Positions 1 to 32,104 of a stretch of DNA of 32,104 nucleotides are shown here, one piece after another. The notes under the pieces are model-generated. The model saw only the letters and a list, made by a program, of their open reading frames with translations, searched no databases and was not told where the DNA came from. Numbering within the stretch: the first letter of the stretch is position 1; each line of letters opens with the position of its first letter. Source of the stretch: Thermosulfurimonas dismutans. GTDB lineage: Bacteria > Desulfobacterota > Thermodesulfobacteria > Thermodesulfobacteriales > Thermodesulfobacteriaceae. The stretch lies in the NCBI GenBank assembly GCA_011322625.1, contig DRMH01000101.1, forward strand, positions 1 through 32,104, read 5' to 3'. Position numbers and translations under genes: made by a program.

Positions 1-615
1 ACCTGGGCGGTCATCCAGCAGGGGATGAACCAGCTCCCCGCTCTGGCCCGCCGTTATCACTGGCTTTCGGAAAGGGTGCGGGATCTTACCGAGGAGCCTC
101 ACACCGGTATCGCCACGGTGCGTCGGGAACCGGAGGTGCTGGATCTTACGGCCAGGGAAAGCCAGGCCGTACGTCAGGCTCTGTGCTATCTGCTTCAGGC
201 GCCCCCGGATCAGATCCTGTGCGAGATGGAGAGGGTGCGGCGTCTTGAGCTTCCCCGGCGACACGGTCTCAGCGAGCGCGATCTCGAACCCCGGGGGCTG
301 CGGAGGGTGCTCCTTTCGGCTTACGAACGGCCCCCGGAGGACTTTCGCCAGGTGCTGGGAATAAAGGGCCTGGGCCCCAGGAGTCTCAGGGCCCTTACTC
401 TCACCGCGGAACTCCTTTATGATGTGCGAGCCTCACGTAGCGATCCGGCTCGCTATGCCTTTGCCCACGGAGGGAAAGACGGCCATCCCTTTCCCGTGGA
501 TCGCCGGGCCTACGAGGATACGGTGCGTTTTCTGGAGGAGGCCCTGCACCGGGCCCGCTTGGGGCAGAAGGACCGCCTTAAGGCCCTCCGGCGCCTTACC
601 CTACTGATCGGGTAA
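1..615 (+). CDS. DUF763 family protein, 3' part (5' end outside window)
   Basis: The reading frame is open from base 1 (TWAVIQQGMN...) to TAA at 613-615, so the N-terminal part lies upstream and the ATG at 25 is internal. I recognise the string AVIQQGMN followed by ARRYHWLS as the core of DUF763, a family of roughly 350-400 residues that I associate with archaea and thermophilic bacteria; its function is unknown to me. Near the middle of the visible part, VLGIKGLGPRSLRALTL has the look of a helix-hairpin-helix, which would fit nucleic-acid binding, but this is inference. The following gene begins about 130 bases downstream, so there is no sign of coupling with the dsr operon. Confidence 0.8.
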   Translation, partial: TWAVIQQGMNQLPALARRYHWLSERVRDLTEEPHTGIATVRREPEVLDLTARESQAVRQALCYLLQAPPDQILCEMERVRRLELPRRHGLSERDLEPRGLRRVLLSAYERPPEDFRQVLGIKGLGPRSLRALTLTAELLYDVRASRSDPARYAFAHGGKDGHPFPVDRRAYEDTVRFLEEALHRARLGQKDRLKALRRLTLLIG

Positions 616-705
616 AAATTACCAAAATTCTTCGAAAGCAAAAGATAGGGCGGCCATTTAAATCCTAAAGTCCTCTCCAACACCTCTTATGTGCCTTCAA
701 GTCCC

Positions 706-742
706 TTGACATCTCCCGAGCTTTTTGCTTTTAAAAGAAAAG
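706..742 (+). promoter_or_regulatory. candidate sigma-70 type promoter for the dsr operon
   Basis: TTGACA at 706-711 is a perfect -35 hexamer. TTTAAA at 730-735 matches four of six -10 positions, with an 18-base spacer. Transcription would begin near 742, only a few bases before the ATG at 745, giving a leaderless or nearly leaderless message. The surrounding 616-744 stretch is AT-rich for this window and shows no hairpin terminator for the upstream gene. The site is a pattern match only. Confidence 0.35.
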
Positions 743-744
743 CT

Positions 745-1305
745 ATGTCTTTAAAGGCTCAAAAGATACTGAAAGCGAATATTTCTCCTATTTTCGAAAA
801 AGTTAGGGATAAAGTTTATGCCACTTTTCCCAAGGAAACGGTCCGCTTTTTGAAAAAAGAGGTGGACAGGTTCGAAAATCCGCTGGGATACCGGCTGGAG
901 GAGGGGCTCAAGGGTTTAGTTACGGAATTGGCCGGGGATCTTTCCTGGGAGAAGGTGGATTATTTTCTGGATCGTATCATTCGTATCGAGGCGGTACAGA
1001 GTCGGCAGCCCTCCGAGGCCCTGGCCTTCCTTTACTATTTGAAGTCCGCGGTGCGGGAAGTGGTGGGCGAGGAGATCCTGGAGGATTTCGGGCCCGAGGC
1101 CCTTCTGGAGGTGGAGGATCGGATAGACGCTATGCTTTTGAGGGCTTTTAATCATTATATGGCGGCGCGGGAGAAGCTTCACGAACTGCGCATCGAGGAA
1201 TGGAAGAGTCGGCTTTATCTTCTGCTCAAGCGTGCGGGTTATCTTTATGATCTTCGGGAAGGAAGCCTCCCGCCGGAGGCTGGGAATACCGAAAAAACTC
1301 ATTAG
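745..1305 (+). CDS. RsbRD N-terminal-like domain protein heading the dsrMKJOP operon
   Basis: This is a 186-residue, soluble, helix-rich protein with no signal peptide or membrane segment. The opening MSLKAQKILKANISPIFEK followed by a long helical bundle resembles the RsbRD N-terminal (globin-like sensor) domain, and proteins of this kind sit upstream of dsrM in sulfate reducers. No catalytic motif is visible. I prefer ATG 745 over the in-frame GTG at 691: the family starts at this point, the 691 start has no ribosome-binding site, and a promoter-like TTGACA lies inside the extension. The stop is 12 bases before the dsrM ATG, so co-transcription is likely. A role in sensing or regulation of sulfur metabolism is inference from domain and position. 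The 5' part is more AT-rich than its neighbours. Confidence 0.65.
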   Translation: MSLKAQKILKANISPIFEKVRDKVYATFPKETVRFLKKEVDRFENPLGYRLEEGLKGLVTELAGDLSWEKVDYFLDRIIRIEAVQSRQPSEALAFLYYLKSAVREVVGEEILEDFGPEALLEVEDRIDAMLLRAFNHYMAAREKLHELRIEEWKSRLYLLLKRAGYLYDLREGSLPPEAGNTEKTH

Positions 1306-1317
1306 GGGTTGGGATCT

Positions 1318-2334
1318 ATGAACGTGGTAGCCGCACTAGTGGCCGTAATAGGTATGGTAATTGTGGTTTGGTTTGGGGTAGGGGTCTTGAAGCTTTATAC
1401 CCTTTTCGGGGTCCTGGTGCCTTATGCGGCGCTCCTCACCTTTCTGATCGGCCTGATTTACCGGATGGTGAACTGGGCCAAGTCCCCGGTGCCCTTCAAG
1501 ATCACCACCACCTGCGGGCAGCAGAAGAGTCTCCCCTGGATCAAGCACAGCCGGCTGGAGAGTCCGGCCAACAATTTCGAGGTGGTGCTGCGGATGGCGC
1601 TCGAGGTTTTGGCCTTCAGGTCGCTCTTCCGCAACCTGCGGGCCGATCTCCGGGGGCGCAAGCTTTACTACGGGTCCAGTAAATGGCTCTGGTTGGGGGC
1701 CATCCTCTTTCACTGGTCCTTTTTTATCATTCTGGTGCGGCATCTGAGGCTTTTTACCTATCCGGTACCCGGGCCCATCAAGGTCCTGGATGCGGTGGAT
1801 AGTTTCTTTCACATAGGGTTGCCGCACCTTTACATGACGGACGTGGCCATTCTGGCCGGGCTCACCTTCCTTATCCTGCGCCGGCTGGTGGACGCCAAGG
1901 TCAACTACATCTCTCATGCCTCGGATTATTTTCCGCTCTTTCTCATCCTGGGGCTGGTAAGTTCCGGGATGCTTATGCGGTATTTCCTGCGGGTGGATCT
2001 GGTTTCGGTGAAGGAGTTTGTCATGGGGCTGGCCACCTTCCATCCCAAGGCCCCCAAGGGCATAGGGGTGATCTTTTTCGTGCATCTTTTCTTCATCAGT
2101 GCCCTGGTGGCTTATTTCCCCTTCAGCAAGCTGGTGCACATGGTGGGGGTCTTCTTCAGCCCCACGCGGAACCTCCCCAACGACAATCGTCGGGTGCGGC
2201 ACATCAACCCCTGGTGGGAGGGTGTGCCTCCGAAGTTCCTCACCTACTGCGAGTGGCAGGAGAAGTTTAAGGAGCAGCTGGAACAGGCCGGTCAGCCTAT
2301 AGACGAAGACTGTTATAAAGAAAAGAAATCCTAA
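1318..2334 (+). CDS. dsrM: DsrM, heme b membrane subunit of the DsrMKJOP complex
   Basis: This 338-residue integral membrane protein is related to the gamma subunit of respiratory nitrate reductase and is expected to bind heme b and exchange electrons with menaquinone. About six hydrophobic segments are visible (near 1-22, 28-50, 123-141, 172-190, 205-222 and 250-270). Histidines 132, 142, 256 and 274, in or next to these segments, are candidate heme ligands. The tail after residue 280 is hydrophilic and cytoplasmic. I chose ATG 1318, preceded by AGGGG at 1304-1308, rather than the TTG at 1309. dsrK follows after 14 bases, which fits the obligatory DsrM-DsrK pairing. The order dsrM-K-J-O-P makes the call secure. 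Confidence 0.93.
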   Translation: MNVVAALVAVIGMVIVVWFGVGVLKLYTLFGVLVPYAALLTFLIGLIYRMVNWAKSPVPFKITTTCGQQKSLPWIKHSRLESPANNFEVVLRMALEVLAFRSLFRNLRADLRGRKLYYGSSKWLWLGAILFHWSFFIILVRHLRLFTYPVPGPIKVLDAVDSFFHIGLPHLYMTDVAILAGLTFLILRRLVDAKVNYISHASDYFPLFLILGLVSSGMLMRYFLRVDLVSVKEFVMGLATFHPKAPKGIGVIFFVHLFFISALVAYFPFSKLVHMVGVFFSPTRNLPNDNRRVRHINPWWEGVPPKFLTYCEWQEKFKEQLEQAGQPIDEDCYKEKKS

Positions 2335-2348
2335 AGAGGGGTTGAGCC

Positions 2349-3965
2349 ATGGCGCTACCGAAGAGGGACGAGTTACTCAAGGATGTTAATTACGATCGGA
2401 TGCCATCCAAGCACTGGATGGATACCAAGCCGGAGTTTCGGCCGGGGACTTATTGTTACGCCGCCGAACCTTCGGTGGTGGAGGATCTGGGGCTACCCAA
2501 TCCCCGAAAGTGGCAGCCCCACGATGAGGACTGGAAGCTTCCGCCCAACTGGAAGGAGATCGTGCTCAATGCCATCAAGGATCGGATGGAGCGTTTTCGG
2601 TCCTTCAAGCTCTTCATGGATATCTGTGTGCGCTGCGGGGCCTGTGCGGACAAGTGTCATTTCTTCCTGGGCACCGGGGATCCCAAGAACATGCCCGTGT
2701 TGCGAGGGGAGCTCATGCGTTCGGTGGTGAAGGGGGAGTTCACCCGCAGCGGAAAGATCTTCGGGCGTTTGGCCGGGGCCCGTCCCCTCACCTATGATGT
2801 AATCAAGGAGTGGTTTTACTATTATTATCAGTGCACCGAATGTCGGCGTTGTTCGGTCTTCTGTCCTTACGGGATAGATACGGCCGAGATCACCATCCTG
2901 GCCCGGGAGATCCTGCACGAGATCGGGGTGAACATCGACTGGATTCTCAAGCCGGTGAGGTTTTCGGCCTTTGTGGGTAACCACATCGGTCTTCAGCCCC
3001 ATACCATTCAGGAGAATATTGAGTTTCTGCTGGACGATGTCGAGGAGATCACGGGTATCCGTCCGGAGGTGCCCATCAACAAGAAGGGGGCGGAGATCCT
3101 CTTCGTGACCCCCTCGGCGGATTTCTTTGCCGATCCGGGTATTTATACCTTCATGGGGTATGTATTGCTCTTCCACTATCTGGGGCTGGACTGGACGCTC
3201 AGCACCTACGCCTCCGAGGGTGGAAACTTCGGTCTTTTCACCTCGCACGAGATGATGCGCAAGCTTCATGCCAAGATCTATCACGAGGCCGAGCGACTCA
3301 AGGTGAAATGGATCCTGGGTGGTGAATGCGGACACATGTGGCGGGTGGTCCATCAGTATGAGGATACGGCGCTGGGGCCGGCGCCCAAGAATCTCGAGGT
3401 TCCCAAGTCGCCCATCACGGGCACGGTTTTTGAGCACGCCAAGAGCACCAAGATTGTACATATCTGCGAGTTTACCGCGGACCTCATCGCCCACGGGAAG
3501 CTTAACCTGGATCCCAGCCGGAACGATCACCTGATAGTAACCTTCCACGATTCCTGCAATACCTCCCGGGGGATGGGTATCTTTGAGGAGCCGCGGTTTA
3601 TTCTGCGGCACGTATGCAACAATTTCTACGAGATGCCGGAGAATACCATCCGGGAGAAGACCTTCTGCTGCGGGAGCGGTTCCGGGCTCAACACCGACGA
3701 ATATATGGAGATGCGGATGCGGGGAGGGTTCCCGCGGGCCAATGCGGTGGAGTATGTGCACGAGAAATACGGGGTGAACCGCATGGCCTGCATCTGCGCC
3801 ATCGACCGGGCGGCGCTTCCCACCCTTATGAAATACTGGGTACCCGAGGTTTCTATTTGTGGGGTACACGAACTGGTGGGTAACGCCCTGGTTATACCCG
3901 GGGAGAAGAAACGTACCACGGATCTCCGTTTTGAGCCCCTAAAAGGTGTCGAGGAGGAGGCCTAA
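2349..3965 (+). CDS. dsrK: DsrK, HdrD-like iron-sulfur catalytic subunit
   Basis: This 538-residue cytoplasmic subunit is related to the heterodisulfide reductase HdrD and is thought to act on DsrC trisulfide. Two [4Fe-4S] motifs are present: C93, C96, C99, C103 and C162, C165, C168, C172 followed by Pro. The C-terminal half carries the CCG-type catalytic cysteines: C403 in HDSCN, the CCG at 440-442, and C481/C483 in ACICAID, with further cysteines at 327 and 504. The second CCG-domain end reads CxC where many HdrD/HdrB proteins have CxxC. No membrane segment is seen, so it docks on DsrM. GAGGGG at 2336-2341 supports ATG 2349. dsrJ follows after one base. Confidence 0.94.
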   Translation: MALPKRDELLKDVNYDRMPSKHWMDTKPEFRPGTYCYAAEPSVVEDLGLPNPRKWQPHDEDWKLPPNWKEIVLNAIKDRMERFRSFKLFMDICVRCGACADKCHFFLGTGDPKNMPVLRGELMRSVVKGEFTRSGKIFGRLAGARPLTYDVIKEWFYYYYQCTECRRCSVFCPYGIDTAEITILAREILHEIGVNIDWILKPVRFSAFVGNHIGLQPHTIQENIEFLLDDVEEITGIRPEVPINKKGAEILFVTPSADFFADPGIYTFMGYVLLFHYLGLDWTLSTYASEGGNFGLFTSHEMMRKLHAKIYHEAERLKVKWILGGECGHMWRVVHQYEDTALGPAPKNLEVPKSPITGTVFEHAKSTKIVHICEFTADLIAHGKLNLDPSRNDHLIVTFHDSCNTSRGMGIFEEPRFILRHVCNNFYEMPENTIREKTFCCGSGSGLNTDEYMEMRMRGGFPRANAVEYVHEKYGVNRMACICAIDRAALPTLMKYWVPEVSICGVHELVGNALVIPGEKKRTTDLRFEPLKGVEEEA

Positions 3966-3966
3966 G

Positions 3967-4440
3967 ATGTACAATAGCGACAAGGTCATACCCGGAATTA
4001 TCATTTTTGTGCTTTTCGTTACCCTTCCCATTTGGTGGAACCACGGCAAGAGCGTGGCTGCTCCGGAACCGGAACTTCCGAAAAAGGGCCGGTGTGTGGA
4101 ATCCAAGGAATATATGCGTTCCCATCACATGCAGCTTTTGAACGTATGGCGGAACGAGGCCATTCGTCAGGGGATGCGGATCTATACCTCTTCGGACGGG
4201 GCCCGTTTCTGGATCAGCCTGCAGAACGGATGTATGAAGTGTCATAACAATAAGAGCAAGTTCTGTGATCGCTGTCATCAGTTTGCGGCGGTGGAGCCCT
4301 ACTGCTGGAACTGCCACATTCCTCCGGAAACCAAGAAGTTCAAAGCCCCCAAGGCCTCCGGGCTCCTTAAGCTTTTCGGGGTTCCGCCGGTGTTGCATGG
4401 CTCTTCTCAGGCCGAAAGTTACGGTCACGCGGAACATTAA
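3967..4440 (+). CDS. dsrJ: DsrJ, periplasmic triheme cytochrome c
   Basis: This 157-residue protein has one N-terminal hydrophobic anchor (about residues 8-24) and three CxxCH heme c motifs: CMKCH 89-93, CDRCH 100-104 and CWNCH 113-117. It should sit on the periplasmic face with heme c attached and pass electrons between DsrO/DsrP and an unknown periplasmic partner. Cys43 (GRCVES) upstream of the hemes is a candidate for the unusual cysteine axial ligand known for one DsrJ heme. The ATG at 3967 has GAGGAGG just upstream (3951-3958) and follows the dsrK stop by one base; the in-frame GTG at 3946 is rejected. Heme attachment implies a cytochrome c maturation system elsewhere. Confidence 0.93.
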   Translation: MYNSDKVIPGIIIFVLFVTLPIWWNHGKSVAAPEPELPKKGRCVESKEYMRSHHMQLLNVWRNEAIRQGMRIYTSSDGARFWISLQNGCMKCHNNKSKFCDRCHQFAAVEPYCWNCHIPPETKKFKAPKASGLLKLFGVPPVLHGSSQAESYGHAEH

Positions 4441-4464
4441 AGAATCTTCAGGGAGGAAGGAGAG

Positions 4465-5229
4465 ATGGATAGAAGAAAGTTCTTGAAGTTGGCGGGGCTT
4501 TCGGTAACCCTCGCCGGTGGGGTGCCGGGGTTTTTAAACCGGGAGGTGAAGGCCAGGGCCTATACACCTCCTCCGGGGGCGCTGACGGCCCGTCGGTGGG
4601 GGCTGGCCATAGATGTTAGGAAGTGCTGGGAGGAGCCGAACTGTAACGAATGTATAAAGGCCTGTCATCATCTCCACAATGTGCCGGATATTCCGGATAA
4701 AAAGAGGGAGGTCAAGTGGATCTGGAAGGATGAGTTTGAGCATGTCTTTCCGGACAAACCCAACGAGTTCAACAATATAATCTTTACCCATAAGCCGTTT
4801 CTTTTGCTCTGTAACCACTGTGAGCATCCTCCCTGTGTGCGGGTCTGTCCCACCCAGGCCACCTTCAAGCGGGAGGACGGGATCGTAATGATGGATTATC
4901 ACCGTTGTATCGGTTGCCGGTTCTGCATGGCGGCCTGTCCCTTCGGGGCCCGGAGTTTCAACTGGGTGGATCCCCGTCCTTATATCAAGGATCCCAATCC
5001 CAAGTTCCCCACCCGGATGAAGGGTGTGGTGGAGAAGTGTCTTTTCTGTTACGAACGTCTGGAGAAGGGGAAGATACCGGCCTGTGTGGAGGCGTGCAAG
5101 AAGAAGGCCCTTATCTTCGGGGATCTGGAGGACGAGCATTCGGAGATAGTGCGGGTGCTCAAGTCCCGGTTTTCCATCCGGCGGAAATCCGAACTCGGGA
5201 CCGGTCCTTCGGTCTTTTATCTACTTTAA
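4465..5229 (+). CDS. dsrO: DsrO, Tat-exported periplasmic ferredoxin-like subunit
   Basis: This 254-residue protein begins MDRRKFLKLAG, a twin-arginine signal (R3, R4), followed by a hydrophobic stretch, so it should be exported folded with its clusters. Sixteen cysteines fall in four groups: C54/60/63/67, C116/119/124/128, C148/151/154/158 and C192/195/207/211. This is the layout of NrfC/PsrB-type iron-sulfur proteins and leaves room for up to four [4Fe-4S] clusters. It is the electron-transfer partner of the NrfD-like DsrP encoded next and links it to DsrJ. The start is preceded by a GGAGGAAGGAGAG purine stretch. It lies 24 bases after dsrJ and 25 before dsrP. Confidence 0.94.
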   Translation: MDRRKFLKLAGLSVTLAGGVPGFLNREVKARAYTPPPGALTARRWGLAIDVRKCWEEPNCNECIKACHHLHNVPDIPDKKREVKWIWKDEFEHVFPDKPNEFNNIIFTHKPFLLLCNHCEHPPCVRVCPTQATFKREDGIVMMDYHRCIGCRFCMAACPFGARSFNWVDPRPYIKDPNPKFPTRMKGVVEKCLFCYERLEKGKIPACVEACKKKALIFGDLEDEHSEIVRVLKSRFSIRRKSELGTGPSVFYLL

Positions 5230-5254
5230 AAATTAACTAGGTGAGGGGTGAGCT

Positions 5255-6412
5255 ATGTTTGAAAAGGCACTGGTCGGGAGTCGGAAGTACTGGTTATGGT
5301 TGGCCTTTTTGGCGCTTCTGATTTTCATCGGGTTTCTGGCCTTTCTGGCTCAGCTTCAGTACGGCTTGGGGATCACCGGAATGAACCGGGATGTTTCCTG
5401 GGGTTTTTATGTGGCCCAGTTCACCTTCCTGGTGGGGGTGGCGGCCTCGGGAGTGATGGTGGTTCTCCCGTATTATCTTCATAATCACAAGGTCTTCGGG
5501 CCGGTGACCGTCTTCGGGGAGTTTCTGGCCATCGCGGCGGTGATCATGTGTCTGCTCTTCATTATCGTGGACATCGGACAAACGCACCGGCTCTTTAACG
5601 TGCTTCTCCATCCCACGCCGCATTCCATGCTCTTTTACGATATGATCGTGCTCAACGGGTATCTGGCCCTGAATGTGATCTGCGGCTGGGCGGCGCTGCA
5701 CGGAGAATACAAAGGGACCAAGTATCCCAAATGGGTGGTTCCCTTTATTTATCTTTCCATTCCCTGGGCCTTTAGTATTCACACCGTAACGGCCTTTCTC
5801 TACGCCGGTTTACCCGGGCGTCATTTCTGGCTCACGGCCATTATGGCTCCCCGGTTCCTGGCCTCGGCTTTCTGTTCCGGGCCGGCCCTGCTTCTCATTG
5901 CTCTGCTGATTGCTCAGAAGGTCTCCCGTTTCCGGGTGGAGCCCAAGGCCATCGACACGCTGAGTAAGATCATCACCTACGCCCTTCTTACCAACATCTT
6001 CTTCTTCGGCTGCGAACTTTTTACCGCTTTTTACAGCAACATCCCCGGGCACAAGGCCTCCCTTATCTATCTCTTTAAGGGGCTTGAGGGGCATCAGGAG
6101 TGGGTGATCTTCATGTGGACGGCCTGGCTGCTGATGCTGGGAGCGGCCCTGATGCTGGTGATTCCCCCCCTGCGCAAGAACATTAACACCCTGGTGCTGG
6201 CCTGTGTAATGCTCTTTATCGGAGCCTGGATCGACAAGGGTATCGGTCTCCTGATGGGTGGATTTACGCCCACCCCGTTTGAGACCATTACCCCCTATCG
6301 TCCCACGGTGCCGGAGCTTCTGATTTCCCTGGGGATCTGGGCGGCGGGGTTCTTTATCATGACCGTTCTTTTCAAAATAGCCGTAAGTGTGAAAGAGGCC
6401 CGGGCCGCTTAA
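5255..6412 (+). CDS. dsrP: DsrP, NrfD/PsrC-like quinone-interacting membrane subunit
   Basis: This 385-residue, very hydrophobic protein has roughly ten predicted membrane helices and matches the NrfD/PsrC family (for example NRDVSWGFYVAQFTFLVG near residue 46 and PGRHFWLTAIMAPRFLASAF near residue 188). In the Dsr complex it is the second quinone site and pairs with periplasmic DsrO, without heme of its own. AGGTGAGGGG upstream supports ATG 5255. It is the last gene of the dsr unit: a strong hairpin terminator starts 29 bases after the stop. Confidence 0.94.
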   Translation: MFEKALVGSRKYWLWLAFLALLIFIGFLAFLAQLQYGLGITGMNRDVSWGFYVAQFTFLVGVAASGVMVVLPYYLHNHKVFGPVTVFGEFLAIAAVIMCLLFIIVDIGQTHRLFNVLLHPTPHSMLFYDMIVLNGYLALNVICGWAALHGEYKGTKYPKWVVPFIYLSIPWAFSIHTVTAFLYAGLPGRHFWLTAIMAPRFLASAFCSGPALLLIALLIAQKVSRFRVEPKAIDTLSKIITYALLTNIFFFGCELFTAFYSNIPGHKASLIYLFKGLEGHQEWVIFMWTAWLLMLGAALMLVIPPLRKNINTLVLACVMLFIGAWIDKGIGLLMGGFTPTPFETITPYRPTVPELLISLGIWAAGFFIMTVLFKIAVSVKEARAA

Positions 6413-6440
6413 ATTAAAATAAATGCTCCGGATTTCCGAA

Positions 6441-6480
6441 AACGCCCGGAAGATCCTTTCTTCCGGGCGTTTTTCTTTTT
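6441..6480 (+). terminator. rho-independent terminator after dsrP
   Basis: A perfect 13-bp stem (6441-6453 with 6459-6471, AACGCCCGGAAGA and its complement) closes a 5-base loop and runs into TTTTTCTTTTT at 6470-6480. This is the strongest terminator in the window. It separates dsrMKJOP from the dsrN-ferredoxin unit. Confidence 0.93.
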
Positions 6481-6514
6481 GCCTTGAGCCTGATTTGAAG
6501 CTAAAGTTAGAAAC

Positions 6515-7963
6515 ATGAAGGAATCCCTGCGGGTACCACGTCTGGTAATCGCGGCGCAGAAAGGGGGCGCCGGGAAAACCCTTTTTACCCTGGGGTTGAT
6601 TCGAATTCTTACCCGGCGGGGTCTCCGGGTGGCCCCCTTTAAGAAGGGGCCGGATTATATCGACGCCGGATGGCTTTCCCGGGTGGCGGGTCTTCCCTGT
6701 CGTAATCTGGACCCCTTTCTCATGAGTCCGGAACAGATTCTCAAGGTCTTCCGTCGAGGGATTGCGGGGGCGGATGTGGCGGTGGTGGAGGGGAATCGGG
6801 GGCTCTTCGATGGGGTGGATCTGGAAGGGTCCTGCAGCACGGCTCGTCTGGCCCGGCTGCTTAGGGCTCCGGTGATCCTCCTGCTGGATTGCACCAAGGT
6901 TACTCGAAGTCTGGCCGCGCTGGTGCGGGGGTTTCAGGCTTTCGAGGAAGGGGTGGAGATCCGGGGGGTGATCCTGAACCGGGTGGCCCGTCCCCGACAC
7001 GAGAACATCATCACCCGTTCCATCGAACATTATACCGGGGTTAGGGTTCTGGGGTCGCTTCCCCGCATACGTTTTCCCTTTCCGGAAAGGCATCTCGGTC
7101 TCGTGCCCTGGCAGGAATATCAGGCTACCGAGGAATTTCTGGAGGTTCTCGAGGGGGTCTTCCTTGAACATCTGGATTCGGACCCGCTGATAGAGATAGC
7201 CAGGCAGGCCCCGGAGATTAAACTCCCCGAGGAGGAGAGAGACCTTCCCTCGATTTTGAGCGGGGTTCGCATAGGGGTTATCAGGGATCGGGCCTTTCAG
7301 TTCTATTATCCCGAAAATCTGGAGATTCTGGAGGCCCTGGGGGCCAAACTGATCTTCCTCGATGCCCTGCGTGATCCCAGGTTGCCTTCGCTTGAGGCCC
7401 TTTATATCGGCGGAGGGTTCCCGGAAACCCAGGCCGAGGCCCTGGGCGAAAACCGTTCCTTCCTTCAGGATGTGCGCGAGGCCGGGGAGGGTGGTCTCCC
7501 CATTTATGCCGAATGCGGGGGGCTGATCTATCTCGGGCAGACGGTATCCTGGAAGGGGCGCACCTATCCCCTGTGCGGTCTTCTGCCCCTGGATTTCGAG
7601 ATCAAACCCCATCCCGTGGGGCACGGATACACGGTGGTCCGGGTGAAGGAGGAAAACCCCTTCTATCCCGCGGGGACGGTGCTTCAGGGGCACGAATTCC
7701 ATTATTCCCTGCCCCGGCTGCGGGAGGGGCGTGAGCTGCGTCTGGTCCTGGAGGTGGAGAGGGGCTTCGGCTTTGACGGGAAGCGGGATGGAGCGGTTTA
7801 CAAAAGGGTTTTCGGCACTTATACTCATCTCCATGCTGCCAGCACCTTTCTGTGGGTAGAAGGGATGCTTCGGGCCATTCACGGAGAGGAGGTCGTTCTT
7901 AAAGGATGGAAGCCCTCGCCTTCTCCGGAAGGGTGGGCAGATCCCATGCCAAAAACTAAATAA
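6515..7963 (+). CDS. dsrN: DsrN/CbiA-type glutamine amidotransferase (siroheme or cobyrinate amidation)
   Basis: This 482-residue cytoplasmic enzyme belongs to the cobyrinic acid a,c-diamide synthase family, which uses ATP and glutamine to amidate acetate side chains of a tetrapyrrole. The N-terminal half is a dethiobiotin-synthetase-like ATPase domain with the P-loop GGAGKT at 17-22 and VVEGNRGLFDGVD near residue 90. The C-terminal half is a triad glutaminase: YIGGGFPE, the nucleophile Cys334 in YAECGG, and His438 in GTYTHLHA. Position directly after dsrMKJOP and before a ferredoxin favours DsrN, which makes the siroamide of dissimilatory sulfite reductase. A true CbiA for cobalamin is the alternative, since sequence motifs alone do not separate them. 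The ribosome-binding site is weak. Confidence 0.8.
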   Translation: MKESLRVPRLVIAAQKGGAGKTLFTLGLIRILTRRGLRVAPFKKGPDYIDAGWLSRVAGLPCRNLDPFLMSPEQILKVFRRGIAGADVAVVEGNRGLFDGVDLEGSCSTARLARLLRAPVILLLDCTKVTRSLAALVRGFQAFEEGVEIRGVILNRVARPRHENIITRSIEHYTGVRVLGSLPRIRFPFPERHLGLVPWQEYQATEEFLEVLEGVFLEHLDSDPLIEIARQAPEIKLPEEERDLPSILSGVRIGVIRDRAFQFYYPENLEILEALGAKLIFLDALRDPRLPSLEALYIGGGFPETQAEALGENRSFLQDVREAGEGGLPIYAECGGLIYLGQTVSWKGRTYPLCGLLPLDFEIKPHPVGHGYTVVRVKEENPFYPAGTVLQGHEFHYSLPRLREGRELRLVLEVERGFGFDGKRDGAVYKRVFGTYTHLHAASTFLWVEGMLRAIHGEEVVLKGWKPSPSPEGWADPMPKTK

Positions 7964-7974
7964 GGAGGTTGGTT

Positions 7975-8163
7975 ATGTTTGAGATCACCATCAATTACGA
8001 CACCTGCGACGCGGATCAGGAGTGCATCAACGCTTGTCCGGCCCAGGTTTATGACGAGGGCGAGGACGGGAAGCCGGTAGTGGCCCGTCCCGAGGATTGC
8101 CTGGGGTGTGAGACCTGTGTGGAGGTCTGCCCCACCGGTTCCATTACCGTTCAGGAAGTCTAG
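7975..8163 (+). CDS. small ferredoxin with one Asp-substituted cluster site
   Basis: This 62-residue two-cluster ferredoxin has a complete second motif, C42-x2-C45-x2-C48-x3-C52-Pro. The first reads C11-x2-Asp14-x2-C17-x3-C21-Pro, with Asp where the second cysteine should be. The same spacing with Asp14 is known from Pyrococcus furiosus ferredoxin and Desulfovibrio africanus ferredoxin III, where the site holds a 3Fe cluster or a labile/Asp-ligated fourth iron. It is a soluble electron carrier, plausibly serving sulfite reductase or the enzyme encoded upstream. A near-perfect Shine-Dalgarno (AAGGAGGTT, 7962-7970) selects ATG 7975 over the TTG at 7969. It starts 11 bases after dsrN. Confidence 0.9.
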   Translation: MFEITINYDTCDADQECINACPAQVYDEGEDGKPVVARPEDCLGCETCVEVCPTGSITVQEV

Positions 8164-8174
8164 AATCCAGAGCA

Positions 8175-8198
8175 GGGGGGCGTAGGCCCCCCGTTTTT
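8175..8198 (+). terminator. rho-independent terminator after the ferredoxin gene
   Basis: GGGGGGC (8175-8181) pairs with GCCCCCC (8186-8192) around a GTAG loop, followed by GTTTTT at 8193-8198. It closes the dsrN-ferredoxin unit. The next gene's TTG start lies only seven bases beyond the T-run. Confidence 0.85.
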
Positions 8199-8204
8199 CA
8201 CCCC

Positions 8205-9191
8205 TTGTATCTGGCCCGTAAACGTATCGTCGGCGGTTTCGAGTATTATCTCCGGATCTCGGTCAAAGAAGGAAAGATATGGCGTTCCCGGGATCTCCTG
8301 TGTCTGGGGGAGGATCCCTCCCTCTATCTTCGCTATCCCGGAGGAAGGTCCTTCTATGTAGATGAGGCCCTGGAGGAGGCCTTAAGGGCCCAGGGGATAG
8401 AGACGGATCAGTGGGAGCTGGAGGAGATCTTTTTCCGGTTTGTACGTCCGGAGATCCGGGAGTATCTGCGGCCCTACATCTATCGTTCCCGTCCCTCCGG
8501 CGAACGGCTGGAACGGGAGGAGGCCCTGCGCGTTCAGGCCCGGATCCATCCCTTTGACCGACGCCGGACCATCTTCTTAAAGTTCGGGGGGCCCAGGTCC
8601 GAGGCTTTGCTTAAGCGCCCGCTGCCTTTTCTCTATCGGATGCGGGACAAGAGTCGGGACGAGATAGAACAGCTTCTGTGGACGCAGGAGGACCGGCTGC
8701 GCCCCCGGGAGATAGTGCCCTATATTTACTATGCCTTCGCCCTGGCCGAGAAGTTTCCCTCCCTTCTTACCCGGCATCTGCCCGAGGCCCGTCTTCAGGA
8801 GGAGCTGGATCAGGCCTTTCTGGAGGCCCTGTGCGATCTGGCTCGGGACGAGGAATATCGGATGGGGTTAAGCGAGGAGGAGGTGCTGCGGGAGTATCTG
8901 TCCCGGTATGTGATTCTCTATTTTGATGCCACCGAGGCCCAGCGAAGGATCTTTGAGGAGCGGCAGCGAGGGAGCTGGGCCCGGAGGGAAGCTATTTTCC
9001 GGGCGGCCCGTTATTTCGGTCTTTCCCCGGAGACCCTGGAGAGGATGTCCCGTCGGGAGATCCTGGCCCTCTTTCGGGCCCGGGCCAAATCCCTTCATCC
9101 GGATCGCGGAGGAGATAAAGAGGCCTTTATCCTTCTGCGCCGTATTTTCGAAGAACTCATGGAGGCCCTGGGTTATCGACGCCGGGGCTAA
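8205..9191 (+). CDS. uncharacterised protein with C-terminal J domain
   Basis: The 328-residue product has a charged, Arg/Glu-rich body that I cannot assign to a named family. Its last 60 residues look like a J domain: FRARAKSLHPDRGGD, with the HPD triad at 298-300, then a helix ending in LMEALGY. A C-terminal J domain implies an Hsp70 (DnaK) partner, with the N-terminal part as a client- or target-specific adaptor; this is inference. The start is uncertain. TTG 8205 is the only plausible start codon near the 5' end, has no visible ribosome-binding site, and sits just after the preceding terminator's T-run. The 3' end overlaps the convergent macrodomain gene by four bases (CTAA serves both stops). 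Confidence 0.6.
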   Translation: MYLARKRIVGGFEYYLRISVKEGKIWRSRDLLCLGEDPSLYLRYPGGRSFYVDEALEEALRAQGIETDQWELEEIFFRFVRPEIREYLRPYIYRSRPSGERLEREEALRVQARIHPFDRRRTIFLKFGGPRSEALLKRPLPFLYRMRDKSRDEIEQLLWTQEDRLRPREIVPYIYYAFALAEKFPSLLTRHLPEARLQEELDQAFLEALCDLARDEEYRMGLSEEEVLREYLSRYVILYFDATEAQRRIFEERQRGSWARREAIFRAARYFGLSPETLERMSRREILALFRARAKSLHPDRGGDKEAFILLRRIFEELMEALGYRRRG

Positions 9192-9754
9192 AATTCCTCC
9201 ACCTGGAGACCCTCCCTGGCCGCCAGGTCCCGCAGGGCCTGAAGATAGGCCTGATAGGCCCGGTCTCCCCAGAGGACCATACGCACCAGACGGGGCAGGG
9301 GGTTTTCGCGGAGGAAAGAGAGGATGGTCCCGAGAGCAATGGGGGCCGCCTCCTCCAGAGGATACCCGTAGGCTCCGGTGGAAAGGGAGGGAAAGGCCAC
9401 CGAGGAGAGTTTTAATTCCGCGGCCCGTTTCAGGGACTCCCGGTAGGCGCTGGCCAGGAGATCGGCTTCACCGCTCTTTCCATCCCGGTAGATGGGCCCC
9501 ACGGCATGGATGACATAGCGGGCCTTCAGACGCCCGGCCCCGGTGACCACCGCCTGCCCGGTGGGACAGCGTCCGATCTTTCGGGCCTCCTCGGCGATGG
9601 AAGGGCCGCCCTTGCGGTGAATGGCTCCGTCCACCCCTCCCCCGGGAATAAGACGCTCGTTGGCCGCGTTCACGATGGCCTCGGTATCCTGTTCGGTGAT
9701 GTCCCCCTGGATAAGCTCCAGGACTTTATCCTCCAGCCTTACCCGCGCACCCAT
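9188..9754 (-). CDS. macrodomain ADP-ribose-binding/hydrolase protein
   Basis: The 188-residue product is a stand-alone macrodomain. GDITEQDTEAIVNAAN near the start, the loop IPGGGVDGAIHRKGG, VIHAVGPIY and the phosphate loop PSLSTGAYGYP are hallmarks of the YmdB/MacroD type, which removes ADP-ribose from proteins or hydrolyses O-acetyl-ADP-ribose. It is cytoplasmic. I place the start at the ATG complementary to 9752-9754, which has GAGGGGGAG immediately upstream; the longer frame to 9805 adds 17 residues unlike the family. It is divergent from the alkyltransferase gene with about 40 bases between starts. A perfect TATAAT on this strand lies 28-33 bases upstream of the ATG. Confidence 0.9.
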   Translation of the reverse strand: MGARVRLEDKVLELIQGDITEQDTEAIVNAANERLIPGGGVDGAIHRKGGPSIAEEARKIGRCPTGQAVVTGAGRLKARYVIHAVGPIYRDGKSGEADLLASAYRESLKRAAELKLSSVAFPSLSTGAYGYPLEEAAPIALGTILSFLRENPLPRLVRMVLWGDRAYQAYLQALRDLAAREGLQVEEF

Positions 9755-9771
9755 CTCCCCCTCCGTCGGAG

Positions 9772-9794
9772 TTTTGACTATATTATACCCTGAA
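9772..9794. promoter_or_regulatory. divergent promoter region between macrodomain and alkyltransferase genes
   Basis: This is an AT-rich island in GC-rich surroundings. On the minus strand it reads GGTATAATA, a perfect -10 box for the macrodomain gene, with its TATAAT at the complement of 9782-9787. On the plus strand the same bases read TATATTATA, a -10-like box whose transcript would begin close to ATG 9795. No good -35 box is seen on either strand, so the exact polarity is uncertain. Confidence 0.5.
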
Positions 9795-10253
9795 ATGGTC
9801 CGCATGGGCCGTCTTTCCTTTTGCGGTCGTTCGGTGGTGGTCCTGCTCGAGGACGACCGGATAATCCGGGTGATCCTGGGAGAGGCCCCCGGACTGTCCT
9901 TTCCCGCGCTTTCTCCCGCGCATCTGGGGCTCGTGGAGGAAGAGTTCCGGGCCTATTTTGAGGGGGAGCGGTCTTTTCCCGAGCTCCCGTTCAAGCTGGA
10001 GGTGTCTCCTTCGGCCCGGAGATGCCTTTATCTTCTGCGGGAGATCCCCCGGGGGGAGGTAAGGACCTACGGCTGGGTGGCCCGCAGGATGGGATATTCC
10101 CGGGCCGCGCGGGCCGTGGGGAGAATACTTTCCGCCAATCCCCTTCCCCTCCTTTTTCCCTGTCATCGGGTGGTGGGGCAAAGGGGACTGGGAGGTTTTT
10201 CCGCCGGAAGGGAATGGAAGGAATTTCTCCTGCGTCTGGAAGGGGCACTTTGA
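9795..10253 (+). CDS. ogt: methylated-DNA--[protein]-cysteine S-methyltransferase
   Basis: This 152-residue protein matches the small Ogt/MGMT family. It transfers the alkyl group from O6-alkylguanine in DNA irreversibly to an active-site cysteine, Cys123 in PCHRVV. The DNA-binding helix-turn-helix region is GEVRTYGWVARRMGYSRAAR, followed by the expected Asn-Pro and, after the active site, GLGGFSAG. Length is normal for the short form without an Ada domain. The start could be ATG 9795 or ATG 9804; neither has a clear Shine-Dalgarno, and the AT-rich promoter-like box right upstream suggests a very short leader. It is divergent from the macrodomain gene. A hairpin follows the stop within five bases. 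Confidence 0.9.
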   Translation: MVRMGRLSFCGRSVVVLLEDDRIIRVILGEAPGLSFPALSPAHLGLVEEEFRAYFEGERSFPELPFKLEVSPSARRCLYLLREIPRGEVRTYGWVARRMGYSRAARAVGRILSANPLPLLFPCHRVVGQRGLGGFSAGREWKEFLLRLEGAL

Positions 10254-10256
10254 TCC

Positions 10257-10283
10257 CTCTTTCGTCATTTTTTTGACGAAGAG
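10257..10283 (+). other. hairpin just after ogt, without U-run
   Basis: TTCGTCA (10261-10267) pairs with TGACGAA (10274-10280) around a TTTTTT loop, and the stem extends three more pairs if one T is bulged. No T-run follows, so it is not a classical intrinsic terminator. It may stabilise the ogt transcript end. The rest of 10284-10351 holds only a weak nested inverted repeat (10289-10311). Confidence 0.35.
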
Positions 10284-10351
10284 TCAGCCGGGAGGTCGGA
10301 CCGTAGTCCCGCAAAAAGGGGAAGATACAGGGCCGGGGGCTATGGTCTATA

Positions 10352-10367
10352 TGGTATGATGTTTGCA
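10352..10367 (+). promoter_or_regulatory. sigma-54 (RpoN) promoter of the motility operon
   Basis: The bases read TGGTATG-N4-TTGCA: GG at 10353-10354 and GC at 10365-10366, separated by exactly ten bases as RpoN requires. The -24 box matches TGGCACG at five of seven positions and the -12 box TTGCA fully. Transcription would begin near 10378, just before a strong AGGAGGAGGA ribosome-binding site for fliL. TATGAT (10355-10360) could also act as a sigma-70 -10 box but has no -35 partner. RpoN control of flagellar export genes is common in Gram-negative bacteria. Confidence 0.65.
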
Positions 10368-10394
10368 AAAAATTAGGTTCAGGAGGAGGAAGTC

Positions 10395-10868
10395 ATGGCC
10401 GAGGGCGCAGAAAAGAAGGGAGGAGGCAAGAAACTTCTGATCTTTTTACTCCTGGGTCTGGTCCTGCTGGTGGGGGCCGGGGTGGCGGCCTATTTTCTGC
10501 TTTTTTCCCGCTCCGCCCCTCCCCCGGAAGAGACCAAGAAGGAGGCTCAGGCTCCCCAATCTCAGATAGGGCCCTTTCTGCAGCTGGACCCCTTTGTGGT
10601 CAATCTCTCGGATCCCACGGGCAGACGTTATCTGCGGGTGAAGATCGCCCTGGAACTCAAGGACGATCAGGCCCTTTCCGAGGCCAACAATCGGATCCCT
10701 CAGATCAACGACGCCATCATCATGGTGCTTTCCTCCAAGACGGTGGAGGAGGTGCTGGCTCCGGAGGGCAAATCCGAATTGCGTTTTGAGATCATGAATA
10801 AACTCAACCAACTCCTGGGGCCCGGTAAGGTAAGAGGGGTCTATTTCACTCAGTTTGTGGTGCAGTGA
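10395..10868 (+). CDS. fliL: FliL, flagellar stator-associated membrane protein
   Basis: The 157-residue product has a short charged N-terminus, one membrane helix (about 14-37), a Pro/Glu linker and a periplasmic FliL domain (LDPFVVNL near residue 65, YLRVKIALEL, SSKTVEEVL, VYFTQFVVQ at the end). FliL surrounds the motor stators and supports torque or stator engagement. A strong AGGAGGAGGAA precedes ATG 10395. It is the first gene of the long motility operon and overlaps fliM by one base (ATGA type). Confidence 0.92.
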   Translation: MAEGAEKKGGGKKLLIFLLLGLVLLVGAGVAAYFLLFSRSAPPPEETKKEAQAPQSQIGPFLQLDPFVVNLSDPTGRRYLRVKIALELKDDQALSEANNRIPQINDAIIMVLSSKTVEEVLAPEGKSELRFEIMNKLNQLLGPGKVRGVYFTQFVVQ

Positions 10869-11842
10869 TGGACAAGGTCCTCTCTCAGGAAGAGATTGAC
10901 GCCCTTCTGGCGGGTCTGGAGGGCGGGGAGGTGGACACCACCCCCGAACCCTCCACCGAGGAGGGGGTGCGTCCCTTTGATTTTCGCCATTATTCGGTCT
11001 CCACCCGGATCAAGATTCCCGGCTTCGAGGTGATCAACGAACATCTGGCCCGGGGATTGCGAATGGGGTTTTCCACCCTCCTGCGAGAGATCGTGGAGGT
11101 CAACAGTGAACCCATTCAGATGGAACGTTTCCGGGATTTTCTGAACCGTATCCCGGTTCCCACCTCCATCCATATCTTCCGTCTGGAGCCCCTGCGGGGG
11201 CAGGCCCTGCTGGTTATCGATGCCCCGCTGGTCTTCACCTTTGTGGAAAGATTCCTGGGCGGCGGGGAGAGAAAGTTGATCAAGGTGGAGGGGCGGGAGT
11301 TCACCCCTATAGAACAGCGTCTTATCCGCAGGGTGGTGAACCACATCTTTCAGGAGCTGGAACGGGCCTGGAAGGGGATTCAACCGGTAAAGGCCAAATA
11401 CGTTCGGGGGGAGGTCAATCCCCAGTTCGCCCGGGTGCTTCAACCCGAGGAAATCGTGGTGGTCTGTAATTTTGAAGTGGATATCGAGGGGATCACCGGG
11501 AAGATCGCCTTCTGTTATTCCTTCGGGATGCTTCAGCCCATCAAGAGCAAGCTCTATACCCCCTATCAGGTGGAGGAGACCACCGATCCCTACTGGCAGA
11601 AACAGCTGGAGGAGATCGTCTTTTCCGCGGAGGTGAATCTCAAGGCCTTTCTGGGACATGCCCGACTCAAGATCCGGGATCTCCTTTCCCTGGAACCCGG
11701 GGATGTGCTGGTGCTGGAGGAGAAGGCCGAGGAGCCGGTTACGGTTTCGGTGGAGGGTATCCCCAAGATAAAGGGGGAACTGGGGAGTTATCGAAGGTAT
11801 AAGGCGATAAGGGTTTTGGAGTTCATCCGGATAAAAGAGTAG
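10868..11842 (+). CDS. fliM: FliM, flagellar motor switch protein
   Basis: The 324-residue protein begins MDKVLSQEEIDALLAGLEGG, the classic N-terminal EIDALL motif that binds phosphorylated CheY. A CheC-like middle domain follows (ITGKIAFCYSFGMLQPI marks its end), then a C-terminal SpoA domain ending in SYRRYKAIRVLEFI. It forms the C-ring with FliN and sets rotation direction. ATG 10868 overlaps the fliL stop; the GTG at 10865 is rejected because the family starts with the motif at residue 5 or so. Confidence 0.95.
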   Translation: MDKVLSQEEIDALLAGLEGGEVDTTPEPSTEEGVRPFDFRHYSVSTRIKIPGFEVINEHLARGLRMGFSTLLREIVEVNSEPIQMERFRDFLNRIPVPTSIHIFRLEPLRGQALLVIDAPLVFTFVERFLGGGERKLIKVEGREFTPIEQRLIRRVVNHIFQELERAWKGIQPVKAKYVRGEVNPQFARVLQPEEIVVVCNFEVDIEGITGKIAFCYSFGMLQPIKSKLYTPYQVEETTDPYWQKQLEEIVFSAEVNLKAFLGHARLKIRDLLSLEPGDVLVLEEKAEEPVTVSVEGIPKIKGELGSYRRYKAIRVLEFIRIKE

Positions 11843-11852
11843 GGGGTGCAAA

Positions 11853-12443
11853 ATGAACGAGGAAATTCGGGAGGAGACCGCTCCCGAGGCTCCGGAGGAA
11901 CAGGAGATCCGTCCCGGGGAGGGAGGCGGCGAAGCGGTGGAGGAGAAGGCTGCCGAAGGGGCGGCGGAGGAAAAAGCCGCTCCGGAGAAGGAAGGCGGGG
12001 CTTCTCCCACCTCCGAAGAGGATCTCATGGCCATGTGGGAGGAGGCCCTGAAGGAGGCCGCTCAGGGGGAGGTACAGGCCGAAAAGGTGGAGGACAAGGA
12101 GGCCGCCCCGGAGGAAAAGGTGGAGGTGCAGGCCCCGGAGCTTCCCGAATTCAAGGAAACACCGACCCAGGGCCCCCATCCGGATCTGGAATTCATCCTG
12201 GACATCCCTCTGGAGGTATGGGTGGAGATCGGGCGCACCCGTATGACCATCAATGAACTCCTCAAGCTCACCCAGGGTTCCATCATCGAGTTGAACAAAC
12301 TGGCCGGGGAACCGGTGGAGATCTATGTAAACGGCAAACTCATGGGGCGAGGCGAGGTGGTGGTGGTGAACGAGAGGTTCGGGGTGCGGCTTACCGAGAT
12401 CCTTACCCCTCAGGAGAGAATCCAGAAACTGGGAGAGAGTTGA
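11853..12443 (+). CDS. fliN: FliN, flagellar motor switch protein with long acidic N-terminus
   Basis: The 196-residue protein is longer than usual FliN (about 90-140). Residues 1-110 are a low-complexity Glu/Ala/Pro stretch containing EEDLMAMWEEALKEA, a short amphipathic motif that resembles one I associate with FliN N-termini. Residues 113-190 are the SpoA domain (LDIPLEVWVEIGRTRMTI, GSIIELNKLAGEPVEIYVNG, VVVVNERFGVRLTEI). It is a cytoplasmic C-ring component that also binds FliH at the export gate. GGGGGTG lies upstream of ATG 11853. It overlaps fliO by one base. Confidence 0.93.
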   Translation: MNEEIREETAPEAPEEQEIRPGEGGGEAVEEKAAEGAAEEKAAPEKEGGASPTSEEDLMAMWEEALKEAAQGEVQAEKVEDKEAAPEEKVEVQAPELPEFKETPTQGPHPDLEFILDIPLEVWVEIGRTRMTINELLKLTQGSIIELNKLAGEPVEIYVNGKLMGRGEVVVVNERFGVRLTEILTPQERIQKLGES

Positions 12444-12697
12444 TGTGGACCCTCTACTTCCAGGTCTTCGGGGTCACCTTTCTCCTTCTGGGGATTTTTT
12501 TACTGGGATTGTACCTCTTTCGCAGGCTAAGACGGATCTCTCCCTCCCGGGGAGGAGAGATCCGGGTGCGGGAGGTGCGTCCGCTGGACTTCAAGCATCG
12601 CCTGGTTCTGGTGCAGGTGAGGGATTCCCTGCTTCTTCTGGGGATTTCGGAAAAGGGCATAACCCCCCTTAAGGAATGGCGGGATGAGAGCGCTTAG
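12443..12697 (+). CDS. fliO: FliO, flagellar export assembly membrane protein
   Basis: The 84-residue protein has one N-terminal membrane helix (about 5-27), a basic stop-transfer RRLRR, and a short cytoplasmic domain with the FliO pattern EVRPLDFKHRLVLVQVRDSLLLLGIS. FliO helps assemble FliP in the export gate. Sequence conservation of FliO is low, so the call leans on size, topology and the position between fliN and fliP. It starts at ATG 12443, overlapping the fliN stop, and overlaps fliP by 14 bases. Confidence 0.85.
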   Translation: MWTLYFQVFGVTFLLLGIFLLGLYLFRRLRRISPSRGGEIRVREVRPLDFKHRLVLVQVRDSLLLLGISEKGITPLKEWRDESA

Positions 12698-13430
12698 GCT
12701 GGGATTGATCCTTAGTTTGGGGCTTTCCTCCCGGGCCCTGGCGGTTACCCTTCCGGCGGTGCGTCTGGCTCTGGAGCCGGCCAAGGGGCCGGAGCAGGTG
12801 GCCCCGGTACTCCAGATCCTTCTCCTCCTCACCGTGCTCTCCGTGGCTCCGGCCCTTCTCCTCATGCTCACCTCCTTTACCCGGCTGGTGGTGGTGTTCA
12901 GTCTTTTGCGTCATGCCCTGGGGACCCAGCAGACCCCGCCCAACCAGGTCCTCATCTCCCTGGCCCTCTTTCTGACCTTTTTCATCATGGCCCCGGTCTT
13001 CCGGCAGGCCTATCGTCAGGGCCTCCAGCCCTACATGGACCATCAGATCACCGAGGAGGAGATGTTTCGTAAGACCCTTCAGCCCTTCCGGCAATTCATG
13101 CTTCGCAATACCCGGGAGAAGGATCTGGCCCTCTTCGTGAAGATCCGCGGTGAGAAACGTCCCCGGACGCCGGAGGACGTTTCGCTGCTTTCCCTGATCC
13201 CGGCCTTTATGATCAGCGAATTGCGCACCGCCTTTGAAATCGGCTTTTTGCTCTATCTTCCCTTCCTCATCATCGACATGGTGGTCTCCAGCGTACTCCT
13301 TTCCATGGGGATGCTCATGCTTCCGCCCATGATGATTTCTCTCCCCCTCAAGCTCCTGCTTTTCGTGCTGGTGGACGGATGGAACCTCCTGGTGGGGTCC
13401 CTGGCCAAGAGTTTCTTTCTAGGAGGATAA
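12684..13430 (+). CDS. fliP: FliP, flagellar type III export gate protein
   Basis: The 248-residue membrane protein starts with a cleavable-looking signal (MRALRLGLILSLGLSSRALA), as in FliP of other bacteria. LMLTSFTRLVVVFSLLRHAL and GTQQTPPNQVLISLALFLT are diagnostic. The C-terminal part IPAFMISELRTAFEIGFLLYLPFLIIDMVVS also fits. Five FliP copies with FliQ and FliR form the protein-conducting core of the export gate. Confidence 0.96.
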   Translation: MRALRLGLILSLGLSSRALAVTLPAVRLALEPAKGPEQVAPVLQILLLLTVLSVAPALLLMLTSFTRLVVVFSLLRHALGTQQTPPNQVLISLALFLTFFIMAPVFRQAYRQGLQPYMDHQITEEEMFRKTLQPFRQFMLRNTREKDLALFVKIRGEKRPRTPEDVSLLSLIPAFMISELRTAFEIGFLLYLPFLIIDMVVSSVLLSMGMLMLPPMMISLPLKLLLFVLVDGWNLLVGSLAKSFFLGG

Positions 13431-13434
13431 CCCC

Positions 13435-13704
13435 ATGACCGAACAGACCGTACTTTATCTGGCCCGACAGACGGTGGAATTAACCCTGCTCATCTCCGCG
13501 CCCATGCTCCTGGCCGGGTTGGTGATCGGGGTGCTTATAAGCATCTTTCAGGCCGTGACCCAGATCCAGGAGATGACCCTTACCTTTGTCCCCAAGATCG
13601 TGGCCGTATTCGTGGCCCTGCTTCTGACCTTTCCCTGGATGATGCGCAAGCTTCTGGATTTCACCCATACCCTGCTGGTCAATATTCCGGGATTTATCCG
13701 ATGA
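13435..13704 (+). CDS. fliQ: FliQ, flagellar export gate protein
   Basis: The 89-residue protein has two membrane helices (about 17-36 and 48-72) linked by a short loop containing FQAVTQIQEMTLTFVPKI, the FliQ signature. Four copies join FliP and FliR in the export gate. An AGGAGG (13422-13427) lies close upstream of ATG 13435, and the 3' end overlaps fliR by four bases. Confidence 0.95.
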   Translation: MTEQTVLYLARQTVELTLLISAPMLLAGLVIGVLISIFQAVTQIQEMTLTFVPKIVAVFVALLLTFPWMMRKLLDFTHTLLVNIPGFIR

Positions 13705-14483
13705 GGACAGATCCCCTGCTTCAACTGGTACCCTGGGCCTACACCCTGGCTCTGGTCCTGGTTCGGACCTCCTTTCTGCTCTTTTTTATGCCGCTTCTGG
13801 GAAGCGTGGCCCCTCCGATGGTGCGGGCGGCCTTTTCCCTGGTCCTTTCCCTGGCCCTGATCTTCGTCCTTCCCGGCCCGGTGCCCCTGCCCCAGCATCT
13901 CTTTCAGGTAGGGCTGGCCCTGGCCCAGGAAGCCCTGCTGGGACTCTCCCTGGCCTTTCTCCTGCGGGTGATCTTCGCCGGGATCCAGCTGGGGGGAGAA
14001 ATGGTGGGGATGCAGATCGGTTTCGGGGTGGCCCAGGTCATAGATCCGGTTACCGGGGTTCAGGCCCCGATCCTGGCCCAGCTTACCTATCTTCTGGCCT
14101 TTCTCTTTTTTCTGGTTTTCGATTTCCATTATCCTTTTCTTCTGGCTCTGGGGGAGGGGCTGCGGTATCTGCCTCCCGGAAGGTTGAGTTTTTCGGCTCC
14201 GCTCTTTCTTTTTCTGGCCCGGGAGGGGCAGACCCTCTTTGTGGTTTCCCTGAAGATCCTGGCTCCGCTTCTGGCCTTCATGCTTCTGGTTCAGCTGGCC
14301 CTGGGGGTTATCTCCCGTTTCGTGCCCCAGATCAACATCATGATCGTGAGCTTTCCCCTTACCACCGGCCTGGGACTTCTCTTTTTTGGTTTGACCCTGC
14401 TCTTTGTGCCCAAGGTCCTTCTTCCGGCCTTTGCGCGGGCCACGGAATTGTTTCGGGTCATCTTTCACGGTTTCGGAGGATAG
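13701..14483 (+). CDS. fliR: FliR, flagellar export gate protein
   Basis: The 260-residue polytopic membrane protein has FliR features: VRTSFLLFFMPLLGSVAPPMVRAAF near the start, GEMVGMQIGFGVAQVIDPVTG in the middle, and VPQINIMIVSFPLTTGLGLL near the end. One FliR completes the gate core and contacts FlhB. Its TAG stop is directly followed by the flhB ATG with no gap, consistent with translational coupling. Confidence 0.95.
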   Translation: MRTDPLLQLVPWAYTLALVLVRTSFLLFFMPLLGSVAPPMVRAAFSLVLSLALIFVLPGPVPLPQHLFQVGLALAQEALLGLSLAFLLRVIFAGIQLGGEMVGMQIGFGVAQVIDPVTGVQAPILAQLTYLLAFLFFLVFDFHYPFLLALGEGLRYLPPGRLSFSAPLFLFLAREGQTLFVVSLKILAPLLAFMLLVQLALGVISRFVPQINIMIVSFPLTTGLGLLFFGLTLLFVPKVLLPAFARATELFRVIFHGFGG

Positions 14484-15551
14484 ATGCCTGAGGAACCCCT
14501 TCAGGAACGCACCGAGGAACCCACTCCGCGAAGACGGGAGGAGGCCCGCAAGCGGGGGCAGGTGGCCCGCAGCCGGGAGCTGGCCTCGGTGGTGGTGCTG
14601 GGCTCCAGCGTGCTAGCCTTTGCCCTGAGCGGGACCTTCATGTACTATCAGATTCGTGCCGCCCTGGAATTCTTTCTGGGGAATTTCTTCCGGTCCTTCG
14701 ATTTTCCGGAGGGGATGCTGGCCATCCGAAAGGCCTTTTATTTTTCGGTCCTGGGGGTGGCTCCCTTTTTCCTGCTCCTTACCGTAGCCGCTTTCCTGGC
14801 CCATTTTGTCCAGACCGGTGGGGTGGCGGCCTGGGAGGTCCTTTCCCCTAAGGCGGAACGTATAAATCCGGTGGAGGGGTTCAAGCGGCTCTTCTCCATT
14901 CCGGCCCTGGTGGAGCTCGTCAAATCGGTGGCCAAAATCGTCATTATCTCGACGGTGGCCTATCTGGTCATCCGGCACCGTCTGGGGGATCTTCTGGCCC
15001 TTACCGGAGAGGACCTGCACACCCTGGCGGTGGCGCTCTACTTTCTCTCCCGGGATCTGGTCCTGAAATTGCTTATAGCTCTGGTGGTTCTGGCTATACT
15101 GGACTTTTTCTTCCAGCGCTGGGATGTGGAGAGGAAACTGCGCATGACCCGGGAGGAACTCAAGGAAGAACTCAAACAGACCGAGGGTGATCCCCTGGTA
15201 CGCTCCAGGATCCGTCAGCTCCAGCGGGAGATGGCCCGCCGGCGCATGATGGCCGAGGTGCCCCGGGCGGATGTGGTCATTACCAACCCGGAACATCTGG
15301 CTGTGGCCCTTCGCTATCAACTGGGGGAGATGCCGGCCCCCCAGGTGGTGGCCAAGGGTCGGGGGTATCTGGCCGAAAGGATAAAGGAGATGGCCCGGGA
15401 GGCCGGAGTCCCGGTGGTGGAGGATCCGCCGCTGGCCCGGCTTCTCTATCAGCGGGTGGAGGTAGGGAATTATATTCCCGAGGATCTCTATCAGGCCGTG
15501 GCCGAGGTCCTGGCCTTTGTTTATCGCTTGCGGGGTAAGAGGGTCTCCTGA
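14484..15551 (+). CDS. flhB: FlhB, export substrate-specificity switch protein, with NPEH cleavage motif
   Basis: The 355-residue protein starts with EEPTPRRREEARKRGQVARSREL, the usual FlhB N-terminal region, followed by four membrane helices and a cytoplasmic domain. The autocleavage site that is normally Asn-Pro-Thr-His reads Asn268-Pro269-Glu270-His271 here (VVITNPEHLAVALRY). The Asn-Pro bond needed for cleavage is intact, while the Thr is replaced by Glu. FlhB switches export from hook to filament substrates together with FliK. It overlaps flhA by one base. Confidence 0.94.
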   Translation: MPEEPLQERTEEPTPRRREEARKRGQVARSRELASVVVLGSSVLAFALSGTFMYYQIRAALEFFLGNFFRSFDFPEGMLAIRKAFYFSVLGVAPFFLLLTVAAFLAHFVQTGGVAAWEVLSPKAERINPVEGFKRLFSIPALVELVKSVAKIVIISTVAYLVIRHRLGDLLALTGEDLHTLAVALYFLSRDLVLKLLIALVVLAILDFFFQRWDVERKLRMTREELKEELKQTEGDPLVRSRIRQLQREMARRRMMAEVPRADVVITNPEHLAVALRYQLGEMPAPQVVAKGRGYLAERIKEMAREAGVPVVEDPPLARLLYQRVEVGNYIPEDLYQAVAEVLAFVYRLRGKRVS

Positions 15552-17632
15552 TGGCGGAGGGAACCTTAACCCTCAAACGTTACGTGGAACCGAGCAACGT
15601 GGTGGTGGCCGCCGGGGTGGTGGCCCTGCTGGTGATCATGGTCTTTCCGGTACCCCGGGGGCTCATGGATATCCTCCTGGCCCTGAGTTTTACCGTCTCC
15701 CTCACCATCCTTCTCATGTCCATGTATATCCAGAAACCCCTGGATTTTACGGCCTTTCCGGCCCTTCTTCTGGTGACCACCCTCTATCGGCTCTCCCTTA
15801 ACATTGCCACCACCCGTCTTATTCTTCTGCACGGTCACGAGGGCCCTCTGGCCGCCGGGCGGGTGATCATGAGTTTCGGTCAGTTCGTGGTGGGGGGAAA
15901 TTACGTGGTCGGGGCCATCGTTTTTGCCATCCTGGTGATCATCAACTTTGTGGTGATCACCAAGGGAGCCGGGCGAATAGCCGAGGTGGCGGCCCGTTTC
16001 ACCCTGGATGCCATGCCCGGAAAACAGATGGCCATCGACGCGGATCTTAACGCCGGCCTCATCGATGAGGCCGAGGCCCGGCGGAGAAGGGAGGAAATCC
16101 GCAAGGAGGCGGAGTTTTACGGGGCCATGGACGGAGCCAGCAAATTCGTGCGGGGAGAGGCGGTGGCCGGGCTCGTTATCACCAGCATCAATATCGTGGC
16201 CGGGCTGGTCATCGGGGTGGTGCAGAAGGGCTTGCCCCTTTCCGCGGCCCTTAAGTCCTACACCCTGCTTACCATCGGTGACGGTCTGGTCTCCCAGATT
16301 CCCGCCCTTATAGTTTCCACCTCCGCGGGTATCATTGTGAGCCGGGCGGCCTCGGAGTCAGGCATGGGGCGGGATTTCGCCCGTCAATTTGCTTCCCGTC
16401 CCGAGGCCCTGGCCATGGCCGCGGTGGCGGTCTTCCTGGTGGGGCTGCTTCCCGGCCTGCCCACCCTCCCCTTTACGGTGCTGGCCCTGGGGGTGGGAGG
16501 GCTGGCCTACATATCCTTCCGGTTTCAGCAGGCCCTGGTGACCGAGGAAAAACCCGAGGAACCCGAGACCCCGCCTCCCGGAGAGGAGATCGAACAACTG
16601 CTTCCCCTGGATCTTCTCAGCCTGGAGATAGGATACGCCCTCATTCCTCTGGTGGATGAGAGCCAGGGCGGAGACCTCTTGGAGCGGATCAAGAATCTGC
16701 GCAAACAGTTCGCCCTGGAGATGGGAGTGGTTATTCCTCCCATTCATGTGCGGGATAATCTTCAGCTCAAACCGGCCGAATATCTCATCCTCATCAAAGG
16801 GGTGGAGGTGGCCCGCGGGGAGGTGCTTCCGGGTCATCTCCTGGCCATGAGCCAGGAGGAAAAGGCCCCGGAGATCAAGGGGGCTATTCCCACGCGGGAA
16901 CCCGCCTTCGGGCTTCCGGCCTACTGGATACCCGAGGATCGTAAGGAGGAGGCCGAGGCTGCCGGGTATATCGTGGTGAATCTCTCCACGGTGATCGTGA
17001 CCCACTTTGCCGAGGTCATCAAGAGACACGCCGATGAGCTCCTGACCCGGGAGGAGGTTCAGAAACTCCTGAACACCCTTTCCCGCCAGTATCCCAAGGT
17101 GGTGGAGGAGGCCCTGAACGTGGTGAACCTGGGGATCATCCAGAAGGTGTTGCAGAACCTGGTGCGGGAAGGGGTGTCGGTGCGGGATCTGCTCACCATC
17201 ATGGAGACCCTGGCCGATTACGGTGAACGCATAAAGGACCCGGATACGCTAACCGAATATGTACGTCAGAGGCTGGGAAGGGTGATTGTGAAGCCCTATC
17301 TCGATCCTTCGGGCAAACTCTACGTAACCGCGGTGGGCGAGGACATCGAGGAAGCGGTTCGCCGCTCCCTCCAGCGCACCGCGGAGGGTACCTTCCTCAT
17401 GATCGAACCCCGTATCGGCAGCCGCATCGTGGCGGCTCTGGTCCAGGCCGCGGAAAGGATGACCCGGGCCGGCCGGCATCCGGTGTTTCTGGCCACTCCC
17501 ACGGCCAGGCGGCATCTGCGCCGGCTGGTGGAACGTTCCCTGCCGCAGGCTGCGGTGCTTTCCCATGCCGAGATCCCGGCCGAGGTCGGGGTGGAGATCC
17601 TGGAGACGGTGAGGATGGGACGTGAAGATTAA
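15551..17632 (+). CDS. flhA: FlhA, flagellar export gate protein
   Basis: The 693-residue protein has the normal length and layout: an N-terminal membrane part (to about residue 330, roughly eight helices) and a large cytoplasmic domain. The FHIPEP loop signature GKQMAIDADLNAGLID lies near residues 155-170, followed by FYGAMDGASKFVRGEAVAG. The C-terminal domain shows VLQNLVREGVSVRDLLTIMETLADY. FlhA forms the nonameric ring that docks export chaperone complexes. The 3' end overlaps flhF by 11 bases. Confidence 0.96.
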   Translation: MAEGTLTLKRYVEPSNVVVAAGVVALLVIMVFPVPRGLMDILLALSFTVSLTILLMSMYIQKPLDFTAFPALLLVTTLYRLSLNIATTRLILLHGHEGPLAAGRVIMSFGQFVVGGNYVVGAIVFAILVIINFVVITKGAGRIAEVAARFTLDAMPGKQMAIDADLNAGLIDEAEARRRREEIRKEAEFYGAMDGASKFVRGEAVAGLVITSINIVAGLVIGVVQKGLPLSAALKSYTLLTIGDGLVSQIPALIVSTSAGIIVSRAASESGMGRDFARQFASRPEALAMAAVAVFLVGLLPGLPTLPFTVLALGVGGLAYISFRFQQALVTEEKPEEPETPPPGEEIEQLLPLDLLSLEIGYALIPLVDESQGGDLLERIKNLRKQFALEMGVVIPPIHVRDNLQLKPAEYLILIKGVEVARGEVLPGHLLAMSQEEKAPEIKGAIPTREPAFGLPAYWIPEDRKEEAEAAGYIVVNLSTVIVTHFAEVIKRHADELLTREEVQKLLNTLSRQYPKVVEEALNVVNLGIIQKVLQNLVREGVSVRDLLTIMETLADYGERIKDPDTLTEYVRQRLGRVIVKPYLDPSGKLYVTAVGEDIEEAVRRSLQRTAEGTFLMIEPRIGSRIVAALVQAAERMTRAGRHPVFLATPTARRHLRRLVERSLPQAAVLSHAEIPAEVGVEILETVRMGRED

Positions 17633-18581
17633 GCGTTTTTACGGAAAGAACCCCCTGGAGGTCATCACCCGGGTCAAGGAGGAACTGGGGGAGGAGGCCC
17701 TTATCCTTTCCTCCCGGCGCCGCAACGGCGAGGGGGTTTACGAAATCGTGGCCGCCATCGATGGTTCCTCGGCCGAGGGGTTGCCCGGCGGAAGGCCCGA
17801 GGAGGCCTCTGCAGAGCCCGATTTATGGAGGGAACTCCGGGAGATAAAGACCCTGCTGAGGGAAGCCCTTTCATCCCCGCGGGGCGGGGAGAGGTTCCTT
17901 CGCCTGGTGGAGCTGGGGATTCCCCCGGAGGTGGCGCAAAAGATGGAGGAGGATCCCCTCTCCTGGCTTAAGACACACCTTAAGCGAGTCGCGGCCACTC
18001 CTTTCTCCCGGTGCAACATCTTCGTGGGGCCGGACGGGGCCGGAAAGACCAGCAGCGTATTCAAGATCGCGGCCTGGTTTCGCTATCAGCGAGGCGAACC
18101 GGTCCGGGTCCTGAGCCTGGACCGTCATCGTATCGGGGCCCTTCAGGAGGCCCGCCGGCTGGGGGATCTCCTGGAAATTCCCGTGGATAGCGAGGTTCCG
18201 GAACCCCTTCCCGAGGGAACCTATCTTCTGGTGGATACCCCTGGCTGGGGAGGACGCTTCGGTCCGGAAGATCTGCGGGAGATCCTGGAGAAGATTCCGC
18301 AGGCCAGGGTGCAGCTGGTGCTCAGGGCCACCGAACATCCGCTGGTTTTGAGGCCTTTTCTGGAACAGAGTGCGGATTTTCCGGTGGAGGGGGTGGTTCT
18401 CACCCATGCGGACCGGATATACTGTGGACTCTCCCTGGGATTTCTTCTGGAAGGAAACCTGCCCGGGATCAGTTTCGTTTCCCTGGGGCCCCGGATTCCC
18501 GAGGACCTGGCCCGGGCTACGGAGGAGGTCTTGGAGAAGATCTTTTTGCGTGGGCTAAATCTCGTATATGGTTTACAATAG
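17622..18581 (+). CDS. flhF: FlhF, SRP-type GTPase for flagellar placement, with divergent GTPase motifs
   Basis: The 319-residue protein begins MKIKRFYGKNPLEVITRVKEELG, the typical FlhF N-terminus. A linker and helical N domain follow, then a G domain with P-loop GPDGAGKTSS near residue 138 and RIGALQEARRLGDLLEIPV. Three motifs are off consensus: DRHR for DTYR, VDTPGWGG for DTAGR, and LTHADR for TKxD. FlhF marks the site and number of flagella with FlhG. GTG 17622 is the start that opens the family N-terminus and overlaps flhA. The length is at the short end for FlhF. Identity is well supported by the flhA-flhF-flhG order. Confidence 0.88.
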   Translation: MKIKRFYGKNPLEVITRVKEELGEEALILSSRRRNGEGVYEIVAAIDGSSAEGLPGGRPEEASAEPDLWRELREIKTLLREALSSPRGGERFLRLVELGIPPEVAQKMEEDPLSWLKTHLKRVAATPFSRCNIFVGPDGAGKTSSVFKIAAWFRYQRGEPVRVLSLDRHRIGALQEARRLGDLLEIPVDSEVPEPLPEGTYLLVDTPGWGGRFGPEDLREILEKIPQARVQLVLRATEHPLVLRPFLEQSADFPVEGVVLTHADRIYCGLSLGFLLEGNLPGISFVSLGPRIPEDLARATEEVLEKIFLRGLNLVYGLQ

Positions 18582-18594
18582 AAAGGAGGTTCCT

Positions 18595-19392
18595 ATGCGT
18601 GTTCTTGCGGTCTCCAGCGGAAAGGGTGGAGTAGGAAAGACCAATTTTGTGGCCAATCTGGCTCTGGCCCTGGAAAAGAAAGGGCAACACACGCTGATCT
18701 TCGATGCCGACCTGGGTCTGGCCAATGTGGATGTACTGCTGGGTCTGGCCCCCAAGAGGGATATTAGGCATGTGCTTTCCGGAGAATGCACCCTTAAGGA
18801 CATAGTGATACGCACCAAGTACGGTTTTGAGGTTATTCCGGCCAGTTCCGGGGTGCTGGAGCTTACCCGTCTGGCCCCTTCGGAGAAGCTTTCCCTGAAG
18901 GAGCAGTTCGAGGAGGTCTCCCAGGGGGTGGATTTTTTTATCTTCGATCTGGGGGCCGGGATCTCGGATAACGTGTTATTCTTTAATCTGGTGGCTCAGG
19001 AACGCATCGTGATCACCACCCCCGAGCCCACCGCCATGGCCGACGCCTATGCCCTGATCAAACTCCTTTTCGTTCGCCATCAGGTAAAACGCATCTATCT
19101 GCTGGTCAATCTCATTCGCGACGAGCAGGAGGGCAAGACCGTATATCGCCAGATCGCTCAGGTGGCGGAGCGCTTTCTGGGGCCGGTGGGGTTGACCTAT
19201 CTGGGGGCCATCCGGAACGATCCTTCCGTGCCCCGGGCGGTGCGACAGCAGGAACCCTTTCTGCATCTCTTCCCGGATTCCCCGGCCAGCAGGGATCTGC
19301 TTCAGATCTGCGAGAAGCTCCTTCGCCTCAAACCCAAGATCGAGGGAGGCCTTGAGGCTCTGTGGTCCCAAAGATCCCAGGCTCTCTCATGA
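18595..19392 (+). CDS. flhG: FlhG (MinD-like ATPase), flagellar number regulator
   Basis: The 265-residue ParA/MinD-type ATPase has the deviant Walker A KGGVGKT (10-16) after VLAVSSG, DADLGLANVD, and LGAGISDNVL in the Walker B/switch region. The C-terminus is an amphipathic Leu/Lys-rich stretch. FlhG stimulates FlhF GTPase activity and limits flagellar number. AAAGGAGG (18582-18589) upstream selects ATG 18595 rather than the ORF start 27 bases earlier. It overlaps fliA by four bases. Confidence 0.92.
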   Translation: MRVLAVSSGKGGVGKTNFVANLALALEKKGQHTLIFDADLGLANVDVLLGLAPKRDIRHVLSGECTLKDIVIRTKYGFEVIPASSGVLELTRLAPSEKLSLKEQFEEVSQGVDFFIFDLGAGISDNVLFFNLVAQERIVITTPEPTAMADAYALIKLLFVRHQVKRIYLLVNLIRDEQEGKTVYRQIAQVAERFLGPVGLTYLGAIRNDPSVPRAVRQQEPFLHLFPDSPASRDLLQICEKLLRLKPKIEGGLEALWSQRSQALS

Positions 19393-20132
19393 AAAATTAT
19401 TTATCCAAGTCTCCGGAGGAACTGGTTCTGGAACATTTACCGCTGGTCAAGTATCTGGCTTCCCGGCTGGCCGGGAGATTGCCTCCTCCTCTGGAAGAGG
19501 AGGATCTCGTTTCCGCGGGAATCCTGGGACTTATCGAGGCCGCGCGGCGTTTTGATCCCCGGCGAAACATTCAGTTCCGGACCTTTGCCGAGTTTCGTAT
19601 CCGGGGGGCCATGCTGGATCAGATCCGTCATCTGGACTGGGTTCCCCGTTCGGTGAAAGAAAAGGCCTCCCGCCTGGAGAAGGTTTTTTCCGAGCTGGAG
19701 AACCGTCTGGGGCGGCCTCCGGAGGACGAGGAGGTGGCCCGGGCTATGGGGATTTCCCTTGAGGAATATTATCGTCTGCTGGAGGAGATTCGCGGCATCT
19801 CCCTGGTGGATCTCGACAGCCTGCGCAAAAAACTGGAAGACGAAGGGCTGGACTGGGCGGATATCCTTTCCGATGCCGGAGAGAACGATCCCTTCGAACG
19901 ACTCGGGCTCAAGGAACTGGCCGAGGCCCTCTCCCGGGCCATCGCCGAATTGCCAGAGAAGGAGAAGTTGGTTATAACCCTTTATTATTACGAAGGCCTG
20001 ACCATGAAGGAGATAGGCAGGGTTCTGGGTTACACCGAAAGCCGCATCTCCCAGCTTCACAGCAAGGCTCTGCTGCGACTCCGGGGCCGACTCCGGGAGA
20101 TGCTGGGAGAGGATTACATCAAATTCTGGTGA
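19389..20132 (+). CDS. fliA: FliA, flagellar sigma-28 factor
   Basis: The 247-residue sigma factor has region 2 at about 12-80 (EEEDLVSAGILGLIEAARRF, RTFAEFRIRGAMLDQIR), then WVPRSVKEKA, a region 3 helix set (LGRPPEDEEVARAMGIS), and the region 4 helix-turn-helix at 204-230 (LTMKEIGRVLGYTESRISQ). It directs transcription of late flagellar and chemotaxis genes. No FlgM-type anti-sigma factor is visible in the window. Start ATG 19389 overlaps the flhG stop. Confidence 0.94.
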   Translation: MKNYLSKSPEELVLEHLPLVKYLASRLAGRLPPPLEEEDLVSAGILGLIEAARRFDPRRNIQFRTFAEFRIRGAMLDQIRHLDWVPRSVKEKASRLEKVFSELENRLGRPPEDEEVARAMGISLEEYYRLLEEIRGISLVDLDSLRKKLEDEGLDWADILSDAGENDPFERLGLKELAEALSRAIAELPEKEKLVITLYYYEGLTMKEIGRVLGYTESRISQLHSKALLRLRGRLREMLGEDYIKFW

Positions 20133-20144
20133 GGAGGTGGTTTT

Positions 20145-20528
20145 ATGCCCCTGGATACCAGTATGAGGGTGCTGGTGGTGGACGATTTTGCCACCATGCG
20201 CAAGATCATCAAAAACATTTTGACCCAGCTGGGCTTCAGGAACATCATCGAGGCCGACGATGGGACCACGGCCTGGGAGATTCTGCAGAAGGAGCCCGTG
20301 GATCTGATCATCTCCGACTGGAACATGCCCAAGATGAGCGGTCTGGAACTCCTGAAGAAGGTTCGTGCGGATGAGAAACTCAAGGATATTCCCTTTCTTA
20401 TGGTTACCGCCGAGGCCCAGAAGGAAAACATCATCGAGGCGGTCAAGTACAAGGTGAGTCAGTATATTGTGAAGCCCTTTACCCCGGAGACCCTCAAGGA
20501 AAAGCTGGAAAAGATATTCGGAGGTTAA
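20145..20528 (+). CDS. cheY: CheY response regulator (switch-acting type)
   Basis: This is a 127-residue single receiver domain. The acid pocket is D13/D14 in LVVDDFATMRKIIKN, the phosphoacceptor is Asp58 in ISDWNMPKMSG, Thr88 is in MVTAEA and Lys110 in VKPFT. FATMRKIIKNIL and DWNMPKMSG are typical of motor-binding CheY. It lies directly after fliA with a strong GAGGAGG upstream. FliM in this operon carries the matching EIDALL binding peptide. Confidence 0.93.
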   Translation: MPLDTSMRVLVVDDFATMRKIIKNILTQLGFRNIIEADDGTTAWEILQKEPVDLIISDWNMPKMSGLELLKKVRADEKLKDIPFLMVTAEAQKENIIEAVKYKVSQYIVKPFTPETLKEKLEKIFGG

Positions 20529-20531
20529 GGT

Positions 20532-21206
20532 TTGGAGCAGGAAAAGGAAAAAAAGGAGGAGGGACTTCCTCCGGAGGATTTTCCCGAGGAAGTTCCCGAG
20601 CCCCCTCCGGAGCCCGGTGAGGTTAAAGAGGAACCTCCCGAGGAATTGATAAGGGCGCTTGAGTCCGCGGAAGGGGAAGCCGAAGAAGAGACCCCCTCTC
20701 CGGGGAGATGGAAGCGCGCCTCGCGGATCCTCCTCGGGGTGGGGATCTTCGGCTGTCTTTTCGGGCTGGTGCTGGGGGTCTATACCCTGAAGGGGCTTTT
20801 ACACCCGGCCGGAGGGAAGACCCGACCGGTGGAAAGCTCTATCCCGGCCGAGACCCCGGCGCAGGGTCCTCTGGGGTCCCTTCCTCTTCCCGGAAGGCCG
20901 GAACACACTCTGGTGCTCAAGCATTTTCTCATTCCCCTTCAGAGCGAGGGAGGGGCTCCGGTCTTCATCAAGGCCTCGGTGGTCCTCTATTTCACCACTC
21001 AGAAGGAGGTCCTCAGGGCCAGAAAACTGGAAAATCCCCTGCGCACCATCATCTATGAGACCTTTAAGAACATCCCCTTTTACTACTGGCGGAGCCCGGA
21101 GGGGGTTAAGAAGATAAGAGCGGCTCTTCTTAAGTCCCTTAAAGAGCGGGCCCCGGAAAACCTGGTTCCGGTTTCGGTGGAGGTAACGGGATATATTCTC
21201 AAATAA
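20532..21206 (+). CDS. single-pass membrane protein, FliL-like periplasmic domain (uncertain)
   Basis: The 224-residue protein has an acidic, Pro-rich cytoplasmic N-terminus (1-58), one membrane helix (about 65-90), a Pro/Gly linker, and a folded outer domain (about 125-224). That domain shows HFLIPLQS, VFIKASVVLYFTTQKEV and KNIPFYYW and ends VPVSVEVTGYILK. Topology and the pattern of the outer domain recall FliL, but I cannot confirm homology by eye. The start is probably TTG 20532 with GGAGG about eight bases upstream; no ATG is available before the membrane helix. It sits three bases after cheY in the motility operon, so a basal-body or stator-related role is likely. Confidence 0.6.
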   Translation: MEQEKEKKEEGLPPEDFPEEVPEPPPEPGEVKEEPPEELIRALESAEGEAEEETPSPGRWKRASRILLGVGIFGCLFGLVLGVYTLKGLLHPAGGKTRPVESSIPAETPAQGPLGSLPLPGRPEHTLVLKHFLIPLQSEGGAPVFIKASVVLYFTTQKEVLRARKLENPLRTIIYETFKNIPFYYWRSPEGVKKIRAALLKSLKERAPENLVPVSVEVTGYILK

Positions 21207-21215
21207 GAGGGAGTT

Positions 21216-21389
21216 ATGCCGGATAGGATAGAAAAACCCTCGGGTGTGATCCCGGTCCTTCCCTCGCTGGAACACGAGAAACAGAAATCCAGGCGCAGAG
21301 AGGATCGGAAAAGGAAATCCCCGGATCGAGCCCGAAAAGAGTCTCCCGGATCCCGAAAGAAGGAAGGGGAAATCGACCTGGTGATATGA
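21216..21389 (+). CDS. small basic hydrophilic protein of the motility operon
   Basis: This 57-residue frame runs from ATG 21216 to TGA 21387-21389. GAGGGAG just upstream is a good ribosome-binding site. The start is nine bases after the preceding stop, and the end overlaps the next ATG in an ATGA, so it fits the operon's translational coupling. The product starts MPDRIEKPSGVIPVLPSLEH, has a very Arg/Lys-rich middle (KSRRREDRKRKS) and ends EGEIDLVI. There is no membrane segment or signal peptide. From memory, tiny charged proteins ending in a similar IDI/IDL-V motif precede DUF2802 genes in other flagellar clusters. Function is unknown. Confidence 0.65.
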   Translation: MPDRIEKPSGVIPVLPSLEHEKQKSRRREDRKRKSPDRARKESPGSRKKEGEIDLVI

Positions 21390-21772
21390 TCAAGGATCCG
21401 GTTTTCTGGCAGTTTGTGCTGGATTTGCTTCTTCTGGTGGCCATTCTGGTGCTTTTTCTTCGGATCCGGCGCATGGTCCCTTCCTCCCTTCGGGAGGTGG
21501 TCTCCAGACTGGAAATCCTGGAGAGGTTGTCCGAGGATCTGGCCCGTTATCTGGAGGAGGAACGGCGTATTTATGCCCGTCTGGAAAGGGCCCTGGGGGC
21601 CGGGGTGCAGGCCTGGGAAGGGCAGGAAGAGGAACGCCGCACCCTCAAGGAAAAGGTGCTCCGGGATTACCGTCAGGGGATGGGGGTGAAGGAGATCGCC
21701 CGGCGCTACGGCCTCTCCGAGGGAGAGGTGGAGCTATTGATCTCGCTGGAACGATTTCGGAGTAAGAAATGA
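21386..21772 (+). CDS. DUF2802-like membrane-anchored coiled-coil protein
   Basis: The 128-residue product has an N-terminal membrane helix (about 7-25), a Glu/Arg/Leu-rich coiled coil (about 35-90), and a C-terminal helix-turn-helix-like tail (VLRDYRQGMGVKEIARRYGLSEGEVELLISL). This is the layout of DUF2802 proteins found in flagellar operons near fliA and of the related SwrB-type motility proteins. It overlaps both the small basic gene upstream and the FliK-like gene downstream by four bases. The function is not established; regulation or maturation of the export apparatus is an inference from SwrB. Confidence 0.75.
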   Translation: MIKDPVFWQFVLDLLLLVAILVLFLRIRRMVPSSLREVVSRLEILERLSEDLARYLEEERRIYARLERALGAGVQAWEGQEEERRTLKEKVLRDYRQGMGVKEIARRYGLSEGEVELLISLERFRSKK

Positions 21773-22581
21773 GGGTAACCCTTCCGGCCCCGGTCGCCTA
21801 TCTTCCGGAAAATCTCCTGATCCTTTTTGAGCGTCCGGGGCGCGAACTCACCGTGCGGGTCATCGAGGTGGAGGGCAAGACCCTCACCCTGGAAGCCGGG
21901 GGGGAGCGTTTCCAGGCCCGTCTGGCCGGAGCGCTGGTTCCGGAGGATTTTCGCCCCGGGGAGACGGTCCGGGTGCGGGTCCTCTCGGCAGGGCCCCCGG
22001 TGGTCCTCCATCTTATCGAGGGCAGCGGGGTCTCCCGGGTCCAGGAAAGACTGGCGGATCTGGTGCGTCTCGTTCAGGGCAGGGCTTTCCCTCTGCCGGA
22101 GGGGCCTCTGGTTTCGGAAAGACCGGATCTTTCCTCGCTCCTGACCTTTCTGCTTCAGGCCGTCGGCGAACGCCCGGAGGAAGGCAAGGCCCCCCGGCGG
22201 GAGGCCAAAGCGGCGGAAACCCCGCTCACCCAGACCCTTCTTCATCTCTGGAAGGGAGGGGCTCTGATCCTTCCCTTTTTCTTCTCCGATCGGCTTTCCT
22301 GGGGGTTTCTGGAGGCCGATCGGGAAAAGGAAAGACCCCGGGAGAGATATATCTATCTGCGTCTTTTTCTCGGAAATCTGGGATTGATGGAGGCTTTCTT
22401 GCGGCTTCAGGGTTCTCAGCTGAAGGTGGATTTTCTCTTCTCCCGGGAGGAGGCCCTGGCTCTGGCCCGTAAGGAGGTGATTAATCTGAGAAGGGAGCTG
22501 GCGGAAAGGGGATTCTGGCCGGAGATCAGTCTGGAGAAGTCCTACCATGAACCCGGGGCCTTACTGGCCAGGGAGGGGTAA
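21769..22581 (+). CDS. FliK-like protein with C-terminal flagellar hook-length-control domain
   Basis: The 270-residue protein has a beta-rich N-terminal region (VRVIEVEGKTLTLEAGGERFQ) and a low-conservation middle. Its C-terminal stretch (about 193-258: YLRLFLGNLGLMEAFLRLQG, LKVDFLFSREEALALARKE, LRRELAERGFWPEISLE) follows the hook-length-control (Flg_hook) pattern of FliK. It is shorter than typical FliK and lacks the long repetitive ruler region. A dedicated FliK may therefore be elsewhere, with this being a second paralogue. ATG 21769 overlaps the previous stop. Confidence 0.7.
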   Translation: MRVTLPAPVAYLPENLLILFERPGRELTVRVIEVEGKTLTLEAGGERFQARLAGALVPEDFRPGETVRVRVLSAGPPVVLHLIEGSGVSRVQERLADLVRLVQGRAFPLPEGPLVSERPDLSSLLTFLLQAVGERPEEGKAPRREAKAAETPLTQTLLHLWKGGALILPFFFSDRLSWGFLEADREKERPRERYIYLRLFLGNLGLMEAFLRLQGSQLKVDFLFSREEALALARKEVINLRRELAERGFWPEISLEKSYHEPGALLAREG

Positions 22582-22602
22582 TCCACAGGGGGGTAAGGGA
22601 AG

Positions 22603-22974
22603 ATGAAAGCCTTGGTGGTGGATGATTCCAAGTCCATAAGGCAGATCGAAAGAAAGTATCTGGAGGAGATGGGCTTTACGGTGGTGGAGGCCGAAAACGG
22701 CGAGGAGGCCCTGGAAAAACTGCGGGAAAATCCGGATGTGCGGCTGATTATTCTGGACTGGCACATGCCGGTCATGAACGGATACGAGTTTCTCAAAGCG
22801 GTCCGGGCCAATCCCGAGTGGAATCAGATCAAAATCATGATGGTAACCACGGAAAATCAACAGAAAAGTGTCATCGACGCCCTTATGGCCGGGGCCAACG
22901 AGTATCTGATGAAACCCTTTGATCGGGAGATGCTGGAGACCAAGATCCGATTTCTACTGGAGGAGACCCTGTGA
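22603..22974 (+). CDS. CheY-like single-domain response regulator
   Basis: The 123-residue receiver has D7/D8 in LVVDDSKSIRQI, phosphoacceptor Asp52 in LDWHMPVMNG, TT at 82-83 and Lys104 in MKPFD. It is diverged from the cheY at 20145 and is placed directly before cheB-cheR-cheA, overlapping cheB by four bases. It may be the adaptation or phosphate-sink regulator of this chemosensory system rather than the motor-binding CheY, but that split is inference. The 21-base space upstream is the largest gap in the operon. Confidence 0.88.
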   Translation: MKALVVDDSKSIRQIERKYLEEMGFTVVEAENGEEALEKLRENPDVRLIILDWHMPVMNGYEFLKAVRANPEWNQIKIMMVTTENQQKSVIDALMAGANEYLMKPFDREMLETKIRFLLEETL

Positions 22975-24029
22975 GGATCAGAGTGCTCATTGTAGATGAT
23001 TCTCCGGTTATTCGGCGGCTTTTGCGGGAGGCCCTTTCCAAGGAGGCGGATCTGGAAGTGATAGGGGCGGCCCGGGACGGTCGCGAGGCGGTGGAGATGG
23101 TCCGGGCCCTGCGTCCGGATGTGGTTACCCTGGATATCGAGATGCCGGTAATGGATGGTCTTACGGCCCTGCGGGAGATTCGCAGAATCGCCCCCCGGAC
23201 CCGGGTGATCATGTTCTCCACCCTTACGGAAAAGGGGGCCCGGGAGACCATTGAGGCCCTTTCTCTGGGGGCCTTCGATTTCGTTACCAAGCCCAAGGGA
23301 AGTTCCCTTACCCAGAGCCTCCAGCGGATCAAGGAAGAACTCATTCCCAAGATCCGGGCGGCGATGCCCCGGACACCGGCTCCCAGGTTGCCGGCTCCTC
23401 CCCGACCCCCGGTGTTCAAGCCTCCCCTGGTCCGTCCGGGGGTTTATGCGGTGGTGGGGATCGGTATCTCCACCGGGGGGCCCAAGGCCCTGATGGAGGT
23501 TATCCCTCGACTGCCGGGCACCTTCCCGGTGCCGGTCCTGATCGTGCAGCACATGCCCCCCATGTTCACCACCCAGCTGGCCCGGAGCCTGGATCGCCTC
23601 TCGCCCCTGCGGGTAAAGGAGGCCCAGCAGGGGGAGCCGGTTCAGAAGGGCACGGTCTATATCGCCCCGGGAGACTATCACATGGAGGTCCGGGCCTCGG
23701 GGCGCACTAAACACATCCATCTGCATCAGGGCCCTCCGGAAAACGGGTGTCGTCCCGCGGTGGATCCTCTCTTTCGATCCCTGGCCGAGACCTACGGGGG
23801 AGCGGTGGTGGGGGTGGTAATGACCGGAATGGGCCACGACGGCCGGGAGGGGGCCAGGAAGATAAAGGAAAAAGGGGGGCTGGTCATTGCCCAGGACGAA
23901 AAGACCTCCACGGTGTTCGGGATGCCCCGGGCGGTGATAGAGGCCGGTCTGGCGGATCTGGTCTTGCCGCTCGCGGAGATCCCTTCCAAGCTGCAGGAGA
24001 TCTTCCTGATGAGGAGAAGGAGTATCTGA
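22971..24029 (+). CDS. cheB: CheB, chemoreceptor glutamate methylesterase
   Basis: The 352-residue protein has an N-terminal receiver (D9/D10, phosphoacceptor Asp55 in TLDIEMPVMDG, Lys108), a Pro-rich linker (about 132-155), and a C-terminal methylesterase. Catalytic residues are Ser167 in GISTGGP, His194 in VQHMPP and Asp290 in MTGMGHDG. It demethylates or deamidates receptor glutamates when phosphorylated by CheA. The start is GTG 22971, overlapping the upstream receiver gene. cheR follows after one base. Confidence 0.95.
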   Translation: MRIRVLIVDDSPVIRRLLREALSKEADLEVIGAARDGREAVEMVRALRPDVVTLDIEMPVMDGLTALREIRRIAPRTRVIMFSTLTEKGARETIEALSLGAFDFVTKPKGSSLTQSLQRIKEELIPKIRAAMPRTPAPRLPAPPRPPVFKPPLVRPGVYAVVGIGISTGGPKALMEVIPRLPGTFPVPVLIVQHMPPMFTTQLARSLDRLSPLRVKEAQQGEPVQKGTVYIAPGDYHMEVRASGRTKHIHLHQGPPENGCRPAVDPLFRSLAETYGGAVVGVVMTGMGHDGREGARKIKEKGGLVIAQDEKTSTVFGMPRAVIEAGLADLVLPLAEIPSKLQEIFLMRRRSI

Positions 24030-24030
24030 G

Positions 24031-24846
24031 ATGAAGCGGGAGATCTTTGAGTTTTTCGCCAGTCTGGTGGAGCGATCCAGCGGGATCTCTATCGCCACCG
24101 GCAAGGAATATCTCCTGGAAAGCAGGCTGGATGAACTGGCCAAGAGCCTGGGATACAGGGATCACGAGCAGCTTTATCAGGTGGCCCGAACCAGGCTCAC
24201 GCGCCAGTTGCTGGATCAAATCGTGGATGCCCTCACCACCAATGAGACCTATTTCTTCCGGGATCAGCACCCCTTCGAGGCCCTGAGAAAGGTGGTCATT
24301 CCCGAACTGGTAAAAAAACGTCAGGCGGAACGCCGGTTACGTTTCTGGTCCGCGGCCTGCTCCACCGGACAGGAACCCTACAGCCTGGCCATCCTGCTTA
24401 GGGAATATTTTCCGGATCTGGTATCCTCGTGGCGGATCGAGATCCTGGCCTCGGATATCTCGGAGAGTGCCCTGGAAAAGGCCCGGAAGGGGGTTTACAA
24501 CCAGATAGAGGTTAACCGTGGACTTCCGGTGAGTTTTTTGGTTAAATATTTTAAACAGGTAGGGGCCCACTGGGAGATTTCCGAGGAAATAAAGCGTATG
24601 GTCACCTTCAGGAAGATCAATCTAATCGAGCCCCTCAGGGTAGGGCCCTTTGAGGTGATCCTCTGCCGTTACGTGCTCATCTATTTTGCCCAGGCCATGA
24701 AAAAGAGGGTCTGGGATAATCTGTGTCGGGTGCTCACCCCCGGAGGGTATCTTTTTCTGGGGGCCACGGAGATCCCGCCTCATCTTCCCCCGGACATGGA
24801 AAAAAAGATCCTGGGGAAGACCATATGTTTCCGGAAAAAGGACTGA
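24031..24846 (+). CDS. cheR: CheR, chemoreceptor glutamate methyltransferase
   Basis: The 271-residue protein has the N-terminal helical CheR domain and a SAM-binding methyltransferase domain. NETYFFRDQHPFE, the glycine loop SAACSTGQEPYSLAI and ILCRYVLIYF are the family signatures; the last reads CRYV where CRNV is usual. It methylates receptor glutamates with S-adenosylmethionine, opposing CheB. No chemoreceptor gene is in the window. Confidence 0.95.
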   Translation: MKREIFEFFASLVERSSGISIATGKEYLLESRLDELAKSLGYRDHEQLYQVARTRLTRQLLDQIVDALTTNETYFFRDQHPFEALRKVVIPELVKKRQAERRLRFWSAACSTGQEPYSLAILLREYFPDLVSSWRIEILASDISESALEKARKGVYNQIEVNRGLPVSFLVKYFKQVGAHWEISEEIKRMVTFRKINLIEPLRVGPFEVILCRYVLIYFAQAMKKRVWDNLCRVLTPGGYLFLGATEIPPHLPPDMEKKILGKTICFRKKD

Positions 24847-24858
24847 GGGAGGTAGGGT

Positions 24859-27519
24859 ATGTCTTTTGAGGAAGACATCCTGCAGGATTTTATAACCGAG
24901 GCCAAGGAAAGCCTGGAGAAGCTGGATGAGGAGTTCGTGGAACTGGAGCAGGATCCGCAGAACACCGAGATCCTTAAGAGCATTTTCCGCACCATGCACA
25001 CTCTCAAGGGCACGGCCGGGTTTTTCGGGTTCAAGACCCTGGAGGGCATTGCCCATTTCGCCGAGGACATCCTCTCCAAATTGCGGGACGGGCTGGTGGT
25101 GGCGGACGAGGAGATCATCGATATGCTTCTCCAGGCGGTGGATCACATCAAGGCCATAGTGGCTCACATTGAGGAACACAAACAGGAACCGGTGGAGGAT
25201 ACCTACCTGGAATTCCTGGTGACCCTGAGTAATTTTGCCGACAAGGTGGCCCGAAGGGCCCAGGGTCAGGCCCCTTCGGAGCCCCCTTCCAGGGAGAAGC
25301 CTCCGGCCGAAGAATCCGCTTCCCCGGAGAAGGAACCGGAGAAGGCGGCCCGGGAAAAGGCCGAGGAAAAGGGGGAGCCCGAGAAAAAGGAGCCGGAGAA
25401 GAAACCCGAACCCGCGGAGGTTCGTCCCGTCTCTCCGGAGCCTCCCCGCAAGGAGGCCCCCAAGGCTCCTCCGCAGGTCACCCTCACCGAGACCCATATT
25501 CGGGTGGATGTAAAGTTGCTGGATCATCTCATGAATCTGGCCGGGGAGCTGGTGCTGGCTCGGAACAGGCTGGTGCAACTGGCCAATCAGAAGGTGGATC
25601 CGGAGCTGATGCAGGCCACCCAGACCCTTTCTCTGGTGACCACGGAGATGCAGGAAGCCATCATGAAGACCCGCATGCAACCCATCGGGAACGTATTCAA
25701 CAAGTTCCCCCGGATCGTGCGGGATCTGGCCCGTTCCACCGGAAAGAAGGTCAATCTGCATATTGAGGGAGCGGATACCGAGCTGGATCGCTCCATTATT
25801 GAAGCCATCAAAGATCCCCTCACCCATCTGGTGCGCAATTCCATCGACCACGGCATCGAACCCCCGGAGGAAAGGGTCCAGCTGAACAAGCCCCCGGTGG
25901 GCACGCTGGTCATGCGGGCCTTTCATGAGGGGGGGCAGGTGATCATCGAGATCGAGGACGATGGCCGGGGCATAGATACGGAAAAGGTCAAGCGTAAGGC
26001 CGTGGAGAAGGGGTTGATCACCCCGGAAGAGGCCGAACGCATGAGCGATCACGAGGCCCTAAATCTGATCTTCAGACCGGGGTTTTCCACCGCGGAAAAG
26101 GTAACCAACATCTCCGGCCGGGGCGTGGGCATGGACGTGGTGAAGACCAACATCGAGCGCCTCGGTGGGAGCATTGAGATCCGGAGCGTGAAAGGGGCCG
26201 GGACCACGGTGCGGATCAAGATACCTCTCACCCTGGCCATCGTTCCGGCCCTGATTGTGGTGTCCGGAGGGGAGCGTTACGCTATTCCCCAGGTTAGTCT
26301 CAAGGAGCTGGTGAACATTGAGGATCCGGAAAAGGAGATCCACCGTATCGGTCAGTCCGAATTCTATCGCCTGCGAGGGAACATCATCCCCCTGGTTCGT
26401 CTGGCCAAAGTGCTGGGGCAGAGCGACGGTCAGGCCCGGAGCCTGGTCATCCTCACCAGCGGGACCATGGATTTCGGTTTGCTGGTGGACGAGGTGAGGG
26501 ATTCGGAAGAGATCGTGGTCAAGCCCCTGGATCGGTTTCTCAAGGGGATTCCCATCTACGCCGGGGCCACCATTATGGGCGACGGGAAGGTGGCGCTGAT
26601 TCTGGACGTGGTGGGGCTATCCCGGCATGTGGGGTTCCGGGCCGAGGAGGCCCGCAAGGCCCTGGAGGAGGAAAAGAAGAGAAAGGACACCTCCCGGGAG
26701 ACCCATTTTATTCTCCTCTTCAACGTCCATCCCGAGGAACAATTCGCCATTCCGCTTTCTCTGGTTTCCCGTCTGGATAAGATCAAGGCCGAGTCTCTGG
26801 AATACGTGGGGGGCAAGGAGCTGGTACAGTACAAGGGTCATTCGGTCCCGGTGATTCGCCTGGAGAATTACCTTCCCATTCAGCCTCTGCCGGAACAGGA
26901 GGAATATAATCTGCTCCTTTTCGAGGAAAACGAGAAGATGGTGGCGGTCCTGGTTTCCCAGATCCTGGATAGCATCGAGACCGATCTCGAGCTGGACGAG
27001 GATATCTATCGCACCGAGGGTATCCTGGGCAATCGCATCATCAACGGCCGCACCACCATCTTTGTGGATATTTACAAGATTATCGAGATGTTCGATCCGG
27101 ACTGGTTTAAGAAACCGGTGCTGGAGATCCATTCCCGGATCCTTTATGCCGAGGATTCCTCCTTCTATGCCCAACTGGTCAAAAACTATCTGGAGGGGGC
27201 GGGCTACGAGGTGGAGATCGCCGAGGACGGGGTCAGGGCCTGGGAGAAGTTACAGGAGGGGGCCTACGACCTTCTTATTACCGACATAGAGATGCCCCGG
27301 ATGAACGGTCTGGAGCTGATTAAGAAGGTGCGGGCCGACGAAAGGTTTCGGGACCTTCCCATCATGGTGCTCACCAGTATTTCGGCGGAGGAGGTCTATC
27401 GCAAGGCCAAGGAGCTGGGGGCGGATGAGTTCCAGACCAAGCTGGATCGGCAGGCGGTGATCGAGGCCGCCACCCGTCTCCTCACCGCGAAGACCACCAC
27501 CGCGGAGGCCGCGGCGTGA
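24859..27519 (+). CDS. cheA: CheA hybrid histidine kinase (HPt-dimer-ATPase-CheW-CheW-receiver)
   Basis: The 886-residue product has an HPt domain with phospho-His47 (TMHTLKGTAGFFG). A Glu/Lys/Pro linker (137-208) lies where the CheY-binding P2 domain normally lies. Next come the dimerisation helices (LLDHLMNLAGELV), then the ATPase with N-box HLVRNSIDHGIE (323-334), DDGRGID (367-373) and GRGVGMDV (420-427). A CheW-like domain follows at about 463-590, a second CheW-like module at about 614-748, and a C-terminal receiver with E765/D766, Asp809 (ITDIEMPRMNG) and Lys861. A fused receiver and lack of P2 point to internal phosphotransfer or a sink. AGGGAGGTAGG precedes ATG 24859. Confidence 0.94.
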   Translation: MSFEEDILQDFITEAKESLEKLDEEFVELEQDPQNTEILKSIFRTMHTLKGTAGFFGFKTLEGIAHFAEDILSKLRDGLVVADEEIIDMLLQAVDHIKAIVAHIEEHKQEPVEDTYLEFLVTLSNFADKVARRAQGQAPSEPPSREKPPAEESASPEKEPEKAAREKAEEKGEPEKKEPEKKPEPAEVRPVSPEPPRKEAPKAPPQVTLTETHIRVDVKLLDHLMNLAGELVLARNRLVQLANQKVDPELMQATQTLSLVTTEMQEAIMKTRMQPIGNVFNKFPRIVRDLARSTGKKVNLHIEGADTELDRSIIEAIKDPLTHLVRNSIDHGIEPPEERVQLNKPPVGTLVMRAFHEGGQVIIEIEDDGRGIDTEKVKRKAVEKGLITPEEAERMSDHEALNLIFRPGFSTAEKVTNISGRGVGMDVVKTNIERLGGSIEIRSVKGAGTTVRIKIPLTLAIVPALIVVSGGERYAIPQVSLKELVNIEDPEKEIHRIGQSEFYRLRGNIIPLVRLAKVLGQSDGQARSLVILTSGTMDFGLLVDEVRDSEEIVVKPLDRFLKGIPIYAGATIMGDGKVALILDVVGLSRHVGFRAEEARKALEEEKKRKDTSRETHFILLFNVHPEEQFAIPLSLVSRLDKIKAESLEYVGGKELVQYKGHSVPVIRLENYLPIQPLPEQEEYNLLLFEENEKMVAVLVSQILDSIETDLELDEDIYRTEGILGNRIINGRTTIFVDIYKIIEMFDPDWFKKPVLEIHSRILYAEDSSFYAQLVKNYLEGAGYEVEIAEDGVRAWEKLQEGAYDLLITDIEMPRMNGLELIKKVRADERFRDLPIMVLTSISAEEVYRKAKELGADEFQTKLDRQAVIEAATRLLTAKTTTAEAAA

Positions 27520-28448
27520 TGGATCCGTTCCAGATACTGGGGGTTTCCCCCCGGGCGAGCTGGGAGGAGATCCGGCGGGCCTATCTGCGCAAGGTAAAGT
27601 CCCTGCACCCCGATCGGGGTGGAGATCGGGAGGCCTATCTGGCCCTTCAGGAGGCTTACGAGACCCTGCGCAGGGCCTGCGAAAGGCGTCGCCGGGTCCA
27701 GGTCCTGCGGGAGCGTCCGCGAGGCGGAGAATATCTTCTTTCCTTCGTGGAGCTTACGGTACGGGAGGTGGCTCTGGGTACGGAGAGGTGGATTCGGGTG
27801 CCCGACACGCCGGGCCCCTGTGAATACTGCGAGGGTCTGGGGCTCGATCCCTACGGTCGTTTCCGGGTCTGTGAATGGTGTCAGGGCACCGGTCTTCTGC
27901 CGGAGGAGGGAGGGCGGTATCATCAGCTCTGTCCCCGCTGTCAGGGGGAGGGAAGGATCTTTCTGGAACTCTGTCCCCGCTGTCGGGGGAAAGGGGAGAT
28001 CCGCCGGGAGAAGGAGTTTCTGATCGTGATACCTCCGGGGGTACGCGAGGGCGATCTCCTTTTTCTGCCCAGGTCTCCGGAAGGTCCGGTCACGGATGTC
28101 TTCCTGGAGGTCTTTATCAAGCGGGACGATCGTTTCTACTTTGAGGGGCAGGATCTGGTCTGTCAGGTGCAGGTTCCCTTCTGGAAGGCCGCGCTGGGGG
28201 GATATATCCGGGTGGAGACCCTGGAGGGCGAGGAGGAGATAGAGATACCCCGGGGGCTTCCCGGGGGTTCCCGGCTGGTGATAAGGCAGAGGGGGCCTTT
28301 TCGTCCCGACGGCGGGCGAGGCGACCTCATCCTTCAATTCGAGATCTGGTTTCCGGAGGAGTATCCTCCGGAGGCTTTAAGATTGCTGGAAAGACTGAAT
28401 CATATCATGGAGGAAAGCTATGGCCGAACTACCTCTTCCCGCCAGTGA
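27519..28448 (+). CDS. DnaJ-like co-chaperone with zinc motifs, inside the chemotaxis operon
   Basis: The 309-residue protein has an N-terminal J domain (MDPFQILGVSPRAS, HPD at 30-32). There is almost no Gly/Phe linker. Four CxxCxGxG zinc motifs start at C101, C118, C138 and C152, followed by a DnaJ C-terminal client-binding domain (FLIVIPPGVREGDLL, DVFLEVFIKRDDRFYFEGQDL, PFWKAALGG). It would recruit DnaK. It overlaps cheA by one base and cheW by 29, so it is translated with them. The housekeeping dnaJ is usually next to dnaK and longer (about 370-380), so this looks like a dedicated paralogue. The last dozen residues overlap the cheW start. Confidence 0.88.
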   Translation: MDPFQILGVSPRASWEEIRRAYLRKVKSLHPDRGGDREAYLALQEAYETLRRACERRRRVQVLRERPRGGEYLLSFVELTVREVALGTERWIRVPDTPGPCEYCEGLGLDPYGRFRVCEWCQGTGLLPEEGGRYHQLCPRCQGEGRIFLELCPRCRGKGEIRREKEFLIVIPPGVREGDLLFLPRSPEGPVTDVFLEVFIKRDDRFYFEGQDLVCQVQVPFWKAALGGYIRVETLEGEEEIEIPRGLPGGSRLVIRQRGPFRPDGGRGDLILQFEIWFPEEYPPEALRLLERLNHIMEESYGRTTSSRQ

Positions 28449-28893
28449 AACCCGTCCGGTCCTTTCCGAGGACACCCAGACCTTTGTTACCTTCTGGCTG
28501 GGGGAGCATCTTTTCGGTCTCCCCATCGCCGAGGTGGTGGAGATTAATCGCAAGATGGAGATCACCCCGGTGCCCCTGGCCCCGGCGTACATCAAGGGGA
28601 TCATCAATCTCCGGGGGCAGGTCCTTACCACCGTGGATCTGGCCGAAAGACTGGGCTTACAGGTGGAGGCCCCGCGGGCCTACAATCTAATCGTAAGGAC
28701 CGAGGACGAGGAGAGGATTAGTTTCCTGGTGGAGAAGATCGGGGATATTCTGGAGGTTCCGTCCAAGAACGTGGAGGAACCGCCGGAGCGGATCGAGGGG
28801 GTGGAGCGGAAATTCGTCCGGCACGTCTGTCAGCTGCCGGAGCGGCTTCTGGTGATCCTGAATGTGCGGGAGGTGCTTCAGGACTCCGGGTAG
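28420..28893 (+). CDS. cheW: CheW, chemotaxis scaffold protein
   Basis: The 157-residue single CheW domain (about 22-155) shows TFWLGEHLFGLPIAEVVEI, IKGIINLRGQVLTTVDLAERL and ISFLVEKIGDILEV, all family signatures. It couples CheA to chemoreceptors in signalling arrays at the membrane. GGAGGAAAGC upstream inside the dnaJ-like gene supports ATG 28420. It is the last gene of the motility operon, and its 3' end overlaps the convergent HNH gene by 16 bases with no terminator hairpin. Confidence 0.94.
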   Translation: MAELPLPASETRPVLSEDTQTFVTFWLGEHLFGLPIAEVVEINRKMEITPVPLAPAYIKGIINLRGQVLTTVDLAERLGLQVEAPRAYNLIVRTEDEERISFLVEKIGDILEVPSKNVEEPPERIEGVERKFVRHVCQLPERLLVILNVREVLQDSG

Positions 28894-29477
28894 AGACCGG
28901 CGAAATCCAGAAAGGGTTTCCAGGCCTCGCGTTTTTCCTCGGGGAATTTTTCCAGAAAGAGGCTCTGCCAGCGGGGAGGTTCGGGTTTTTTGAGGAGTTT
29001 CATGCCGGCCTCTTCCGGGGTGCGGTCTCCCTTTTTGAGGTTGCATTTGCGGCAGCACAGCACCACGTTGGTCCAGACGGTTTTCCCGCCGCGGGACCGT
29101 GGGATGACGTGATCGATGGTGCGATCCTTGGGATTGCGCACGGATTTGCCGCAATACTGGCAGGTATAGTGGTCGCGCATGAAGAGATTGGCCCGGTTGA
29201 AGACCACCTCCAGCCGGGGCAGGCGATCGTAATTCACCAGATAGATGGCCTCCGGGGCCACCAGGGAAAGGGAAGGGCTGCGTATGAGGCGGCCGTTATC
29301 GTAAAACCGGCTGGCTTCGATCCATTCCTCCAGGGTGTGGGTGGTCCAGTCCGGGGTGATGACCTTGGCGGTGCCCTTGACCAGGTGACAGATGGCCCGC
29401 AGGACGGTGGTGATCTGCACGGCCTGATAGTGTTTGTTCAACACCAGGACCTTATCCTGCAGGATGTCCTTTCCCAT
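28878..29477 (-). CDS. HNH endonuclease family protein
   Basis: The 199-residue protein has an N-terminal part (KVLVLNKHYQAVQITTVLRAI) typical of a widespread stand-alone HNH family. The nuclease core has CQYC (C106, C109), the catalytic IDHVIPRSRGG (121-131, His123), WTNVVLCC with Asn137, and RKCN (C145). The four cysteines bind a structural zinc and the His-Asn-His core a metal for DNA cleavage. The biological target is unknown, and no methylase or phage gene accompanies it. GAGGT upstream selects the ATG complementary to 29475-29477; the longer frame to 29573 would run into ychF. Confidence 0.88.
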   Translation of the reverse strand: MGKDILQDKVLVLNKHYQAVQITTVLRAICHLVKGTAKVITPDWTTHTLEEWIEASRFYDNGRLIRSPSLSLVAPEAIYLVNYDRLPRLEVVFNRANLFMRDHYTCQYCGKSVRNPKDRTIDHVIPRSRGGKTVWTNVVLCCRKCNLKKGDRTPEEAGMKLLKKPEPPRWQSLFLEKFPEEKREAWKPFLDFAGLYPES

Positions 29478-29488
29478 AGTGACCTCTA

Positions 29489-29515
29489 ATCTTAACACAC
29501 TTTTTGGGTTAAGAT
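29489..29515. promoter_or_regulatory. inverted repeat in the HNH/ychF divergent promoter region
   Basis: ATCTTAAC (29489-29496) and GTTAAGAT (29508-29515) form a perfect 8-bp inverted repeat with an 11-base spacer. It lies in the 46-base region between two divergent genes. Each arm also reads as a weak -10 box (TAAGAT, four of six) pointing outwards. It could be an operator, a symmetric promoter pair, or both. Confidence 0.45.
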
Positions 29516-29523
29516 AAAAAACC

Positions 29524-30636
29524 ATGTCTCTGCGGATAGGTCTGGTGGGTCTTCCCAACGCCGGTAAATCCACCCTGTTTAACGCCCTGGTGGAGGGGGC
29601 CCGGGCGGAGGTGGCCCATTATCCCTTTTGCACCATCGAACCCAATGTGGGGGTGGTGGAGGTTCCGGATGGGCGGGTACGGGTGCTCGCCGAAAGGGAG
29701 GGAGCGGCGCGGGCCGTACCGGCGGTGGTTCAGGTGGTGGATATCGCCGGTCTGGTACGGCATGCCAGCCGCGGGGAGGGGCTAGGCAATCAATTCCTGG
29801 CCCATGTGCGCGAGATGGATGCCCTGGCCCTGGTGTTGCGCTGTTTTCGTTCCGGAGAGGTCCCGCATGTGGAGGGCACGGTGGACCCGATAAGGGATCT
29901 GGAGATACTGGAGTTGGAGCTCATAGCCAAAGATCTCGAAACCGTGGAGAAGCGAATGGCCCGGGTGGAAAAGCCGGCCCGTTCCGGCGACCGCAGGGCG
30001 GCGGAGGAACGGGAGATCCTGGAGGTCCTGCACCGGATCCTTTCCTCGGCTGAGCCCCTCCGTCGTCATCGCGCCACCCTGGCTCCGGAGGTACTGGAGT
30101 ATGCGCAGGGGGTGCTTTTTCTCCTCAGCCTGAAACCCGTTTTCTGGGTGGCCAATCTGGGGGAGGAGGATTTACCCGGGGGGGAGGGGAACCCTCAGGT
30201 AACCCGGTTGCGGGAACGGGCCCGGGAGGAGGGGGTGCCGGTGGTGGCGCTTTGTGCCGAACTCGAGGCCCAGTTGCTGGAACTTTCCCCGCCGGAGCGG
30301 GAGGAGATGCTGGGGCTTTACGGTCTGGAACAGCCGGGGCTCAAACGTTTCATCGAGGAGGGTTACCGGTTGCTGGATCTGCTTACCTTTTACACGGTAA
30401 ACGAAAAGGAGGCCCGGGCTCGCTCCGCTCCTCGGGGGACCACCGCGCTCGCGGCGGCGGAAAGTATTCATACCGATCTGGCCCGGGGGTTTATCGCCGC
30501 TGAGGTGATCAATTTTCGGGAGTATCTTCAGGCGGAGAACCTGGCCGAGGCCCGGCGTCGGGGATGGGTAAGGCTCGAGGGGCGCGACTACCGGCTGGAG
30601 GACGGAGACATCCTCTACATCCGTTTCCGGCCCTAG
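29524..30636 (+). CDS. ychF: YchF (OLA1 family) P-loop ATPase
   Basis: The 370-residue Obg-related protein has G1 GLPNAGKST (9-17), G3 DIAGLV (73-78), and NLGEED in the G4 position, which in this family specifies ATP over GTP. The C-terminal TGS-like domain (FYTVNEKEARARSAPRGTTA, IHTDLARGFIAAEVINF, ending DGDILYIRF) is complete. YchF binds ribosomes and is linked to stress responses. Length is normal. The start lies shortly after a possible -10 box, so the leader would be very short. The TAG stop is shared in a CTAG with the hepT stop. Confidence 0.95.
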   Translation: MSLRIGLVGLPNAGKSTLFNALVEGARAEVAHYPFCTIEPNVGVVEVPDGRVRVLAEREGAARAVPAVVQVVDIAGLVRHASRGEGLGNQFLAHVREMDALALVLRCFRSGEVPHVEGTVDPIRDLEILELELIAKDLETVEKRMARVEKPARSGDRRAAEEREILEVLHRILSSAEPLRRHRATLAPEVLEYAQGVLFLLSLKPVFWVANLGEEDLPGGEGNPQVTRLRERAREEGVPVVALCAELEAQLLELSPPEREEMLGLYGLEQPGLKRFIEEGYRLLDLLTFYTVNEKEARARSAPRGTTALAAAESIHTDLARGFIAAEVINFREYLQAENLAEARRRGWVRLEGRDYRLEDGDILYIRFRP

Positions 30637-31064
30637 CCCCGGGCCTTTTGGACCTCCCTTTCCATGAGACTCACAAAATCCCTGAATTCGTGAAGCCCTC
30701 TCCTTAGGTTTTCCAGAAAAACCCGATCATCCACCGTCCAGTAGCGATGCACCAGGCGATTCCTGAAGCGGGCCAGGGCCTCAAAGCTTTGCGCCAGATT
30801 CTGATCGATTACCCCTTTCTCTCCGGCTTTCACCATGGCTTCCGCAAGGCTGGTTACCGCAAGGTGATGTTTCCGGGCAAGAATATGTTGTAAGACCGCA
30901 CCGATGGCCTCGGTGATAAGGAGTACGGAGTACTTGATCCCTCTTAAGCGATCGGGACTACTGAGTATTTCTTTATCCGGGGCTCCGAGAGCAACTTCAA
31001 GGTAATCAATTTCCCGCTCTATTTCTCTGAGCCTACCGAGGATGTACCTGGGGTTCAAGTCCAT
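30633..31064 (-). CDS. hepT: HepT-like HEPN toxin of a type VII toxin-antitoxin pair
   Basis: This 143-residue, all-helical HEPN (DUF86) protein carries the toxin RNase motif Rx4HxY as R101, H106 and Y108 in RNRLVHRY. In characterised HepT/MntA systems the HEPN protein cleaves RNA, and the partner nucleotidyltransferase inactivates it by adding AMP to the motif tyrosine. The gene overlaps the upstream mntA by 32 bases, so translation is coupled. Its stop shares CTAG with the convergent ychF stop. Confidence 0.88.
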   Translation of the reverse strand: MDLNPRYILGRLREIEREIDYLEVALGAPDKEILSSPDRLRGIKYSVLLITEAIGAVLQHILARKHHLAVTSLAEAMVKAGEKGVIDQNLAQSFEALARFRNRLVHRYWTVDDRVFLENLRRGLHEFRDFVSLMEREVQKARG

Positions 31065-31458
31065 AATAGTCTAGCTCCCTGCCCTTAAGGACGATTTCGT
31101 TTTCGATGAAGTACGCCGAAAGCCTCTCCAGGGCCCGCTCGTAGGCTCCATTGCGGTTGAAAAGGAGCCTTCCCCTGCTTAGTGCCTCGTAAAGTACATC
31201 CGGATCAACCGGTCCGGGGAGAAACGGAACCAGGTCGAAAACCTCAAGCGAGACCTCCGGAAAGGCGGAAAGAAGTTTCCGTTCGATCTCATTGAGCGTC
31301 TCCTCTATATCCCTTCCCTCAATCACCAGGAGTATATCCACATCCCGGGCGAGTTCCGGGGCCTCGAGCACCGAACCGAAAAGGACCGCCGCCTGTACCC
31401 CGGGTACCCTTTTTAAGACCGAAGAGAGCCTTTGGCTAAGCCTTTCAATTTTTACCAT
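31033..31458 (-). CDS. mntA: MntA-like nucleotidyltransferase antitoxin
   Basis: The 141-residue protein has the minimal nucleotidyltransferase motif GS (28-29) followed by Asp39-x-Asp41 (LFGSVLEAPELARDVDILL), with a third acidic position near residue 72-75 (LEVFD). Active-site residues look intact, so AMP transfer to HepT is plausible. A GGAGCC lies just upstream of the ATG complementary to 31456-31458. Its first 14 bases overlap the end of aroK, so the pair is embedded in an aroK-led transcript. No separate promoter can be seen. Confidence 0.86.
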   Translation of the reverse strand: MVKIERLSQRLSSVLKRVPGVQAAVLFGSVLEAPELARDVDILLVIEGRDIEETLNEIERKLLSAFPEVSLEVFDLVPFLPGPVDPDVLYEALSRGRLLFNRNGAYERALERLSAYFIENEIVLKGRELDYYGLEPQVHPR

Positions 31459-32008
31459 TTGGCTCCAGCGTAATGCGGGATTTTAGCTCTTCCAGTATTT
31501 TTTGGGCGGTCTCCTCCGGGGAAAGAGCATCGGTGGAAAGGCCAAGATCCGCAAAGTGCCGGTAAAGGGGTTCCCGCTCCCTTAAAAGTTCGAGCACCTC
31601 CTCCTCAGGCGGCCTTCCGGTAAGGCTCGGGCGCTGGGTTTGGGTGCGGGGGTCTGCGGAAAGCCGCCTGAGGATGGTCTCCGGCCGGGCGCAAAGCCAC
31701 ACCACCAGCGCTCCGTCCCTCAAGCTCTCCATCTCTTCCCTGTGCCTTACCGCTCCGCCCCCCAGGGCCAGGACGATGCGTTCCCGGTGGGAGAATTCCC
31801 GGAGGGCCTCCCTTTCCTTTTTCCGGAAGGCCTCCCATCCCCCTTCCTCCACCAGTTCCCGGATGCTCTTTCCGGTCTTTTCCTCCACATAATCGTCGAG
31901 ATCCACGAAATTCCAGCCCAGCTTTCGGGCCAGGATCCGCCCCACCGTGGTCTTACCCGTGGCCCGAAACCCGATCAGAACGATCCTTCTTACCCTGTTT
32001 TTGGCCAT
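31445..32008 (-). CDS. aroK: shikimate kinase
   Basis: The 187-residue kinase phosphorylates shikimate with ATP in the aromatic amino acid pathway. It shows Walker A GFRATGKT (13-20), the substrate-binding DLDDY near residue 36-40, GGG at 83-85 (ALGGGAV) and RPSLTG near the lid region, where RPLL is common. The C-terminus ends in a charged tail that overlaps mntA. The start is the ATG complementary to 32006-32008 with only a weak purine-rich site upstream. TAAGAT just before the ATG on this strand is a weak -10 candidate. No other aromatic pathway gene is in the window. Confidence 0.92.
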   Translation of the reverse strand: MAKNRVRRIVLIGFRATGKTTVGRILARKLGWNFVDLDDYVEEKTGKSIRELVEEGGWEAFRKKEREALREFSHRERIVLALGGGAVRHREEMESLRDGALVVWLCARPETILRRLSADPRTQTQRPSLTGRPPEEEVLELLREREPLYRHFADLGLSTDALSPEETAQKILEELKSRITLEPNGKN

Positions 32009-32088
32009 ATCTTAATTCTGCGCCCTTTCCATTTTTTTACAACCCGGAATCTTCTCTTTTCCCCCTTCCGGAACCCTCCGTGTCACCC

Positions 32089-32094
32089 TTGACA
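32089..32094 (+). promoter_or_regulatory. possible -35 box of a promoter running out of the window
   Basis: TTGACA is a perfect -35 hexamer in the context CCCTTGACA, the same nine bases as at 703-711 before the dsr operon. The matching -10 box would lie beyond the end of the window, so this cannot be confirmed. Confidence 0.3.
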
Positions 32095-32104
32095 GATACG
32101 GTAT

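Follow-up and report, generated by a model that had tools for sequence, protein, structure and literature searches.

The 57-codon open reading frame (ORF) at positions 21216–21389 of the window, by which we mean the whole stretch of 32,104 nucleotides that was analysed (contig DRMH01000101.1 of Thermosulfurimonas dismutans), is a real gene, and its product ends in the same type of peptide, [ILV][DN][ILV]x[VIA]-COOH, that closes FliK. Because it ends like the export-switch tail of FliK, the small protein probably acts as a regulator of this switch in its own right. We consider the chances about even that it is a free-standing FliK switch tail at the flagellar export gate, probably a competitor; in this proposal we infer the receptor and the sign of the effect.

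The features of the window on which the analysis draws are the following (+, forward strand).

10395–10868, canonical FliL (Pfam E 1e-29).
14484–15551, +, FlhB, a candidate tail receptor judging from the FliK papers (Pfam E 9e-129).
15551–17632, +, FlhA, the other candidate tail receptor on the same grounds (Pfam FHIPEP E 3e-271).
20532–21206, +, FliL-like protein, second copy (Pfam FliL E 4e-4, below cut-off).
21207–21213, +, GAGGGAG, resembling a ribosome-binding site, just 5' of the small ORF ATG.
21216–21389, +, gene of the small tail protein, 57 amino acids, with the N-terminal box MPDRIEKPSGVIPV, a charged linker, and the C-terminal tail IDLVI.
21372–21386, +, codons of the conserved last five residues IDLVI, a FliK-type tail (alignment of 80 representatives).
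21386–21389, +, ATGA overlap between the small ORF stop and the DUF2802 start.
21386–21772, +, DUF2802/DUF6115 protein of the FipA/SwrB type, with a hydrophobic N-terminal helix, a long helix, and an HTH-like end.
21769–22581, +, FliK-like protein (Flg_hook), second copy (Pfam E 3e-7), ending LLAREG without the tail.

The window covers a region of flagellar and chemotaxis genes. Its gene order begins with fliL (10395), fliO, fliP, flhB, flhA, flhF, flhG (named from a ParA/MinD-type match together with gene order), fliA, and cheY, and continues with the FliL-like gene, the small ORF, the DUF2802/DUF6115 gene, the FliK-like gene, cheY, cheB, cheR, cheA, a DnaJ-like gene, and cheW. Since canonical FliL is present in the window and canonical FliK elsewhere in the genome, the FliL-like and FliK-like genes beside the small ORF are second copies. 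The DnaJ-like protein, which has a zinc-finger region (27516–28448), is encoded in overlap with the cheA stop and is followed by the CheW-like gene.

The small ORF extends from the ATG at 21216 to the TGA at 21387–21389 and encodes 57 residues. The first-pass annotation had described a good ribosome-binding site, a start nine bases after the previous stop, and an ATGA overlap with the next gene, and each of these is present: GAGGGAG lies just before the ATG, the FliL-like gene stops at 21204–21206, and the overlap is at 21386–21389. G-rich stretches like GAGGGAG are also found in congeners and are missing in several members from other families. The product contains 17 Lys and Arg (30%) and 11 Asp and Glu (19%) among 57 residues, with a net charge of +6, and is thus basic, yet highly charged overall. 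Its end EGEIDLVI, singled out in the first-pass annotation as defined, does contain the conserved part of the protein; IDLVI is preceded by a Gly codon at 21366–21368 (position −7), where Gly is also common among homologues. AlphaFold2 gave a mean pLDDT of 61, with a single five-residue helix and no fold. There was no Pfam match even at E 1, hence the protein is without the Flg_hook core (PF02120), and no NCBIfam match. Six other forms of the small protein gave no Pfam matches or weak unrelated ones below cut-off, and the other forms searched against NCBIfam gave none or weak ones below cut-off.

That this is a genuine gene of an easily missed size, as had been proposed, is borne out by purifying selection and by its conserved position in relatives. 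The dN/dS ratio of the small ORF against the closest congener is 0.19, compared with 0.13 and 0.17 for the two neighbour genes; of the 17 changes in the small ORF, 10 are synonymous and 7 non-synonymous, and 11 fall at third positions. A protein search of 60 genomes (the own genome and relatives) recovered the own copy and four congeners at E < 1e-4. In the window's order, an intact small ORF lies directly upstream of DUF2802 in 16 of 30 loci (own included); these ORFs have 53–64 codons and the same kind of ending, and the stop is located −14 to +3 bases from the next ATG in all 16 loci read. Phylum-wide, an ORF of 52–110 amino acids ending in the motif precedes DUF6115/DUF2802 in 31 of 41 loci.

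The first-pass annotation had suggested looking ahead of DUF2802 genes for short ORFs in which a C-terminal ID-V motif is conserved, and this search was positive: an ORF of 40–150 amino acids with the tail, and with its stop at most about 320 bases before DUF2802/DUF6115, was found in 52 of 82 loci, against a background of 4 tails on 1171 other ORFs of 40–150 amino acids in the same loci. The 82 loci consist of set A (30 loci out of 33 matches in 32 genomes), set B (41 loci, one per genome, from 42 + 35 matches), and set C (11 of 14 matches, with a T. dismutans duplicate, a second weak G193 match, and a weak G223 match dropped); G014 is counted in both A and B. One genome, G159 (L068), in which the tail ORF lies farther upstream (L127), is a miss in this count and is scored as present in the FliK-tail comparison below. 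In G062 and G099, the tail protein is encoded on the opposite side of the DUF gene.

The same data bear on the view that the ORF is a mere translational leader coupling the FliL-like and DUF2802 genes, its peptide being irrelevant. The ATGA overlap and the short length would suit a leader, whereas the dN/dS of 0.19, the conservation of the C-terminal motif across several phyla, the existence of forms of about 100 amino acids, and forms that precede fliK or lie far from the next gene would not, and we give this view hardly any credence. A chance ORF or a pure leader is ruled out by purifying selection and conservation.

Some loci of the order do not have an intact ORF. In T. dismutans G008 (L033/L184/L228), the N-terminus and the tail are readable in one frame with two stops between them, owing either to decay or to a homopolymer sequencing error; as the FliK tail is kept in this genome, either the organism can do without the gene or its sequence contains an error. 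In G001 (L030), a P-II-like ORF (named by eye) precedes DUF2802 near the contig end in place of the FliL-like gene and the small ORF, an arrangement due to rearrangement or to an assembly join. The remaining 12 loci, all from genera g2, g5, and g6, showed no tail ORF before DUF2802, and where a FliL-like gene is present upstream in these genera, it abuts DUF2802 directly.

The product of the next gene (21386–21772) matches DUF6115 above the Pfam cut-off and DUF2802 below it. Its residues G98, E114, and L117 are the FipA invariant residues at identical spacing, those of V. parahaemolyticus being G110, E126, and L129 (PMC11620751). In these features it is of the FipA type, with the transmembrane helix read from a hydrophobic stretch and with a DUF2802 score below cut-off. 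The AlphaFold2 model of this protein has a pLDDT of 85, and a PDB search with it gave weak matches, mostly to helix-turn-helix domains (best E 0.13). A match to NCBIfam SpiroCoCo_C at E 2e-5 was also recorded, far below cut-off. DUF6115 (PF19610) has matches in B. subtilis and T. maritima, and the B. subtilis match is presumably SwrB. These matches hint at one C-terminal domain common to FipA, SwrB-type proteins, and coiled-coil proteins of spirochaetes. According to the 2015 SwrB paper, SwrB is conserved solely in Bacillus (PMC4526659), and none of the literature searched on the small protein mentions DUF6115.

The first-pass annotation had coupled the small gene to the DUF2802 gene and had suggested that the peptide may be a partner of the DUF2802 protein. 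The coupling stands, and a dedicated peptide partner of DUF2802/FipA (SwrB type), which would tune FlhF recruitment and flagellar positioning, is consistent with the position upstream of DUF2802/DUF6115 in 52 of 82 loci, with the stop and start overlapping or nearly so in 16 loci, and with the retention of the FlhF-binding residues of FipA in the neighbour. However, in some Nitrospinota-type genomes and in one Tectomicrobia-type genome, the small gene lies directly before fliK with no DUF2802 between them; DUF6115 had no match at E 1e-3 in G201, G202, G204, and G208; DUF2802 is present without the small ORF in 12 examined genomes of g2, g5, and g6; and such a partnership leaves the tail common to FliK unexplained. 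We regard it as unlikely. Each gene occurs without the other, so a dedicated partnership is not supported as the main reading, and DUF2802 (FipA-type) is a frequent, non-obligate neighbour of the small gene.

The wider family was delimited as follows. Pfam DUF6115 and DUF2802 anchors in 148 phylum genomes gave matches in 42 and 35, respectively. A profile of the short form recovered from the 148 genomes the own copy alone below E 0.005; since it finds nothing confident outside its order, gene position was used first to uncover the wider family, followed by a long-form profile. The latter matched in 53 of 297 phylum genomes (E 0.01; the own genome is not among them), in 53 of 77 genomes of the phylum of L185/L179 (Nitrospirae/Nitrospinota titles; E 0.01), in 18 of 24 genomes of the phylum of L206/L177 (Nitrospirae/Nitrospinota titles; E 0.001), and in both genomes of the phylum of a Hydrogenedentes contig. 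At least three phyla have small tail proteins in their flagellar operons. All 60 profile-found loci end in the motif, with the profile itself including the tail, and so do the 16 loci read in the phylum of L206/L177 (16 of 18 matches, omitting L301, already known as L229, and L317, which is cut). Several long-form profile matches end short of the tail. In the Hydrogenedentes-type loci L319 and L320, the small proteins encoded ahead of a DUF6115-type gene have the variant ends KVDTLR and KVDLVG, in which the last residue is not hydrophobic.

The conserved part of the family is the extreme C-terminus, [ILV][DN][ILV]x[VIA]-COOH, which follows a charged linker. Among 80 representatives (95 sequences collapsed), position −5 is I/V/L in 80 of 80, position −4 is D in 70 and N in 10, position −3 is I/V/L in 80 of 80, and the last residue is V in 41, I in 26, and A in 13, although some representatives were picked by the motif, so that these counts lean towards it. 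Gly is found at −7 or −8 in 58 of the 80, and 79 of the 80 plot as disordered by charge versus hydropathy. The extreme Arg/Lys richness claimed in the first-pass annotation holds for the 57-residue protein and is weaker in this wider set, where K+R averages 19.5% and acidic residues are also frequent (D+E 17.3%; the values for the window's order are 28.4% and 14.2%). With hhalign, alignment of the short form with the long form is confined to the last 11 columns, at the tail end (probability 79%, E 1.6e-5). Judged from position, descent shared over the whole protein is likely, though short of proof. The 57-residue protein belongs to the family in being short and charged, in having the exact ending, and in being encoded beside DUF2802/DUF6115, fliK, or fliK2. 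A possible resemblance between the N-terminus of the long form (LSQ...) and the CheY-binding helix of FliM was dropped as unsupported. We found no description of the small tail protein in the literature searched and no experiment on the family.

The tail of the small protein is that of FliK. FliK of E. coli K-12 ends GVDIFA (last five residues VDIFA), and the canonical FliK of the own genome, a 545-codon open frame on another contig (G000:C13) that is followed by flgD, ends GALNLVV (tail LNLVV); IDLVI is an ending of the same type. Across the phylum, 39 of the 73 best FliK C-termini end in the motif (73 complete C-termini out of 77 genomes; those of G086, G152, and G043 are not in the sample, and that of G177 is truncated at a contig end). 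The flagellar loci yielded 60 different FliK-like C-termini, of which 21 have the motif (20 when one with a final T is discounted); many near-variants in FliK have S or H at −4. The specificity of the tail to FliK is the strongest point: among 784 proteins of at least 200 amino acids in 100 flagellar loci, 11 have the motif, and these divide into 10 of 20 FliK-like proteins (by our own profile) and 1 of 764 others. The small gene often adjoins fliK or fliK2. Where the slot of Nitrospinota-type genomes lacks DUF2802, a FliK-type gene comes next, with Flg_hook matches in L241, L251 (both below cut-off), and L252, and some of the FliK proteins at these loci have the tail too. The common tail favours the link to the export apparatus that the first-pass annotation had raised.

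The tail in the small protein might also have been moved there from the FliK-like second copy, so that in the window's order FliK is split and both polypeptides act in trans. The adjacent FliK-like protein is indeed tailless in the listed loci of the order while the small protein is tailed, and the DUF2802 gene alone separates their genes. On the other hand, other relatives have both a tailed adjacent FliK-like protein and the small protein (e.g., L145, MVDIVI), and the own canonical FliK is tailed as well; we therefore think a split of this kind improbable.

We also considered the idea that the FliK tail depends on the presence of the small protein, and it failed in the phylum sample: the FliK tail is kept in 13 of 32 genomes where the small protein was not found versus 26 of 41 that have one (Fisher p = 0.06), and FliK does not have the strict motif in 15 of these 41. 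Within the window's order, all 13 genomes in which the small ORF is intact and FliK was sampled have a tailed FliK, and FliK ends GxYYIV, YRIV, or HYFIV in all 14 sampled genomes of g2, g5, and g6 (L335, L336, L338, L339, and L342–L351), in the 11 examined of which the small ORF was not seen at the DUF2802 locus. G001 and G008 have a tailed FliK and no intact small ORF at the locus. Because g2, g5, and g6 are probably one clade, this clean split within the order is probably a single evolutionary event.

Published data on FliK indicate what the tail does. In Salmonella FliK, residues 353–405 are disordered and the last five are important for export switching (PMC10965912). The suppressor fliK(A405V) alters the final residue and shortens the polyhooks of an flhA mutant, and its authors propose that the complex of FliK_C with FlhB_C acts better on FlhA_C (PMC10965912); both A and V occur commonly at the last position in the small family. 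A FliK–FlhA_C interaction has been reported by two-hybrid analysis (PMC13344023). Caulobacter FliK ends LDIRI, of the same sequence class as the tails of the small family, and FliK-C, a Lon substrate, is no longer turned over once these residues are removed (PMC8545394). When FliK-C is overexpressed in Caulobacter, the harm to motility needs LDIRI, as does most of the effect on flagellin, and the authors suggest that the negative effect may arise from the occupation of binding sites such as those on FlhB (PMC8545394).

The Caulobacter data are the basis of the main alternative to an export-gate role. Since the Caulobacter FliK tail is also needed for Lon turnover, a shared tail alone does not imply a shared gate receptor, and the tail could be mainly a Lon signal, with the small protein as a timed substrate or as a competitor that shields FliK. 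The Lon-dependent degradation of FliK-C, abolished without LDIRI (PMC8545394), and the near-identical endings IDIRI and IDIRV of small proteins agree with such a decoy or shared degron. The reported importance of the last five residues of Salmonella FliK for export switching (PMC10965912) argues against it, as do the near confinement of the tail to FliK and the small family in the tested loci, where a general degron might be on more proteins, and the frequent adjacency to fliK and fipA-type genes, which points to a flagellar role. On this evidence, we would not expect a Lon-based role to be the correct one, although it deserves some weight.

The reading we prefer is a role at the export gate: a charged linker with the functional tail of FliK, encoded with early export genes, is best read as a ligand of the same receptor. 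The product would be a small, probably disordered protein, presumably cytoplasmic, whose working end would be a detached copy of the C-terminal switch peptide of FliK. It would be made from among the early flagellar export and positioning genes, in the order flhB-flhA-flhF-flhG-fliA-cheY-fliL2-[small ORF]-fipA/swrB-fliK2. Its tail may dock on the export gate (the C-terminal domain of FlhB and/or the FlhA ring), at the site that the FliK tail needs to end hook-type export. Lacking the Flg_hook core, the small protein would occupy this site and not complete the switch, which would make it a competitor or brake, and FliK, sensing hook length, would later displace it, a timing that is likewise conjectural. 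The brake sign is a choice, and activation, with the small protein as a helper in trans, is equally open. The five-residue hydrophobic peptide could also be convergent between the small protein and FliK.

Among the known systems compared with the small protein, FliK has the same ending and is encoded nearby in many loci. The small protein differs in having no Flg_hook core and 57 residues against a 545-codon frame, and so is presumably too short to be a ruler. In Caulobacter the tail is on FliK itself, and a separate small protein is not described in the portion of that paper at hand (PMC8545394). Fluke (Flk) of Salmonella, a separate protein reported to keep export in the early mode and to bind FlhA_C, resembles our proposal in its described role, with no homology claimed; unlike the small protein, it has 333 amino acids and is membrane-anchored (PMC13344023). 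FipA (DUF2802; PMC11620751) resembles the next gene, 21386–21772, and not the small protein, and SwrB of Bacillus (PMC4526659) is linked to that neighbour through the DUF6115 match in B. subtilis alone. Another detached piece of the FliK–FlhB switch is FlhX/HP1575, called in the title of a paper a 'spare part' for the C-terminal domain of FlhB. Several relatives encode an FlhB-C-like (FlhX-like) ORF after their DUF2802 and FliK-like genes; no credible FlhX-like ORF was found within the window.

Taken together, our results fill an annotation gap, a flagellar-operon protein of at least three phyla with no Pfam or NCBIfam family above cut-off. The last five residues of FliK are important for switching, and their binding partner is left open in the papers as far as these were available. 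Since the small protein keeps only the tail of FliK, its receptor should be the receptor of the FliK tail, and a natural tail-only protein is a ready probe for it. More tentatively, and as a possibility we would rate below an even chance, many bacteria may have a detached export-switch kit, composed of a free FliK tail, a fliK2 core, and, in several relatives, an FlhX-like FlhB C-terminus. The kit would lie beside a gene of the FipA/SwrB type, joined in the window by a second FliL. On this view, the free tail would brake or license the hook-to-filament switch as a factor not described before, and the FliK pentapeptide would be a docking signal that can be carried by different proteins and has a receptor of its own at the gate.
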